Assembly (NCBI RefSeq): GCF_000478825.2
Contig: NZ_CP007542.1
Coordinates: 3,162,001 to 3,226,000, forward strand
Length of the DNA stretch: 64,000 nt
Reading direction: 5' to 3'
From: Synechocystis sp. PCC 6714
GTDB taxonomy: Bacteria; Cyanobacteriota; Cyanobacteriia; Cyanobacteriales; Microcystaceae
Under the pieces are notes generated by a model, which saw only the letters and a list, made by a program, of their open reading frames with translations, did not search any database and was not told the DNA's origin. Positions 1 through 64,000 of the stretch are shown piece after piece (within the stretch, counting starts at the first letter, position 1; each line of letters opens with the position of its first letter). The translations under genes were made by a program, and so were the position numbers.

Positions 1-2196
1 CCTTTCCAGCAAGCAGAAATTATCACTCGTTTGCAATTACGACTCAAACTATACCAAGCAAACCAAGCCCTACTCCAAAAGAACCAAGAATTAGAAGAAC
101 AAATTCAAAAAACAGAACGGGCCCAGGCAGCTTTAATGCAATCAGAAATTAACTTTACCGTTGCCTTTAACCAAAGCCCTGATCCCATTTTTATTTATGG
201 CTGTAGTAGTGGCTGCATCATGGATGTTAACCAGCAATTTTGTCGGTTCTTTGGTCTAAATAAGCAGGACTTAGTGGGGATAAGTCGTCAACAGTTTTAT
301 TTCTGGGCTGATGAGCAACAAAGGCAAAGTTTTTTAAGGGACTTATTATTGTGGCAAAAAGATAGCCAGCTCAAGTTTAAAAATCGCGAAGTGGAAGTGT
401 ATGATCATGAAAAACAAATTCGAACGATGCTACTGTCTGGGGAGCCAATAGAATTTAACCAGGTGGATTGTTTGCTATTTGTTATGCGGGACATCACCGA
501 ACGAAGAAAAGCAGAAAAACAGCTAAAAATCCTTTCCCAAGCCTGTGAGCAAAGCCCCGCTTCCATTGTCATTACCGATGTTGAGGGAAATATTACTTAT
601 GTCAATCCCAAGTTTGAGGAAATTTCTGGTTATAGCATGGAAGAGGTATTAGGGTGCAACCCGAGAATTTTAAAATCCGGTGATAAAACCAAAGATGATT
701 ATGAATTTATGTGGCACACTTTGGCCGCCGGTCGCAATTGGCATGGGGAGTTCCATAACCGCAGAAAAAATGGCGAATTGTATTGGGAAAGAGCTTCTAT
801 TTCTGCTATTTGTGATCAACAAGGCATTATCACCCACTATGTGGCTGTTAAGGAGGATATTACCAAAGAAAAACAACAAACAGCAGCCCTCTTTCACCAG
901 GCCCATTATGATCATTTAACCGGTTTGCCTAACCGTATTTTGGCCAAAGATCGTCTCCAGCAAGCGATTGAATCAGCCCTGCGCCATAAGCATTTAGTCG
1001 GCTTAATGTTTTTGGATTTGGACAATTTTAAAAAGGTCAATGACACCCTTGGCCATGATGGAGGGGACCAGTTGCTAGTGGAGGTATCGGAAAGACTACA
1101 AAGGGCCCTGCGTCAAACCGATACGGTGGCCCGTTTGGGGGGTGATGAATTTCTCATCATCCTTGACCAGGTTTCCCACAGTCGTAAGTTAATGGCGATC
1201 GCCCAGCGATTGTTAGGGGTGATGCGACAACCGGTCAATTTGCAAGGTACGGAATTTTTTGTCCACGGCAGCATTGGTATTACTGTATTTCCCGATGATG
1301 GTCTCCAGGCCAATGTGCTGTTACGGAATGCGGACACTGCTATGTATGCGGCCAAGGTGGCCGGGCGGAATATGTTTCGTTTTTTCACCCCCCACATGAA
1401 TCAGGCGGCCCAAAAGAGAATGGCGATGGAGTCGGAGTTACGACAGGCCTTATCATCCCAGGAATTTAAAATTTTCTATCAGCCCATTGTCAACCTCGAA
1501 TCGGGGAAAATTGTCGGAGCAGAGGCCCTAATGCGCTGGCATAATCAGCACCTGGGGCTAGTGCCGCCGGATCAATTCATTCCCATGGCGGAAGAAGTGG
1601 GCTTAATTGTCGAGTTGGGGGAATGGTTGTTAGACCATGTCTGTCGTCAGGTGGCCCATTGGCATGTCCTATTAGACGATGAATTTTTCTGGCTATCGGT
1701 TAATGTTTCGCCGAGGCAGTTAAAGGATAGCTATTTTACTACTATTCTGCGGGAGTTTTTGCAACGTTATCAAGTGCGCCCAGAGTGGTTAGAACTGGAA
1801 ATTACGGAAAATTTAATCCTAGAAGAAAATAGCGATCTCTTAAAAAATTTAAGCGATCTAGAACAGGAAAATATTGCCCTTTCCCTAGATGATTTTGGTA
1901 CAGGCTACAGTTCTTTAAACTATTTGCGTAAGTTTAACTTTAATTCCCTCAAAATTGATCGTTGCTTCGTGGAATTGTTGCCCCAGGACAATAATACTGG
2001 CGGTTTGGTGCGGGCAATTATTGCTATGGCTCACCATCTAGGACTTAAGGTGATTGCCGAAGGCATTGAAACCTCAGCCCAGTGGAATTTTCTCCGGGCG
2101 GAAGGCTGTGACTATGGCCAAGGCTATCTATTCAGTCCGGCGATCGCCGTGGAAGAATGGGAAAGCCTGTGGCAGAAGCAACCGTTCTCCCCCTGA
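1..2196 (+). CDS. Response-regulator-like PAS-PAS-GGDEF-EAL protein, 5' end missing
   Basis: Cyclic-di-GMP synthesis/breakdown protein whose start lies outside the window. The frame is open from base 1 and begins in what looks like the last helix of a receiver domain (Pro-Phe, then a glutamine-rich coiled stretch to about base 140), so the full gene is probably a response regulator. Two PAS domains follow (about 140-510 and 530-860). The GGDEF domain has an intact RLGGDEF near 1133 and an RxxD inhibitory site five residues before it. The EAL domain keeps EALMRW (about 1520), the Asn of SVNVSPRQ, EITE, DDFGTGYS, LKIDR and AEGIET. Both catalytic halves therefore look competent, and which activity dominates cannot be read from sequence. 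A TTG at 31 is an artefactual start, because the frame continues upstream. The protein is probably cytosolic; no membrane segment is seen. Confidence 0.9.
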   Translation, partial: PFQQAEIITRLQLRLKLYQANQALLQKNQELEEQIQKTERAQAALMQSEINFTVAFNQSPDPIFIYGCSSGCIMDVNQQFCRFFGLNKQDLVGISRQQFYFWADEQQRQSFLRDLLLWQKDSQLKFKNREVEVYDHEKQIRTMLLSGEPIEFNQVDCLLFVMRDITERRKAEKQLKILSQACEQSPASIVITDVEGNITYVNPKFEEISGYSMEEVLGCNPRILKSGDKTKDDYEFMWHTLAAGRNWHGEFHNRRKNGELYWERASISAICDQQGIITHYVAVKEDITKEKQQTAALFHQAHYDHLTGLPNRILAKDRLQQAIESALRHKHLVGLMFLDLDNFKKVNDTLGHDGGDQLLVEVSERLQRALRQTDTVARLGGDEFLIILDQVSHSRKLMAIAQRLLGVMRQPVNLQGTEFFVHGSIGITVFPDDGLQANVLLRNADTAMYAAKVAGRNMFRFFTPHMNQAAQKRMAMESELRQALSSQEFKIFYQPIVNLESGKIVGAEALMRWHNQHLGLVPPDQFIPMAEEVGLIVELGEWLLDHVCRQVAHWHVLLDDEFFWLSVNVSPRQLKDSYFTTILREFLQRYQVRPEWLELEITENLILEENSDLLKNLSDLEQENIALSLDDFGTGYSSLNYLRKFNFNSLKIDRCFVELLPQDNNTGGLVRAIIAMAHHLGLKVIAEGIETSAQWNFLRAEGCDYGQGYLFSPAIAVEEWESLWQKQPFSP

Positions 2197-2282
2197 TTCC
2201 GGTAGGATGGGATCAGCCAAAATCCGGGGTGAAGTTCTGGGTTATCGGCCTAGTTGGATTAGCTTGAGGGGGAAGGGGAGCC

Positions 2283-3740
2283 ATGGTGCAACCAGCTTTA
2301 GAAATGGGGTTCAAAACTTTCTTGAAAAAGCCCTTTGTGGTGGGAGGAATTAGCCTATCGGTCTTGCTTTGGTTTTGGTCTGCTAGCCACCCTGCCCAGC
2401 AACCATGGCAACAGTGGGAGTTATGGATTTTATCTGGTTTAGGATTAGTTATTTGGCGATGGCGGCGGCGTCCCAACACCATTCTCCAGCGGTGGCAACC
2501 ATTAACCCCAGAGATGTTGCAAGGGGCAATCGCCCATGGGGAAAAGTTACTAGCTCGTCGTCAGGCCCAGGCACCGGATTTGAACCTGGAAGATTTGGCC
2601 CAAAAACTGAAAGCATTGCAACAGCTGGAACCCCAACCCCAAGTATTAAACGGCATCGTATTGGGGGAAAAACGCAGCGGTAAAACTAGTCTCTTAAACC
2701 TACTCCCCTCCCAGTTAGCCCAGGATAAAGGGCAAGGGTCTTTAACCCTTAATTGGCAAGTGGTGGCAGCGGAAACCCCTCCGGAAACTATGGCGGAGCT
2801 GATGACAGAGGCCCATTGGGTCTTGGTGCTGACCACGGGGGATTTGACCGGCGCCCAGTGGCAGGTGTTGGAGTTTCTACAAGCCCACCATCACCATTGG
2901 CAATTACTGTTCAACAAGCAGGACATTTACGCTGATGGCGATCGCCAAACCCTCTGGGATCAGCTACAACATCAAGTCAATCAGTTGGAGAACCCCCACC
3001 CAGTTATTCCCATTAGTACTGCCCCCCAACCAATTCAAATCCGTCGCTGTTTAGCGGATGGAGAATGGGAAACTGATCAGCAAGTTCCAGAGCCCAACCT
3101 TGGTGACTTGGTAACCCAATTGCAACAGCGGGCTACGGAACACTGGGAATCCCTAGTGCTGGGTCTGCAATGGCGGCGCTGTCAGAGCATTGAACGACAG
3201 GCGGAAGAACGTTGGCGGGAAAATCGACGGGCATTGGCCCTGCCTTTGGTGGAACAGGCCCAATGGTTAGCGGCGGGCACGGCTTTAGTTAATCCAGTGG
3301 CGAATTTGGATCTCCTCACGGCGATCGCCATTAATGGTCAACTGGTGTGGGATTTGGGGGAACTATACCACCAAAAAGTTTCCCTCTCCCAAGCCCAAAC
3401 GGTGGCCAAAGAGATGGGAGAAATTTTAATTAAGCTAGGCATGGTGGAACTCTCTACCCAAGCCCTGGGGGCATTGCTCAAAAGTCAGCCCCTCACCTAC
3501 CTGGCCGGGGGAGCTCTCCAGGGATTGAGTGCTGCCTACCTCACCCGCATTGCCGGTTTAAGCTTGATCACTTTCCTGGAAAGTCAAAGCCCCGACCTGA
3601 GTGAGCCCCAATGGGATTGGCAGAAGCTGAGCGCTGTGGTCAAACAAACTTTTGAACAGAATCAGCGGCGGGCAGTATTACAGGGCTTTTTCCACCATGC
3701 TCGACAGCAATTAAATCCGGTAAGTCCGGCATCTGTTTAA
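2283..3740 (+). CDS. DUF697-type membrane-associated GTPase
   Basis: A 485-residue protein of the cyanobacterial GTPase/DUF697 (YcjF-like) group. The N-terminus carries two short hydrophobic stretches (about residues 18-35 and 45-60) followed by a basic WRWRRRP motif, which suggests membrane attachment. A P-loop, GEKRSGKTSL, sits near residue 128, and FNKQD near residue 210 fits the NKxD base-recognition motif of G proteins. The last 170 residues are hydrophobic and alanine/leucine-rich (LDLLTAIAINGQLVWDLG, GGALQGLSAAYLTRIAG), as in DUF697. The gene begins 86 bp after the GGDEF-EAL gene and converges with the ABC ATPase gene. The cellular role of this family is not settled. The ATG at 2283 was chosen as the first start in a clean frame. 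Confidence 0.75.
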   Translation: MVQPALEMGFKTFLKKPFVVGGISLSVLLWFWSASHPAQQPWQQWELWILSGLGLVIWRWRRRPNTILQRWQPLTPEMLQGAIAHGEKLLARRQAQAPDLNLEDLAQKLKALQQLEPQPQVLNGIVLGEKRSGKTSLLNLLPSQLAQDKGQGSLTLNWQVVAAETPPETMAELMTEAHWVLVLTTGDLTGAQWQVLEFLQAHHHHWQLLFNKQDIYADGDRQTLWDQLQHQVNQLENPHPVIPISTAPQPIQIRRCLADGEWETDQQVPEPNLGDLVTQLQQRATEHWESLVLGLQWRRCQSIERQAEERWRENRRALALPLVEQAQWLAAGTALVNPVANLDLLTAIAINGQLVWDLGELYHQKVSLSQAQTVAKEMGEILIKLGMVELSTQALGALLKSQPLTYLAGGALQGLSAAYLTRIAGLSLITFLESQSPDLSEPQWDWQKLSAVVKQTFEQNQRRAVLQGFFHHARQQLNPVSPASV

Positions 3741-3749
3741 ATTAACTTT

Positions 3750-4760
3750 TTAGGCCTGCGCCCCTCCATTATCCCCATTCCCTGGGGAAAATTCCCTTTG
3801 CTCTTCCGCCTCCTCTATCCCCTCGTTGGTGATGAGATTCAAAAATACGTCTTCCAAAGTAGGACGTAGCCGCTGCATTTCGTACAAATGCCAACCCTGA
3901 CCAACGATCGCCTGGGCCAATTGTTGGCCAAGTTCCTCCGGTCTGTCACTGCGTACCAAAACTTGCCACCGTTCCTGTTGTTGGGGATGGATTTTAGTTT
4001 GCACTTCCCCCACACCGGCCAACGAACCTAAACAAGCGGCGATCGCCGTTCCCTCTGCCCCGGCAACTTCCAATTGATAACTGAGATTACCCCTGAGATC
4101 CGCCAATAAATTATCGGGGGTATTGGTGGCCACCACCCGACCTTGGTTAATAATGGTCACCCGGTCACAGGTCATGCTGACCTCGGGCAGAATATGGGTA
4201 GAGAGGATAATGGTATGGTCCTGGGCCAGGCTTTTGATTAAATTACGCACCTCAATAATTTGCTTAGGATCTAGTCCCACAGTGGGTTCATCCAAAATAA
4301 TTACCGCCGGATCGTGAACAATGGCCTGGGCAATGCCCACCCGTTGCTTAAACCCCTTGGACAACTTACGAATCAGAACTTTTCTTTTTTCCGTTAGCTG
4401 GCACCTTTCAATGGCCCAGTCCACCCGCTGACGGCGATCGCCTGGGGTTACCCCTTTAATGCTGGCCACAAAGCGCAAAAAACTTTCCACAGTCATATCC
4501 CCGTAGAGAGGAGGATTTTCCGGTAGATAACCAATGCGTTTACGCACTGCTAAGGATTGTTCATGGACATCAAACCCCGCTACCCTTACGGTGCCAGTGG
4601 TGGCAGGAATGTAGCCCGCCAGAATACGCATGGTGGTGGTTTTTCCCGCTCCATTGGGGCCCAAAAAACCCAGAATTTCACCCTTTTGCACCGAAAAGTC
4701 CACATCCTGGATGGCGGTGGTGGAACCATAAACTTTGCTGAGATGTTCAACCTCAATCAT
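3750..4760 (-). CDS. ABC-2 type transporter ATP-binding protein
   Basis: Cytosolic ATPase subunit of an ABC-2 type exporter. The order is Walker A (LGPNGAGKTTTM), Q-loop region (GYLPENPPLYGDMTVESFL), an LSKGFKQRVGIAQAIV signature, Walker B with DEPTVGLDP and a switch His in LSTHIL. A C-terminal regulatory region of about 110 residues follows, which is common in the CcmA/GldA-like group. I start at the ATG at 4760 (MIEVEHLSKVYGS), which matches the family N-terminus; a start 15 bases upstream is also open. No permease gene is adjacent, so its membrane partner must be encoded elsewhere. The substrate is unknown. It lies 54 bp downstream of the phosphoketolase-like gene on the same strand. Confidence 0.85.
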   Translation of the reverse strand: MIEVEHLSKVYGSTTAIQDVDFSVQKGEILGFLGPNGAGKTTTMRILAGYIPATTGTVRVAGFDVHEQSLAVRKRIGYLPENPPLYGDMTVESFLRFVASIKGVTPGDRRQRVDWAIERCQLTEKRKVLIRKLSKGFKQRVGIAQAIVHDPAVIILDEPTVGLDPKQIIEVRNLIKSLAQDHTIILSTHILPEVSMTCDRVTIINQGRVVATNTPDNLLADLRGNLSYQLEVAGAEGTAIAACLGSLAGVGEVQTKIHPQQQERWQVLVRSDRPEELGQQLAQAIVGQGWHLYEMQRLRPTLEDVFLNLITNEGIEEAEEQREFSPGNGDNGGAQA

Positions 4761-4814
4761 GGCGGAGGAGACCAATAAACAACTTGGGTATATTGTGGCA
4801 ATGTTTTGCCATCC

Positions 4815-7007
4815 CTAACCCAGTAACGCTTTAGCCCGATCGCCAAAGGCCTGGGCGGTCAGACCGTTATAGCCCATCAGTTGTCCAGCACTGGCGGTGG
4901 TTTCCCCCCGTTTCCAGGCAAATAAATCCCTGGGGCAAGCACTGCGGAGCAGAACCGGTTCCAACATAGCCCCACTGCCGCCGGTCACCCCAATCAACGC
5001 ATCACCACCAAACATTGCGGCAAATTCTGCATCACTCAAAAAGCCACCGTCCGCTTCGGAACAATCCTGCCATTGCACATCGGTGGGACGATATAGCCGC
5101 CGGGGGTTGATCACCGAAATTACTTTGACACCGTAGCCTTCACTTTCCAATTGACTGGCCGCCTCTAATACGGGAATTAAAGTCATATCGCCAATCACAG
5201 CAAAAACAATGGTTTTGGATCCGGTACTACTGTGCATTACAATGCCACCCTTTTCTAACCCTTCACGGTTTTGTGCAAATGTGGTGCGGATGGGCAAAGG
5301 AGACTTACTGGCGGTGATGGGAATGCCCTTATTGCTAGTGGTCAATGCCCAGTCATAGCAAACCTGAATACCATTAGCGTCACAGGGGAAGAGGGGAAAA
5401 ATATTGCCATTCCGCATCATGGCGGCAAAATAATTCTCAATTTCTGGCCGTTGGTGGGTCCAACCGTTGCGTCCTTGCTCCAACGCTCCCGCCGTAAACA
5501 GGGTAATGGTGGAAGGGGTGGGCCGGCGTAATTCTGCCATGGCTTGGGTCACCGTCTGCCAAATGGGCAAACCGTTAATGGCAAAGGATTCGTAGGAACA
5601 CCAAAGGGTGCGGCCCCCAAATAGGGCTTGGGCGGCGGCCAGACCGGCGCAGGCATCTTCACTCAGGGGTTCGTAAACTTGGCCGTTAGGTTGTTGAAAA
5701 TAATCTTCATCCACCGTGGGATGGACAATTTTTAGCCCGACGTTGATGTTATTGATGCCGGAAGCGGCGTTCCCGTCGGCGTTGGTAACCACAAAATTGG
5801 TATCTTGCTTACCCACGTGGACCACTAATTCTCCCATAGCAGTGGTGGCTACTTGTTTGTCATCGAGGGAAAATTCCTTCAGGGGCAGAGTGCCTAAATC
5901 CGCTAGGGGGAGCACCGATTCCGTCACTACGGTTTCAGCCGCTGGGCCACCATGGGAACGCTCAAAATTAGTCCTTACCAATTGCCAAGCTTCTGGAGAT
6001 AAAGCCCGTTCCTGTAGAGCAGAAACGATATAGTCCTTGTCTAAACTGTCGCCGGGGTAAAGGTTGTGGGATTTAGCTCCGGATTTGTGGACCCCGGCCC
6101 CTTTTAGTTGTTTAACAATTAGGACAGTTAACGTGCCTCCCAAGGCCGCTTTGGCCGCTTTATCGGTGGCTTCTAACACCGCTTGGGTAAAGGCTAGGCG
6201 TTGCTTAAAGGAAAATTTGGTGCTGTCAACAAAATCCCCGTCTTGATTGCTGTCGTCAAAATCCTTGGCGTTGATCAGAATGACATTTTTAAAACCGTTA
6301 CCCTGCCAGTAGTTAACCATGGCTTCATTGCTCTGGGTGGAAACCATGCTGTGGTGCTCTTGGCTAAAACCGTTCCACACCAGAATGGGTAGGAAATTGG
6401 TGACCTGGGGATAGGCAGTGTGAAAATGACCAAAACTGCTCATGATGTAGGGTTCCCCCAAACCCCCATCTCCAATAGTGACTGGGAATAATACGCCGGG
6501 ATGAAGTTTTGCCCCAGCCATGGCGAAATGTTGCCCCTGGCCCAAGGGCCCCGCCGGAGCTAGTAAACCGGGAATTTGTCCTGAGAGGTGACCCAATAGG
6601 CCGTGCATTTCCCGGAATCGATCGCCAAGGTCTTGGACATTATTAATCCCCATAGCTTCCAGGGAACGATCCAAAAACATGGTGCTGTAAAAACCGGGGG
6701 CATGGTGGCCCACTTCCGTCACTGTATTTTTGTAGCCCAACATAACTAGGGAGGCGATCGCCTCTGCAATACTGGCAAAACCGCCGGGGTGGCCCGATTC
6801 CTTACTAGCGGTGGTTTGTAGAGTTAAATATCTGAGGGCATCCGCCGCCAATAATGTTTGATACACCGCCTGGGGATCACTGGCAGAACCGATGGCTTTT
6901 TCTCCACTGGCGATCGCCGTTTCCTGGCCGTAACGATCAAAATCCGGCAGGTTTTCACCGAAAAAGCGAATTCCTTGGCAAAAAGCAGGGTGGGCGGCAA
7001 CGGTCAT
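4815..7007 (-). CDS. Phosphoketolase/transketolase-family thiamine-diphosphate enzyme (sll0529 type)
   Basis: A 730-residue TPP-dependent enzyme related to phosphoketolases. The N-terminal half has the pyrophosphate-domain features ASKESGHPGG, GHLSGQIPGLL, GQGQHFAMAGAKLHPG and the thiamine/metal motif GDGGLGEPYIMSSFGHFH. The C-terminal part has the pyrimidine domain (TNADGNAASGIN, CSYESFAINGLPIWQ) and a transketolase-C-like end. Canonical phosphoketolases split xylulose-5-P or fructose-6-P into acetyl-P plus a sugar phosphate. This protein is about 70-90 residues shorter than those and diverges in sequence, so the exact substrate is not established from reading. From memory, PCC 6803 has a second phosphoketolase-like gene, sll0529, of this size next to the same S2P protease gene. 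A single-gene unit or a pair with the ABC ATPase downstream is possible. Confidence 0.75.
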   Translation of the reverse strand: MTVAAHPAFCQGIRFFGENLPDFDRYGQETAIASGEKAIGSASDPQAVYQTLLAADALRYLTLQTTASKESGHPGGFASIAEAIASLVMLGYKNTVTEVGHHAPGFYSTMFLDRSLEAMGINNVQDLGDRFREMHGLLGHLSGQIPGLLAPAGPLGQGQHFAMAGAKLHPGVLFPVTIGDGGLGEPYIMSSFGHFHTAYPQVTNFLPILVWNGFSQEHHSMVSTQSNEAMVNYWQGNGFKNVILINAKDFDDSNQDGDFVDSTKFSFKQRLAFTQAVLEATDKAAKAALGGTLTVLIVKQLKGAGVHKSGAKSHNLYPGDSLDKDYIVSALQERALSPEAWQLVRTNFERSHGGPAAETVVTESVLPLADLGTLPLKEFSLDDKQVATTAMGELVVHVGKQDTNFVVTNADGNAASGINNINVGLKIVHPTVDEDYFQQPNGQVYEPLSEDACAGLAAAQALFGGRTLWCSYESFAINGLPIWQTVTQAMAELRRPTPSTITLFTAGALEQGRNGWTHQRPEIENYFAAMMRNGNIFPLFPCDANGIQVCYDWALTTSNKGIPITASKSPLPIRTTFAQNREGLEKGGIVMHSSTGSKTIVFAVIGDMTLIPVLEAASQLESEGYGVKVISVINPRRLYRPTDVQWQDCSEADGGFLSDAEFAAMFGGDALIGVTGGSGAMLEPVLLRSACPRDLFAWKRGETTASAGQLMGYNGLTAQAFGDRAKALLG

Positions 7008-7217
7008 GGGGAAAGATCCTATTCCAGAGAAGAGTAGCGGTTGGGTCTAATTTTACCCCGTTGGGTAACACCAGATAATCCCCTATTCAACAACTAAAAA
7101 GAATTGAGAAAAGACTATGAATGCCCAATCCCAATCCTTGATTTTGAAATTCTGTTTGTAAATCCCCCTCACTGCTTAACTACTGTAATTACTGGGGGAA
7201 TTAGATTTCAGTGAATT

Positions 7218-8327
7218 CTACGCTGCCGAAGTTTGCAGACATTTAATAATGGAAGCTTTTTCCAATAATCCCACCACTTCCCCGGAGGGTTGCACCACCA
7301 ACAATTCCGACAGTTTTTGTTGGTCTAACAACTGGGCCACTTCAAACAAAGATTGGTTAGCGTTAACCGTGACCATTTGTTGGGGATATTGCATCAGGCT
7401 CTCCACTGTGACGTGGGGCCAGTCGGAAGTGGGTACATGTTTAATATCTTCCGTAGCTAGTACCCCCAGCAGTTGATTGTCGGCACCGATGATTAAGAAG
7501 CGTCGCCAGGGGGTTTTACCAATCACATAATCATTAGCAAATTCTCGAATGTTCAACCCAGCAGGGATGATGGGGCTGTTGGGAATGACCGCATCTTCCG
7601 CAGTAAAGGCTTCCATTTGATCTTTGACCTGGGCATTGCGGGCGGAGGAACCAGCATTTTGCAACAGGAACCAACCAATCAAAATGGTCCAGAAGCTACC
7701 AATGGGCAGAATATTCAAAATGCCTAAGCTACCAATGGCGATCGCCAACCAACCGAAACCTTGACCGACCCGACTGGCAACGAGAATACCTTTATTTTGA
7801 TTGCCTGTGATTTGCCAAACGATAGATTTGAGCACATTGCCCCCGTCCAACGGCAAACCGGGAATGAGGTTAAACAATGCTAAGGCAAGGTTAATCATGC
7901 CCAACAAGCCAATAATGGCCTGCCCCGGCACCGGCAAGGGAATCTGGGTACCAACTATGGTTAAAGCCAAAAACAAGAGTAAACTCACCGCTGGCCCGGC
8001 GATCGCCACCGCAAAAGCTTGCCAGGGGGTATTGGATTCCTTTTCTAAACTGGCTAGACCACCAAAGAGAAAGAGGGTGATGGATTTGACTTCAATGCCC
8101 TGGGCGATCGCCACTAAACTATGGCCCAACTCGTGGGCAACAACGGAAGCAAAGAGGAGTAAGGCTGTAATTAACCCTAAAATCCAGGGTGTGCCGCCGG
8201 AAAGTTGGGGAAAGCGGGCTAAGTCCTGGCCATAGCTCAGGGTCACCAATCCCAAGATTAAAAACCAGGATGGATTGACGTAAAAAGGAATGCCAAAGAG
8301 ACTGCCGACGCGGATATTGTTGTTCAT
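7218..8327 (-). CDS. Site-2 protease (M50) with C-terminal CBS domains
   Basis: Membrane metalloprotease of the SpoIVFB/S2P type that cuts substrates within the membrane. The zinc motif AHELGH is in the third hydrophobic segment, and the second metal/active-site motif NLIPGLPLDGG is about 90 residues later. Both sit in a hydrophobic domain of roughly six segments (residues 10-235). The tail (about residues 250-369) has two CBS-like repeats, ending VNANQSLFEVAQLLDQ and GEVVGLLEKASI, which may bind adenosyl ligands. I chose the ATG at 8327 (MNNNIRVGSLFGIPFYVNPSW), the usual start of this subfamily; the frame extends 10 residues further upstream. It is divergent from yggS. The substrate is unknown; anti-sigma factors are typical for the family. 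Confidence 0.88.
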   Translation of the reverse strand: MNNNIRVGSLFGIPFYVNPSWFLILGLVTLSYGQDLARFPQLSGGTPWILGLITALLLFASVVAHELGHSLVAIAQGIEVKSITLFLFGGLASLEKESNTPWQAFAVAIAGPAVSLLLFLALTIVGTQIPLPVPGQAIIGLLGMINLALALFNLIPGLPLDGGNVLKSIVWQITGNQNKGILVASRVGQGFGWLAIAIGSLGILNILPIGSFWTILIGWFLLQNAGSSARNAQVKDQMEAFTAEDAVIPNSPIIPAGLNIREFANDYVIGKTPWRRFLIIGADNQLLGVLATEDIKHVPTSDWPHVTVESLMQYPQQMVTVNANQSLFEVAQLLDQQKLSELLVVQPSGEVVGLLEKASIIKCLQTSAA

Positions 8328-8488
8328 AAACTGCCCCCCTACACTGAGGCTTAACATGAATTAATTGTAACGAGATGTTAAGAAAGCACCGATTGGGATA
8401 ACCGTCGGAGTTAGTTCGGTTAAGCACCGTTTCCCCAATTCACTTTAGGATCAAAGGCAGTCTGGCTCCTTTCTCTGTTAGCTTGCCC

Positions 8489-9142
8489 ATGTTTTCCCCC
8501 AGCGTTTACTCAGAAATTATCGCTACTCTTTCCCCCAGTGTAAGGTTAGTGGCGGTGACCAAAACCAAGGCGATCACAGACATCGAAGCGGCCTATGGGG
8601 CAGGCATCCGGGATTTTGCCGAAAGTCGTATCCAAGAGGCATTGCCAAAAATTACAGCTCTGACAAACTGCACCGATATTAACTGGCATTTTATTGGCCG
8701 TTTACAGAGTAACAAAGCCCGTAAGGTAGCGGAAAATTTTGCCTATATCCATTCCATTGATAATTTAGAGATCGCCGTCAAGTTGGATCGCATAGCTGGG
8801 GAGTTGAACAAATTTCCCCAGGGATTATTACAAGTCAAGTTACTGCCCGATGAGAATAAATCCGGCTGGACTAAGGAAGAATTAAAACTTGATTTGCCCC
8901 AACTGGAGCTATTACAAAATCTAAAAATTTGTGGCTTAATGACTATTTTGCCCCTCGGTCTTTCCCCTGGCGATCGCCAACAAACTTTCACCGAGTTAAA
9001 AAACTTAGCAAAAGAAATTAATCAAACATCAAACCTATCATTAACAGAATTATCCATGGGCATGTCCGGGGATTATCCCCAAGCCGTTGCCGCTGGAGCC
9101 ACCATGATCCGCCTCGGTACAATTCTCTTTGGCGATCGTTAG
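8489..9142 (+). CDS. YggS/PROSC family PLP homeostasis protein
   Basis: Single-domain pyridoxal-phosphate-binding protein that buffers free PLP. VAVTKTK near residue 22 holds the PLP lysine. FAESRIQEAL corresponds to the family's FGENYVQE region. HFIGRLQSNK matches the hallmark HFIGxLQxNK. MGMSGDYPQAVAAGATMIRLG is the phosphate-binding end. The length (217 residues from the ATG at 8489) is normal. A TTG two codons earlier is open, but the ATG fits better. The last third contains a HIP1 octamer at 8970. A decayed second copy of this gene lies at 15990-16346 in the same direction, so this intact copy forms the left border of a 7-kb island. Confidence 0.92.
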   Translation: MFSPSVYSEIIATLSPSVRLVAVTKTKAITDIEAAYGAGIRDFAESRIQEALPKITALTNCTDINWHFIGRLQSNKARKVAENFAYIHSIDNLEIAVKLDRIAGELNKFPQGLLQVKLLPDENKSGWTKEELKLDLPQLELLQNLKICGLMTILPLGLSPGDRQQTFTELKNLAKEINQTSNLSLTELSMGMSGDYPQAVAAGATMIRLGTILFGDR

Positions 9143-9344
9143 AAAATCAATCAGCAGTATGGTGTTTTTATATTCTAAATAAAGTCCTGGGAAGAGTTTT
9201 AGACCATTACTTAATCGGCACTAGCCTGGACATTTATTGCAATTTATAAAGCCTCTATCCCATGACGATTTTCCTACGTTACCCTAGGTATCAAGTCGGT
9301 CTTTCTACATTGCCAAATTAAACCCATAGGGAATTAAGCCAGTC

Positions 9345-11000
9345 ATGGACGACCAAGCAAAGCAAACTGAAACTACGGCAGACGTTCCCCCGTGCTCAGA
9401 TAATCCTGTTGCCCCATCCCTCAATCGTCGTTCCGTGATTCAAATTGCCGCCACCGGTATTTTAGGAGTGGGTTTAGCTCGGCCAGCCATCGCCGCAGAC
9501 ACAACGTCAACTTTACCCGCCCAAGGGGTTGTTCTGGAACCGGGATATAGCCCCAATCAACCGATCCACCGCAAAGTCTCCAATATTGATGACTATCTGT
9601 TTCGTTTACCCAACGGCGATGTGATTGGGGATTATGTTTTGCTATGTCCCCAAAAAATGGGCGGCGGCACCCATGCTCTGGACTTAAAAACAGGCACAGT
9701 GATGGCTTCAATTTGGTACTGGAACTATGGTGATTATTGCCCGATTTCCCACCACATCCAGGCCTTTCCCTCCAGCAATCCCTATGAAGGTTTTGAATTT
9801 ATCAACAGTTGCCAAGGGGGTAAAGATGCGTTGATTTTTGGCATTCCCACGCCGATGACGGAGCCAGCCGAGGGCTTCAATATGTATAAGGTCAAGTACG
9901 ACGGCAATATGATGGTGCTGGAGGATAATGTGGCCGCCAGTACAGGCCTGGGCCTGGGAGTCCACACCACTATTAAGCCGGATGATGCCCAATCCTACTG
10001 GATTACGGATGGACAAAAAGATATTGCGGCCTGGTTTGATCGGGGGAATTCCCAAGTGAAGGTGGCCCTGAAATATGATTGGGTGCCGAACGTGCCGGAG
10101 CTTTCCCAGGCCTGGCGACAAGGGGGAACACTCAAAGTACGACGAATTTATCCCGATGCCAGCACTGGCCTGTTTGATTACCAAGGCACTAAGGGGCTGA
10201 AAATCGACTGGGAAATGGTTCCATCCGGTGAGTTACTGGTGGAAGAAGGACAAATCCCAGGCCAAGATGTCTTAGGGCTGTGCGGGGCAGATGGGACAAT
10301 TTGGCATCCTTCCGGACGCTGGGCCGCCACCTTAATTCGCTTATGCGGGGGCCTGGTGGTGCTGGATGCCGAGAAAAATATGGAACCCGTCACCTTCTGC
10401 TCCTTTAATTCCCAAACCCCGGATCATTACCCGGTCACCAAAATCGATAAAGACACCTGGGAAATCAAAATGGAACAAGTGGGGTCTCCAGGCCATGAAT
10501 CTGGCTTTTCCCCCGATGGCAAGTATTTTTGTTTTATGAACAATGGCCGGGAAAATGCCTTAGGAGTTTTTGACAGTAGCGATCCCGATCCGAAGAAGTG
10601 GAAAAAGTTTGCCGAAATCCGGGATCCCCTCTGGTACGGCCGCTATCCCGAACCGTTCCATATGGTGTTTACTCCCGATGCTAAAAAGCTCTATCTGGTG
10701 ATTCTCTATCCCGCTCCGGCCAAGTCCGGTGTCATGGTCATTGATACGGAAACCTGTAAAATCCGCAAAGAAATTCAAAATATTGCCGCCGATGTGGAAA
10801 GTATTACGATTACCCCGGATGGTCGCTACGTAGTCGGGATTACGGGGGGCTTTCAACGCTATCGCAGCATGGTCTATTTCATTGATACCCGCACCGATGA
10901 GTTAGTGGGGTTTATGCCCAGCCCTGGTGGTCATCATGATCTCAGCCTGGTGCCCCGTTCTGTGGATGAGTTGCGTTGGTCTCGCTCTTGTATGTTGTAG
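9345..11000 (+). CDS. Tat-exported NosZ-like / thiocyanate dehydrogenase-like copper beta-propeller protein
   Basis: A 551-residue periplasmic protein. Residues 26-50 form a twin-arginine signal (LNRRSVIQIA, hydrophobic core, ARPAIA-ADT). The mature part is a beta-propeller with repeated D-G-K/R-Y strands and copper-type histidines spread over the blades: H136-H137 (CPISHHIQAF), H207 (GLGVHTT), H321 (WHPSG), H384 (SPGHESG), H439 (EPFHMVF) and H530-H531 (PGGHHDLS). Lys104 precedes the His pair in CPQKMGGGTH. This pattern is that of the nitrous-oxide-reductase N-terminal propeller. The C-terminal CuA cupredoxin domain of true NosZ is absent, so it fits the shorter thiocyanate-dehydrogenase-like branch better. 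The reaction here is an inference. GC-rich codon use is close to the host's, but no HIP1 site is present and the gene lies in island 1, upstream of an ABC export pair. Confidence 0.65.
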   Translation: MDDQAKQTETTADVPPCSDNPVAPSLNRRSVIQIAATGILGVGLARPAIAADTTSTLPAQGVVLEPGYSPNQPIHRKVSNIDDYLFRLPNGDVIGDYVLLCPQKMGGGTHALDLKTGTVMASIWYWNYGDYCPISHHIQAFPSSNPYEGFEFINSCQGGKDALIFGIPTPMTEPAEGFNMYKVKYDGNMMVLEDNVAASTGLGLGVHTTIKPDDAQSYWITDGQKDIAAWFDRGNSQVKVALKYDWVPNVPELSQAWRQGGTLKVRRIYPDASTGLFDYQGTKGLKIDWEMVPSGELLVEEGQIPGQDVLGLCGADGTIWHPSGRWAATLIRLCGGLVVLDAEKNMEPVTFCSFNSQTPDHYPVTKIDKDTWEIKMEQVGSPGHESGFSPDGKYFCFMNNGRENALGVFDSSDPDPKKWKKFAEIRDPLWYGRYPEPFHMVFTPDAKKLYLVILYPAPAKSGVMVIDTETCKIRKEIQNIAADVESITITPDGRYVVGITGGFQRYRSMVYFIDTRTDELVGFMPSPGGHHDLSLVPRSVDELRWSRSCML

Positions 11001-11130
11001 GCCTCTCACAATTACAGTTATGGTAGCTTCCCTCGGAGACTAATCTGCTTGGAGCCAACAAGGTGACTAAGGTGCTATACATTAGCTGTAAAGTGTAAAT
11101 AATGATGAAAAATTAAGCCTGATAAATCAC

Positions 11131-13131
11131 ATGAGCAATGTAAACATAAAGAGAGCTGTCGAAAATATTAGATCCAGCACCACGGTTTACACTCCGATTG
11201 TTGAAGTGATTGTTAATGCAATTCAAGCAATAGAAGAAAAGGGGAACGTTGACGAAGGCATGATAAGAGTTATTTTAAGGCGTTCTCCGCAAATTGAAAT
11301 TGATGGTTCTTTGTCAAGTATTGAAAGCATTTTTGTAATAGATAATGGCATCGGTTTTACGGATAATAATAGAGAGTCATTCGATACTTTGTATAGTGAC
11401 TATAAAATCCGACAGGGTGGAAAAGGCTTTGGAAGATTCACTTGCTTAAAGTACTTTCAATATCTGCGTATAGATAGTATTTACAACGATTCAGGTCTAT
11501 ACAAAAGAAGAGTTTTTTCGATGGGAAAAAAGAATGACATTATTATTAATGAAAATGTGAGTGAGTCACATGAGACTGATTCCCGTACTTCAGTACACTT
11601 AGAGGAAGTAAAAAGAAATTCTCTTGACAAAAAATCAATGACAATTGCTAGAAGTCTTGTTGAAAAACTTTTACCTTACTTCATAACAAAAGATTATTCT
11701 TGTCCTAAAATCATATTGGAAGAAGAAAACGGATCAAGTTCAATTATCCTGAATGACTATATTAATAATGCTTCTGCTGTTATCCAAGAGTTGGAGGTTG
11801 ATGAAAATAATTTTTCTCTAGGTCAAGGGCAGAATGTTTATGATTTTCAGATTCGTATATTCAAAATTTATTCACCTAGAAATAAGGTTAGTAAAATTAG
11901 TCTAGTTGCTGACAAACGAGAAGTTACTGAAACTTCAATTTCTAGCTACATTCCTGAGTTTAGCGATGAATTTTACGATAAAAGAAAAAATGGGACTAAT
12001 GATCAAGAAAGAAATTATATTATCAAGGCATATGTTTTTAGTAATTATCTTGATAACAATGTTTCACTTGAGCGTGGAGGATTTGAATTTCAGAAAGAAA
12101 ATGACATACTATATGGGATATCCCAAGTAGATATCGAATCTAATGCTGCTGCGCTAACTAAGAAATCAGTCATTGATGAAATATCAGTAAGACAAGAAAA
12201 AAAGAAAGAAAGAATTATTTCTTATGTAGAAGAGGAAGCACCTTGGCATAAAAAGTTAGTGAGTAGTATTGACCTTTCTTCGTTTCCATTTAATCCAAGT
12301 AATGAAGAAATTGAAGTGCGACTGCAAAGAGAAAAGTTTCAACGTGAGATTTTAATAAGACATGAAGTAAATTCTTTATTGCAAGAAGAAGATGTCGATA
12401 ACTTTAAAGAAACTATATCAAAAGTCGTTGAGAAGATATCAGAATCTAGCAAAAACGACCTGATTCACTATATTACTTTTCGACGAAAAGTATTGGATCT
12501 CTTTAGGAAAAGTTTGGAAATCAATAATCAAGGAGAGTATTCTTCAGAAGGTGCTCTTCACGATATCATCTTTCCCAAAAAAGAAGATAGTGAGTCTACA
12601 GAATATGATGAACATAATCTATGGATTATTGATGAAAGACTAAACTTCTCTAGTTATGTTTCATCTGATTTGCCGTTGAATAGTGGAAAAACTGAGCGCC
12701 CTGATTTAATTGCTTACGATAGGCGATTTGCATTTCGAGGAGATAACGAGAGCAGTAATCCCGTAACAGTATTTGAGTTTAAAAAGCCTGACAGAGATGA
12801 TTTTGTTAATCCATCTTCAAAAGAAGATCCTATTAAGCAGATAGTCCGTTATATTAATAATATACGAGACGGAAAATTTAAAACACCAAAGGGACAGAAA
12901 ATCAATATCGCTATCAATACACCTTTTTACGGTTATGTAGTGTGTAGTCTCACGCCAAAAGTTGAAAAATGGTTAAAAGATGATCAAGACTTTAAAACCA
13001 TGCCAGATGGAATGGGTTGGTTTGGGTGGCGTACAAATATAAATCTATATATAGAAGTTATGAGTTGGGAGAAGTTATTAAAGGATGCAAATATGCGTAA
13101 TAAGGTATTTTTCCATAAACTAGGTATCTGA
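11131..13131 (+). CDS. GHKL ATPase with C-terminal PD-(D/E)xK-like nuclease domain; defence candidate
   Basis: A 666-residue protein not tied to a named system. The N-terminus is a GHKL (Hsp90/MutL/MORC) ATPase: N-box VEVIVNAIQAIEE with E25 and N29, DNGIGF at 71-76 and the glycine lid GGKGFGRF at 96-103. A middle region of about 350 residues ends in a charged, coiled stretch (LQREKFQREILIRHE and beyond). The C-terminus has ERPDLIAYDRR (D525) followed by VFEFKKP (E549, K551), the spacing and residues of a PD-(D/E)xK nuclease, then QIVRYINNI. Prokaryotic MORC-like GHKL proteins joined to nucleases occur in restriction and defence loci. The gene is very AT-rich compared with both neighbours, which suggests recent separate acquisition. 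It begins 130 bp after the copper protein gene and has no same-strand partner overlapping it. Confidence 0.6.
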   Translation: MSNVNIKRAVENIRSSTTVYTPIVEVIVNAIQAIEEKGNVDEGMIRVILRRSPQIEIDGSLSSIESIFVIDNGIGFTDNNRESFDTLYSDYKIRQGGKGFGRFTCLKYFQYLRIDSIYNDSGLYKRRVFSMGKKNDIIINENVSESHETDSRTSVHLEEVKRNSLDKKSMTIARSLVEKLLPYFITKDYSCPKIILEEENGSSSIILNDYINNASAVIQELEVDENNFSLGQGQNVYDFQIRIFKIYSPRNKVSKISLVADKREVTETSISSYIPEFSDEFYDKRKNGTNDQERNYIIKAYVFSNYLDNNVSLERGGFEFQKENDILYGISQVDIESNAAALTKKSVIDEISVRQEKKKERIISYVEEEAPWHKKLVSSIDLSSFPFNPSNEEIEVRLQREKFQREILIRHEVNSLLQEEDVDNFKETISKVVEKISESSKNDLIHYITFRRKVLDLFRKSLEINNQGEYSSEGALHDIIFPKKEDSESTEYDEHNLWIIDERLNFSSYVSSDLPLNSGKTERPDLIAYDRRFAFRGDNESSNPVTVFEFKKPDRDDFVNPSSKEDPIKQIVRYINNIRDGKFKTPKGQKINIAINTPFYGYVVCSLTPKVEKWLKDDQDFKTMPDGMGWFGWRTNINLYIEVMSWEKLLKDANMRNKVFFHKLGI

Positions 13132-13274
13132 GCTAAGTAGATAGGTGAAGCAAGTATAACAACCCTGGTGCAGCGGACGGTATCGTAAGAGGATTACTCA
13201 GGGCAAAATAATCATTTCTAGTTCTGTGGAAAAAAAATGTTGACTCTTCACAAGTTTATTAATTTGAATTCTGG

Positions 13275-14507
13275 ATGAGGAACTGGCGTGACATGAGTAG
13301 AGATTGGATATTTTTGCGATTGGCTGTGCAAAATCTGGGGCGGCGAAAAACTAGAACCCTTTTGTTAATGGGGGCAGTGGCGGTTGCAACGGGTGCTATT
13401 TTTGCTATCACAACCCTGTTATGGGGCGTACAAAGCAGTATGACCGTGGGATTTTCCCGCTTGGGTGCAGATTTGCTCGTGGTTCCCGAGGGGACGTTGG
13501 TGAATATCACCTCTGCTCTCCTGACTGTTGCACCGAATGATGTGACCCTCGACTCCAGTCTGGCTTCTGAAATTGCAGCGATACCCGGCGTGGAACAGGT
13601 AGCCCCTCAATTGATTGTGCGGACCGACCAATCTGGATATCAATGGCCGGGTAACATGAATCATCCAGTGGATTTAATTGCCTTTGACCCAGGACATGAC
13701 TTTACGGTGCAACCCTGGTTAATGGAACAGTTAGCTCGTCCATTCCAGGCCGGGGATGTGATTGTCGGCGGCGGCCATTCTGAAACTCTCAATCAAGAGC
13801 TATACCTCTACGGACAACAATTAACTGTTTACGGACGATTGGAACGCACAGGAGTGGGAACCCATGAACGAGGCCTGTTTGTTGATTTTGAGACCTTGCA
13901 GCATCTCTCAGAAACGAGTCAAAACGGAAATCATTCTCTAGAAATTACACCAGGCCAGTATTCAGGATTATTAGTCAAACTCAAGCCCAGAGCCACATCC
14001 CAACAAGTCCAGTTTGCAATTCTGGCCCAGGCTCCCCAGGTCAAGGTGATTGTCGGTGCAGCCATTTTAACCACTGTTCGGCAAGGGTTGACGGCTTTAT
14101 TGGGCGGGATTTTGCTCTTGATGCTGGGAATGTTGGTGGGTTTAGCATTAATGATTAGTGTGATTTTTAGTGCCATTGTCAGCGAACGGCAACGGGAACT
14201 AGGACTCTTAGCCGCCATCGGAACCAAACCAGGGCCATTGATCGGCCTAGTCTTACTGGAGGCAACTCTGATGACTGGCGGGGGTGGGATGATTGGGACA
14301 GGCCTAGGCGTGGGGTTAATCCGGCTCTCGCAACGGACTTTGATTTATGACTTAAACAGCCTCGGGGTCTCGTTTTTCTGGCCCGGAGCCTGGGCCATGG
14401 CAGCGTTAGGACTGAGTTGCATTCTCGGAGCTGCCTTGCTCGGGGGACTGGGTGCTTTGGTGCCGGCCTGGAAAATGAGTCGCCATGATCCCTATGAATT
14501 GATTTGA
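13275..14507 (+). CDS. FtsX/DevC-like ABC transporter permease
   Basis: A 410-residue membrane subunit of a MacB-type ABC system. It has one N-terminal membrane segment (about residues 28-50, after NLGRRKTRTLLLM), a large extracytoplasmic domain (about 51-265) and three more membrane segments (about 275-300, 325-350, 370-400), with the FtsX signature VSERQRELGLLAAIGTKPG between the second and third. MacB-type systems move proteins, lipoproteins or metals by mechanotransmission. The gene ends 12 bp before its ATPase gene, so the two are translationally linked. ATG 13275 is used; ATG 13293 (MSRDWIFLRLAVQN) has AGGA upstream and may be the true start. GC-rich and HIP1-free, it lies in the same island as the copper propeller protein. 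A role in that protein's maturation is conjecture. Confidence 0.8.
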   Translation: MRNWRDMSRDWIFLRLAVQNLGRRKTRTLLLMGAVAVATGAIFAITTLLWGVQSSMTVGFSRLGADLLVVPEGTLVNITSALLTVAPNDVTLDSSLASEIAAIPGVEQVAPQLIVRTDQSGYQWPGNMNHPVDLIAFDPGHDFTVQPWLMEQLARPFQAGDVIVGGGHSETLNQELYLYGQQLTVYGRLERTGVGTHERGLFVDFETLQHLSETSQNGNHSLEITPGQYSGLLVKLKPRATSQQVQFAILAQAPQVKVIVGAAILTTVRQGLTALLGGILLLMLGMLVGLALMISVIFSAIVSERQRELGLLAAIGTKPGPLIGLVLLEATLMTGGGGMIGTGLGVGLIRLSQRTLIYDLNSLGVSFFWPGAWAMAALGLSCILGAALLGGLGALVPAWKMSRHDPYELI

Positions 14508-14519
14508 TAATATGGCGGC

Positions 14520-15911
14520 ATGAATGCTCCCACCCCGATCTTAAACGCCCAAAACCTGAGTAAAACCTACGCCACGCCCTGGGGAACCGTTGATGCCGTT
14601 AAAGATGTGAGTTTAAGCTTGTTGCCGGGGCAATTTACCGCCATCATTGGTCGCTCGGGGTCAGGGAAGTCGTCGCTGTTGGCCATGCTCAGTGGCTTAA
14701 GTCGGCCGACTCGGGGGCTGGTTGAGATCCATAACACAAATCTCTGGGAACTATCCGCTCACCAACGGGCGGAAATGCGTAACCGCAGCTTTGGGTTTGT
14801 GTTTCAGTTTGCCAGTCTTTTACCCACTCTACGGGCAATTGATAATGTTGCTTTGCCAGCATTACTCGGAACAAAGATCAATTCAACCATGGCCTACGAC
14901 CGAGCCGCATTGTTACTAGAACAGGTTGGCCTGGTGGATCGTTCACAAGCGTATCCAGACCAATTATCGGGGGGAGAACAACGGCGAGTTGCCATTGCCA
15001 GAGCCCTAATTAATGGCCCACCTTTGCTAATGGCTGATGAACCGACCGGCGACCTGGACGAAAAAACAGAACTGGGAATCATTGCCTTACTGATCCATAT
15101 CTGTCGTTCTCAAGCTACTAGCTTGGTTATAGTCACCCATAATCTCAGCCTGACCCAGTATGCCAACCAAGTATTGACGCTACAAGGGGGAGAATTAACA
15201 ACCGTCAAACAAGAAATCAAGGCGGATCAGAAAGTCCATATCCCACCGCCAGAGTTGCCTGAAGTATTACCAACCGCAGTTCCCATATCCCTAGGGACAA
15301 ATCTAGGCATTAATCGACGAAAACTCCTGTGGTTCCTACCGATTGTACCGGTGGCCTGGGGCCTGGATACGGCAGTGGCCTGGTATCAACAGCGAATCAT
15401 GGCCATCAAGAAACAAGCTTTTGCTCAGCTCTACCAGGCTACCCATGGCTATTTATACATTGATATTCAAAACGTTGCCTATGAACCGGATGGCAAATCC
15501 TATCGCCTCACGATGGTGATGCAAAACTTAGATCAAGCTCATCCCCTCTATATCCAAATCTTACCCATGCGAGCCTTTGTCCAAAAAGGCTTTACCTGGG
15601 AAGAAATTCCCACTAATGTCCCAAAAGACTCCAAAAACAGCCTGATCAAACTCACAACCCAAACTACCTTTGAAACTCTTTTTACTCCCAATGTGCCCCA
15701 ACCCACAGAATTAATTCCGGGGTATATGCATGTCCGCATAGATACTGATTTATTGGTCAGTCAGCGGTCTCAACCTGAAGATGACCTGATCAATCGCAGC
15801 GATCCCTATTATTTCTATCTCAAGCCCCATAATGCCGATGATGCTGAGATTTTGCGCCATAGCCACTATCCAGGCCAGCCACCAGTTTATATCTCCATGC
15901 CCCCCCACTAA
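14520..15911 (+). CDS. MacB-type ABC ATPase fused to a membrane-anchored extracytoplasmic domain
   Basis: Residues 1-230 are a standard LolD/MacB-like ATPase: Walker A IGRSGSGKSSLL, signature LSGGEQRRVAIARAL, Walker B LLMADEPTGDL and switch His VTHN. After a linker rich in Pro/Glu there is one hydrophobic segment (about residues 268-287, LLWFLPIVPVAWGLDTAVAW). An additional domain of about 175 residues follows, with beta-strand-like sequence (LYIDIQNVAYEP, PLYIQILPMRAFVQKG, YMHVRIDTDLLV) and a His-rich tail (HNADDAEILRHSH, MPPH). The ordinary ATPase subunit lacks this extension, so this is a fusion. It pairs with the permease 12 bp upstream. The added domain is probably outside the cytoplasm; its function is unknown. 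Confidence 0.8.
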   Translation: MNAPTPILNAQNLSKTYATPWGTVDAVKDVSLSLLPGQFTAIIGRSGSGKSSLLAMLSGLSRPTRGLVEIHNTNLWELSAHQRAEMRNRSFGFVFQFASLLPTLRAIDNVALPALLGTKINSTMAYDRAALLLEQVGLVDRSQAYPDQLSGGEQRRVAIARALINGPPLLMADEPTGDLDEKTELGIIALLIHICRSQATSLVIVTHNLSLTQYANQVLTLQGGELTTVKQEIKADQKVHIPPPELPEVLPTAVPISLGTNLGINRRKLLWFLPIVPVAWGLDTAVAWYQQRIMAIKKQAFAQLYQATHGYLYIDIQNVAYEPDGKSYRLTMVMQNLDQAHPLYIQILPMRAFVQKGFTWEEIPTNVPKDSKNSLIKLTTQTTFETLFTPNVPQPTELIPGYMHVRIDTDLLVSQRSQPEDDLINRSDPYYFYLKPHNADDAEILRHSHYPGQPPVYISMPPH

Positions 15912-15989
15912 CTAAAATAAAATTTGACGTTAAGGAGATGTCTAAAAATGTTTAAAAAGGAGATATGAGAATTAGGCTAAACCCTGGAT

Positions 15990-16346
15990 TAGGATGCGAT
16001 CGCCAACATTAAAGCGGCCTATGGGGCGGGGCTCCGGGATTTTGCGGAAAGCCACATTTAGGAAGCTTTGCCAAAAATTACAGCTCTGACAAACTGCACC
16101 GATATTAGCTGGCATTTTATTGACCGTTTACAGAGTAACAAGATCTGCAAAGTGGTGGAAAATTTTGCTTATATCCATAACAAACTCTCACCCAACTTAA
16201 AAACTTAGCGCAGGCAATCAGTCACCATTCAACTCCACAATCAACAAAGCTATCTATGGGCATTTCCGGGGATTATCCCCAAGCCATTGCCGCTGGAGCC
16301 ACTATGATCCGCCTTGGTACAATTTCCTTTGGCGATCGCCGTTCAA
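15990..16346 (+). pseudogene. Decayed partial copy of yggS
   Basis: This stretch reads like the yggS gene at 8573-9142 at the DNA level, in the same direction. The first part (to about 16175) matches bases from about 8573 (GCGGCCTATGGGGC, CAAAAATTACAGCTCTGAC, CAGAGTAACAAG). The middle of the gene is then missing and the match resumes at the TTAAAAACTTAGC segment through to the end (GGGGATTATCCCCAAGCC). The frame has a stop where the intact gene has Gln (ATTTAGGAAGCT versus ATCCAAGAGGCA) and several substitutions, and the start is absent. It abuts the stop codon of the FIST gene. It marks the right edge of island 1. Confidence 0.88.
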
Positions 16347-17609
16347 TTAACTAGCCCTATGGACAATGGCAAAAGCTGAAGTGTAACCATGCAAAAAGGT
16401 TTGGGCGCCCACCTGGCCAATTTCGCCATTGCAGAAGAAACCTCCCAAAGCTATCCCCGGAAAATATTGCCCAAACACTTGGCTATCAAAATTAGGAGTG
16501 CCATAGAGGCCATAGCCTCTGCCTAAACAGGAAAACATCAATGCTCCGATCGCCGTGGTAGGGGGCTGGCCCGGTTCGCTATCAGTGTAATGGCGCAACA
16601 AAATTCGTAGATCATCGGCGGAGGTTTCCCGATCCCGTAAATGGAATTGTAGCCTCTGGCCCTTTCTCACCCGGTCTCCAATGGCGATCGCCCCTTGGCG
16701 GGGATCCACCCCCAATAAATTGCGGATTAAAAAATCCCCTGGCTGGAGAGTTAACTTAAACTCATCGTTAGCTACCCCCACAAATAGAGAGCTTTGGGCC
16801 AATTCCTGATCTTTAGCACTCAAGGTGGGGAGCAATTTTTGTAGGCGGGCTAGGGGACTTTCCAACAGTACCGTTCCATTCTCCGTGTCCTGTCCTTGAA
16901 TTTCTGTGATGATATTCCGTTCCCCCTGGTTGACCATAAAAGGTTCACCGATGGGCCGACACCCCTGAGCCACAACGCTACCAAGGCGAACATTGCCCGC
17001 CAGAGCTACCCCAATAAAACCGTCCCCGTACCGACCGCTGGGGTAATCGGGAGAATGCAGGAACAGACTGCCCCCCATGGCCATATTTTCCGCACTGGCT
17101 AAGCCCCCCACTTTTGTTGCTTGGGAATAGGCAAAATCCATTCCTGCCAAGAAATCCGTTATGCTCGTTGCCATTGGATCCGCCAAAATAATAAAGTCTG
17201 CCCCGGTGGCTGGGTCGACTCCGATTAAATCTACCCAACTCTGGGGCGGTGCATCCAAGTCCGGTAATGTTTCCCCATGGACGTAGAAAGGGGTTATGGT
17301 CACCTCCGGCAATTGGGCCAAAGTTAAGCTCAATGCCACTTCCCCCTCGATTTCCTGCACCTTGCCGGGTTGCTCCATGCCAATAATGCCACCCCCCAAG
17401 CAACCAATTAAGTTACGCACTGACAACTTTTCCTGCACCAGAGGCATTAACCGGGCCGCATCGCTGGCAAAGCTAGAGGACAGAAAAATGATCGCCAAAT
17501 CCCAATCACCCCGCCCTTGACCCTGTACTTTGGCGATCGCCTCATCCAATGCCCCCTCCAGGGATGGCCGGGTAGAAAGGGCATTAACCCACCGCAAAGA
17601 ATGTGTCAT
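16347..17609 (-). CDS. FIST-domain sensory protein
   Basis: A 420-residue protein made of the FIST_N and FIST_C domains. The N-terminal half has DLAIIFLSSSFASDA, NLIGCLGGGIIG and DFIILADPMATSITDFL. The C-terminal half has RLQFHLRDRETSADDLR, GALMFSCLGRGYGLYG, FPGIALGGFFCNGEIG and HGYTSAFAIV, the usual conserved end. FIST domains are proposed small-ligand sensors, and the standalone cyanobacterial form has no output domain. No membrane segment is seen. It is convergent with the yggS relic and divergent from valS (215 bp between). The start ATG at 17609 gives a normal family N-terminus. The ligand is unknown. Confidence 0.85.
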   Translation of the reverse strand: MTHSLRWVNALSTRPSLEGALDEAIAKVQGQGRGDWDLAIIFLSSSFASDAARLMPLVQEKLSVRNLIGCLGGGIIGMEQPGKVQEIEGEVALSLTLAQLPEVTITPFYVHGETLPDLDAPPQSWVDLIGVDPATGADFIILADPMATSITDFLAGMDFAYSQATKVGGLASAENMAMGGSLFLHSPDYPSGRYGDGFIGVALAGNVRLGSVVAQGCRPIGEPFMVNQGERNIITEIQGQDTENGTVLLESPLARLQKLLPTLSAKDQELAQSSLFVGVANDEFKLTLQPGDFLIRNLLGVDPRQGAIAIGDRVRKGQRLQFHLRDRETSADDLRILLRHYTDSEPGQPPTTAIGALMFSCLGRGYGLYGTPNFDSQVFGQYFPGIALGGFFCNGEIGQVGAQTFLHGYTSAFAIVHRAS

Positions 17610-17824
17610 GGCAAAAATAAAGTAATTAGGTACTCAATGGTATGTCAAGGGTTGCCGAAAACATAGCCCAACATCTAAGACTGCCCTAAACTACTATCCT
17701 AACTTCTCAGATTAAATTGCAGAAAATCATTGGGGGAAAATCCCCATTGCCCCAAAATCAGTCTGCCAATTCCCTTTCCTAACCTATGGCAGAATGATAA
17801 AGGCCTAACAGTAAACTCCGCCCC

Positions 17825-20557
17825 ATGACCACCTCCCTGTCCCCCCAATACGATCCCACCGTTACCGAAGCTAAATGGCAAACCGCTTGGGAAGAAGGTC
17901 ATGTGTTTAAAGCCAATCCCCAGGCCCTCGGGGAACCCTATTGCGTGGTCATTCCTCCCCCCAATGTGACGGGCAGTCTACACATGGGCCACGCCTTTGA
18001 GAGTTCGTTAATCGATACTTTGGTTCGTTATCACCGCATGCGGGGAGATAATACGTTATGGTTGCCGGGCACGGACCACGCCAGCATTGCCGTGCAAACT
18101 ATTTTGGAGCGTCAGTTAAAGGCAGAAGGAAAAACTCGCGATGATCTGGGGCGGGAGAAGTTCTTAGAGCGGGCCTGGCAGTGGAAAGCGGAATCCGGTA
18201 GTACTATTGTTAATCAATTGCGCCGCCTGGGGGTCTCCGTGGACTGGACTAGGGAGCGGTTCACCATGGATGAACAGTTATGCCGGGCGGTGAAAACAGC
18301 TTTCATTCAGCTTTACCAAGAGGGGTTAATTTATCGGGGCAATTACTTGGTTAATTGGTGTCCCGCTTCCCAGTCAGCGGTGTCGGATTTGGAGGTGGAA
18401 AATCAGGAAGTGGACGGTCATCTGTGGTATTTCCGTTATCCCCTCACCGATGGCAGTGGAGAAGTGGTGGTGGCCACTACTCGACCGGAAACCATGCTAG
18501 GGGACACAGCGGTAGCGGTTAACCCCAATGATCAACGCTATGCTGCCATGGTAGGCAAAACCATCACCCTACCCTTGATGAATAGGGAAATTCCCATTGT
18601 GGCCGATGATTTGGTGGACCCAGAATTTGGTACCGGTTGTGTGAAAGTGACCCCCGCCCACGATCCCAACGATTTTGTCATGGGGAAACGGCACAACTTA
18701 CCTTTTATTAATCTGCTCAATAAGGACGGTTCCCTCAACGAGAACGGCGGGGATTTTGCTGGCCAAGACCGGTTTGAAGCCCGCAAAAATGTGGTGCAAG
18801 CCCTGGAAGCCCAGGGTTTTCTGGTTAAAATTGAACCCTACCGTCATTCCGTCCCCTACGGCGATCGGGGCAAGGTACCAGTAGAACCCTTGTTGTCCAC
18901 CCAATGGTTCGTCAAAATCGAAAGCCTGGCCCAAAATGCCCTAGCCTGTTTGGATGAGGAGGATTCCCCTAATTTTGTCCCGGAACGATGGGGTAAGGTT
19001 TATCGAGACTGGTTAGTCAAATTGAAGGACTGGTGTATTTCCCGGCAACTATGGTGGGGCCATCAAATCCCTGCTTGGTACGTAGTTAGTGAAACCAATG
19101 GGGAAATTACCGACAATACCCCTTTCATTGTGGCCTACGACGAGGGGGAAGCCCAAGCCCAAGCCGAGGCTGAATATGGCTTGGCAGCGCAATTACAACA
19201 GGATCCTGATGTGTTAGACACCTGGTTTTCCTCTGGTTTATGGCCCTTCTCCACCATGGGCTGGCCTGAGCCAACGGAGGATTTGGCAAAGTATTACCCC
19301 ACTAGCACCCTAGTAACAGGATTTGACATTATCTTTTTCTGGGTGGCCAGGATGACCATGATGGGGGGTCACTTTACCGGCAAAATGCCCTTCAAGGACG
19401 TGTATATCCATGGGTTGGTGAGGGATGAGAATGGCAAAAAAATGTCTAAATCCGCCAATAATGGCATTGACCCTTTATTACTGATTAATAAGTACGGCAC
19501 CGATGCTCTGCGCTATACCCTCATCCGGGAAGTGGCCGGGGCGGGGCAGGACATTAGCCTGCAATACGATCGCCAAAAAGACGAGTCGGAGTCGGTGGAA
19601 GCGTCCCGTAACTTTGCTAACAAACTCTGGAATGCGGCCCGGTTTGTGATGATGAACCTGTATGGTCAAACACCGGAGCAATTGGGTCTAGCCCCTATGG
19701 AAGATCTGGAATTGGCAGACCAGTGGGTTCTCTCTCGTTTAAATCAAGTTATTCAGCAAACCCGTGGGCAAATAGAAAATTACGGTTTAGGGGAAGCGGC
19801 CAAGGGGCTCTACGAATTTATTTGGGGTGACTTTTGTGATTGGTACATTGAGCTAGCTAAACCCCGGCTTTGGAATAAAGAAGGGGGGGAAACGGGGACC
19901 AGGAGACAATTGGTAGCCCGACAGGTTTTGGCCCACACGTTGGACAGCATTATTAAGTTGCTCCACCCCTTCATGCCCCACATCACTGAGGAACTGTGGC
20001 AAACTCTGCACCAAGCAGAAGGGGAATTTCTGGCGTTGCAAGCCTACCCGTTGGTTAACCAGTCTTTGATAGATCCAGGTTTGGAAACCCAGTTTGACCT
20101 GTTAATTAACACCCTACGCACCATCCGTAATCTCCGGGCAGAAGCGGGCATTAAACCAGGGGCCATGGTCACTGTTATCCTCCAAAGTGAGAATGGCCAG
20201 GAACGGCAGACCCTACAACTGGGGGAAACCTATATTCGCGACATCGGCAAAGTGGAAAATCTCCAAGTTATCCCCCAACTATCCCCAGAACAAACCCAGG
20301 CGATCGCCGGAGTGGTGGACACAGTCCAGGTATTGATTCCCCTATCGGGGCTGGTGGACTTGGATATTCTGCGTAATAAAATTCAAAAAACTCTGGACAA
20401 AGTCAGTAAGGAATATGAGAGCATCGAAAAACGCCTAGCCAATCCCGGTTTTGTCAATAAAGCCCCGGAGGAAGTGATTACCGGAGCTAGGGAATCCCTC
20501 AATGCCGCTGCTATCCAACGGCAAATGCTCCAGGAACGACTGAAAATGTTGGGCTAA
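17825..20557 (+). CDS. valS: Valyl-tRNA synthetase
   Basis: Class I aminoacyl-tRNA synthetase that charges tRNA-Val. HIGH-type motif [13 protein letters not shown] is at residues 40-52. The CP1 editing domain follows ([32 protein letters not shown]). The [10 protein letters not shown] and [12 protein letters not shown] segments precede the [12 protein letters not shown] loop. A tRNA-binding anticodon domain ([15 protein letters not shown]) and a C-terminal coiled coil of about 65 residues ([20 protein letters not shown]) complete the protein. The 910-residue length is normal for cyanobacterial ValRS. It is convergent with ndhE. It corresponds, from memory, to slr0557 of PCC 6803. Confidence 0.97.
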
Positions 20558-20656
20558 AAAGTTAGTGGTGCCGTTTCAAACCAATTTTTGGATCAAATTG
20601 GATCAAAATAGAGCACCACCGTTAGTTGATTTGTCGTTATTTAATACTGATATTTT

Positions 20657-20968
20657 CTACCACTTTAAGAGATTAAATTGTTCCATATCCGTTGTTTCCC
20701 GATTCCGGTAAATGGCCAGCACGATGGCCAGACCCACAGCGGCTTCAGCGGCGGCAATGGTGATGACAAAAATCGCAAACACCTGGCCCCGAATGTTGCT
20801 GGGATCAAGATAGTTGGAAAAACCCATTAAGTTGAGATTAACTGCGTTGAGTAGTAGTTCAATGGACATCAAAACCCGCACCGCATTACGGCTAGTGATC
20901 AAACCATAGATGCCAATACAAAATAGGGCCGCCGCCAGGATCAAGCAATATTGGAGTTGCAAATGCAT
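20657..20968 (-). CDS. ndhE: NAD(P)H-quinone oxidoreductase subunit 4L
   Basis: Small membrane subunit (103 residues) of the cyanobacterial NDH-1 complex in thylakoid and cytoplasmic membranes. Three hydrophobic segments are visible: [38 protein letters not shown] with the conserved Glu of the proton channel, and [20 protein letters not shown] with the second conserved Glu. It is the last gene of the order ndhA-ndhI-ndhG-ndhE, all on the minus strand. Its start is 147 bp downstream of the ndhG stop. An inverted repeat (GTGGTGC ... GCACCAC, about 20567-20627) lies between it and the end of valS and may help end transcription of both convergent genes. Confidence 0.96.
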
Positions 20969-21115
20969 AGTTGGGTAAGGGAAATTTAACTATATTAATT
21001 AAAGCTGATGGCAAATGGTCTCAGACTGGATATTGGTTCAAAAACAAGTAATTTTAACCGAGCCAGCCCAATAGACCAGTTTGAAATAAATCTTACTAAA
21101 CCAAACTGGCCAATC

Positions 21116-21712
21116 CTATTTAGGCGCAGAGGTTAACTCCCTGGGACGCTCCGGCAAAGTCAAAGCAGTGGCGGTTTTGTCATCCTGGGACAGTTCGGGA
21201 ATCAAATCCCGACGGGCTAAAATAATCGCCCCTACCATCGCCATCAACAGCAGAACAGAAGCCAGTTCAAAGGGCAACAGATAATCACTGAAAAAGTGTT
21301 TACCAATGGAGACCAAGGTATTTTCCACAAAAGGCCCCTCCTCATTTATCTGCCAGGGGGTAATCAACACCATGGTGCTTAATAAGGCAAAGATACCCCC
21401 ACAAACCAGAGCAGTGGAAAGATTCCTAAGCCAACGGCCAGGAATTTTAGAAAAATCTTCCCGTTTATTAACCAGCATGATGGCAAAAAGTATAAGTACG
21501 CTTACAGCTCCCACATAGACCAGCACCTGGGCCGCCGCCACAAAGTCAGCATTGAGCAGAATATAAATGCCGGAAATACTAAGAAATACTCCCCCGAGGA
21601 GAAAAGCAGAATAGACGATGTTGGAGAGGAGTACGACCCCTAGGGCCCCACCAATGACCAAAAAAGCCAGGATTAGGAAGGATATGTACTGAACACCTTC
21701 AGCTAAATTCAC
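21116..21712 (-). CDS. ndhG: NAD(P)H-quinone oxidoreductase chain 6
   Basis: A 198-residue membrane subunit of NDH-1. It has five hydrophobic segments with the chain-6 pattern: VQYISFLILAFLVIGGALGVV, VYSAFLLGGVFLSISGIYILL, FVAAAQVLVYVGAVSVLILFAIML (the conserved central helix), STALVCGGIFALLSTMVLIT and FELASVLLLMAMVGAIILARR. A soluble tail ends the protein. It lies between ndhI and ndhE in the standard gene order and is presumably transcribed with them. Confidence 0.95.
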   Translation of the reverse strand: MNLAEGVQYISFLILAFLVIGGALGVVLLSNIVYSAFLLGGVFLSISGIYILLNADFVAAAQVLVYVGAVSVLILFAIMLVNKREDFSKIPGRWLRNLSTALVCGGIFALLSTMVLITPWQINEEGPFVENTLVSIGKHFFSDYLLPFELASVLLLMAMVGAIILARRDLIPELSQDDKTATALTLPERPRELTSAPK

Positions 21713-21804
21713 AGTGTTAATCTCCTAGGTACAGATAGTTATTGGGAAAAATTGAGCAGGAAGAGTTTATTGCAAAGATTAAAGCAGGGGGAAAATCGAC
21801 AAAT

Positions 21805-22386
21805 TTATTCTGTCTTTACCAGGTCTTCCGGATGCTGGCCTGCCCGTTGACCGCCTTTGGGTAAATCGTGGGGTTCCAACACCCCTTTAGGCAAGTAGCC
21901 CAGTTCCCGCAGGGGAGTAACCATGGGGTCTTCGGTAACTTTATAGGGTAGTCTTCCCAAAGCCACGTTGTCATAGTTCAAATCATGGCGATCGTAAGCA
22001 GCCAACTCGTACTCTTCCGTCATGGACAGGCAGTTGGTGGGGCAATACTCCACACAGTTACCGCAGAAAATGCAAACGCCAAAATCAATGCTGTAATGTT
22101 TGAGCTCCTTTTTCTTGACTGCCTTATTAAATTCCCAGTCCACTACGGGTAGGTTGATGGGGCAAACTCGCACGCAAACTTCACAGGCAATACACTTATC
22201 AAACTCAAAGTGAATTCTGCCCCGAAATCGTTCTGAAGGAATGAGCTTTTCGTAGGGATATTGCACCGTAATAGGCCGACGACTCATATGGTCAAAGGTA
22301 ACTGCTAACCCCTGACCAATATACTTAGCCGCTTGGAAGCTCTCTTTGGCGTAATCGCCCACCTGTTTGAGAATGTTGTTAAACAT
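21805..22386 (-). CDS. ndhI: NAD(P)H-quinone oxidoreductase subunit I, 2x[4Fe-4S]
   Basis: Peripheral-arm iron-sulfur subunit (193 residues) of NDH-1. Two ferredoxin-type clusters are evident: [16 protein letters not shown] near residues 64-79 and [15 protein letters not shown] near residues 103-117, each C-x2-C-x2-C-x3-C. These two tetranuclear clusters lie on the electron path to plastoquinone. The C-terminal extension of about 60 residues after [16 protein letters not shown] is typical of cyanobacteria and chloroplasts. The gene starts 119 bp after the ndhA stop. Confidence 0.97.
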
Positions 22387-22505
22387 AGCTTTGAGATAAG
22401 GAAATGATTAAAGGCTCAGTAAATTGTTAAGTCAGAAAAGTTAGAGGTCGGGGTTAGAAAAAGTTGTAGTAAAATCCCAGCAAACTTTGAATTGTTTCAA
22501 AGGAC

Positions 22506-23624
22506 TTAACCGCCAAAGGCCATGGGAAAAGTCAATTTCAACCCGGCCGTAATCAAAAGGTTGGCCAGGGCAACAGGCAGTAAAAATTTCCAACCCAGGT
22601 TTAACAACTGGTCAATACGCACCCTGGGCACTGTCCAACGGAGCAGAATGGCAATGAAGATAAGGAAATATGATTTCAGCACGGTCATGGTGATGCCCAA
22701 GGCGGCCATCAATACCTGTAACCAAGAAGTCGTGGGGGCAACTCCCAGCCAATCGGCCACATTTTCCAAGGGAACGGGAAAGTCCCAGCCTCCCAGGTAA
22801 AGCACAGAGAACACCAGGGCAGAAAGAACAAGGTTGACATAGGAACCAAGGTAGAACAGGGCAAATTTCATGCCAGCATATTCCGTTTGATAGCCAGCCA
22901 CCAATTCTTCTTCAGCTTCCGGTAAGTCGAAGGGTAGACGCTCACATTCCGCCAGAGCCGCAATCCAAAAAATCAGAAAGCCCACCGGTTGACGCCAAAT
23001 GTTCCAGCCTAGAATGCCGTATCCAGATTGTTGGTCAACAATGTCGATGGTGCTGAGGCTGTTGGACATCATCACGATCGCCAACACCGCTAGGGAAAGG
23101 GGAATTTCGTAGCTAATGGACTGGGCGGCCGCCCGGAGTCCCCCCAATAAAGAATACTTGTTATTGGAAGCGTAGCCGGACATCAACAGGCCGATGGGAG
23201 CAATGCTAGAAAGGGCAATCCAAAGGAAAATACCAACGTTAATGTCGGTGATGACCAAGTTCTGCCCAAAGGGAACGATCAAATAGGACAAGAACACCGG
23301 CAACACCACTAGCACCGGGCCGAGGGTGAACAACCAGGGATCAGCCTTGGCCGGCACCACATCTTCTTTGAAGACCAGCTTAATGCCGTCAGCCACCGGC
23401 TGTAATACCCCCAACGGGCCAGCATATTCCGGGCCAATCCTTTGTTGGGCAGCGGCGGAAATCTTTCTTTCCAGCCATACCACCACCAACACCCCCACCG
23501 TGGCCCCAATAATCATCAAAATCGAGGGTAGGGGAATCCAAAACAGCTTAGCCAGTCCTGGGGGGAGGCCGAAACCTTGCAGCGATTGGAGAAAACTATT
23601 CTGAAGATCAATGCCTGAAGTCAT
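22506..23624 (-). CDS. ndhA: NAD(P)H-quinone oxidoreductase subunit 1
   Basis: A 372-residue membrane subunit at the quinone site of NDH-1. Eight hydrophobic segments are seen. Conserved loops include [48 protein letters not shown] and [24 protein letters not shown], the acidic quinone-chamber loop. I place the start at the ATG at 23624 ([11 protein letters not shown]), which matches the family; an open extension of 60 residues upstream has no family resemblance. It is the first gene of ndhA-I-G-E, so its promoter should lie in about 23625-23800. Confidence 0.96.
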
Positions 23625-24325
23625 GGTGCCGTCCGCTGGGAGGGTTGAAATGATTAACCGAGCTTGGGGCTCAGCAAGCTTGCCGATTATTGTAATGAAA
23701 TTTACCTGCTTAGTATAGTCCCAATGATTTTGATGATTACGATTAAAAATCTTGAAGCGTTCTTTTGTATTTAGCTCAAAGGGAGAGTTATTTCCCCAAA
23801 GCAATTTAAATTGAAGCTGAAATTACCTGGGTCTAATGTAAATTTTGTATTGCCTACCTATCGGAATGGAGAGAGATTTCAAAAACCATTCTTTTGGGTA
23901 CGTAGCTTTTCTGCTAGTCTTGGCGATCGCCGCATATACTTCCTCAAGATCTAATATTGCTTGATTATAAAAACCATAGAGTTGCTGTAACCATGGATCG
24001 CCGGGTTAAATTAATGTCGGTTGAGTCGTTCCAGTAAACTATCAAGAAACACTTCTCCATTAATTACTTGATCTGCTGCAATTCAAGCTAATCTTACTTC
24101 AATCTGTTTACTTAGTTTACTAAATCTTTGTTGACGTTGTCGAAGCAACTTTAAGCCTGCCAAAACCAAATCATCTGCACATCGAAATTGACCATCTGCT
24201 GGATATTAATTAATACATTGCTCAGTTTAGTAGTTTAAGGATAGATCTATGATGTTTTTTGCCCATCGGTGAATTTATAATTTATCATCACGCAAAAGGT
24301 CTTAAATTTACAAGGACGAGAAGTT
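23625..24325. other. Intergenic region of 700 bp without an intact gene
   Basis: This stretch separates ndhA from a small secreted-protein gene. It should contain the ndhA promoter. It is AT-rich and holds one HIP1 octamer near 23923. On the minus strand it carries a ParD-like relic (24011-24205, listed separately). Immediately after that is an open stretch of about 56 codons (to 23823) with no start codon (WLQQLYGFYNQAILDLEEVY), which could be the remains of a further gene. I recognise no RNA gene in it. Confidence 0.5.
24011..24205 (-). pseudogene. ParD-like antitoxin relic
   Basis: Read on the minus strand from about 24205, the frame gives GQFRCADDLVLAGLKLLRQR, then a stop codon in place of one residue, then IAADQVINGEVFLDSLLERL and a final stop at 24011. 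This is the pattern of the C-terminal two thirds of ParD/CopG-type antitoxins (G-x-F-x-x-A-D-D-x-V-x-x-A-L-x-L-L, then a GE-x-F region). The N-terminal beta strand with a start codon is missing and one internal stop is present, so it is non-functional. No intact ParE toxin lies beside it. Confidence 0.5.
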
Positions 24326-24823
24326 CTAAAAATCCGGGATAACAAAGGCACAATCACCATTTGGTCCACTGTAAATATTTGTCATCCTATTAATTATAGA
24401 ACTGTAATTATCAGAACATTTTTGATATCCTAGTGTTCCACCATCTGTCATTCCAAATATTTCATATGGAGAATATTCACCTCCCATGAAGAAGCTAACA
24501 TATCCCGTACCACTACAAGATTTTAAAATACGGTTAGCATGATTTTTTAATAAAACAGTGGAGTTGATGATATTTTCTCGTTCCCGTTTGCTACTTGAAT
24601 TTATAATCATAAAGATAGAATTCTTTCTTCTTTGATTTTCAAGAGGATTCATTTCTTCTCCACGAATTTGTAACGCTACACTTGTTCCCTTTTTCCTCAT
24701 CTCTTTGGCCACAGCGTCCACCGTATCCTGACAGGAAGCCTGGGCATTGACTGGTTTCGTCACAACTCCCCAGAAAAGGGAACTGAACGCAGCAAAGCAA
24801 GTTAGGGCAGTTATTCTTTGCAT
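24326..24823 (-). CDS. Small secreted protein of unknown function
   Basis: A 165-residue protein with a clear Sec signal peptide (MQRITALTCFAAFSSLFWGV, cleavage likely after VNAQA). The mature part begins SCQDTVDAVAKEMRKKGTSV and has further cysteines (about residues 104, 136 and 158) that could form disulfides outside the cytoplasm. I do not recognise a named family. Proteins with a C-x-x-x-V-x-x-V-x-x-E/M start after the signal are common in cyanobacteria as uncharacterised secreted proteins. It is divergent from ctaC (184 bp between the starts) and more AT-rich than its neighbours. Confidence 0.7.
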   Translation of the reverse strand: MQRITALTCFAAFSSLFWGVVTKPVNAQASCQDTVDAVAKEMRKKGTSVALQIRGEEMNPLENQRRKNSIFMIINSSSKRERENIINSTVLLKNHANRILKSCSGTGYVSFFMGGEYSPYEIFGMTDGGTLGYQKCSDNYSSIINRMTNIYSGPNGDCAFVIPDF

Positions 24824-25007
24824 TTATGGAACTAAGGTATTTTTTATAGAATAAATCTACCATAGCTCTAGATTTGACAACTGGGACGGGAAGATTGTTA
24901 AAGAACTCTGAAGAATTTGCTTGGGGCTTGCCACCAGTTTGGAGAATTGCCTTACCCTGTAGGGGAATTGCAATTTTTCTCGTTGTCCGAAGAGATAGAG
25001 GTTCGCT

Positions 25008-26003
25008 GTGAAAATTCCTGGTAGTATCGTCACCCTTCTCGTCGGTGTCCTGATCACAATTATTAGCCTCTGGTATGGGCAAAACCATGGGCTGATGCCT
25101 GTCGCTGCCTCCACCGATGCCAAGGAAGTGGATGGCATTTTCAATTACATGATGACCATTGCCACCGGCCTATTCCTGCTGGTGGAAGGGGTGTTGGTTT
25201 ACTGTCTGATCCGTTTTCGCCGTCGCAAAGGCGATCGAACCGATGGCCCACCGGTGGAGGGGAATGTGCCTCTAGAAATCCTCTGGACTGCTATCCCCAC
25301 GGTGATTGTTTTTACTTTGGCAGTGTACAGCTTTGAGGTTTACAACAACCTAGGCGGTTTAGACCCAACTATTTCCAGGGATAATGCCGGTCAACAAATG
25401 GCCCATAATCACATGGGACATATGGGCGGTATGGGCAACATGGTGGCCATGGCAGGGCAAGATGATGTGGCCCTAGGCATTGGTCTAGATAGCCAAGAAC
25501 AGGGAGTCAAACCCTTGATGGTGGATGTGAAGGGAATTCAGTACGCTTGGATTTTTACCTATCCCGAAACGGGTATTATTTCCGGGGAATTGCACGCCCC
25601 CATTGATCGGCCGGTGCAGTTGAATATGGAAGCAGGGGATGTGATCCATGCTTTTTGGATTCCCCAGTTGCGACTAAAGCAGGATGTGATTCCAGGGCGG
25701 GGCAGTACTTTGGTCTTTAATGCCAGTACCCCCGGGCAGTATCCGGTTATTTGTGCTGAGTTGTGCGGTGCTTACCACGGCGGTATGAAATCGGTGTTTT
25801 ATGCCCATACCCCTGAAGAGTATGACAGTTGGGTGGCGGCCAATGCTCCGGCTCCCACAGAATCAGTGGCCTTAGCTTTGCCCAAAGCAACCAGCTCCAT
25901 GACCGAGGGGGAATATCTGGCTCCCTACGCGGAGGAAATGGGAGTGGAAGCTACGGTTCTGGCGCAGTTAAAAGATCATGCTGCTACGGGGGATCTGCTC
26001 TGA
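25008..26003 (+). CDS. ctaC: Cytochrome c oxidase subunit II
   Basis: A 331-residue subunit of the aa3-type terminal oxidase that accepts electrons from cytochrome c6/plastocyanin. It has an N-terminal hydrophobic segment, a second membrane helix (YMMTIATGLFLLVEGVLVYCLI) and a periplasmic/lumenal cupredoxin domain. CuA ligands are the His of DVIHAFWIP plus CAELCGAYHGGM (two Cys, Glu, His, Met). A Met/His/Gly-rich insert (MAHNHMGHMGGMGNM) around residues 126-145 could bind copper. The start is GTG at 25008 (MKIPGSIVTLLVG). First gene of ctaC-D-E, matching slr1136 of PCC 6803 from memory. Confidence 0.96.
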   Translation: MKIPGSIVTLLVGVLITIISLWYGQNHGLMPVAASTDAKEVDGIFNYMMTIATGLFLLVEGVLVYCLIRFRRRKGDRTDGPPVEGNVPLEILWTAIPTVIVFTLAVYSFEVYNNLGGLDPTISRDNAGQQMAHNHMGHMGGMGNMVAMAGQDDVALGIGLDSQEQGVKPLMVDVKGIQYAWIFTYPETGIISGELHAPIDRPVQLNMEAGDVIHAFWIPQLRLKQDVIPGRGSTLVFNASTPGQYPVICAELCGAYHGGMKSVFYAHTPEEYDSWVAANAPAPTESVALALPKATSSMTEGEYLAPYAEEMGVEATVLAQLKDHAATGDLL

Positions 26004-26131
26004 CATCCATAGGTTAATGCTCCTTTTTACGGCGATCGCCAATGGATATCTTTTTTGATTAATCTTGATTAATTTAGTGGATTTTGCTTTAAAACTGCCT
26101 AAATTTTGACCAATCTTGTAGAAAACTTTTT

Positions 26132-27787
26132 ATGACTATTGCCGCTGAAAACCTAACGGCTAATCATCCCCGCCGCAAATGGACGGATTACTTCACGTTC
26201 TGCGTCGACCATAAGGTGATTGGCATTCAATATCTGGTGAGCTCCTTTGTTTTCTTTTTTGTTGGTGGAGCCTTTGCCGAAGTGATGCGGACGGAGTTGG
26301 CCACCCCCGATCCCGATGTGGTGCCGCCGGAACTCTATAACCAACTGATGACCCTCCACGGCACGATCATGATCTTTTTATGGATTGTGCCCGCCGGGGC
26401 CGCCTTTGCCAATTACCTCATCCCCCTCATGGTGGGAACAGAAGATATGGCATTCCCCCGCCTCAATGCGGTGGCGTTTTGGTTAACACCGCCGGGGGGC
26501 ATTTTATTAATTTCTAGCTTTTTTGTGGGGGCACCCCAAGCTGGTTGGACTTCCTATCCGCCCTTGAGTTTGCTCAGTGGTAAATGGGGCGAAGAACTCT
26601 GGATTTTGAGTTTGTTGCTAGTGGGCACTTCCTCCATTTTGGGGGCCATTAATTTTGTCACCACCATTCTGAAAATGCGAATCAAGGATATGGATTTACA
26701 CAGTATGCCCCTCTTTTGTTGGGCAATGCTGGCCACTTCTTCCCTGATTCTGCTTTCCACTCCAGTGTTGGCGGCGGCCTTAATTCTCCTTTCCTTCGAT
26801 CTCATTGCCGGGACAAGTTTCTTTAACCCTGCCGGGGGCGGCGATCCAGTGGTATACCAGCATTTGTTCTGGTTTTACTCCCATCCCGCCGTTTACATCA
26901 TGATTCTGCCCTTTTTTGGCGTAATTTCAGAAGTTATCCCCGTCCATGCCCGCAAACCCATCTTCGGCTACCGGGCGATCGCCTATTCCAGTTTGGCCAT
27001 TAGTTTCCTGGGATTAATCGTTTGGGCCCACCACATGTTCACCAGTGGAACTCCCGGCTGGTTGCGAATGTTCTTCATGGCCACCACCATGTTGATCGCA
27101 GTGCCTACGGGGATCAAAATTTTCAGTTGGTGCGGCACTCTCTGGGGCGGCAAAATCCAACTTAACTCCGCCATGCTGTTTGCCTTTGGGTTTTTGTCCA
27201 GCTTTATGATCGGTGGTTTAACCGGGGTAATGGTGGCTTCTGTACCCTTTGATATTCATGTCCACGATACCTATTTTGTGGTGGGGCATTTCCATTATGT
27301 GCTCTTTGGGGGCAGTGCTTTTGCTCTATTTTCTGGGGTTTACCATTGGTTTCCCAAAATGACGGGGCGCATGGTCAATGAACCCCTGGGTCGGCTCCAC
27401 TTTATCCTCACTTTCATCGGCATGAATTTGACCTTTATGCCCATGCACGAACTGGGACTGATGGGTATGAACCGCCGCATTGCCCTTTATGACATTGAAT
27501 TTCAACCCTTAAATATCCTTAGTACCATTGGGGCCTATACCCTAGCTGTATCAACTTTTCCCTTTGTGATTAACGTTTTCTGGAGTTTGTTTAAAGGAGA
27601 AAAAGCTGCCCGTAACCCCTGGCGAGCCCTAACTTTAGAATGGCAAACTGCTTCCCCGCCGATCATCGAAAATTTTGAGGAAGAACCGGTGCTCTGGTGC
27701 GGACCCTACGATTTCGGTATTGACACAGAATTGGTAGACGAAGAAGAAACTGTCCAAACTTTAATTGCCGATGCGGCAGGAAGTTAA
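26132..27787 (+). CDS. ctaD: Cytochrome c oxidase subunit I
   Basis: Catalytic subunit (551 residues, about 12 hydrophobic segments) of the aa3 oxidase, reducing O2 to water. The low-spin heme ligand His is in MTLHGTIMIF. WFYSHPAVYIMILPFFGVIS carries the CuB His linked to the Tyr of the same helix. The two further CuB His are in WAHHMF. FDIHVHDTYFVVGHFHYVLFGG holds the heme a3 and low-spin heme ligands. The gene follows ctaC by 128 bp. A hairpin 15 bp past its stop precedes ctaE. Confidence 0.97.
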   Translation: MTIAAENLTANHPRRKWTDYFTFCVDHKVIGIQYLVSSFVFFFVGGAFAEVMRTELATPDPDVVPPELYNQLMTLHGTIMIFLWIVPAGAAFANYLIPLMVGTEDMAFPRLNAVAFWLTPPGGILLISSFFVGAPQAGWTSYPPLSLLSGKWGEELWILSLLLVGTSSILGAINFVTTILKMRIKDMDLHSMPLFCWAMLATSSLILLSTPVLAAALILLSFDLIAGTSFFNPAGGGDPVVYQHLFWFYSHPAVYIMILPFFGVISEVIPVHARKPIFGYRAIAYSSLAISFLGLIVWAHHMFTSGTPGWLRMFFMATTMLIAVPTGIKIFSWCGTLWGGKIQLNSAMLFAFGFLSSFMIGGLTGVMVASVPFDIHVHDTYFVVGHFHYVLFGGSAFALFSGVYHWFPKMTGRMVNEPLGRLHFILTFIGMNLTFMPMHELGLMGMNRRIALYDIEFQPLNILSTIGAYTLAVSTFPFVINVFWSLFKGEKAARNPWRALTLEWQTASPPIIENFEEEPVLWCGPYDFGIDTELVDEEETVQTLIADAAGS

Positions 27788-27801
27788 CTGTTAGAACCTA
27801 G

Positions 27802-27819
27802 CTCCCCACCTTTGGGGAG
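27802..27819 (+). terminator. Hairpin between ctaD and ctaE
   Basis: CTCCCC-ACCT-TTGGGGAG forms a compact stem of 7-8 base pairs 15 bp after the ctaD stop. There is no T-run directly after it (AATTGCC), so it is not a classical intrinsic terminator. It could reduce read-through into ctaE or stabilise the ctaC-ctaD transcript 3' end. Confidence 0.4.
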
Positions 27820-27926
27820 AATTGCCCTAATGCCAGAAATTTTTAGCAGAGAAAAATCTTGCCCTCAGTTCTTGAAGTCAATTAAAAGTTGCCCACAATT
27901 TAGCAATTTTATCCATTACCATTCCC

Positions 27927-28541
27927 ATGCAAACCTCTGCCCTTAGCTCCGATTTAAACAGCACCTATACGTCTGGGGAAACCCATAGCCACCACGGCCA
28001 TCCTGATTTACGGATGTTTGGAGTGGTACTGTTCTTGGTGGCGGAAAGTGCCATTTTTCTTGGTCTATTCACTGCTTATTTGATTTACCGCAGTGTGATG
28101 CCTGCCTGGCCTCCGGAAGGTACGCCGGAGTTGGAACTACTCCTACCTGGAATTAACAGCGTGATCCTAATTTCCAGCAGTTTTGTTATGCACAAAGGGC
28201 AGGCTGCTATCCGCAATAATGACAATGCTGGTTTGCAAAAATGGTTTGGTCTCACCGCCATTATGGGTATTATCTTTCTGGCCGGCCAGATGTATGAATA
28301 TTTCCATTTGGAAATGGGTTTGACCACCAATTTATTTGCCAGTTGTTTCTATGTACTTACTGGTTTCCACGGTCTCCACGTCACTTTTGGGCTGATGTTA
28401 ATTCTCTCAGTCCTCTGGCGATCGCGCCGAGTTGGACATTACTCCAGTAATTCCCATTTTGGGGTGGAAGCCGCGGAATTGTATTGGCATTTCGTCGATG
28501 TAATTTGGATTATTCTTTTTATCTTGGTTTATCTACTCTGA
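27927..28541 (+). CDS. ctaE: Cytochrome c oxidase subunit III
   Basis: A 204-residue, five-helix form of oxidase subunit III as found in cyanobacteria. An N-terminal soluble part has a His-rich HSHHGHP. Helices include MFGVVLFLVAESAIFLGLFT, with the conserved Glu, and FYVLTGFHGLHVTFGLMLIL, the conserved G-x-H-G-x-H segment. The last helix follows ELYWHFVDVIWIILF. It completes ctaC-D-E and starts 139 bp after ctaD. Confidence 0.95.
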   Translation: MQTSALSSDLNSTYTSGETHSHHGHPDLRMFGVVLFLVAESAIFLGLFTAYLIYRSVMPAWPPEGTPELELLLPGINSVILISSSFVMHKGQAAIRNNDNAGLQKWFGLTAIMGIIFLAGQMYEYFHLEMGLTTNLFASCFYVLTGFHGLHVTFGLMLILSVLWRSRRVGHYSSNSHFGVEAAELYWHFVDVIWIILFILVYLL

Positions 28542-28678
28542 TCCTGATTTAGTTTCGGTGGGGTTAAAACTGCCCCGGGGAAGGGTTGATTTCGTGGCAT
28601 GATGGAGAATCGGGCTAGCATGGCCCAGCTTTTTTATCGCCTGAAGTCAAATAATCAAGAAAGTTCTTGACCACTACC

Positions 28679-29008
28679 ATGAGTTTACTGGAAATCACCG
28701 ACGCTGAATTTGAGCAGGAAACCCAAGGGCAAACTAAGCCTGTGTTGGTCTATTTTTGGGCCGCTTGGTGTGGGCCCTGTCGGTTGATGGCCCCGGCTAT
28801 CCAGGCGATCGCCAAGGAATATGGTGATAATCTCAAGGTGCTGAAGCTGGAAGTAGACCCTAATCCCGCCGCCGTGGCCCAATGTAAAGTAGAAGGGGTG
28901 CCTGCCCTGCGTTTGTTCAAAAACAATGAACTGGTAATGACCCACGAAGGGGCGATCGCCAAGCCCAAGTTGTTGGAGTTACTGAAACAGGAATTGGATT
29001 TTATCTAG
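28679..29008 (+). CDS. trxQ: Thioredoxin (TrxQ-like)
   Basis: A 109-residue single-domain thioredoxin with active site WAAWCGPCRLMAP, the buried Asp equivalent in the first half, and the cis-Pro loop VEGVPALRLF. It reduces protein disulfides in the cytosol, and the family partner is ferredoxin- or NADPH-thioredoxin reductase. The ATG at 28679 (MSLLEITDAEF) matches the family; an in-frame TTG four codons upstream is less likely. From memory the orthologue at this place in PCC 6803 (slr1139) is called TrxQ. It lies 137 bp after ctaE on the same strand. Confidence 0.92.
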   Translation: MSLLEITDAEFEQETQGQTKPVLVYFWAAWCGPCRLMAPAIQAIAKEYGDNLKVLKLEVDPNPAAVAQCKVEGVPALRLFKNNELVMTHEGAIAKPKLLELLKQELDFI

Positions 29009-29113
29009 AAATTTAAGCCATCAATCCATATAGTTTTAGTACTGATTTGCTAAATCCTTGTAAAAACTAGTAAGCAATAACCCTTTGTCCAACGCTCAAA
29101 TTTTCTTTCCGCC

Positions 29114-30250
29114 ATGGCCGCCGCAATTAAACCCTTTTATTTCGACATCAACGACGAGGAAATCGAATTTTTCCTAGAGCAAGCAAGACAAATTCTCAAG
29201 TCGGGTACCCTGATTTTGGGGAGTCATACCAGGGAATTTGAAACAGCATTTGCAGAGTTTGTTGGTACTAAACACGCCATCTCAGTTAATAGCGGTACCT
29301 CTGGGTTGGAAATCCTTCTGCGGTTGAAACAAGCGGAAAATACCACCGTTCTTGTACCCACTAACACAAATTTTGCCACCGTTGCTTCTGTGTTGCGGGT
29401 GAACAGTGACGTGCAATATTTGGACATGGACCCCAAAACCTTTGCCCCTTCCCTGGCTATGGTCAAGGAAGCGGTGGAGGGTAAAAGTTACCAGAAGCCT
29501 TTATCCGGCCTTTTTTGGGTGCATATCGGCGGTGTAATTTCCCCAGAATTCCCCGCAGTGGTGGAATATTGCCATGGCAAAGGCCTCTACGTTTGGGAGG
29601 ATACGGCCCACGCCCACGGCAGCCAGCTCCAGGGTAAACAAGCGGGCAACTTAGCCGATGGTGCCTCTTTTTCCTTTTTTCCCACTAAGGTAATGACCAC
29701 TTTTGAAGGGGGCATGGTCACCCTCAACGATGACGAAGAGGATGCCATCGCTCGTTCATTGCGAAACCAGGGTAAGCGGGGCATGAATTTTGGTGGTCTC
29801 CACACGGACTTTGGTAACAGTACCCGCATGACGGAAATCCATGCCTTGCTGGGACAGATTCATCTGGCCAAGTTAACGAAGATGTTGGCCACCAGGCAAA
29901 CAGCCTACGACTTAATTACAGCTCCCCTGATGGAAGCAGGTATTGAATTTGTTTCCACCGACCACATGGACAGGGCTAGTCAGTACAAATTAATGGTGTT
30001 ACTGCCGGAAGGCAAAACCCCAGCCCAAATGAAAGACGCTCTAGGGGCGGAAGAAATTTATTTGGGGGGCACTGTTTACGAAATCCCCTGTCATTTACAA
30101 CCGGTATTTAAGAACGTTTGTGCGGGGCAATCTTTTCCTAATGCAGAAACCTGGTGTCCCCGCCACATCTGTCCCCCTTTAACTTCCGGTACCACCCCAG
30201 AGGAAGCGGCCCGGGTAGGGGAAGCCTTAGTGCGTCATTTGCTATCCTAA
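29114..30250 (+). CDS. DegT/DnrJ/EryC1-family PLP aminotransferase-like protein
   Basis: A 378-residue fold-type I PLP enzyme of the sugar aminotransferase family. NSGTSGLEILLRL binds the cofactor phosphate region, WEDTAHAHGS carries the PLP Asp and HAHG, and SFFPTKVMTTFEGGMV holds the Schiff-base lysine. The usual members transaminate keto-sugars for surface polysaccharides; no sugar-nucleotide genes lie nearby, so the substrate is open. The tail is Cys-rich (NVCAGQSFPNAETWCPRHIC), which is unusual for the family. It is convergent with the last gene of the guanidine operon. It matches slr1140 of PCC 6803 from memory. Confidence 0.85.
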   Translation: MAAAIKPFYFDINDEEIEFFLEQARQILKSGTLILGSHTREFETAFAEFVGTKHAISVNSGTSGLEILLRLKQAENTTVLVPTNTNFATVASVLRVNSDVQYLDMDPKTFAPSLAMVKEAVEGKSYQKPLSGLFWVHIGGVISPEFPAVVEYCHGKGLYVWEDTAHAHGSQLQGKQAGNLADGASFSFFPTKVMTTFEGGMVTLNDDEEDAIARSLRNQGKRGMNFGGLHTDFGNSTRMTEIHALLGQIHLAKLTKMLATRQTAYDLITAPLMEAGIEFVSTDHMDRASQYKLMVLLPEGKTPAQMKDALGAEEIYLGGTVYEIPCHLQPVFKNVCAGQSFPNAETWCPRHICPPLTSGTTPEEAARVGEALVRHLLS

Positions 30251-30281
30251 GTTTCTAATTTGGAAATATTCTGACCTGATT

Positions 30282-31082
30282 CTAACTGGCGATCGCTTCT
30301 ACCTCTTCCATTTCTTTGCCCCTTAATAAACTGGAAATTTCGTCGGTGTACTGAAAAAATTGCGGCTCCCGTTTAATTTTATAGGTGCGATTTTTCGGAG
30401 TTTCCTCATCCCCCGGCAGATTAATGGTTAATTCCCGTTGAATGGTGCCAGGGCGGGAACTCAACACATAAACCCGTTGGGCGAGAAATACGGCTTCCTC
30501 TACGTCGTGGGTAATCATCAAAATACTGCATTGCAATCTCTGCCAAATATCAATCAGATATTCGTGCATCCTTTCTTTGGTTTGAATATCCAACGCCCCA
30601 AAGGGTTCATCCATTAGCAACACCTTAGGATGACAGGCTAAAGATCTGGCGATCGCCACCCGTTGTTTCATGCCACCGGACAATTCCCGGGGATAAGCAT
30701 CCGCAAAATTAATTAACCCCACCACATCTAAATAGTAACTAGCCGTGTCAAAGCGTTCCTTTTGGGAGCAACCTTGGAGCTTGAGGCCAAATTCCACATT
30801 TTGCCGCACTGTCATCCAGGGAAATAGACTGTAATGTTGAAAAACCATGCCCCGGTCAGCCCCCGGGCCGTCAACAATTTCTCCATCGACGCTAATGGTA
30901 CCGGAAGTGGGCGTATCTAAACCTGCAATTAACCGTAGTAATGTTGATTTACCGGAGCCGGAAGCCCCCACTGCACAAACAAATTCCCCGGTTTCTATGT
31001 GCATATTGATGTCCTGCAAGGCCACCACAGAACCGCGTTTACCGACAAAGACCTTGTTTAAGTTAAGTATTTCTAAATGCAT
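30282..31082 (-). CDS. ABC importer ATPase of the guanidine operon (NrtD/SsuB type)
   Basis: A 266-residue cytosolic ATPase of the nitrate/taurine/sulfonate importer class. It has Walker A VGASGSGKSTLL, Q-loop MVFQHYSLFPWMTV, signature LSGGMKQRVAIARSLA, Walker B VLLMDEPFGALD and switch His MITHDVEEAVFLA. It is the sixth and last gene of a minus-strand operon headed by a guanidine-I riboswitch. From that context the cargo is probably guanidine, although sequence alone would suggest nitrate or sulfonate-like substrates. Corresponds to sll1082 of PCC 6803 from memory. Confidence 0.88.
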   Translation of the reverse strand: MHLEILNLNKVFVGKRGSVVALQDINMHIETGEFVCAVGASGSGKSTLLRLIAGLDTPTSGTISVDGEIVDGPGADRGMVFQHYSLFPWMTVRQNVEFGLKLQGCSQKERFDTASYYLDVVGLINFADAYPRELSGGMKQRVAIARSLACHPKVLLMDEPFGALDIQTKERMHEYLIDIWQRLQCSILMITHDVEEAVFLAQRVYVLSSRPGTIQRELTINLPGDEETPKNRTYKIKREPQFFQYTDEISSLLRGKEMEEVEAIAS

Positions 31083-31230
31083 AATTTTTCCTTGTTTTTA
31101 ACGTTCGCTAATACGGTGTTATGACTTTATATCAAACACTGTAAATACCTTAAATAATCAGCATTAAAACCACTTCGTAATTTCCAGAAAGGTAGCTTAT
31201 CTGCCACTGTTACTTTTTGCGATTAATAAT

Positions 31231-32073
31231 TCATTGTTCCACCGACCATCGGCAAGTCAACCGTAAAACTAGCCGAAAAGATAAATCAAGGGCAAAACCA
31301 ATGAGTCCCAAAATAATTAAACAAGCAAAAATCTCATCGGTTTTCAAAAATTTCTGAGCTAGTAGGATTCGTTTACCCAAACCGTTATCCGCCGCCACCA
31401 GTTCCGCCACCACCACTAGGTTCCAAGCTGCCGCCATATTAATGCGAAAAGCATCAAGGATATTAGGGATAATATAGGGGGTAATAACTTTAAACAAAAC
31501 TTGTTTTCTTAAACCTCCCAAGGTGTAGGTAACTTCAATTAATTCCTTGGGAATAAACTTAACCGCATCCATAATCATTAGGGTATTAAAGAAAATTGTC
31601 CCAATGAAAATCAACGCGACTTTGGAAGCCTCATCAATACCCAAATAAATAATAAGTAGGGGAATAAAAGCCGGTGCTGGCATATAACGCACCACCCCAA
31701 TTACCGGTTCTGTTAAACTGCGAATGCTGGGGAAAGTGCCCATCAAAATCCCCAGGGGAATGGCCACCAAGCCCCCCAGGAAAAACCCCCCCACTACCCG
31801 AGCAAAACTAGCAAAAGCATCCTGGACCAAAACCCCCTGGGTCCACAGGCGACCAAGGGCTTGAATCACAGATAAAGGGGATGGAAGAAAAACGTCACTA
31901 ACATTGGGTAGGGCTGATATCCCCGCCCAAAGCACCAGGGGAATAATGATGGAAAGACTCATCAAAGACCATTGGAGCGATTTGGGGATTTCCCCGCCAA
32001 TGCGCCAGAAGGTGCTGGTTTTAAGGCTTTTTTGGTAATATTGGTTGGGTAAACTTTCGGGAGCAGCAATCAT
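31231..32073 (-). CDS. ABC importer permease of the guanidine operon
   Basis: A 280-residue inner-membrane permease of the SsuC/TauC/NrtB class with about six hydrophobic segments. The EAA loop region is ELIEVTYTLGGLRKQVLFKVITPYIIP, which contacts the ATPase. Helices include LSIIIPLVLWAGISALP and VVGGFFLGGLVAIPLGILMG, with GVVRYMPAPAFIPLLIIYLG in the core. It lies 121 bp downstream of the substrate-binding protein gene and 148 bp upstream of the ATPase gene on the same strand. Guanidine as cargo is inferred from the operon. Confidence 0.88.
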   Translation of the reverse strand: MIAAPESLPNQYYQKSLKTSTFWRIGGEIPKSLQWSLMSLSIIIPLVLWAGISALPNVSDVFLPSPLSVIQALGRLWTQGVLVQDAFASFARVVGGFFLGGLVAIPLGILMGTFPSIRSLTEPVIGVVRYMPAPAFIPLLIIYLGIDEASKVALIFIGTIFFNTLMIMDAVKFIPKELIEVTYTLGGLRKQVLFKVITPYIIPNILDAFRINMAAAWNLVVVAELVAADNGLGKRILLAQKFLKTDEIFACLIILGLIGFALDLSFRLVLRLTCRWSVEQ

Positions 32074-32194
32074 AATATTTGAGGGAATTAACTAGATATT
32101 TCAACGACCATAGCAATGGAGCAGTTAAAATATGTTTGGGTGTAAAAATAATTCCCCTCCGATTGATAAATGGAGTAATTAAATCTGACTCCAG

Positions 32195-33223
32195 TTAGGC
32201 TTTTTCTGCCAAAGTTTTGACAAATTGAGCATCAAGAACCTTGCTTAAATCCGGAACTTTTTTAATGAAGCCGACTTTAGTCATAAATTCGGCCATTTTC
32301 TGAGCAGCAAAGGGCATATGCGTCATACTATCTCCAGGACTAAAAGCTTCTAGGTTTTCCTCCAGAGTTAAAAAGCGAGTACCTTCTTTAAATAGTTGCA
32401 GTTCTTCTTGGCTTACCCCTGCCCGCTTGGCCATAATTTCATCGGATTTTTCAGGATTTTCCTCCATGAATTTGCGAATATCAAACCATGTATTAACTAA
32501 ACCTTGAACTTGCTCCGGTTTTTCTTGGATTAATTTCTCTGTCACTACTAAAAGGTCAGGAATAGCACCGGGAAATTCGGCAGAAGTAACCAATTCTTTG
32601 GAACCGGGTCGTTTCAAAGCAGTTAGCCAGAAGGGTGGAAATGCCCCCACTGCGTCCACTTGTCCCGCCGCAAAGGCCGCCGCCGCTGCCCCAGTTTCTA
32701 AAGGTTTGATCACTACGTCATCCCTGGTCATGCCTTCCCTTTCCAGGGCCAAACTGAGTAGAAAATCGTCCACTACCCCTTCTTCGATCGCCACGGTTTT
32801 ACCTTTGAGATCCTGGACAGTATTGATGTCGGCGGTAACAATAATTTTGTCGTTGCCAGCGGAGTTATCATTTACCAGTACGGCCACTTCTCCATTCACC
32901 GCTTCCCCTGCAAAGGAAATGGTGTCGTTTAAAGTTTGACTATTGCCATCCAACTGCCCTGCGGCCAAAGCCTGCATGGATTCCAAATAGCCATCAAACC
33001 ACTTCATTTCCACGTTGACACCGTTTTTCGCGAACAATCCTTCCTCTTCGGCGATCGCCCAGGGCCACCAGCCAGCCCAGTTACTGTAACCAATGACAAT
33101 GGGGGGCCCTTCGGGAACCGGGGCAGAGGTTTGAGACTGCTCTGGGGTTTGGGCACAACTGACAGTTAATAGTATGGTGCTACAAAAAATCAGAATTAAG
33201 GAAATTAAACTACGTCTTGGCAT
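32195..33223 (-). CDS. Lipoprotein substrate-binding protein of the guanidine operon
   Basis: A 342-residue NMT1/TauA/SsuA-type periplasmic binding protein. The N-terminus is a lipoprotein signal with lipobox LLTVSCAQ, so Cys23 should be lipidated. The mature protein opens with IGYSNWAGWWPWAIAEEEGLF; the cluster of Trp residues is unusual and would suit cation-pi contacts with a flat positive ligand such as guanidinium (inference). Also seen are the LAAGQLDGNSQTLNDTISF and GAFPPFWLTAL segments of the family. It follows hypB by 98 bp and precedes its permease. Old annotations call this kind of protein nitrate transport NrtA-like. Confidence 0.87.
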   Translation of the reverse strand: MPRRSLISLILIFCSTILLTVSCAQTPEQSQTSAPVPEGPPIVIGYSNWAGWWPWAIAEEEGLFAKNGVNVEMKWFDGYLESMQALAAGQLDGNSQTLNDTISFAGEAVNGEVAVLVNDNSAGNDKIIVTADINTVQDLKGKTVAIEEGVVDDFLLSLALEREGMTRDDVVIKPLETGAAAAAFAAGQVDAVGAFPPFWLTALKRPGSKELVTSAEFPGAIPDLLVVTEKLIQEKPEQVQGLVNTWFDIRKFMEENPEKSDEIMAKRAGVSQEELQLFKEGTRFLTLEENLEAFSPGDSMTHMPFAAQKMAEFMTKVGFIKKVPDLSKVLDAQFVKTLAEKA

Positions 33224-33321
33224 TGGTGTTTTCTCCGCTAATTGTTATTACCATATAAACCTAAGTTGCAGGATTTTACTGTGTTGATTTTGACCCTTTG
33301 GAAATGATTATTAAATAATTT

Positions 33322-34011
33322 TTAAACAGAGGCTAAAATTGGTAATTTAATTTGACTTTTAACCCAGCTAAACCAAGTATCTAAACCCTCTCCGGTTTTA
33401 GCCGAAACGGGAATAATCGCCACATGGGGGTTCATGGAACGGACGTTAGCGACTAATTTTTCTAGATCAATATCCAAATGGGGCACAAGGTCAATTTTGG
33501 TAATTAACAGACAGTCCGCCTCCTGGAACATAACCGGATATTTGAGCGGTTTATCTTCCCCTTCGGTGACGCTTAGTAAAGCGACCTTAGCATGTTCTCC
33601 CACTTCAAATTCCGCTGGGCAAACCAGATTACCCACATTTTCCACCAGCACTAAATCAAATTCGTGGGGATTATACTCTTCCTTTAAACGATGAATTCCC
33701 CCCGCTACCATTTTGGCATCCAGATGACAAGAACGACCGGTGTTAATAGCGATCACAGGACTGCCATATTGCCGCAGACGATCGGCATCTAATTCAGTGG
33801 TCATATCCCCTTCAATGACAGCCATTTTCAACTGACTTTGGAGAGCAGCTAGGGTTTTTTCTAACAGAACAGTTTTGCCTGCTCCGGGGCTACTCATAAG
33901 ATTTAAACAAGTGATACCCCATTCATCAAAATGTTCTCGATTATGGTCGGCGCCAGCCTGGTTGGCATGGAGCAAGTTCAGACCGATCGCCGTGTCAATG
34001 GATTGGTGCAT
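33322..34011 (-). CDS. hypB: HypB nickel-insertion GTPase
   Basis: A 229-residue SIMIBI-class GTPase that drives nickel transfer into metalloenzymes. P-loop [41 protein letters not shown] with the metal-site Cys-His pair, [13 protein letters not shown] with the second metal Cys, and the base-recognition motif TKIDLVPH are all present. The N-terminus lacks the long His stretch of some HypBs. HypB usually serves [NiFe] hydrogenase, but here it sits with hypA between a ureohydrolase gene and a transporter. It therefore probably loads nickel into that ureohydrolase. Confidence 0.93.
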
Positions 34012-34078
34012 AGTTTCTTCGGAGTAAAAGCGGACGGGTCAGGTAAAGAAAAAAGTTTTGGTCTCGGTGGGTTAGGAC

Positions 34079-34441
34079 TTAAGCCGGAGTGCACTGATGA
34101 TGCTCAATGCGGTCAATTTTTAGCTCCCGCCCTGAACGGATATCATCCATTGGCGATCGACAGCTAGGACAGGAATACTGCAAGCCAACTTCCGGGCGAT
34201 ATTCTGTTTGGCAGGTGTGGCAATAGGCTACTAAAGGCACATCTTTAATAACCAATTCCACTCCCTCCAAAAAAGTGTTACGGGTTTGCACTTCGAAGGC
34301 GAACTGTAAACTCACCGGCTCCACACAGGTAAACTGCCCCACCAAAAGGTGAATTTTAGTGATTTTGGTTTTTTCAACCTGTCCATCCAACCAATCTTGG
34401 ATGGTCATAATCAAGGCTTTGGTCATGTCAGTTTCATGCAT
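34079..34441 (-). CDS. hypA: HypA nickel metallochaperone
   Basis: A 120-residue nickel chaperone that works with HypB. I start at the ATG at 34441 because it gives the N-terminal Met-His-Glu whose His and backbone bind nickel; a five-residue upstream extension would bury this site. The structural zinc site is CHTC ... CPSC near residues 74-96. It lies 92 bp after the guanidinase gene and 67 bp before hypB on the same strand. A HIP1 octamer lies just upstream (about 34460). Confidence 0.93.
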   Translation of the reverse strand: MHETDMTKALIMTIQDWLDGQVEKTKITKIHLLVGQFTCVEPVSLQFAFEVQTRNTFLEGVELVIKDVPLVAYCHTCQTEYRPEVGLQYSCPSCRSPMDDIRSGRELKIDRIEHHQCTPA

Positions 34442-34533
34442 TTCTGTCTCTCCCAAAGGCGATCGCCAACTATCTTTGGCGCAATAAATTCGGCCGTATA
34501 TGGTTAATGGTTAGCCAAGTCAAAATTAAATTT

Positions 34534-35706
34534 TCACTGCCAGGGTTGATCCACTGCCATATTGGCTTCTGGATGAATATAAGCCGGTTTTTCGTTGCGG
34601 GGTAATTGTCCCGAAACCACCAGATGGGCCATGGTGTCACAAATTACCCTGGTGGCCATCAAAGAAGTCATATCGCTGATGTCGTAGGGAGGGGAAACTT
34701 CCACCACTTCCATGCCACAAACATTGGTTTCTCGAATGATACGTTTTAGTAAATACAGAGCTTCCCTGGGCAATAAACCACCGGGTTCTGGCCAGCCGGT
34801 GCCGGGGACAAAGCCCGCATCAATGCAGTCAATGTCGAAACTAATCCAAACGCAATCGGTGCCATCGGTGGCCCGGGCAATGGCAAAATCCGCCGCCGCA
34901 TCCAAACCCATCTCGGTGATATCCGTGACGGTCAAAATATTGGTGGCCCGTTCCCGACAAACCTTGACTCCCTGGCGGGGTACCTGCCAGCCGCCAATGC
35001 CCAATTGGACTAAATTTTTGGCCGGGGCGTTAGCCATGTTAGTGGCATGGAACCAAGGACAGGTGTGCATCCGTTCGTCTAAATCCGTTTCCTGGGTATC
35101 CACATGGCGATCAAAATGGATAATGCCAACTTTTTTGTCCCCCAAATGACGGCAAATGCCCCGCACGGTGGGGAAACCAATGGAATGGTCACCGCCCAGA
35201 ATTATTGGGAATGCCCCGGAGCTAAAAATATGGGCAATGCCTTTGGAAATTTGGTCAAAGGACTTCTCATTATTGGCAGGAATGGTGAAAATATCCCCCA
35301 CGTCACAGAGGGTAATTTGCTCCCGCAGATCTACCCCCATTTCAAAGTTGTAGGGGGTGTACAAAGCAGAAATGCGGCGAATGCCCTGGGGGCCAAAACG
35401 GGTACCGGGCCGATAGGTGGTGCCGGAGTCATGGGGAACTCCCACGATCGCCACGTCGTAATTGCCTACGTTACGCACATCTTCCAGGTAGGGAGCCTTC
35501 ATGAAGGTGTTAATGCCCGCATAGTGGGGTAATTCTCCCCGGGAAAAAGTGGGAATGGAGCGGTCTTTAATGCTGGCGGCGGCCTCTAAACCATAGGTCA
35601 AGCCCTGGTCCACTTCCTGTTGCCAGCCGGTCAGGGGTAAACGAGTTTCTTTGATTAGGGCTTCTTCGGCTTCGGAGGGGGGGCGAAAATCGGCGGAATT
35701 GCTCAT
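34534..35706 (-). CDS. gdmH: Guanidine hydrolase (GdmH), ureohydrolase family; formerly labelled agmatinase SpeB
   Basis: A 390-residue arginase-fold enzyme. Metal-binding motifs are GGDHSIGFP, FDRHVDTQ (where most agmatinases have FDAHxD) and SFDIDCIDAGFVPGTGWPEPGG. An N-terminal arm of about 60 residues (TRLPLTGWQQEVDQG) is longer than in agmatinases. The protein of this size and context in PCC 6803 (sll1077) has been shown to be a nickel-dependent guanidinase giving urea and ammonia, helped by neighbouring HypA/HypB. The gene here has the same neighbours and, on the sequence itself, a guanidine-I riboswitch directly upstream. I therefore prefer guanidinase over agmatinase. First gene of the six-gene operon ending at 30282. 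Confidence 0.88.
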   Translation of the reverse strand: MSNSADFRPPSEAEEALIKETRLPLTGWQQEVDQGLTYGLEAAASIKDRSIPTFSRGELPHYAGINTFMKAPYLEDVRNVGNYDVAIVGVPHDSGTTYRPGTRFGPQGIRRISALYTPYNFEMGVDLREQITLCDVGDIFTIPANNEKSFDQISKGIAHIFSSGAFPIILGGDHSIGFPTVRGICRHLGDKKVGIIHFDRHVDTQETDLDERMHTCPWFHATNMANAPAKNLVQLGIGGWQVPRQGVKVCRERATNILTVTDITEMGLDAAADFAIARATDGTDCVWISFDIDCIDAGFVPGTGWPEPGGLLPREALYLLKRIIRETNVCGMEVVEVSPPYDISDMTSLMATRVICDTMAHLVVSGQLPRNEKPAYIHPEANMAVDQPWQ

Positions 35707-35724
35707 GCTAGTTACTGGCTAAAC

Positions 35725-35785
35725 AATAAAATTTGCCCAGGAGTTATTAATGACACCCAAGCACTGGTCATTAAAGTCTCCCGGG
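35725..35785 (-). terminator. Riboswitch-controlled terminator of the guanidine operon
   Basis: On the minus strand a long hairpin can form from CCCGGGAG (35785-35778) plus TTAATGAC (35774-35767), pairing with GTCATTAA (35754-35747) plus CTCCTGGG (35743-35736). It is followed by CAAATTTTAT. The first arm, CCCGGGAG, is also part of the conserved 3' core of the guanidine-I aptamer, so the two structures exclude each other. Guanidine binding should hold the aptamer together and block the hairpin, giving an ON switch. The T-tract is short, so the hairpin could alternatively act by folding near the gdmH ribosome site about 30 bases further on. Confidence 0.7.
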
Positions 35786-35888
35786 CTTTTGTCCCGCCGT
35801 GTAGCTAGTGGCAAAAATCTTTACAAAACCTAGCCTGTTTCTCTCGGACCAGGCATTCCCAAAAACTGGGAACCGGAACCCTAGAAAC
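35776..35888 (-). promoter_or_regulatory. Guanidine-I riboswitch (ykkC type 1)
   Basis: The minus strand upstream of gdmH shows the conserved blocks of the ykkC guanidine-I aptamer in the right order. CTAGGGTTCCGG (35884-35873) comes first, then TGGTCCGAGAGAAACAGGC (35851-35833), a variable linker, and ACACGGCGGGACAAAAGCC followed by CGGGAGA at the 3' end (about 35802-35777). The first block is flanked by a short stem (GGTTCCCAGTTTTTGGGAA). These riboswitches bind guanidinium and switch on export or degradation genes. Here the switch lies 70 bp before the gdmH start and overlaps a terminator-like hairpin. Confidence 0.95.
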
Positions 35889-36123
35889 AATTCTCCCTAC
35901 CCTAACCAGCTATGGTTCACTTGACTGTATTCTTTGTTACTTTTCTGGCGATCGCCAAAATTAGACTTATAAGTTCTAGATTTAGCTGGATTTTATCCCC
36001 CAGGAATCTGCGGTAATTCCAGTTGGAGGAAAAAGTCAATCTGTCGTGTCCGTACCGTAAGTGATAATTAAAGTCCAACTACTTGTTGGCAAACTTTGAT
36101 TTTAAGAAACAGCCTTTTATCCT

Positions 36124-36633
36124 ATGGAAGAAGCGGCAATCCCAGCCAATGAACAGCAGCGCTTAGCCCATCTACAGAATCTCAACATTCTCGATACGCC
36201 AAGGGAAGAAAGGTTTGACCGCGTCACTCGGATGCTGTGCCGGGTTTTAGATATGCCAGTGGCGGCTATTTCATTAGTTGATGAAAACCGACAATGGTTT
36301 AAGGCCATTCGCGGCTCAGAGCTGACTGAAATCCCCCGTCGCATTTCCTTCTGCGCCCATACTATCCTAGAGGAACGTACATTAACTATCGCCGATGCCT
36401 CAGCGGATCCCCGTTTTATCGATAATCCCCTCGTTACAGATGCGCCACACATCAGATTTTACGCAGGCCATCCCCTAAAAATGGTCAATAATATCCATGT
36501 GGGGACCCTGTGTGTCTACGATACAAAGCCCAGGGAAATATCCTCCGATGACATTCAGTTTCTAGAAGATTTAGCGATTACCGTTGCCAACGAGCTGAAG
36601 ACCTACATGTTTAAGAGCTTTTTTTCGGTCTAG
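36124..36633 (+). CDS. Single GAF-domain protein
   Basis: A 169-residue protein that is essentially one GAF domain: LNILDTPREERFDRVTRML at the start, MPVAAISLVDENRQWFKAI, RISFCAHTILEERTLTIADA and DPRFIDNPLVTDAPHIRFYA, then the GTLCVYDTKPR strand. This is the variant commonly placed before GGDEF or kinase domains. No conserved bilin Cys is evident. It has no output domain. It is about half identical to the GAF gene directly downstream, so the two look like a tandem duplication in which this copy lost its GGDEF half, ending KSFFSV. Confidence 0.8.
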   Translation: MEEAAIPANEQQRLAHLQNLNILDTPREERFDRVTRMLCRVLDMPVAAISLVDENRQWFKAIRGSELTEIPRRISFCAHTILEERTLTIADASADPRFIDNPLVTDAPHIRFYAGHPLKMVNNIHVGTLCVYDTKPREISSDDIQFLEDLAITVANELKTYMFKSFFSV

Positions 36634-36677
36634 CAAAGTTAGTAAAGTAGCAATTCAGCACACCAGGAAATGAAGAG

Positions 36678-37175
36678 ATGGAAGCGAAATTACCGCAAAA
36701 TGAGGAACAACGCCTGACCGCTTTAAGGCAACTCAATATTCTCAATACGCCCATAGAAGAGAGATTTGAGCGTATTACCCGCATGGTTTGTCGATCCCTC
36801 AAAGTGCCCATTGCGGCCATCTCTTTGGTGGATGAATCCCGGCAGTGGTTTAAATCTATCCAAGGACTGGAGGTTTCTGAAACTAGCCGTGAAATTGCCT
36901 TTTGTGCCCATGCCATTTTGGACGATGAATTACTGTTAGTAACAGATACCACCAAAGATGAACGTTTCGCGGATAATCCCTTGGTGACCGATGAACCCTT
37001 CATCCGATTTTATGCTGGTTATCCTCTCAATTTAGGTCAAGATTTTCATGTGGGTACATTGTGCGCCATTGACCGTGTACCCCGGGATTTATCGACAGAA
37101 GAGCAAGAAGTTTTGTATGACCTCGCCAAAATGGTGGAGTCCGAGCTAGTGGCGATCGCCTTATCCCAATCTTAG
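36678..37175 (+). pseudogene. GAF half of a GAF-GGDEF gene, ended by an in-frame TAG
   Basis: A 165-codon GAF domain (LNILNTPIEERFERITRM, VPIAAISLVDESRQWFKSI, REIAFCAHAILDDELLLVT, FIRFYAGYPLNLGQDFHVG) ends at TAG 37173-37175. The next base begins ATG of the GGDEF frame, in the same reading frame, so the two were one gene. The linker helix continues across the break (VESELVAIALSQS-stop-MELIQELGELERVAMLDSL). The GAF part alone could still be made as a sensor without output. Sequencing error is a possible explanation for one base. Confidence 0.75.
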
Positions 37176-37709
37176 ATGGAGCTTATTCAGGAACTAGGTG
37201 AACTAGAAAGGGTTGCCATGCTTGATAGCCTAACCAAACTGTGGAATCGTTTGGGCATTGAAACATTACTCCAGCGGGAATGGGATTACGCCACCCGCAA
37301 AAATTCTCCCATCTCCATTGTGATAATTGATTTTGATAACTTTAAACGAATTAATGATCAATACGGCCATCTGGTGGGGGATGAGGTGCTCCAGGCTAGC
37401 TCCCGCCTAATCATGTCCACACTCCGTTCCTACGATGCACTGGGGCGATGGGGAGGGGATGAATTCATGCTTATCCTACCTGGTTGCAATCGAGAACACA
37501 CTACCCTACTCCTGAAAAAGATTCAAACGGCCATCGCCAAAAGCCCGGTCATGACAGCGGTTGGCCCCCTGAAAATTAGCTTGAGCATGGGGGGAGTGAG
37601 TAAATTTGTGAGAGAAGAAGAAACCCTCAAATATTGGCTGGAACAGGCGGATAATGAGCTCATGAAGGTCAAACGCCTTGGTAAGGGTAGTTTCCTCATA
37701 GCAGAATAA
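37176..37709 (+). CDS. GGDEF diguanylate cyclase domain, split from its GAF sensor
   Basis: A 177-residue GGDEF domain: DSLTKLWNR at the start, VIIDFDNFKRINDQYGHLVGD for metal binding, RSYD inhibitory site five residues before GGDEF, GRWGGDEFMLILPG active site and NELMKVKRLGKGSF at the end. It should make c-di-GMP if translated. The ATG at 37176 touches the TAG of the upstream GAF frame and has no good Shine-Dalgarno sequence of its own, so expression would depend on translational coupling or read-through. See the upstream GAF entry. Confidence 0.8.
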   Translation: MELIQELGELERVAMLDSLTKLWNRLGIETLLQREWDYATRKNSPISIVIIDFDNFKRINDQYGHLVGDEVLQASSRLIMSTLRSYDALGRWGGDEFMLILPGCNREHTTLLLKKIQTAIAKSPVMTAVGPLKISLSMGGVSKFVREEETLKYWLEQADNELMKVKRLGKGSFLIAE

Positions 37710-37737
37710 ATTCGCCTTGTTCTTGTTGTGAACTACT

Positions 37738-37988
37738 CATTTCCGCTAACGCTGAGAAATGAGCTTCCTATCCAAAGAACCGCTTTCTACTCCGAAGAAT
37801 AGCGAGTCTTACATTCTGGCGATAGGCGGAAAACCCTCGTTCCGAAGGCCAAAATCACGGTTACAAAATACTTTGTATATGTCTAGCTTGATTTTCGCTA
37901 TCCGTTGCTGTGTCAATACCGTCAGAGTATCAAAATCGAAGCTAAGTCGCAAGGCGCATCCCCAATCCGCTGACGCTGAGATGGGGGA
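37738..37988. repeat. Element bounded by two similar hairpins (possible nonautonomous IS200/IS605-like or PATE-type element)
   Basis: Two hairpins with nearly the same loop and different stems lie 230 bp apart in the same orientation. CTCATTTC-CGCTAACGCTGA-GAAATGAG is at about 37738-37765 and CCCCAATC-CGCTGACGCTGA-GATGGGG at about 37961-37988. No coding frame of note lies between them. Short elements with same-way hairpins at both ends are typical of defective IS200/IS605 relatives. A third hairpin with loop GTCGCTAACG (stem ACTTC/GAAGT) is at 38175-38194. The assignment is tentative. Confidence 0.45.
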
Positions 37989-38010
37989 CTTCCGGCGACA
38001 TATTACGTTA

Positions 38011-38155
38011 AGGTAATGGCCCAATACAGGACAGAAGCGATCGCCTTTGACGACAGAGACTGATCAACTCATCTACGCCCAAAATGCCGATAATGAGGGC
38101 GGCAAACAGGGAGCCCATTCTAGTGGCCGGTGTGGATAACAGCAGAATGGCGATC
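38011..38155. repeat. Direct repeat copy A (left border of island 2)
   Basis: These 145 bases are almost identical (about four differences by eye) and in the same orientation as 48376-48520. The repeat corresponds to the C-terminal part of the small membrane-protein gene behind leuS, read on the minus strand. Here the start of that gene is absent, so this copy is a fragment. Together the copies enclose the sbcDC relic, the restriction-modification genes and addAB. Confidence 0.92.
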
Positions 38156-38336
38156 TTGATCAATATTTAGTCATACTTCGTCGCTAACGGAAGTTTTTTA
38201 AAGCAATAGTAGACAAAAAATATATCTAAACCAAGGCACAGAAATTGTTAAGATTATTTTCTTGAAGTATAATTTTCCTTAGCAACAATGTACCTTTATG
38301 AAAACTTTCTCCTAATCCGAAGCTTAATTCCTCCCA

Positions 38337-38844
38337 ATGAAATTTCTCCATACCTCTGACTGGCATTTGGGGCGACAGTTTCACAATATTTCCCTGATTG
38401 AAGACCAAAAGCATGTCCTCAATCAGGTACTTGACTACGTTGAAAGGGAAGCGGTTGATGTGGTCATCATTGCCGGAGATGTCTATGATCGGGCGATTCC
38501 ACCGACGATCGCCGTTGATTTGTTGGATGAGACTCTGAATAAAATTTGTCTAGATCTTAAAGTTCCGGTGATTAGGATCCCTGGAAACCATGACAGTGCC
38601 GATCGCCTCAAGTTTGAGGCCAGTCATTTTCGGCAAGCGGGGCTACATATTTTGGGAGAATTGACGCGGATCACTGAACCTATTACATTCATTGGTGGAT
38701 TTACAGCAGAGTGAATGTATGATAGGTATTATTTCCCATGTGACCGAGCTGAAGGAGTTGATGCCGTATCGTCTGGATGTGATGAGTTCCCGTGGGGGCA
38801 GTACTGTTAAAATTCAAGGAGTTTCAAAATCTAAAGCTTGTTAG
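38337..38844 (+). pseudogene. Fused relic of sbcD (5' part) and sbcC (3' part)
   Basis: The first 125 codons are the N-terminal phosphoesterase part of SbcD: MKFLHTSDWHLGRQF with the metal Asp-His, AGDVYDRAIPP and IPGNHDSADRL. They stop at 38714. Overlapping in another frame, about 38685-38844 encodes the end of SbcC (LVDLQQSECMIGIISHVTEL, then RLDVMSSRGGSTVKI) to a TAG. A deletion of roughly the second half of sbcD and most of sbcC explains both pieces. SbcCD normally cuts DNA hairpins and ends. Neither piece can work alone, as the nuclease lacks its later metal ligands and the ATPase is gone. Confidence 0.85.
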
Positions 38845-39072
38845 ATACTATTTCGGCGCGGGAAAAACTAATCAGTGAGTTTACACTCTTTTTTGTAAAA
38901 TTATCGACAGTTTACAGTGGAATCCTATCAGGATAAGACAAGTATAATGAATTTAAAGTCTGCATACCGGTCTCAGTACATGCACAATTTTTTATCATAA
39001 AAGTTGCATGAAATGCCGCCAGCGGTTACCTTTACGATAATCCTACATTGAAAAATCCAAGATTTTTATCAA

Positions 39073-40098
39073 ATGCGTAAGACATCAATGTCAGAAGACA
39101 ATTCTAGAAAAATCGCCAACAAAAACCACAATTCTTATATACTTGAAGGCATAGACAAGCATCAATCTACTCAGCTTGCTCCCTCCGCATTACTACGACC
39201 CCTCCCTGAGCTTCTGAAAGAACAACTTGATTCTCAATTTAGGTTAGTAAAAGAAGAGCTTGAATCTTATTTAGGTAAGCCATTCTTTGCGGATAAAGGC
39301 TTTATTCTCTACAAAGGTGATTTGACTAGACTATTAAGCGACTTGTCTAAATCGTCTCTTAAAGTAGATTTAACTGTTACATCCCCACCCTATAACATTG
39401 GCAAAGAGTATGAAACCCCTATGTCAATTGATGAGTATGTTGAGTGGTGTTCAGACTGGATGAATCAATTGCACAAAGTAACCAAAAGCAATGGTTCATT
39501 TTGGTTAAACCTAGGGTACTTAGAAGTACCTGAAAAGGGTTTATGTATACCAATTCCTTACCTTCTGTGGGACAAATCATATTTTTATCTGTTACAGGAA
39601 GTTGTTTGGAAATATGGAGCCGGTGTTTCAACAAAATCTCGCTTGAGTCCGCGTAATGAAAAATGGTTATTTTATGTAAAGAACTCTCAAAAATATACCT
39701 TCAATTTGGACGACATCAGAGACCCAAATGTCAAGTATCCAAATCAGAAAAAAAATGGGAAGTACCGCTGTAACCCTTTAGGCAAAAACCCTTCTGACGT
39801 TTGGGATTTCCCAAAAGTTACTACAGGTAATAAACGTAGCTCTAAAGAAAGAACAGATCATCCTGCTCAATTTCCTTTGGGTGTAGTTGAGAGAATTATC
39901 AAAGCCTCATCTAATAATACCGATATTATTCTAGATCCCTTTGCTGGTTCGTGTTCAACTGGAATAGCATCTATTGGCTTAGGGCGTATTTTTTTAGGAT
40001 TTGAACTAAGACAAGACTATTGTGAAATTGCTGTTGCAAGATTTCATGAATTCACAAAGCAAAGACAGGAATTCTTTGAACAAAAAGAACTATTTTGA
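39073..40098 (+). CDS. Type II DNA methyltransferase (class beta, N4-cytosine or N6-adenine)
   Basis: A 341-residue modification enzyme. Catalytic motif IV is TVTSPPYNIGKEY, near residue 105. The SAM-binding motif I follows much later as ILDPFAGSCSTGIASIGLGR, with FLGFELRQDYCEIAVARF. This order (IV before I) is that of class beta enzymes such as M.PvuII, and the SPPY form is more common in N4-cytosine enzymes. HPAQFPLGVVERII lies before motif I as usual. The target site cannot be read. It converges with a restriction endonuclease gene broken by an IS and with a controller-protein gene, which together make a type II system. The region is AT-rich and HIP1-free. Confidence 0.9.
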   Translation: MRKTSMSEDNSRKIANKNHNSYILEGIDKHQSTQLAPSALLRPLPELLKEQLDSQFRLVKEELESYLGKPFFADKGFILYKGDLTRLLSDLSKSSLKVDLTVTSPPYNIGKEYETPMSIDEYVEWCSDWMNQLHKVTKSNGSFWLNLGYLEVPEKGLCIPIPYLLWDKSYFYLLQEVVWKYGAGVSTKSRLSPRNEKWLFYVKNSQKYTFNLDDIRDPNVKYPNQKKNGKYRCNPLGKNPSDVWDFPKVTTGNKRSSKERTDHPAQFPLGVVERIIKASSNNTDIILDPFAGSCSTGIASIGLGRIFLGFELRQDYCEIAVARFHEFTKQRQEFFEQKELF

Positions 40099-40598
40099 GA
40101 ATTATTAAATTGACTCCAGAAGGAGTATTGGCAGTCGAAAGTTATTCAGACTTCGTATTCGCTGAGCTTTTCTTTAAACTTTAAAATCTTTGAATTTCTG
40201 CCTTTATAATTTTTTATATCTCTAATTGTTTGAACACCTTCTTCTGAAAAATCTTTCGATGTTTTATCTCCAATGCCTTCAACTATTCCAACCGGGGAAT
40301 CTAACCTGTAGTCGCCACTTATTTCCAATAATTTATGCTTATAAACTGTATCGTCTAAACCAGATGCTTGGCCTGTAGCTGATTTCTGAGCTTTCCAGTC
40401 TTCATGATCAATCCAACCAAATCTCAAAAGGGTCAAAGTTTGTTCATGAAAATTCACTGTGATATAATATCCCGATTTTTCTTTCTTTTCCATCTCAGAA
40501 TTTTCTACTTTTTGTCCATAACTTCTGTTTCCAAACACCTTGAGTCCTAACTGTCCTGAGCTTTTAATTTCAACTGAATAGAAATCATCAGGTATATA

Positions 40599-41551
40599 TA
40601 GCTAAATGAAATAAAAGTGGGGCGGATGGTATGTATAATGGTATATTATGAATAATGACTAAACTAATAAGCAACTTATGGCATACGATCTAGATTTACG
40701 GCTAAGAGTAATAAGTTTTCTAGAAGAAGGGAATGGTGTAACGAAGGCATCAAAAATATTTAAGGTAGGTAGAGAGACAATTTATAGATGGTTAAGCCGG
40801 GAAAATCTGGAACCAACGAAGGTAAAGAACCGGCGTCGGAAGATAGATATAAAAGAGCTGGAGAAAGATGTGATGGAAAATCCGGATATGCCGATGAAAG
40901 AGAGAGCAAAGAAATTCGGTGTAACTCCTAGTGCACTGTCATATAGATTTAAAGAAATGGGAATTACGAGAAAAAAAAACAGTTACTATATAAAGAAAGA
41001 GATGAAGAAAAAAGAGCAGAATATCAAAAAATCCTGAAAGAGCTAATTCTAATTTATGGGGTTGCAAGCCTTGTATTCATAGATGAGGCTGGTTTTGAGG
41101 AGTTTGCCTCTTCAGTGTACGGATGGTCAAAAAGAGGAGAGAGAGTATATGGGGAAAGGCAAGGAAAAAGAGGAAAGAAAGAAAACCTTGTGGCAGGTAG
41201 AAGAAAAAACAAAAAAGACCTGATAGCACCGATGCTATTTAGTGGAAGTTTAAATGCCGAAGGTTTTGAAGGATGGCTTGAATTATACCTGATACCTGCA
41301 TTAACAATTCCATCGGTATTAATTATGGATAATGCGCCTATTCATAGAAAGAGTAGGATTAGAAAAATAGTGGAAGAGGCAGGACATACAGTTTTGTTTT
41401 TACCTACCTACTCGCCAGATCTTAATGACATAGAGCATGATTTTAGTGCATTGAAAAGAGCAAGAACATACGCCTCTCCAGGTGTAAGCATAGATGAAAT
41501 TATCCGTAACTACTGTGTAGCATAATGTCCTATAGTTATTTTAACTAGCTA
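40599..41551 (+). mobile_element. IS630/Tc1-mariner insertion sequence, 953 bp (ISY100-like)
   Basis: The element is bounded by inverted ends TAGCTAAATGAAATAA (40599-40614) and, reversed, TAGCTAGTTAAAATAA (41551-41536). It is flanked by a TA duplication at 40597-40598 and 41552-41553. TA targeting, size and the DDE-type transposase place it in IS630/Tc1-mariner. From memory ISY100 of PCC 6803 has a similar length and a 282-codon transposase, which matches the coding length here. Excision with loss of one TA would restore the restriction gene exactly. The left end lies inside the restriction gene's catalytic region. Confidence 0.93.
40678..41525 (+). CDS. IS630-family transposase, frameshifted
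   Basis: The first frame (40678-41037) has the N-terminal helix-turn-helix DNA-binding domain (AYDLDLRLRVISFLEEG, VGRETIYRWLSR) and a second one (MPMKERAKKFGVTPSALSYR). It runs out of frame after a run of nine A at about 40972-40980. From that run the other frame continues KKQLLYKERDEEKRAEYQK, then the catalytic domain: FIDEAGFEEF (first Asp), VLIMDNAPIHRKS (second Asp) and YSPDLNDIEHDFSALKR (Glu). In the last motif the usual Pro of LNPIE is Asp. In total 848 bases equal about 282 residues. Either a one-base indel has killed it or the A-run supports programmed -1 slippage. Confidence 0.85.
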
Positions 41552-41847
41552 TAAACAATATCCTTCTCGTTCTTACTTCTACTACCTCGCCAAAGACTAG
41601 GAAACTCTTTTTCAAGCTCCTTTGCAAATAATTTTTCAAAAAAGTATCCCGTGACGGTAGCAGGTATATCTAATTCCCAAAGTCGAACAGACAGTTCACT
41701 TTCGCCAATTGTCGTAGACCAGAGGGTATGCCAACACTTCAACGCTACTCGTCTAATTGTTTCAAAATCTAACGGATGTTGGTTAACTAAATCTTTGGTT
41801 TTAGCAAGCCATTCTTCTACACTTAAGTCATGGTAAGGTGATGCCAT

Positions 41848-42069
41848 TTAGTCTATTCCTTGCATTAATTCGCTTAACGGAATTTCTAGAGCTTTTGCTA
41901 GGCGCAATATATTCAAGAAAGCGACATTTCTTTCGCCTCTTTCAATGCCACCTATGTAAGTCCTATGAAGACCAGCCAAATCAGCCAAGTCCTCTTGAGA
42001 AAGACTTTTAAGCAACCTTAGCTCTCGAATTCTTAATCCAAACTTGATTAGATCATGGTTTTTAGCCAT
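41848..42069 (-). CDS. Restriction-modification controller (C) protein, XRE family
   Basis: A 73-residue helix-turn-helix protein (LRIRELRLLKSLSQEDLADL, LHRTYIGGIERGERNVAFLN) with the size and sequence pattern of C proteins of type II systems, such as C.PvuII. These activate their own gene and the restriction gene after a delay, so that methylation comes first. Its stop codon directly adjoins the ATG of the restriction gene (41848/41847), the classical C-R arrangement. A GACTGTAAGTC operator-like sequence lies 25 bp upstream. With the restriction gene broken, it would now only regulate itself. Confidence 0.88.
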   Translation of the reverse strand: MAKNHDLIKFGLRIRELRLLKSLSQEDLADLAGLHRTYIGGIERGERNVAFLNILRLAKALEIPLSELMQGID

Positions 42070-42081
42070 GAGCCTAAATTT

Positions 42082-42104
42082 GACTCAATTGATGACTGTA
42101 AGTC
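42082..42104 (-). promoter_or_regulatory. Possible C-box operator upstream of the C protein gene
   Basis: GACTGTAAGTC (42094-42104) is a GACT-N3-AGTC dyad of the kind bound by C proteins. An additional GACT lies at 42082-42085 on the same face, 13-22 bases before the start codon at 42069. C-boxes usually consist of two such half-site pairs close to a promoter. The second pair is imperfect here. Confidence 0.5.
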
Positions 42105-42256
42105 TACAGCTTATAAGTAGCAATTCTTTTCTCCTGTTAATTTTCGCTAAAAATCACTTTATGTCGTATAGTCCTCTGATTAAGTCCCAATCACACAACA
42201 TTACTTGTCAAAATTCATCCCTGATATGGAGTAGTGATCGCCGTTTTATCCCGACC

Positions 42257-45200
42257 TTATATTTTATTGGTATCTTGATTCTGAACTGAAGAATCAGCAT
42301 GCTCACAAATATCCGTATAAGGGCAATATTCACAGGCTTTAACTGATGGCGTTGGCTCAAATTCCTTATTGGCGATCGCCGTTAGTAACTGGTCTGCCTC
42401 TTCGGAAATTACTTGTAAATCATCCGTTGAAAAATAGCATAACTGGTTATGGCGAAGATAAGCAATATAAGCCTGGGATTTTTGGGTTGCCTTGGCATAG
42501 GCCCACAACTGAAACCGATGCTCCTGGGGGTTTACCTCTTGCTCAGTTTTGATGTCCAAAACAAAATTCTGACCAATTAAATCCGCAAGGCCATTGAAGC
42601 GAATTTTACCCAATTTTAATGATAAAAACCGTTCCCATTGTCCTGACTGGACTGCCGAAAAATTAGGATGGTTTCGGAATTGTTCGGCGAGAGTGAAAGC
42701 TTCTTTAATCTTGTCGGTGGGTAAGTTTAAATCTGGGGCAGAAATCTTCGTAATGTCCTTAATATTTTGAGCTAAAATGCTATGGGTAAGAATGCCAATT
42801 TCCCGCCCAAATTGTCCAGTAGTAATTGTCTCGCCGGGATGACCTTTTATGTACTTATAATCAAACTGCTTGGGACAACGGGCATAATCCGTTAATGCTG
42901 TCACAGGTAGCTGTAAACCACCAAATACAGGCTTAATTAATATTTCCGATGGTAGTTCCGGTAGAGGGGGATCTGAAGAATTAAAATGACTTAAATTTTC
43001 TGGTTGATAAACAATCTCCTGGGGGCTGAACTCTCCTTGCAAACCTACTTGTAACAGTTGCCATAAATTTAATCCCCGATCGCCTTGGCCAGTAGTGAAA
43101 ATTAGGCGATCGCCAGCTCGGGTCGCAGCTACATAAAGCAGACGTTTCATTTCTTCAAGATCTTGCGTTTGTTGTCGTTGTGCTAGTAGCAAATACAGGG
43201 CTGATTTTTGTTGTTCACCGCTTTCATCTTCCTGCTTAAAAGCCACTCCTAATTGGGGATCAAAACAAACCTGAGCATGATCACTTTGGGATTTGCGACT
43301 GAGATCGGGAACAATAACCACCGGCCATTCCAAACCCTTGGCTCCATGAATCGTCATTAAGGTAATGGCATTGCCCGCTTCCAGGGGCAGACGCTTGATT
43401 TCAACCTTCTTCTCCACCAGACGTTTAAGGCGACGGGCAACAATAAAGGTTTCATTAGAACCAGCCTCTAGCCGCCGAACCGTATCTAAAAAGCCTTGCC
43501 AATCAGCTAAATGACGCTCAGATTTGGGTAAATTGGCGATTACTGCGGTGTAACCCGTTAATCGATCGGCTAATTGCAATAACCGACTAGGGGGATCAAT
43601 GTGACGATGGTGACGTAATTTTTTTAAAATTTCAACGGTTTGGATGGTTATTTGATCATTCGATTCTTGCAATAATTGCCACCATTTTTGATTATCGGGA
43701 GCGGCTTGACGGAGTTCAAGTAATTGACGATCGCTCCAGGCAAAAAAGGGACTTCTTAGCACTGCAACTAGGGCAATATCATCCCGCGCATCGGCTAAAA
43801 ATCGCAGTAAGGCAATGCCATCCTTAGCTTCACGGGTATCGAGTAAATTACCGCCCCCAGCCTGTAAAACAGGAATTTGTAAATTACCAATCGCCTGTCC
43901 ATAAAGTTCCAGCGGTTCCCAAGTGCGGGCCAGAATGGCAATATCCCGAGGTTCAATGGGGCGGTGTTCCCGTGTTTTTTTATCCCAAACTAGACGTTTT
44001 TCCTGCAACATTTGCTGAACTAAATGGGCAATGTGTTGGGCTTCATATTGGCGCAGTTGCTCAACAGTGGGTTTAGTGGCACTGTCGGGATCGGGGATGA
44101 TGATAAAACTTTCCACATGGGGGGCAGGATGGGGCGGTTCCAGGCGATCGCCATCAAGATCTTGATGTAAGTCCGCCAAAATTGGCGCAAAAATTTGGTT
44201 AATGTTCTCAATCAAAGGAGCATGAGTACGAAAACTCGTACTTAAGGGAATGGTGTTGCTCAGGCGATCGCGCCATTGTTGAAAGACTTGAATATCTGCT
44301 CGCCGAAATCCATAAATCGACTGTTTTTCATCCCCCACTAAGGTTAAGGTTTTTCCCTCGGTTAAGGCTTCCAACAGTATGCCTTGGATGGAGTTAGTAT
44401 CCTGAAATTCATCAATCAAAAATGCTTGCCAACGGTGCTGGTAATAATCGCGAACCTGGGTATCTGCTAAGGCTCTGAGGGCACAAATTTCTAGATCATT
44501 AAAATCTAAAAGACGCTGGTGAACTTTGGCACGACTGATAACATCCCGTACAAAAATAAAAGCTTCTCGGAGATCGGGAAGTATGGCTTCTATTTGCTTG
44601 TCGAACTGTCCCCATTGCACCGTCACCAATTCAGTATTTGGGAAATCTTTCGTGAAATCTCGCCAGTCAATTAAGGTTCGTCTGACATTTTTTAATGTCT
44701 CTTCATCAGCCCAGTTCTTTTTGCTGCCAATATTACCAATTTTGAACTTGCTCCAAGCTTGGAATACACTTTGAAATTCTTCACTTTGAACATCATGCTG
44801 ATATTTTTCAATTGTTTCAATTAACGTTAATGCTGACTGTCTTACCGCTTCTAATTTGTCGCCTGCTTTGCCTTGATTTTGGCTGATAATAGCTTGGCTC
44901 TCTTGCCAAAAAGGATCATTGAGTAAGGTTTCAATAACGTTTTCTTGAGCCTTCTGAAGAATGGGCCACCAATCCTCTCGGGTGCGTTGCAATGCTTCCT
45001 CGGTACTGAGGGGATCTTGTAAAAAGACCTCCATTGCCGCTTTCATCAAGGAATAGGGAATTTGAGCGTAAAGCTCATTGGGTAATTGATCCAAGGCGAT
45101 CGCCATCTGTTCCGCTTGCCATAACTGCCCTTCCCATTCATCCAGGGGAGTAAAATCTGCTGGCACTCCCGCTGCTTCGGGGTGTTCTCGACAGATCCGG

Positions 45201-45490
45201 GCCGCCAGGGAGTGAAAGGTACAAATGGGGGCCGCTTCAAGTTCCGCTAACCAATCAAAACGATCGGTCGCCTGTTGCTGAACCGTTTGCCGAATCCGAG
45301 ACCGTAACTCGATCGCCGCCTTATCAGTAAAGGTCATGGCCACGATCTGCAATGGCGATAAGTCTTGCGTTTGCAGATGGAATAAGTACCGCCCCGCCAG
45401 CATATAGGTTTTACCTGTCCCCGCCCCTGCCGTAATGGCCACGCTTTTTGATGAAGTTGCTGCTTGTTTTTGTTGTGGTGTTAAAGCCAT
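42257..45490 (-). CDS. AddA-like UvrD-family helicase-nuclease
   Basis: A 1077-residue RecB/AddA-type enzyme that unwinds and trims DNA ends. Helicase motifs: Walker A AITAGAGTGKTYML (about residue 20), MTFTDKAA, FLIDEFQDTN, GDEKQSIYGFRRADIQ, MTIHGAKGLEWPVVIV and LLYVAATRAGDRLIF. The C-terminal RecB nuclease domain has HSILAQN, GLADLIGQNFVLDIKTEQE (catalytic D and DIK) and an iron-sulfur staple made by the Cys of ARCPKQFDYKY and CEYCPYTDIC. The start is 3 bases beyond the addB-like stop, so the two are co-translated. At least five HIP1 octamers show long residence in a HIP1-rich genome, unlike the neighbouring restriction genes. Confidence 0.9.
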   Translation of the reverse strand: MALTPQQKQAATSSKSVAITAGAGTGKTYMLAGRYLFHLQTQDLSPLQIVAMTFTDKAAIELRSRIRQTVQQQATDRFDWLAELEAAPICTFHSLAARICREHPEAAGVPADFTPLDEWEGQLWQAEQMAIALDQLPNELYAQIPYSLMKAAMEVFLQDPLSTEEALQRTREDWWPILQKAQENVIETLLNDPFWQESQAIISQNQGKAGDKLEAVRQSALTLIETIEKYQHDVQSEEFQSVFQAWSKFKIGNIGSKKNWADEETLKNVRRTLIDWRDFTKDFPNTELVTVQWGQFDKQIEAILPDLREAFIFVRDVISRAKVHQRLLDFNDLEICALRALADTQVRDYYQHRWQAFLIDEFQDTNSIQGILLEALTEGKTLTLVGDEKQSIYGFRRADIQVFQQWRDRLSNTIPLSTSFRTHAPLIENINQIFAPILADLHQDLDGDRLEPPHPAPHVESFIIIPDPDSATKPTVEQLRQYEAQHIAHLVQQMLQEKRLVWDKKTREHRPIEPRDIAILARTWEPLELYGQAIGNLQIPVLQAGGGNLLDTREAKDGIALLRFLADARDDIALVAVLRSPFFAWSDRQLLELRQAAPDNQKWWQLLQESNDQITIQTVEILKKLRHHRHIDPPSRLLQLADRLTGYTAVIANLPKSERHLADWQGFLDTVRRLEAGSNETFIVARRLKRLVEKKVEIKRLPLEAGNAITLMTIHGAKGLEWPVVIVPDLSRKSQSDHAQVCFDPQLGVAFKQEDESGEQQKSALYLLLAQRQQTQDLEEMKRLLYVAATRAGDRLIFTTGQGDRGLNLWQLLQVGLQGEFSPQEIVYQPENLSHFNSSDPPLPELPSEILIKPVFGGLQLPVTALTDYARCPKQFDYKYIKGHPGETITTGQFGREIGILTHSILAQNIKDITKISAPDLNLPTDKIKEAFTLAEQFRNHPNFSAVQSGQWERFLSLKLGKIRFNGLADLIGQNFVLDIKTEQEVNPQEHRFQLWAYAKATQKSQAYIAYLRHNQLCYFSTDDLQVISEEADQLLTAIANKEFEPTPSVKACEYCPYTDICEHADSSVQNQDTNKI

Positions 45491-45492
45491 GA

Positions 45493-48222
45493 TTAAACCC
45501 CCTTACGTTCAAGGCGATCGCCTTGACGGCAAACTAATTCGTTCGAGCAGTATCGGCAAGCTTCTCGATCCCGATCCGGTGCAACGGGGTAAGTTCCTGT
45601 CTGAAAGTACTGCTTGAACCCTTCGAGAATTTCCCTGAGTTCTGTCTCAGAAATAACTTGTCTTGGAGAAATATCTTTGGCTTTACTGAGGGAGTAATAC
45701 ATGATTTTATCAACCCGCTCTCCCGGATATAAAGATACTCCCCCTACGATCTTGTAAAGAGGTAACTGTAAATCAATTTTTGCCTTACCATTTTGATCTT
45801 TGATCCCTTTGGGGATTGTGCCGCCAGATTTATAATCAATGAAGACTAAACTCTCCTCACGACGATCAATCCGATCAATATAGCCTCGAACTTTTAAATC
45901 CTCGATTTTACCTTTAAACTCCCGCTCTAGTGCCAATATTTCCACTGATTCAGGCAAAAAATCTGGCTGCAACATAACCCGTTTAAGGGTGGCGCTCAAT
46001 TCCTGACGTTGATACTCCCAAGCGCGAAATTGAGTTACATCAATATTTTTCTCGTCAGCAATATATTTTTCTGCCTGCTGAAACCATTCCATAAGCCTGT
46101 CATTATCAACGAGGTTAATGGTCGTATCTTGTTGATAAGCACCCAGGGCAATTTCTAGTACTTTATGATAAAGCGACCCTTTCAAAGCCGGATCAAGCTC
46201 TGAGTCTGCCTCCTCAATTTCCCCTAGTTTGAGCAATTTATTGGCAAACCATTTAAAGGGACATTGCCCCAATTGAGTTAATTGGGAAGCACTAAACCAA
46301 TGAGTTTCATAATCAAAAGGTATTCCCACCACGCCGTCATATTCATTCGGTGGCCCACTGCTTTCTCGCTGTTGTTCAACCTGCCAAGCGTGAATGGCTT
46401 TGATTAAAACGTCATCTGTCCCAAGCAGATCTCCGTGAGATCGCCGGAGGTAAACCTGCCGAGCAATTTCGGGACTCGGGATAATCGGTAAAGAGGTTGG
46501 CTCAGGGATAAGACCTAAGCGTTGAAAATAGGAAGACGGTTCAGATTGTTCGTAGGAACCATGACGGGGAAAGGTTTTGGCGTAGGAAAAAACGAAAGAT
46601 TTTTTAGGGGTTTGGAGCAGGCTATAAAAGTCAAACGTTTCTTTTTGGGCAGATTCCAAGGCGCTGGTTAAATGAATGCCCTGACTTTCTAACTGCTGAC
46701 GTTCATAAAAATCTAGAACTGCATCATTGACAATTGGTTTAGGTAAATTACCTTCCCGGCCATCAATGACAAAAACATAGTCATACTGTGCCCCGACAAT
46801 CGAACGGAGATTATGGAGCTCAATGCCTTCCCGTCCTGGCCCCGCAACGGTCTGCAACAAATTCAAATGGGTGAGCATTTCTTCCCGGAATTGGCTCCAG
46901 GTGATCGCCGCTGTTCCCAGTTCAGGCAACTCCTGTAACCCCTCACTCCAGTTTTTATAAGCCAGACTTTCTTTGGCCCAACGCCTTGCCTGTTGTCGAA
47001 CCTGAAACAGGTCGAAGATCGATTGAAAATAGGTTAACCAGTCATGGCGGAGGGCTTCCGTCGGTAACTGTATTGGGGCAATGTCAATATTTTGCTCAGC
47101 CAAAATAACCGATCGCCAACTATCAAAATTATTAGGTCGAGATTGCTGGAATTGCGCCCAAAGATTTTTCCCTAGTCCACGACTGAGAGGATGCTGAAAA
47201 AAGCGAGCGGTTAGCTCAAAGGACCAATGCTGATCCAAAACTTCTAACAATAATTTAACCCAAGCCCCCACTCGGGTTTCCGCAATAGGAATCGTGTAGG
47301 GCAACCGCAACGCAATGCCGTATTCCCAAGCGATGTCCATCAGGCGATCGCCCCATTCCGTATCATTGGCCGCCACAATCACCATATCTCGACTCAATAC
47401 CCCTTGATGAAGAAGCTGTTTGACTTGCGCCAAAACTCCCCGTGCTTCTGCGTTTTGATTAGCGTAAACCTGAGCCATCACCTGGGGTTTCTGTTCTGGT
47501 TCGGGGGTAATGCCAGATGCGCCTAAAAAGGACCTAGAAAGCCATCTAGACGGTGGGGCGACGGTTGTTTTGTTGTTGTTTAAATACCTTTCTGTCCAGC
47601 CATTACGTTTAAAGCGCTGTCTTAACGTGTTCTGGGGAGCAAAAAGCGGTGATTCCCCAGCTAACAAATAAAAAATACTATTTTCGTCGGCGATCGCCTC
47701 AATAAAAGCTACCTCATCAGGACAGGGATTAAAGTACCCATAGATCATCAAAGACTTTTGCTGGCTCTGTTGTTCAATTGCTTGCCAAAATAGTTCACCT
47801 TGATCAATCCAACCACCACTGCGTAAAAATTTCTGATAGGCTTGGGCAACCGCAAATACCTCCTGCGCTCGTTTAGAGCTGTTTGACCCTAAGCACAAAT
47901 CAGGTTGACTCCGAAAAATAACTTGAACCGTTGGTTGCCATGTTCGTGCCATCCCCTCCGGATCTTGGAGTTCTAGAGTCTGTCGTAGCGCTTCCTTCAG
48001 ATAATCGTGAACGACCAAGGGCGGCGCAATTTTAATTTGTCTAATGTTGAGAATATCTTGGGCCAACTGCTGTAGGGAAAACGCTGTAACCCCTAGTGTC
48101 TGGGCGGCGTTACGGTTAGGGGTAATCATTTGCCAGCCGCCATCATCGCTCAAATCTTGACTTAATTCCCAGGCAGCATCAAGAAGGGGTTCAATGCGAG
48201 AACTGACATAAAGGGTCGGCAT
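45493..48222 (-). CDS. AddB-like nuclease subunit (PD-(D/E)xK, 4Fe-4S)
   Basis: A 909-residue partner of the AddA-like gene. The N-terminal two thirds resemble an inactivated helicase fold without a Walker A motif (MPTLYVSSRIEPLLD, GYFNPCPDEVAFIEAI, YVFVIDGREGNLPKP). The C-terminus is a RecB-type nuclease: QCPFKWFANKLLKLG with the first cluster Cys, GSLYHKVLEIAL, VRGYIDRIDRREESLVFIDY followed by KSGG, and ACRYCSNELVC for the remaining cluster Cys. The pair would process double-strand breaks and degrade foreign linear DNA. It is the first gene of the two, starting near the right border of island 2. Whether the pair is AddAB proper or a related two-subunit nuclease would need a phylogeny. Confidence 0.82.
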   Translation of the reverse strand: MPTLYVSSRIEPLLDAAWELSQDLSDDGGWQMITPNRNAAQTLGVTAFSLQQLAQDILNIRQIKIAPPLVVHDYLKEALRQTLELQDPEGMARTWQPTVQVIFRSQPDLCLGSNSSKRAQEVFAVAQAYQKFLRSGGWIDQGELFWQAIEQQSQQKSLMIYGYFNPCPDEVAFIEAIADENSIFYLLAGESPLFAPQNTLRQRFKRNGWTERYLNNNKTTVAPPSRWLSRSFLGASGITPEPEQKPQVMAQVYANQNAEARGVLAQVKQLLHQGVLSRDMVIVAANDTEWGDRLMDIAWEYGIALRLPYTIPIAETRVGAWVKLLLEVLDQHWSFELTARFFQHPLSRGLGKNLWAQFQQSRPNNFDSWRSVILAEQNIDIAPIQLPTEALRHDWLTYFQSIFDLFQVRQQARRWAKESLAYKNWSEGLQELPELGTAAITWSQFREEMLTHLNLLQTVAGPGREGIELHNLRSIVGAQYDYVFVIDGREGNLPKPIVNDAVLDFYERQQLESQGIHLTSALESAQKETFDFYSLLQTPKKSFVFSYAKTFPRHGSYEQSEPSSYFQRLGLIPEPTSLPIIPSPEIARQVYLRRSHGDLLGTDDVLIKAIHAWQVEQQRESSGPPNEYDGVVGIPFDYETHWFSASQLTQLGQCPFKWFANKLLKLGEIEEADSELDPALKGSLYHKVLEIALGAYQQDTTINLVDNDRLMEWFQQAEKYIADEKNIDVTQFRAWEYQRQELSATLKRVMLQPDFLPESVEILALEREFKGKIEDLKVRGYIDRIDRREESLVFIDYKSGGTIPKGIKDQNGKAKIDLQLPLYKIVGGVSLYPGERVDKIMYYSLSKAKDISPRQVISETELREILEGFKQYFQTGTYPVAPDRDREACRYCSNELVCRQGDRLERKGV

Positions 48223-48372
48223 TGGTTACAAAGACGATCAGGGCAAATTAGTTTGGTAAATATGGCTAATGAAAAATGTAACCCATATTCACATTGCCGA
48301 TGTCTGCATCAACATCGAAAAAAGACCATCTCGACTAGTATTCAGATAGTCGCCGAGAGAATTATCCTAAGT

Positions 48373-48609
48373 TCAGGGCAATGGCCCAATGCGGGACAGA
48401 AGCGATCGCCTTTGACGACAGAGACTGATCAACTCATCTATGCCCAAAATGCCGATAATGAGGGCGGCAAACAGGGAGCCCATTCTAGTGGCCGGTGTGG
48501 ATAACAGCAGAATGGCGATCGGCAGGGTCAGAAAAAATAAACCAAAAAAAGCTCTGACCACCAACTCCTGTTTCGATCTGGTAAGTTGCCCACCGATACT
48601 TTTCTTCAT
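48373..48609 (-). CDS. Small two-helix membrane protein behind leuS
   Basis: A 78-residue protein with two hydrophobic helices (VVRAFFGLFFLTLPIAILLL and GSLFAALIIGILGIDELISL), a basic N-terminus (MKKSIGGQLTRSKQE) and a basic tail (CRQRRSLLSRIGPLP). It starts 27 bp after leuS on the same strand, so it is probably co-transcribed. No named family is recognised. Its 3' two thirds are present a second time at 38011-38155, which makes this gene the right border of island 2. Confidence 0.7.
   Translation of the reverse strand: MKKSIGGQLTRSKQELVVRAFFGLFFLTLPIAILLLSTPATRMGSLFAALIIGILGIDELISLCRQRRSLLSRIGPLP
48376..48520. repeat. Direct repeat copy B (right border of island 2, within the small membrane-protein gene)
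   Basis: This is the source copy of the 145-bp repeat seen at 38011-38155, same orientation, about four mismatches by eye (for example CTATGCCC here versus CTACGCCC there). It covers codons from about 30 to the end of the 78-residue gene. The sequences beyond both ends of the two copies differ, so the repeat is sharply bounded. Confidence 0.92.
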
Positions 48610-48636
48610 TGGTTTGATCCCTTAGAAAAATCAAGT

Positions 48637-51216
48637 CTAAGCAATGACAAAATTGACCAGCTTACCCGGCACCACAATGACCTTTTTAATAGTTTTTCCT
48701 TCCAGATAACGTTGGGCTAAATCAGAATTACGGGCCAACTCTTCCAACTGAGCCTTATCAGCCCCCGCAGGAACAGTTATTGTTCCCCTGGTTTTACCTA
48801 AGACTTGGATCACCAAAGTAATTTCATCCAGCACCAGAGCGGTGGAATCCACCTGCAACCAGGGCCTTTGGTGGATCGAACCCTGATGGCCCAACTGATG
48901 CCACAATTCCTCTGTTAAATGGGGGGCAAAGGGGGCAAGGAGTAACAACAGGGTTTCAATGCCTTCTTGGTAAACGGGGGAGGTAATCAAATCCGTCGCC
49001 GCAATCAGAGCATTACTGAGTTTCATCATTTCCGAAATGGCAGTGTTGAACTGGTAATCATCGTTCAAATCTTCCGCTACCTCTTTGATGGCCGTATGGA
49101 TAGCCCGCCGTAAATCCTTCTCCGGCTTAGTTAAGGGATCATTGGTGCTCAGAGTTGAGGGGCGATCGCCAATGTAGTCGGTCACTAACCGCCAAACCCG
49201 ATTGAGAAAGCGGAATTGTCCTTCCACATCTGCATCATCCCATTCCAAATCCTTTTCTGGGGGAGCCTTAAAGAGAATGAACATCCGGGCTGTATCCGCC
49301 CCATATTTGCCCAACACTTCCTGGGGATCAACCCCGTTAAATTTCGATTTGGACATTTTTTCGTGAAAAATAATCACTGGTTCATTGCTTTCTTTTTCCC
49401 GACATTCACCGTTTTTATAAACCACTTGATCAGAAGTGAGATATTTACCTGTCTGACGAGTTTTATAGGTAATGCCTTGCACCATGCCCTGGGTCAAAAG
49501 TCTTTGGAACGGCTCCCGAACGGAAATCAATTCCCTGTCCGCCAAAACTTTGGTGAAAAAACGGGAATAAAGCAAATGCAAAATGGCGTGTTCAATGCCT
49601 CCCACATACTGGTCCACCGGTAACCATTGGGCAATTTTTTCCCCATCAAAAGGTAACTCCGTATTTTGGGCATCAGCATAACGGAGGAAATACCAGGAAG
49701 AATCGATGAACGTATCCATGGTGTCGGTTTCCCGTTTGGCCGGCTTGCCACAACTGGGACAGGGTACATTAATCCAATCCTCCAGTTTCGCCAAGGGGGA
49801 AGGGCCACGGCCGGAAAATTCCACATTATCGGGTAAAGTCACCGGCAGATGCTCTTTTGGGACTGGCACTGCTCCACAATCTGCACAATGGATGATGGGA
49901 ATGGGACAGCCCCAATAGCGTTGACGGGAAATTAACCAATCCCGCAGACGATATTGCACCCTTGCTTGGCCATAACCATTGCTTTCGGCGTATTCAATGA
50001 TCGCTTGCTTGGCCTTGGGGGAAGCCATGCCGGTGAACTGGGCCGAATTAACCATCACCCCCGCCTCGGTATAGGCTGCCGTCAAATTCATATCACTGTT
50101 GTCGGCATCTTCGGGAATAATCACCACTTGGATGGGCAAATTGTTATCTTGGGCAAATTTGAAATCCCGTTGGTCGTGAGCTGGTACCCCCATCACTGCG
50201 CCGGTGCCGTACTCGTATAAAACATAATCAGCAATGAGAATGGGAATTTCTTGGCCATTAAAGGGATTGATGGCAATGCCACCGGTTTTAACGCCACGCT
50301 TGGGTTTATCTTCCGCTGTCCGTTCAATTTCACTTTCTTTGGCCACCATGGCCACAAAATCGTCCACTGTGGCCTGTTGCTCCACTGTGGTAACTACCTT
50401 GGTCAAAGGATGTTCCGGGGCTAAAACAACATAGGTTACCCCATAAACCGTATCGGGGCGAGTGGTGAAAACGGCAATTTTTTCTTGACTATTTTTAATA
50501 GGAAATTCCAAATAGGCCCCCACGGATTTACCAATCCAATGGGATTGCATTAGTTTGACCCGTTCCGGCCAGCCCGTTAATTGCTCCAAATCATTCAGTA
50601 AAGCTTCTGCATAGTCGGTAATTTTCAAAAACCATTGCCGCAATAATTTCCGTTCCACCATGGCCCCTGATCGCCAGGAGCGGCCTTCACTATCCACTTG
50701 CTCATTGGCCAAGACCGTTTGATCAATGGGGTCCCAATTAACCGTCGCTTCCTTTTGGTAGGCCAAACCAGCTTGGAAAAATTCCAAAAATAACCATTGG
50801 GTCCAACGATAATATTCCGGGGAGCAGGTGGCCACTTCCCTTTGCCAATCAATGGAAAGTCCCAACTGTTGTAACTGACTCCGCATCTGGGCAATATTTT
50901 TTTCCGTCCATTCCCTGGGCGGAATCCCCCGTTCGATCGCCGCATTTTCCGCCGGCAAACCAAACGCATCCCAACCCATGGGGTGGAGCACCTGGTAACC
51001 CTGCATCCGTTTTAAACGGGCAATGACATCGGTAATGGTGTAGTTCCGCACATGGCCCATGTGGAGATTCCCAGACGGATAGGGAAACATGGACAGGGCA
51101 TAGAATTTGGGTAAATCAGAGGCGATCGGTGTTTTGTCCAACCCCCATTCAGCCCAGCGTTGTTGCCATTTTTGCTCGATTTCACCAGCGTTATATGGGG
51201 ATGCCACGACGACCAA
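48637..51216 (-). CDS. leuS: Leucyl-tRNA synthetase
   Basis: Class I synthetase charging tRNA-Leu. HIGH-type motif [17 protein letters not shown] near residue 44. CP1 editing domain with [20 protein letters not shown] and [16 protein letters not shown]. Zinc-type Cys residues ([16 protein letters not shown]). [27 protein letters not shown] catalytic loop. A C-terminal anticodon and leucine-specific region ends [18 protein letters not shown]. The full length of 859 residues is normal. The frame begins with TTG at 51216; GTG at 51207 lies 12 bases after AGGAG and is an alternative start. A 78-residue membrane-protein gene follows it. Confidence 0.97.
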
Positions 51217-51331
51217 GATCTCCTAAGCCCAGTTGATTACAGGCTTGTTAGTATACCATTCTGTCCTAGGCCCGGGGTTGTCTGTTAACCGTCCTAGACC
51301 GGTGACCGTGTAAAGATTAGAATTTGCGATT

Positions 51332-52540
51332 ATGGAAACTATTCAATTCGACGTACGCCAAACAATTATTGTCGCAATTTTGGTGCTTTACATTGGCAAA
51401 TATCTCACCAAAAAAGTCAAGTTTTTGCAGAGTTTTAATATTCCCGACGCTGTTTCCGGTGGAGTACTGGCCTCCCTGTTTTTTGGTCTTATTTATGGTA
51501 CTTTCCGCACGGAAGTAACCTTTAATTTCCCTATCCGGGATGCTTTTTTAATTATTTTCTTTACCTGCATTGGTCTATCTTCCAAATTAAAAACCTTACT
51601 CCAAGGCGGAAAACCCCTATTGATCCTTTTAGCAACGGCGGTGAGTTTTTTAGTAATTCAAAATTTCGTCGGAGTGGGCATGGCTTCCCTGTTGGGGCAG
51701 GCGTTACCAGTGGGTTTACTCTCCGGCTCCATCTCCCTCAGTGGTGGCCATGGCACGGCGATCGCCTGGTCCCCGGTTTTTTATGACAACCACGGCATTA
51801 GCAATGCTTCGGAAATTGCCATAGCCTGTGCCACTTTCGGCCTAGTTTTTGGGGGTATTGTGGGGGGGCCCATCGCGAAATTTTTAATTATCCGCAACAA
51901 GTTGGAACCGGATTGTAACACCAAGGATTTGACCATTGGTATCCGGCGGGATCAGGACAACGTGCAAATTGATTACAACACTATGCTCCACGCCATTTTA
52001 GTCATTGGTCTGACCATTGGCTTGGGATTTGAACTCAATCAGGCGATCGCCAGCTTGGGGTTAATGCTCCCGGCTTTTGTTTCCTGTTTACTGGCGGGGA
52101 TTATGCTCACCAACACCATTCCCCTCGTGTTTAAAAAATTTCCCTGGCCAGCGGAAACCCCTTCCCTCGCCCTGATTTCCGACGTCAGTTTGGGTCTATT
52201 TCTAGCCATTTCCCTGATGAGTTTGCAACTCTGGACTCTAGCTGACATTGGCGGCATCATTGCAGTAATTCTTTTGGCCCAATTCATTGCCAGCGTTATT
52301 TACACCGTCATCATTGTTTTCCCGATTATGGGCAAAAACTACAACGCCGCCGTAATTTCCGCTGGTTATTCCGGCCTTACTCTGGGGGCCACCCCCACGG
52401 CGATCGCCAATATGACCGCAGTGACGGAAAAATTCGGTGCCGCGCCCCAAGCCTTCATCATCGTTCCTTTAGTGGGAGCCTTCTTCATCGACATTGCCAA
52501 CGCCTTTGTGATTCAGCAATTCCTCAACCTACTGAGCTGA
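51332..52540 (+). CDS. gltS: Sodium/glutamate symporter
   Basis: A 402-residue inner-membrane carrier of the ESS (GltS) family importing glutamate with sodium. It has about ten hydrophobic segments in two inverted halves. The hallmark re-entrant loops are SGSISLSGGHGTAIAW (first half) and ISAGYSGLTLGATPTAIAN (second half), both present. The family start METIQFDVRQTIIVAILVLY is used. It is divergent from leuS with 115 bp between the starts. It matches slr1145 of PCC 6803 from memory, in the same neighbourhood of leuS and the histidine-kinase gene. Confidence 0.95.
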   Translation: METIQFDVRQTIIVAILVLYIGKYLTKKVKFLQSFNIPDAVSGGVLASLFFGLIYGTFRTEVTFNFPIRDAFLIIFFTCIGLSSKLKTLLQGGKPLLILLATAVSFLVIQNFVGVGMASLLGQALPVGLLSGSISLSGGHGTAIAWSPVFYDNHGISNASEIAIACATFGLVFGGIVGGPIAKFLIIRNKLEPDCNTKDLTIGIRRDQDNVQIDYNTMLHAILVIGLTIGLGFELNQAIASLGLMLPAFVSCLLAGIMLTNTIPLVFKKFPWPAETPSLALISDVSLGLFLAISLMSLQLWTLADIGGIIAVILLAQFIASVIYTVIIVFPIMGKNYNAAVISAGYSGLTLGATPTAIANMTAVTEKFGAAPQAFIIVPLVGAFFIDIANAFVIQQFLNLLS

Positions 52541-52779
52541 AAGGCCGGATTATCAGCACTTCTTTCCAGCAAGAACCACCCTAGCCCGAAAGCCAGAGCG
52601 GATTCAACTACGAAAACATGGCAGGATTCTATTTGTGTGGAACTTTCGAGACAAGTGACACAATCCTTACTAGCCCAGGGAAAATCCACACCAGCGCTAA
52701 GCTCTGGAGCCCCAAAGCCATAGAGGAAAACGAAACAAACTGTTTTGTCCTTTCCTAGCCTTGTCTGGAAACCCTCTGA

Positions 52780-53103
52780 TCAGCGGCTAGCGGCCCCCAC
52801 AGGGGTTTTAGTGCTGGGGGTGGGGAGTTGATAATCCCGTAGACTGGGAAACAGAAAATGATTCTCTTCCACGTACTGGGCTCCAAACAGTCCCTTTTCG
52901 GCCCAGAAATATCGATCAGTAGTGTGCTCATTTCGTTTTACAATGAGCAAGGCCGGGGGTTGAATTTCGTTAGCTTGGATGTAGCGACGAGCGGCCGTAA
53001 CGGGCTTGTCTTCACCGCTTTCGATATTAAACTGAGGAACAAGCTCTAAAATTTTGCGACCTTCTTGACGACGACGACTCTTCCGTTTGCGTTTGCGTGC
53101 CAA
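52780..53103 (-). CDS. DUF3155 family protein
   Basis: A 107-residue cyanobacterial protein of unknown function. A strongly basic N-terminus (ARKRKRKSRRRQEGRK) precedes a small conserved core (AARRYIQANEIQPPALLIVK and TTDRYFWAEKGLFGAQYVEE). The basic arm would suit nucleic-acid or ribosome contact (inference). The start is TTG at 53103, supported by a perfect Shine-Dalgarno AGGAGGT (53117-53111) seven bases upstream; no ATG lies nearby in frame. Divergent from the histidine-kinase gene. The 240 bp after gltS, before its stop, hold nothing I recognise. Confidence 0.85.
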   Translation of the reverse strand: MARKRKRKSRRRQEGRKILELVPQFNIESGEDKPVTAARRYIQANEIQPPALLIVKRNEHTTDRYFWAEKGLFGAQYVEENHFLFPSLRDYQLPTPSTKTPVGAASR

Positions 53104-53344
53104 CCCAGTTACCTCCTATTTCAGCGATATGCTGTAATGATAGTTACAAAAGCCGTGCCGATTATATCCGGTCTAATTCTAAATATCAAGCCCCTCCAGA
53201 CCTTATGGTAGTAGGGGGATCGCTGATTCCAAGCACCATTTCACTAGGGTTTCACCCACCAAACTATCCCTTAGGGGCACAAATAGGCCCACTCAAATCT
53301 TAATATTTCTTAACATTCCCAAGCACCCCCACACCACAAGCTCC

Positions 53345-54661
53345 ATGGTTGGTTCCATCTCATCTATGTATTCTCCCAGTGCTGGGTTGATTGCCCTTTG
53401 TCAGTCACAGGTTCGGCTTTTGCAACAGGGGCTGCGGGTGGACTGGTGTGGCGTTTATCTAACGGAGGGGGAAACGGAGCAAGGATTGGTCCCGTTGGTG
53501 GTGTCCCAGAAAACGGCGACAACACAACCGGAAAGTTATGGGTTCATCAGTCTACCACAGGGGGAAACATATTCCTCCACAGACAAGGTTTCTCTGCCGG
53601 TGGTTCCCGTGGGGGAGGGACAGTTGAGTCGCCGTACTAGTTTGGAACCTCCTCCCTTTGATGCGGACAAACGGTTGGTTTTACCCCTAGTTTATGGCGA
53701 AGAAATGGTGGGCCTATTGGTGATTCACCGTAGTCAAGGTCAATGGCATGGGGAAGAAATGATCCAGTTGGAGGCGATCGCCAAATCCCTAGCGGTGGCT
53801 TGTTTGTTGGACCAGCAGAGGGATTGGTACCGCCAGGCCTGGGAAGAACAAAATCAGCAGTATCAGTGGGAGCGGCAAAATTGGGCGGATTTATTACATC
53901 AGTTACGGAACCCCCTCACAGCGCTGAAAACTTTTAGCAAGCTACTGCTCAAACGCTGGCAAGGAGATGAGAAAAGTCAACAGGTGGTGGAGGGCATTGT
54001 GCGCCAGGGGGAACATCTCCAGGAACTATTACAGGGCTTTGAGGCAAGCCAAAATCAGAGTCCCGATTATCTGCCTCTGTTATCGAGTTCTCCGTCGGCC
54101 ACAGTTCAGGCGTTGCCCCCAGCCGGTAACGTTGAACCTTTGCCTCTACACAATTTTTCTTTAATTGAAGTGCTACCCCCTATTTTGTTGGCCCACGAGG
54201 CGATCGCCGCTGAGAAAGAGCTAGAGTTTCGTACTTTTTTGCCGGAGACTCTACCTTCCGTGCTGGCCCATCCGGGAGCATTGCGGGAGGTGGTAAATAA
54301 CCTTTTGGAAAATGCCATAAAATATACTCCTAGTGGGGGCTTTATCACTGTTTCTTTAACAACAGAAATAAACAAAAATCACCATCTTTCCTGCCAACAT
54401 TGGCTTAAATTGGCGATCGCCGACACGGGTTATGGCATTCCCCCGGAGGATCAAGACAAAATTTTTGAGCGCAATTACCGGGGAGCCCAGGCCCAGGGCC
54501 CCATTGACGGTACAGGTTTAGGTTTGGCGATCGTGGCGGATTTGGTGGCTCAGATGGGGGGAAAAATTACTGTCACTAGCCCTAACGGCTCATCTCTCGA
54601 TCCGGATCGACCCGGCTCAACTTTTACCCTTTGGCTAAAGTCCGTTGAGGAGTCAGATTGA
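53345..54661 (+). CDS. GAF-domain sensor histidine kinase
   Basis: A 438-residue cytosolic kinase without membrane segments. A GAF-like sensor (about residues 15-160, LVLPLVYGEEMVGLLVIHRS) is followed by a coiled linker rich in Trp and Gln. The dimerisation/phosphoacceptor helix is LLHQLRNPLTALKTFSKLL, with the conserved His near residue 182. The ATPase domain has N-box REVVNNLLENAIKY, G1 IADTGYGIPPEDQDKIFERN and G2 GTGLGLAIVADLV. The phosphoacceptor has H-Q-L-R-N-P-L-T rather than the common H-E-L-R/K. No response regulator is adjacent, so it is an orphan kinase. It corresponds to slr1147 of PCC 6803 from memory. Confidence 0.9.
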   Translation: MVGSISSMYSPSAGLIALCQSQVRLLQQGLRVDWCGVYLTEGETEQGLVPLVVSQKTATTQPESYGFISLPQGETYSSTDKVSLPVVPVGEGQLSRRTSLEPPPFDADKRLVLPLVYGEEMVGLLVIHRSQGQWHGEEMIQLEAIAKSLAVACLLDQQRDWYRQAWEEQNQQYQWERQNWADLLHQLRNPLTALKTFSKLLLKRWQGDEKSQQVVEGIVRQGEHLQELLQGFEASQNQSPDYLPLLSSSPSATVQALPPAGNVEPLPLHNFSLIEVLPPILLAHEAIAAEKELEFRTFLPETLPSVLAHPGALREVVNNLLENAIKYTPSGGFITVSLTTEINKNHHLSCQHWLKLAIADTGYGIPPEDQDKIFERNYRGAQAQGPIDGTGLGLAIVADLVAQMGGKITVTSPNGSSLDPDRPGSTFTLWLKSVEESD

Positions 54662-54689
54662 AACCCAATTTAGCGTTTTTTGTCTCAGA

Positions 54690-55145
54690 CTAGCCCCAGT
54701 CCTGACTGGTGTCACAAAGAAAATTTTCTTGTAAAACACTTGCTAATGGGTAAGGACAGACTTCAGGAAAAACACGAATTGGCAAGTTGGTCTCCCGTAA
54801 GGCTAGATCCACTCCTGCTTCAAATCCATCTTCCAATGCTTCGGGTAAACGGGATTTTAAGCTAGGGTTCTGGCGCAGATGGCGACGAATGGCCCGACGT
54901 TCCTCTCGAATGGTCAGAAGACAATTACGGGAGCGCTGTTCTGGCTGTAATTCTCACTTCAACAAATGACCAAGCAAAACAGCTAAACGACTGACCAACT
55001 CCCGATATTGTTGTCTTCCCAAGGCCTCTATCTCCTCTTTGAGATGTTGCCAATCCAGCAATGATGGCTGTTGATTGTTCAAAGCCTTGGCTTGGCTCTG
55101 GGTCCAGGCATAAAAGTCCTGCTCATACAAACCAGAATGTTCCAT
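54690..55145 (-). pseudogene. DUF29 gene with an in-frame TGA
   Basis: The frame begins at 55145 (MEHSGLYEQDFYAWTQSQA) and shows the DUF29 pattern: LLDWQHLKEEIEALGRQQYR, then LAVLLGHLLK. TGA follows where the family has Trp, then ELQPEQRSRNCLLTIREERR, LRQNPSLKSRLPEALEDGFE and the Pro-rich end to TAG at 54690. The 456 bases are a multiple of three (151 residues with one stop at position 64), so a single TGG-to-TGA change explains it. DUF29 genes are abundant and often decayed in cyanobacteria; the function is unknown. Confidence 0.85.
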
Positions 55146-55258
55146 AATACATGATAACTCTGCGTTTTTCGGTTTAATACTTTGTCAATCTTGCCTGTTC
55201 TCTCCAGTCAGCCTAGCTCCACTTTCACTCCGTAGTTACCATCTGAAAAGTACCTCCA

Positions 55259-55648
55259 TCAATTCTCCCAGGTTAGAATAATATTCTCTGATTCACAGAT
55301 GGACTGGGCATGGCGTAGAGAAGTTTTAGTAATGGCTCCAAATAAATGAATTCTAGGCTGATGGTTAGGGTAAAACACGGCATAGCTTTTCACTTGACCG
55401 ATCGCCGCTTTCCAGTTTTTGGCAATTTTTACCTCAATCAACTCAGTTTTTGTCAGAATGTCAATGCGGCCTACAGGGGTGTTTACTTCAGTTTTTCCCT
55501 GCAATTTTTCAGCAAGATAATCTCGATACTCAGATTCTGTATAAAGATGCCGGCTTGTGATTGGTTTTTCTGGTCTTGGGTGGCCAGACAAGTCTCTGAT
55601 CGCTTGCCTAACAATTTTTTGCAGTGGGTTTAGTTTGCTTCTGGCCAT
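55259..55648 (-). CDS. Small PD-(D/E)xK-like protein of unknown role
   Basis: A 129-residue protein starting at the ATG at 55648 (MARSKLNPLQKIVRQAIRDL). VGRIDILTKTELIEVKIAKN holds an Asp followed 10 residues later by E-V-K, and then GQVKSYAVFYP with Gln, the layout of a minimal PD-(D/E)xK nuclease fold. IHLFGAITKTSLRHAQSICE closes it. The frame can be extended 25 residues upstream into the neighbouring glycine-rich gene, but that start is less likely. It lies 10 bp after that gene on the same strand. It may be a phage or plasmid relic or a host nuclease; I cannot name it. Confidence 0.55.
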   Translation of the reverse strand: MARSKLNPLQKIVRQAIRDLSGHPRPEKPITSRHLYTESEYRDYLAEKLQGKTEVNTPVGRIDILTKTELIEVKIAKNWKAAIGQVKSYAVFYPNHQPRIHLFGAITKTSLRHAQSICESENIILTWEN

Positions 55649-55658
55649 GGTTGAAAGT

Positions 55659-56204
55659 TTAGTGATGTTTGCGTTTTTTATGATGTTTGCGCTTTTTGCC
55701 TTCAAATAATTTTGATACCCCATAACCAGCTAATCCCACCACTGCTCCGGCCACCGCTACAGGAGCCATGGTGATGCCAACCGCTGTCCCTGCTACAGCA
55801 AGACCCATTCCACCAATCACAGATGCGGCCCCTGCTCCGACCCCAGCACCAACAACAGCAGCTCCAATGGCAGTGGCATCTTGCTCGTCAATGGCTTTTT
55901 TAACTCCATAGGCAGCAGAACCAACCACAGCACCAGCGGCAGCTACTGGAGCAACGCCAATTCCCACTGCAGTTCCCGCCACAGCCAGGCCCATGCCTCC
56001 CACCACTGATGATGTGGCAACTCCGGCCGCCGTACCAGCGGCGATCGATGCGGCTCCCATGGCAGTGTCAGTCAAATCACTCAATTCATCTTTTTTAGAC
56101 TGACAATTATGAGCGTTTTGTTTTTTTAATTTCTCTATTTCAAGCTCCAGTATTCTTCTTTCTAAAATAAGACGTTCTCTTTCCCTATGCCTATTACTAC
56201 CCAT
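55659..56204 (-). CDS. Glycine-zipper repeat protein with His/Lys tail
   Basis: A 181-residue protein in three parts. Residues 1-45 are a charged coiled coil (RERERLILERRILELEIEKL). Residues 48-165 are Gly/Ala/Val-rich and contain two copies of one unit (VVGGMGLAVAGTAVGIGVAP and VIGGMGLAVAGTAVGITMAP, each followed by VAxAGAVVGxAxYGVxK), which is typical of glycine zippers that insert into membranes as helix pairs. The tail is KKRKHHKKRKHH. Similar arrangements occur in membrane-insertion and bacteriocin-like proteins, but no family is certain. There is no signal peptide. It is followed closely by the small PD-(D/E)xK-like gene on the same strand. Confidence 0.65.
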   Translation of the reverse strand: MGSNRHRERERLILERRILELEIEKLKKQNAHNCQSKKDELSDLTDTAMGAASIAAGTAAGVATSSVVGGMGLAVAGTAVGIGVAPVAAAGAVVGSAAYGVKKAIDEQDATAIGAAVVGAGVGAGAASVIGGMGLAVAGTAVGITMAPVAVAGAVVGLAGYGVSKLFEGKKRKHHKKRKHH

Positions 56205-56379
56205 GACATTGCTCCGGTTAAATTTATAAACATTATAATCACCTAAAGGTCTTTAGTATGCTAAGTAAAAAAGATGTTTTTGGGGCCTGGCTTCGATGGC
56301 CCCATATCTGCCGAAGATTTTGCTACCGTTAAAAGTGGACTGGAGCAACTATTGACAAAAAAGGCGATCGCCAAAGCCC

Positions 56380-57210
56380 ATGTTAGAAAGCAAACTTGAA
56401 AATCTGCGGCAATTCTTTGGGGAATTAGACCGGGCTTTAATCGCCTATTCCGGCGGAGTTGACAGTGCCCTAGTAGCCAAAGTTGCCTACGATGTGTTGG
56501 GCGAGAATGCTGTGGCCATCACCGCCGTTTCCCCTTCTTTGTTGCCGGAGGAACTAGAAGACGCCCAGACCCAGGCAGAGTGGATCGGCATTGCCCACGA
56601 ATTGGTGCAGACCCATGAAATGGATAATCCTAATTACACCGCCAACCCAGAAAACCGTTGTTACTTTTGCAAAAGTGAACTCCACGACACCCTCAAACCC
56701 TTAGCTTTGGCCCGAGGTTACAGCTACGTTATTGATGGGGTCAACGGAGATGATCTGCGGGATTATCGTCCCGGCATCCAAGCCGCTAAGGAACGGGGAG
56801 GGCGATCGCCATTGGCGGAATTGCAGATTAGCAAATTGGAAGTGCGGCAAATTTCTCAACTCCTAGGACTTCCCTGGTGGGATAAGCCAGCCCAACCCTG
56901 TTTAAGTTCCCGTTTTCCCTACGGCGAAGAAATCACAGCGGAAAAGCTACAGCGGGTCGGCCGGGCGGAAATATACCTCCGTCGTCTCGGCTATAACCAA
57001 GTCCGGGTGCGATCGGAACAAAATTCGGCCCGCATCGAATTGCCCCCGGAACAGATCCAACGGTTTGTGCAAGATGTGTCCCTGGGGGAATTAGTGCAAA
57101 CTTTTCAAAACTTTGGTTTCCTGTATGTCACCCTAGACCTAGAAGGTTACCAAAGCGGCAAACTAAATCGAGTCCTAACGGCTAAACCCAACCCTGCAAT
57201 CCGTAAATAA
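56380..57210 (+). CDS. larE: LarE-type ATP-dependent sacrificial sulfur transferase
   Basis: A 276-residue PP-loop enzyme. IAYSGGVDSALVAKV is the ATP pyrophosphatase loop. NRCYFCKSELHD (C94, C97) and QPCLSSRFPYGEEI (C174) supply cysteines. In LarE of lactobacilli a Cys of the last motif gives up its sulfur to build the nickel-pincer cofactor of lactate racemase. Some LarE homologues instead use an iron-sulfur cluster on three Cys, which the three cysteines here would suit. No larA, larB or larC is in the window, so the use of its product is open. It corresponds to slr1717 of PCC 6803 from memory. The 3' end overlaps the convergent YdcF-like gene by 29 bp. Confidence 0.85.
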   Translation: MLESKLENLRQFFGELDRALIAYSGGVDSALVAKVAYDVLGENAVAITAVSPSLLPEELEDAQTQAEWIGIAHELVQTHEMDNPNYTANPENRCYFCKSELHDTLKPLALARGYSYVIDGVNGDDLRDYRPGIQAAKERGGRSPLAELQISKLEVRQISQLLGLPWWDKPAQPCLSSRFPYGEEITAEKLQRVGRAEIYLRRLGYNQVRVRSEQNSARIELPPEQIQRFVQDVSLGELVQTFQNFGFLYVTLDLEGYQSGKLNRVLTAKPNPAIRK

Positions 57211-57970
57211 GTAACCCCAAATATTCTTTGAGGGCCATGGTGGTCATTTGCAGACTTTTGGCATCGGGCATAAGACCAAGGACGACGTTGGCAAGGTTGA
57301 AATTACTTTTGCCTAACGGTTGACTCAAAAAATCTGTGGCGGCGGGAATGACGGTGATGCCCAGCTTTTCAAATACTCTTTTGGCCCTGGGCATATGGTA
57401 ACTAGAAGTTACCAAGATAATAGTATTTACACCCCGTTGCTGGAGAATTTTCTGGGTGAAAATAGCATTTTGCCTAGTATTAAGGGATTTCTCCTCTTTG
57501 ATAATGGCTTCCCTGGGTACTCCTAGCCGTTGTAGCAGTAAAGCCATATCTTCCGCTTCCGAACCCACCACTGTGCCTAACCAGGGAATTCTTCCCCCCG
57601 TGGCAATAATGTAGGGAGCTTTGCCCTCTTGGTAAATTTGCGCGCCATAGATAACCCGATCGCCGGCTTCGGCCACTTCGGGAAATTGTCGGGGATAGGT
57701 TGCTTGGTACAGACCGCCCCCCAACACAACAATGATTGGAGCTTCCGGTAAATCTTCCGTGGGTAGATACCGATATTCCAAAGTCCTTAACAGAGCATCA
57801 CTAACCCAGGTATTGGCACTGATAAGCAAAATAGCCAACGCTATCAAGGCCGGCCATTGTAAACCCAACTGTTGTCGCCAACTCCAAACAACAATTCCCA
57901 ACAGTAGCAATGAAATTAGCCCTAGGGGATAGAGGAATAGAGGTAAAAGTTTGGACAGGAAAACGAACAT
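57182..57970 (-). CDS. YdcF/SanA-like DUF218 membrane protein
   Basis: A 262-residue protein with two N-terminal membrane helices (LLPLFLYPLGLISLLLLGIV and LQWPALIALAILLISAN) and a DUF218 domain: IIVVLGGGLYQATYP, AQIYQEGKAPYIIATGG, GVPREAIIKEEKSLNTRQNA, IILVTSSYHMPRAKRVFEKL and VIPAATDFLSQ. DUF218 proteins act in the cell envelope; some affect the permeability barrier, but the reaction is unknown. The ATG at 57970 (MFVFLSKLLPLFLYP) is preferred over one six codons upstream. It is tail-to-tail with larE. Confidence 0.85.
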   Translation of the reverse strand: MFVFLSKLLPLFLYPLGLISLLLLGIVVWSWRQQLGLQWPALIALAILLISANTWVSDALLRTLEYRYLPTEDLPEAPIIVVLGGGLYQATYPRQFPEVAEAGDRVIYGAQIYQEGKAPYIIATGGRIPWLGTVVGSEAEDMALLLQRLGVPREAIIKEEKSLNTRQNAIFTQKILQQRGVNTIILVTSSYHMPRAKRVFEKLGITVIPAATDFLSQPLGKSNFNLANVVLGLMPDAKSLQMTTMALKEYLGLLIYGLQGWV

Positions 57971-58015
57971 AACCGGGCAAAATGCCAACTAAATGCCAAT
58001 TTTTATTGGTTTCGC

Positions 58016-58516
58016 TTAATCAATCAGGGAAAAGAGCATTTCGCCACCACAGACTAATTGCCCATCGACCCTAGCTTCCCCCTGCATTTTGGCAATGCGT
58101 TGCAGTTTAAACGATTGCAACTCCACTGTCATAATCAACTGATCCCCCGGCACCACCGGCCGCCGGAACCGCACTCCGTCAATGCCAGCAAAGGCAAAGA
58201 ATTTACCCCGCATCCCCGGCAGTTGGGTCAAAATCACTCCCCCCACCTGGGCCATGGATTCCACAATTAACACCCCCGGCATAATCGGGCGATCGGGAAT
58301 ATGGCCGGGAAAAAACGGTTCGTTGATGGTGACATTTTTCAAACCAACGGCGCATTTACCTGGCTGAAAATCAATGATGCGGTCCACTAAGGCGAAGGGG
58401 TAACGGTGGGGCAGTAGATTACGAATTTCCTGGATGGTGAATTGGGTTTGGGGACTGGCTTCATTGCCATTGCTGTTGCTTAAAGTGGGAGTCACCTCCG
58501 GAGTTGACATTGCCAT
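58016..58516 (-). CDS. fabZ: 3-hydroxyacyl-ACP dehydratase FabZ
   Basis: Hotdog-fold dehydratase of type II fatty-acid synthesis, 166 residues including a poorly conserved N-terminal stretch. The active-site His is in [15 protein letters not shown]-type context and [20 protein letters not shown], with the catalytic Glu in the last motif. [19 protein letters not shown] closes the substrate tunnel. The ATG at 58516 is used; MSTPEV two codons later is equally plausible. It follows the YdcF-like gene's promoter side on the same strand, 45 bp upstream of that gene's start. Confidence 0.95.
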
Positions 58517-58555
58517 GGGAAAACTTTGCTAAAAATCTAGGACAAACGAAAATTA

Positions 58556-58735
58556 TTGGAAAACTTTGGGAAACCAGGTTATGCCCAGCAACGCTTGGTT
58601 AATGTCCAGCATTTTGGCCAGGTTCTAACCCCGATCGCCACCGAAGACCAGTTTAAAGCCCATTGGACTCTCCCCTTGACGGTGACCCCAGAAAAATCCC
58701 TCAATTCTTCTGCCGGGTTGGCCCACTACCGATAA
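58556..58735 (+). CDS. Possible small ORF or gene-end fragment, 59 codons
   Basis: An open frame from a TTG at 58556 to TAA at 58733 reads ENFGKPGYAQQRLVNVQHFG, then VLTPIATEDQFKAHWTLPLT. It has host-like codon use, but there is no ATG and no ribosome site. It ends 42 bp before comB. It might be the remnant of a longer gene cut by the fabZ side, or chance. I do not recognise it. Confidence 0.2.
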   Translation: MENFGKPGYAQQRLVNVQHFGQVLTPIATEDQFKAHWTLPLTVTPEKSLNSSAGLAHYR

Positions 58736-58777
58736 GATGGGAGGGTTGTTCATTCCCCAAACAATCCGCCAAATCCT

Positions 58778-59503
58778 GTGGAAATCTTTGTTTATCACAC
58801 GCCGGAATTAACACCAGATCAATCCTTGCCTGACTGTGCCGTGGTTATTGATGTCCTGCGGGCTACGACCACCATCGCCACTGCCTTAAAAGTCGGCGCA
58901 GAGGCGGTACAGGTTTTTAGCTCCCTTGATGATTTGATGGCCACCAGTGAATCCTGGCCAGGGGAAAAACGTCTCCGGGCGGGGGAAAGGGGGGGAGCCG
59001 CCGTGGCAGGCTACGATTTAGGTAATTCTCCTTTGGATTGTACGCCGGAGTTGATGGCGGGGAAAAGATTATTTCTGTCCACCACCAACGGCACTAGGGC
59101 TTTACAACGGGTGCAACAATGTCCCCAATTAATCACAGCTTCTTTGGTCAACCGGGGGGCGGCGGTTAATTATCTGGCCCAAACCCAACCCAAAACAGTG
59201 TGGCTATTGGGTTCCGGTTGGGAAGGGGGTTATTCCCTTGAAGATACGGTCTGTGCCGGGGCGATCGCCAGTTTACTCCAGGAAAAAGACATTGATTTCA
59301 CCGTAGGCAATGACGAACTGGTGGCGGCCCAGAGTTTATACCGCCAATGGCAGAGTGATTTACTGGGTTTGTTTAAACAAGCTAGCCATGGCCAACGGCT
59401 ACTCAAGCTTGACCGCCTAGAGGATTTGCGCTACTGCGCCACAGAGGATTTAATTGATATTCTGCCCAAACAAGTGTCGCCAGGGGTATTGACCGCTGCT
59501 TAA
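58778..59503 (+). CDS. comB: 2-phosphosulfolactate phosphatase family protein (ComB)
   Basis: A 241-residue magnesium-dependent phosphatase-fold protein. [66 protein letters not shown] and the AGAIASLL segments match the family. In methanogens ComB makes sulfolactate for coenzyme M. Cyanobacteria lack that pathway, so the natural substrate here is probably another phospho-acid. The start is GTG at 58778 ([13 protein letters not shown]). It corresponds to slr1718 of PCC 6803 from memory and leads the run comB-drgA-aspS. Confidence 0.9.
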
Positions 59504-59581
59504 ATTGGAGAATTATCTTTATATTTAAGTTTTCAGTTCTCTTCCCCCAATCATCTTCCTAGCTATCATTGCTAAAACACC

Positions 59582-60187
59582 ATGGACACCTTTGACGCTA
59601 TTTACCAACGGCGATCGGTTAAGCATTTCGACCCCGACCATCGTTTGACGGCCGAAGAAGAAAGAAAATTGCTCGAAGCCACCATCCAAGCTCCCACCAG
59701 TTTTAATATCCAACATTGGCGATTCTTGATCATTCGGGATCCCCAACTACGACAAACCATCCGGGACAAATATGGCAATCAGGCCCAAATGACCGATGCC
59801 TCCCTGTTGATTTTGGTGGCCGCGGATGTCAACGCCTGGGATAAAGACCCGGCCCGTTACTGGCGCAATGCTCCCCAGGAAGTGGCAAATTATCTCGTCG
59901 GGGCGATCGGCTCTTTCTATGGCGGCAAGCCAGAGTTGCAACGGGATGAAGCTCAACGATCCATTGGCATGGCCATGCAAAATTTGATGTTGGCCGCCAA
60001 AGCCATGGGCTATGATAGCTGTCCCATGATTGGTTTTGACCTCGAAAACGTGGCCAAGCTGGTGAAATTACCCGCCGACTATGCCATTGGCCCCATGGTG
60101 GCGATCGGCAAACGCACCGAAGATGCCCGGGCAAAAGGTGGCCAAACTCCCCTGGAAGAGTTGGTCTGGGAGAATTACTTTGCCTAA
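59582..60187 (+). CDS. drgA: Nitroreductase-family NAD(P)H oxidoreductase (DrgA)
   Basis: A 201-residue FMN enzyme of the nitroreductase family. The FMN-binding start is YQRRSVKHFDPDHRL. APTSFNIQHWRFLIIRD follows. The central helix is GMAMQNLMLAAKAMGYDSCP, and the end has GPMVAIGKRTEDARAKG. In PCC 6803 the orthologue (slr1719) reduces quinones and nitroaromatic herbicides such as dinoseb and takes part in iron reduction. It is soluble and a dimer is expected. It lies 78 bp after comB on the same strand. Confidence 0.93.
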   Translation: MDTFDAIYQRRSVKHFDPDHRLTAEEERKLLEATIQAPTSFNIQHWRFLIIRDPQLRQTIRDKYGNQAQMTDASLLILVAADVNAWDKDPARYWRNAPQEVANYLVGAIGSFYGGKPELQRDEAQRSIGMAMQNLMLAAKAMGYDSCPMIGFDLENVAKLVKLPADYAIGPMVAIGKRTEDARAKGGQTPLEELVWENYFA

Positions 60188-60297
60188 TTCGGTGTTTGGC
60201 AATTAGTTGCCAAGCCTTGTCCCATTCTTAATTTATCCTTCCTCCTCACCACACACCCTTTCTGTTCAACGAAATTTTGCTCGACCACACCCCTACT

Positions 60298-62097
60298 ATG
60301 CGTACTCACTATTGCGGCGACCTACGGACAAACCATCTGGGGGAGACAGTTACCCTCTACGGTTGGGTTGACCGCCGTCGGGATCATGGTGGCGTCATCT
60401 TCCTCGACCTCCGCGATCGCCGGGGCATTGTGCAAATTGCCAGTAGCCCCGACCAAACCCCCGCTTCTTATCCTGTGGCGGAAGGTTTACGCAATGAGTA
60501 CGTGGTGCAAGTAACCGGTGTGGTTACTAAACGTCCTCCGGAATCATTGAATGAGAAAATTCCCACCGGGGAGATTGAGATTTACGCTGACAGCATCATT
60601 TTGCTCAATGGTGTCAATAAACAGCTCCCCTTTGTGGTTTCCAGCCATGAAGCAGAGCAAGTACGGGAAGATGTACGCCTCAAATATCGTTACCTAGATC
60701 TGCGCAGGGAAAGATTAAGCCATAACCTGCAACTGCGGCATCAGGTGGTCAAAGCCATGCGCCGTTTCCTGGAAGATCAAGAGAATTTTCTGGAAATTGA
60801 AACCCCCATCCTCACCCGTTCCACGCCCGAAGGTGCCAGGGATTATCTTGTTCCCTCTAGAGTTAACCCAGGGGAATGGTACGCTCTGCCCCAATCGCCC
60901 CAGTTGTTTAAGCAACTACTAATGGTGGCAGGGATGGACCGCTATTATCAAATTGCCCGCTGTTTTCGGGATGAGGACCTCCGGGCCGATCGCCAACCGG
61001 AATTTACCCAACTGGATATGGAAATGAGCTTTATGGGCCAAGAGGAAATTCTTGACCTCAACGAATCTTTAATTTGCCATATTTTCAAAGTTGTTAAAAA
61101 CATTGATTTGCCCCGGCCATTTCCCCGCTTGACCTACCAGGAATCCATGGCCAAGTACGGCAATGATCGCCCAGATACCCGCTTCGGTTTGGAATTGGTG
61201 GATGTTTCCGAGCTATTGGGCAATACGGGCTTTAAGGTTTTTTCCGCCGCCGTGAGCAGTGGGGGTTCCATTAAAGCTATCCGGGTGCCGGGGGGCAATG
61301 ACACCATTTCCAATGTGCGGATCAAGCCCGGCGGAGATTTATTCAAAGAGGCAACGGAAGCAGGAGCTAAAGGCATTGCCTACATTCGGGTGCGGGATAA
61401 GGGGGAAATCGACACCATTGGGGCCATTAAGGACAACTTGGATGAGGCCCAGGTAAAAACCTTACTGCAATTAACCCAAGCTGAAGCCGGGGACTTACTC
61501 CTATTCGGGGCGGGGGATACGGCCACGGTGGATAAATCCCTTTCCCGTCTGCGGCTGGTGTTGGGGGAACAGTTAGGTTTGATCGACCCCGATGCCATCA
61601 ACCTGCTCTGGATCACCGATTTCCCCATGTTTGAGTGGAACAGTGATGAAAAACGTTTAGAGGCTCTGCACCATCCTTTCACTGCGCCCCACCCCGATGA
61701 TTTAGATGATCTGAAAACTGCCCGGGCCCAAGCCTACGATTTGGTCATGAACGGCGTCGAAATTGGCGGCGGTAGCTTGCGGATTTACCAACGGGAAGTA
61801 CAGGAAAAGGTTTTTGCCACCATTGGTTTATCCCCCGAAGAAGCCCACGGAAAATTCGGCTTTTTACTGGATGCGTTTGAATATGGCACCCCTCCCCACG
61901 GCGGTATCGCCTACGGTTTAGACCGATTAGTGATGTTGCTAGCCCAGGAAGATTCCATTCGGGATGTCATTGCCTTCCCCAAAACCCAACAGGCCAGTTG
62001 TTTGCTCACCGAAGCGCCGGCTCCAGTAGATAAAAAGCAACTGAAAGAACTAGCGGTGGCTTCCACCCATCAACCCAAAGCTAAGGTGGAGGATTAG
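60298..62097 (+). CDS. aspS: Aspartyl-tRNA synthetase
   Basis: Class II synthetase of the bacterial long type, 599 residues from the ATG at 60298 ([18 protein letters not shown]). A TTG seven codons earlier is open, but the ATG matches the family. The OB-fold anticodon domain has [20 protein letters not shown]. Motif 1 is in [20 protein letters not shown]. Motif 2 is [20 protein letters not shown] and motif 3 is [13 protein letters not shown]. The GAD insertion domain lies at about residues 290-420. Whether it charges only tRNA-Asp or also tRNA-Asn cannot be read here. The gene follows drgA. Confidence 0.97.
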
Positions 62098-62122
62098 GTA
62101 GTCCTGTTTTTTATTGGCCCCC

Positions 62123-63601
62123 ATGATGGAACGTTTTTCCCCTACTACGGCTTTATGGAAAAAATTGAGCCTCTTTGACCGCACTGTGGGGGCGATCGCC
62201 ATTATTTTGGTGCTTTTAATTGTGGTGGTGCTACTACGGGGCAATCAAAGTCCCTTGGTGGTGACTCAGTACAGTTGGCGCAATACCAACATCGGCGCCC
62301 AAACCGAAGCCCTGACAATGACTTTTAACCATCCCTTTGACCCAGAAGAAATGGAGTCAGGCTTGGTGATTGACCCCCCCCTGGCAGGCAAAACCATTTG
62401 GCAAGGAAGGCGTTGGTTCTATACCCTGACAGATATTCCCCGTTACGGCACTAACTATCAATTGACCTTACCCCTAGCTTCCATGGTAGGGGGTAGGGGG
62501 ACCCAAGACTTTACCAGCGTAATCACCAGTCGGGCTAGGGCTTTAGTTTATATCGGTGTTAGCGGAGAAGAGAGGGGACGGCTAATTCTTTACAACATCA
62601 CTAACCCCCAACAGCCCCAAAAAATTATCCTCACCCCTAAGGACCTCACCGTTCGTCAATTCCAGATTTATCCCCAAGGCGATCGCCTCGTTTTTACCGC
62701 CACTGATCCCAGCCGTCGTCAAAGCCAACAAAATATTTTTACCGTTACCACCGGCATCAATAACCTCAATACCCAAACCAAGGTTTTACCCGGTAAGTTA
62801 GAAAGGCTGTGGGAAAATCAGGACTACAACAATCAACGTATTGCCTTGGCCGCCAATGGCAGTGTGTTAGCAATGGCTAGGGAAAATGCCCAAAATCCTG
62901 CCGACTCTGGTTTGTGGGTAGCCCCCAGGGGAGAAAATCCCAGACCTCTGGGTATTAGGGCAGATAAATTTATTGTTGGCCCCAACGGTAATTTCCTTGC
63001 AGTGGGCCAGGAAGGGGGAGTAGGTTTAATTCCCCTGAACCCGGAGGCCGGAACGCCGCAATTTTTAGCCGGAATGGAGCAACCCCTAGATTTTTCCCCC
63101 AAGGGTAAAGAATTGTTATTAACTCAACAAAATCCCGATTTTAGCCATTCCCTGATCATCTACGACCTCGAAACAAGAAGCCAGGAGGAAGTTTTACGGA
63201 GTCCCTATCCCCTCTTAAACTGCCGCTTTGACCCCCGGGACCAACCCAGAGCCTATTGCTTGCAAGCAGACTTTGTACAACGGCCAGGGGAGCCAGTACA
63301 ACCGGAACCTTACCTAGCGGTAATTAACTTGACCAGTGGCCAAAGCCGTCCCCTGCTGGCTCTCCCTAACTATCCTGAGGTGGACCTAACCATTGCCCCC
63401 GATGGACTGGGGTTGATGTTTGACCAAGTTGCCACCAGTTCAGGATTAAGTTCTCAAGATCTACTGACCGACTCCCAAAGATCGATTGTGGATGGCCGGG
63501 TTTGGTTATTGCCCTTACCAAGGGATTTGGCCATTGAAACGGAGTCCGAGCCGGACCCCCAGGAATTGACGGCAGGTTTTGCTCCCCGTTGGATGCCATA
63601 G
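62123..63601 (+). CDS. Membrane-anchored beta-propeller-like protein of unknown function
   Basis: A protein of about 492 residues starting at ATG 62123 or 62126 (MERFSPTTAL); the frame extends to a TTG at 62114. One membrane helix is near the N-terminus (TVGAIAIILVLLIVVVLL). A beta-sandwich-like region follows (about residues 50-130, FDPEEMESGLVIDPPLAGKT), resembling a bacterial Ig-like domain. A TolB-like set of repeated blades then runs to the end (GDRLVFTATDPSR, NQRIALAANGSVLAMAREN, GPNGNFLAVGQE, SPKGKELLLTQQNP, APDGLGLMFDQ). It is probably outside the cytoplasm. It matches slr1721 of PCC 6803 from memory, between aspS and guaB3. Confidence 0.75.
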   Translation: MMERFSPTTALWKKLSLFDRTVGAIAIILVLLIVVVLLRGNQSPLVVTQYSWRNTNIGAQTEALTMTFNHPFDPEEMESGLVIDPPLAGKTIWQGRRWFYTLTDIPRYGTNYQLTLPLASMVGGRGTQDFTSVITSRARALVYIGVSGEERGRLILYNITNPQQPQKIILTPKDLTVRQFQIYPQGDRLVFTATDPSRRQSQQNIFTVTTGINNLNTQTKVLPGKLERLWENQDYNNQRIALAANGSVLAMARENAQNPADSGLWVAPRGENPRPLGIRADKFIVGPNGNFLAVGQEGGVGLIPLNPEAGTPQFLAGMEQPLDFSPKGKELLLTQQNPDFSHSLIIYDLETRSQEEVLRSPYPLLNCRFDPRDQPRAYCLQADFVQRPGEPVQPEPYLAVINLTSGQSRPLLALPNYPEVDLTIAPDGLGLMFDQVATSSGLSSQDLLTDSQRSIVDGRVWLLPLPRDLAIETESEPDPQELTAGFAPRWMP

Positions 63602-63703
63602 TCTCTGATCCCCAGTGGATTAGGGTTATCCGCCCCTGGGAACGACAAAATAGTCAGATTATTTGGTACGCTAATTTAAACAGTTTGGGAATAGTAAGTA
63701 AGC

Positions 63704-64000
63704 GTGAACATTACGATTGGACGGGGAAAAACAGCCCGTCGAGCCTACGGTATCGACGAGATTGCACTGGTTCCCGGAGTGCGTACTTTAGATCCAGCTC
63801 TGGCGGACACCCGCTGGAAGGTGGGGCCCATTGAGCGGGAAATCCCCATTATTGCCAGCGCCATGGATGGGGTGGTGGATAGCCGCATGGCGGTATTGCT
63901 CTCCGAATTGGGTGCTTTGGGGGTAGTTAATTTGGAGGGGATCCAAACCCGCTACGAAGATCCCAATCCAATTTTGGACCGCATCGCCTCCGTAGGGAAA
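63704..64000 (+). CDS. guaB3: GuaB3-family IMP dehydrogenase-like / GMP reductase, 3' end missing
   Basis: The first 99 codons of a purine nucleotide enzyme cut by the window edge. It starts with GTG at 63704 (NITIGRGKTARRAYGIDEIA) and continues LVPGVRTLDPALADTRWKVG, IPIIASAMDGVVDSRMAVLL and GALGVVNLEGIQTRYEDPNP. This N-terminus is that of the GuaB3 subgroup, which lacks CBS domains; true IMP dehydrogenases begin differently. From memory GuaB3 of PCC 6803 was reported to act as a GMP reductase despite its IMP dehydrogenase label. The active-site Cys loop is outside the window. Confidence 0.85.
   Translation, partial: MNITIGRGKTARRAYGIDEIALVPGVRTLDPALADTRWKVGPIEREIPIIASAMDGVVDSRMAVLLSELGALGVVNLEGIQTRYEDPNPILDRIASVGK

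Follow-up and report, generated by a model that had tools for sequence, protein, structure and literature searches.

A thiocyanate dehydrogenase-like copper propeller protein with a replaced active-site His482, and its conserved ABC operon, in Synechocystis sp. PCC 6714

In a 64,000-nucleotide stretch of the Synechocystis sp. PCC 6714 genome (hereafter the window), we found a 551-residue protein that is, by sequence and fold, a clear homologue of the thiocyanate dehydrogenases (TcDH; EC 1.8.2.7). One active-site residue of TcDH, His482, which we take to be a copper ligand, is replaced by glutamate in this protein and by glutamine in the clade that surrounds it. On balance, we lean slightly towards reading the protein as a periplasmic copper oxidoreductase of the TcDH family, belonging to a Gln/Glu-482 variant subfamily whose copper site is altered, which would be served by a dedicated ABC metallation complex and would oxidise thiocyanate or a close analogue. 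The features on which this reading draws are listed in Table 1.

Table 1. Positions in the window of the propeller gene, its active-site codons, the operon and the insert borders
Feature	Position	Strand	Evidence
Intact yggS, left border of the insert	8483..9142	+	Profile match and congener comparison
TcDH-like copper propeller, 551 aa	9345..11000	+	phmmer E to 8.8e-145 against TcDH chains; model pLDDT 81; rmsd 1.2-1.5 Å to TcDH structures
Tat-type signal, twin Arg at residues 28-29	9420..9494	+	Read from sequence; Thioalkalivibrio TcDH also described with a Tat signal (PMC5328954)
Lys104 (TcDH Lys103)	9654..9656	+	Alignment
His136-His137 (TcDH His135-136)	9750..9755	+	Alignment
His207 (TcDH His206)	9963..9965	+	Alignment
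His384 (TcDH His381)	10494..10496	+	Alignment
His439 (TcDH His437)	10659..10661	+	Alignment
Glu485, codon GAA, at the TcDH His482 position; Gln in the clade	10797..10799	+	Alignment and tree
His531 (TcDH His528)	10935..10937	+	Alignment
GHKL-ATPase-like gene between propeller and permease, outside the conserved operon	11131..13131	+	HATPase_c E 4.8e-5, 24.2 bits against a cut-off of 26.4; GC 0.328
FtsX/MacB-type permease, 410 aa, conserved operon	13275..14507	+	Pfam MacB_PCD and FtsX; adjoins the propeller in 60/68 relatives' loci with room
LolD-type ABC ATPase domain, residues 1-230	14520..15209	+	Pfam/NCBIfam profiles, tblastn
TM-anchored domain fused to the ATPase (residues 237-463 of the gene), without a Pfam family; modelled as a beta-sandwich	15228..15911	+	Pfam, alignment, model
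C-terminal Met-Pro-Pro-His tail	15897..15908	+	58/58 relatives; 38/38 aligned rows
Decayed yggS copy with internal deletion, right border	15996..16338	+	81-85% identical to two parts of yggS; matches yggS of congeners G001 and G003

Homology, active site and phylogeny of the propeller protein

The open reading frame, reported earlier in a first-pass annotation, was confirmed in the window. That annotation had likened the product to both nitrous oxide reductase (NosZ) and TcDH, and it is the likeness to TcDH that holds. A phmmer search of solved structures returned nine distinct TcDH chain sequences (E 8.8e-145 to 1.3e-140), aligned over approximately residues 90-549, followed only by hydrazine synthase beta (E 0.0026) and an esterase (E 0.22), 11 sequence matches in total. 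An AlphaFold model (pLDDT 81, pTM 0.82) was overlaid on known structures, as the annotation had proposed, and the 20 top-listed PDB chains in Foldseek were all TcDH (rmsd 1.2-1.5 Å, 46-48% identity), so that the closest solved relatives are copper TcDHs and not the non-copper surface propellers that had been raised as an alternative. NosZ is a distant fold match only (TM 0.36-0.39, 14-15% identity), and membership of that family was rejected because no NosZ occurs among the 11 phmmer matches, the L-NosZ model reaches 20.9 bits against a cut-off of 700, and the protein has no CuA part. The absence of a CuA domain had been noted before; none is seen here either, the TcDH-aligned propeller (residues 90-549) covering the rest of the chain. 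A surface or lactonase propeller was ruled out by the phmmer matches to TcDH together with the Pfam result, no Pfam or NCBIfam model scoring above its cut-off. The claimed Tat signal is also present, with the twin arginine lying within LNRRSVIQIAATGILGVG (residues 26-43). The protein thus resembles the TcDHs of Thioalkalivibrio paradoxus (5f75) and Pelomicrobium methylotrophicum (8q9x) in fold, identity, signal, nearly all active-site residues and downstream ABC genes.

For T. paradoxus TcDH, the Figure 4 legend of PMC6504805 lists 13 active-site residues that coordinate copper or water or shape the cavity. Twelve of these are kept in the window protein, and the lysine ahead of a His pair and the histidines in several blades, to which the annotation had pointed, align with TcDH Lys103, His135-136, His206, His381, His437 and His527-528, the last pair being His530-His531 here. 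The exception is His482, at which Glu485 stands. Since residues 463-500 of the blade that carries Glu485 include no histidine, no choice of alignment can restore His482, and Glu485 is not an alignment slip. Given the low rmsd to TcDH, the active-site histidines would be expected to meet at one point in the model. The window protein further differs from TcDH at Tyr164, which is phenylalanine here and which lies in the electron exit proposed for tvTcDH (PMC9456337).

Position 482 was compared across 73 aligned proteins, comprising the window protein, two solved TcDHs, 63 of the 66 relatives from genome contigs and seven loci from genome searches, with 30-57% identity to the window protein over shared columns. 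One locus with an internal stop (L055) and two partial ones (L048 and L064) were left out of this table and of the tree; L068 is a duplicate of L108, and in the tree L113 and L022 are identical. The residue is histidine in eight proteins (the two solved TcDHs, L047 and the five divergent relatives L103-L107), glutamine in 64 and glutamate in the window protein alone; among the excluded loci, L055 and L048 read glutamine and L064 stops short of the position. The other 12 active-site residues, Lys103, Glu288 and Asp314 included, are invariant in all 73 proteins, and in view of this constancy the replacement of His482 does not look like decay. The same residue has been replaced in the laboratory: by their titles, structure 6sji is a His482Gln mutant of TcDH, and 8yu5 and 8yu6 are His447Gln mutants of pmTcDH. 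That the solvers of these structures chose a His-to-Gln mutation makes a much weaker or different activity plausible where His482 is lost.

A phylogeny, also proposed by the annotation, was built without column 482 and rooted by choice on L103-L107. All glutamine proteins and the window protein form one clade (support 99/90), which under this rooting is sister to the T. paradoxus/Pelomicrobium/L047 group. Within the clade, the window protein groups with Synechococcus CS-1325, Cyanobium, TMED88 and G288 (100/100), on a long branch for which the tool issued a long-branch warning. Two changes at position 482 suffice on this tree, a single one explaining glutamine, and the history of the residue reads as one replacement of histidine by glutamine, probably followed by glutamine to glutamate in the window lineage.

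A conserved operon encoding a Met-Pro-Pro-His-tailed domain

Downstream of the propeller gene lies an operon (13275-15911), overlooked in the first-pass annotation, which consists of a permease gene and an ATPase gene (14520-15911) whose product carries a fused, TM-anchored domain with a Met-Pro-Pro-His end (the MPPH domain). We surveyed 72 propeller loci by tblastn, with room of at least 1.3 kb in 68 and at least 2.9 kb in 65. The permease was found in 60 of the 68, lying no more than 125 bases from the propeller match in 59 and at 460 bases in one, and the full set of permease, ATPase and C-terminal domain was found in 58 of the 65. The eight loci without a permease are four Gln-type loci of Methylococcaceae (L052, L055, L059 and L060) and four divergent His-type loci (L103, L104, L106 and L107). 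Of 58 loci, 44, all with Proteobacteria labels, encode the TM-anchored domain as a gene of its own; in the other 14 it is fused, and these are G288 and loci titled as cyanobacterial, Melainabacteria/Obscuribacterales, planctomycete or TMED88. In all 58 it ends in Met-Pro-Pro-His, and in an alignment of 38 rows 15 columns are invariant, including Tyr166, His168 (domain numbering) and the tail. In its model (pLDDT 87) the domain combines a single long helix with a beta-sandwich. The 50 PDB matches listed for it are all weak; they include ammonia monooxygenase, itself a copper enzyme (TM 0.23-0.24), but no copper chaperone, a fold that had also been considered.

The MPPH domain occurs in the same two of 386 cyanobacterial genomes as the propeller (G000 and G288) and in nine of 17 other TcDH-like genomes, being missing in three of Methylococcaceae (G388, G389 and G391) and in the five genomes of L103-L107. 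The four Methylococcaceae loci named above have Gln482 and no ABC set nearby, and three of their genomes, searched whole, lack the domain, indicating that the set is not strictly needed. Trees of the permease and the propeller over the same 25 loci agree in their main groups, the place of the window permease within its group being poorly supported. The accession AIE75722.1 belongs, we assume, to the series of Synechocystis PCC 6714. It is included in the permease tree of PMC5744179.

Upstream of the propeller in 45 loci, tblastn also matched a membrane J-domain-like gene (L115:7935-8657; DnaJ 24.8 bits, cut-off 27.8), which points the same way as the propeller in five Methylocella/Xanthobacteraceae-type loci and diverges from it in the remaining 40; its product could be a chaperone.

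The TcDH operon of T. thiocyanoxidans is described as thiocyanate-induced and as encoding two ABC permease/ATPase pairs and a hypothetical protein with one TM segment (PMC5744179). In comparison, the window has one ABC pair instead of two, its ATPase is fused to the TM-anchored domain, and copCD, tatA, fccAB and the sigma-54 pair of the TcDH operon are not among the 20 of 67 window ORFs that were run against Pfam. A further case for comparison is L047 (the same gene as L085), which is 71% identical to tvTcDH, has His482, and lies in an operon with one matching permease and two matching ATPases that leave room for a second permease between them. Set against this layout, the window operon resembles a reduced version. 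Beside this true-type TcDH gene are two tandem paralogues of the domain (L047:13256-14553), only the second of which ends in Met-Pro-Pro-His, and beyond them come ORFs judged by eye to be kinase- and regulator-like.

The divergent homologues L103-L107 have all 13 active-site residues, His482 included, and are 31-33% identical to the window protein; unlike the window, the four of these loci with room have no ABC set nearby, and the MPPH domain is missing from all five genomes. They are perhaps of the Guyparkeria/Thiohalobacter kind of PMC6504805, in which Cus-type copper genes are reported in place of the ABC set. Downstream of its TcDH-like gene, L103 (genome G554) carries an additional, short TcDH-like fragment; a fragment of this sort is reported upstream of TcDH in Guyparkeria (PMC6504805), and the two need not correspond.

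Insert borders and distribution of relatives

Segment 9143-15995 is flanked on the left by intact yggS and on the right by a decayed copy that lacks 226 internal bases, and this copy identifies the segment as acquired. In congener G001, yggS is followed 0.74 kb on by a FIST gene, collinear with both flanks of the segment; G001 is the one congener that supports the right flank, the right side of G003 being different and G002 and G004 matching too little. The arrangement fits an insertion by recombination at yggS with later decay of the second copy. Thus, of the "mobile block" in the first-pass annotation, what stands is an acquired insert with a duplicated yggS end; what does not is mobility genes, no integrase or transposase having been found among the 20 of 67 window ORFs (at least 100 aa) run against Pfam. 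The 666-residue GHKL-ATPase-like gene lodged in the operon is AT-rich (GC 0.328, against 0.468 for the window). By tblastn at E 1e-4 it matched none of the relatives' loci, it has no NCBIfam match, and it looks like a later insertion into the operon. A known defence role was considered for this gene, and no PADLOC family was found.

The propeller occurs in two of 386 cyanobacterial genomes (G000 and G288) and in none of the four congeners, in agreement with the earlier remark that it would be unusual in a cyanobacterium. Two further weak, partial cyanobacterial matches (E 8.6e-5 and 7.1e-4) were left uncounted, as were the weak matches of ten genomes in one of the other relative searches and of one genome in another. 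The genome carries two PsaA/PsaB genes, which fits a cyanobacterial host. The statement that such enzymes are known from sulfur oxidisers proved too narrow: the 66 relative loci are mostly from Reyranella and other Alphaproteobacteria, and also from Obscuribacterales, Methylococcaceae and picocyanobacteria. The propeller gene of Methylotetracoccus oryzae (L055/L080) carries one in-frame TGA. Two of 72,556 plasmid records, both of Methylocella tundrae, bear a propeller gene; at locus L115 (NZ_LR536451.1) of this species, the plasmid measures 304 kb and carries the operon in full, with a gene for a cytochrome-c peroxidase about 8 kb away. A scan of viral contigs for a virus-borne propeller gave 24 pattern matches, none of which was confirmed.

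Proposed function and alternative explanations

In the reading that we favour, the propeller would be exported by the Tat system, as its signal suggests. A type VII (FtsX/MacB-like) ABC pair in the inner membrane would carry out ATP-powered work at the periplasmic face, where the TM-anchored domain with its invariant Met-Pro-Pro-His end may present copper to the propeller or gate its loading, by analogy with NosL and NosDFY for NosZ. The substrate of the loaded enzyme would be a small sulfur pseudohalide, with thiocyanate or a near analogue as the most likely choice, and a periplasmic cytochrome c would take up the electrons. NosL and NosDFY serve the copper assembly of NosZ, and what the two systems would share is a copper propeller with a dedicated ABC assembly complex; they differ in the propellers themselves, as described above, and the window permease and the fourth protein are presumably not of Nos kinds. 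The analogy draws in part on PMC6530538.

An ordinary TcDH, in which Gln or Glu takes the place of His482 in function, the three-copper site forms and thiocyanate serves as a nitrogen source via cyanase, would agree with the 12 of 13 residues kept, with an operon type common to true TcDH and with the cyanase gene of the window genome and of G288, through which cyanate could be used. We nevertheless regard it as rather unlikely, since His482 is replaced throughout the sampled clade and most hosts of the 66 loci, from general knowledge, are not thiocyanate oxidisers; cyanase, moreover, was found in seven of 18 TcDH-like genomes, a weak link, and not in eight of the 12 Gln/Glu-type genomes searched (G000, G288 and G387-G396). 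That the clade is instead a separate enzyme with another substrate, for example one whose copper site is binuclear and acts on thiosulfate, sulfide, cyanide, thiourea or O2, deserves serious attention, unlikely though it is: the change at one active-site residue is clade-wide and can be explained by a single event with the other 12 frozen, the host range is broad, and pmTcDH structures titled as containing O2 and the inhibitor thiourea show that the pocket takes other ligands. On the other hand, the listed pocket residues otherwise match TcDH, and no neighbouring gene was seen that points to a given substrate, most neighbours having no annotation. A propeller without catalysis, serving as a copper-binding scaffold or sensor, seems improbable; the loss of one active-site residue and an insert that is acquired and disturbed speak for it, but 12 active-site residues, among them Lys103, Glu288 and Asp314, are kept in 73 of 73 proteins in spite of row identities of only 30-57% to the window protein.

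The role of the ABC complex is a further question. Copper uptake was proposed by Berben et al. for the homologous ABC genes, for which they reported no predicted metal-binding domain (PMC5328954, PMC5744179), and the complex could accordingly be a true transporter, importing thiocyanate or copper or exporting a sulfur product, with no part in maturation. We consider this doubtful, as MacB and FtsEX are described as mechanotransmitters, although MacB also expels antibiotics (PMC5985334, PMC11491553), and as the fused domain pairs a single long helix with a sandwich and carries an invariant Met/His tail. In a bolder reading, unlikely but worth stating, the 64-plus Gln/Glu-482 members might be a distinct copper enzyme family whose site is rebuilt and perhaps binuclear, while the FtsX-type ABC complex encoded alongside and its MPPH-tailed protein might be a new ATP-driven copper-insertion machine common to true TcDH.

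The favoured reading, a TcDH-family copper oxidoreductase with a dedicated metallation complex, is supported by the TcDH homology and fold, the 12 kept residues, the clade-wide change at 482, the operon and the tail, and also by the joint occurrence of domain and propeller in the same two cyanobacterial genomes, the agreement of the permease and propeller trees, the operons of T. thiocyanoxidans and L047, and the cyanase gene of the window genome. Against it count the loss of His482, the Tyr164-to-Phe change, patchy cyanase, Gln-type loci without the ABC set and the weak fold matches of the domain. In view of the two altered residues, the uneven occurrence of cyanase, the Gln-type genomes without the ABC set and the lack of an annotated neighbour that names a substrate, we file the protein as a member of the TcDH superfamily, in the Gln/Glu-482 clade, and not as a proven TcDH; thiocyanate oxidation stays a putative role, because the active-site His482 is glutamate here and glutamine in the surrounding clade.

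Neither the MPPH tail nor the glutamine clade was found described in the available text of the open-licence literature. To our knowledge, TcDH is the sole enzyme that oxidises thiocyanate at a three-copper site, and we know of no established assembly route for that site. A natural clade that carries the residue change of the laboratory mutants, in culturable bacteria and cyanobacteria, offers a direct test of the role of His482. Likewise, with a protein of invariant Met-Pro-Pro-His end accompanying both the enzyme and an FtsX/MacB-type ABC pair, deletions can test how the site is assembled. The clade may also extend thiocyanate or pseudohalide chemistry to phototrophs and methylotrophs.
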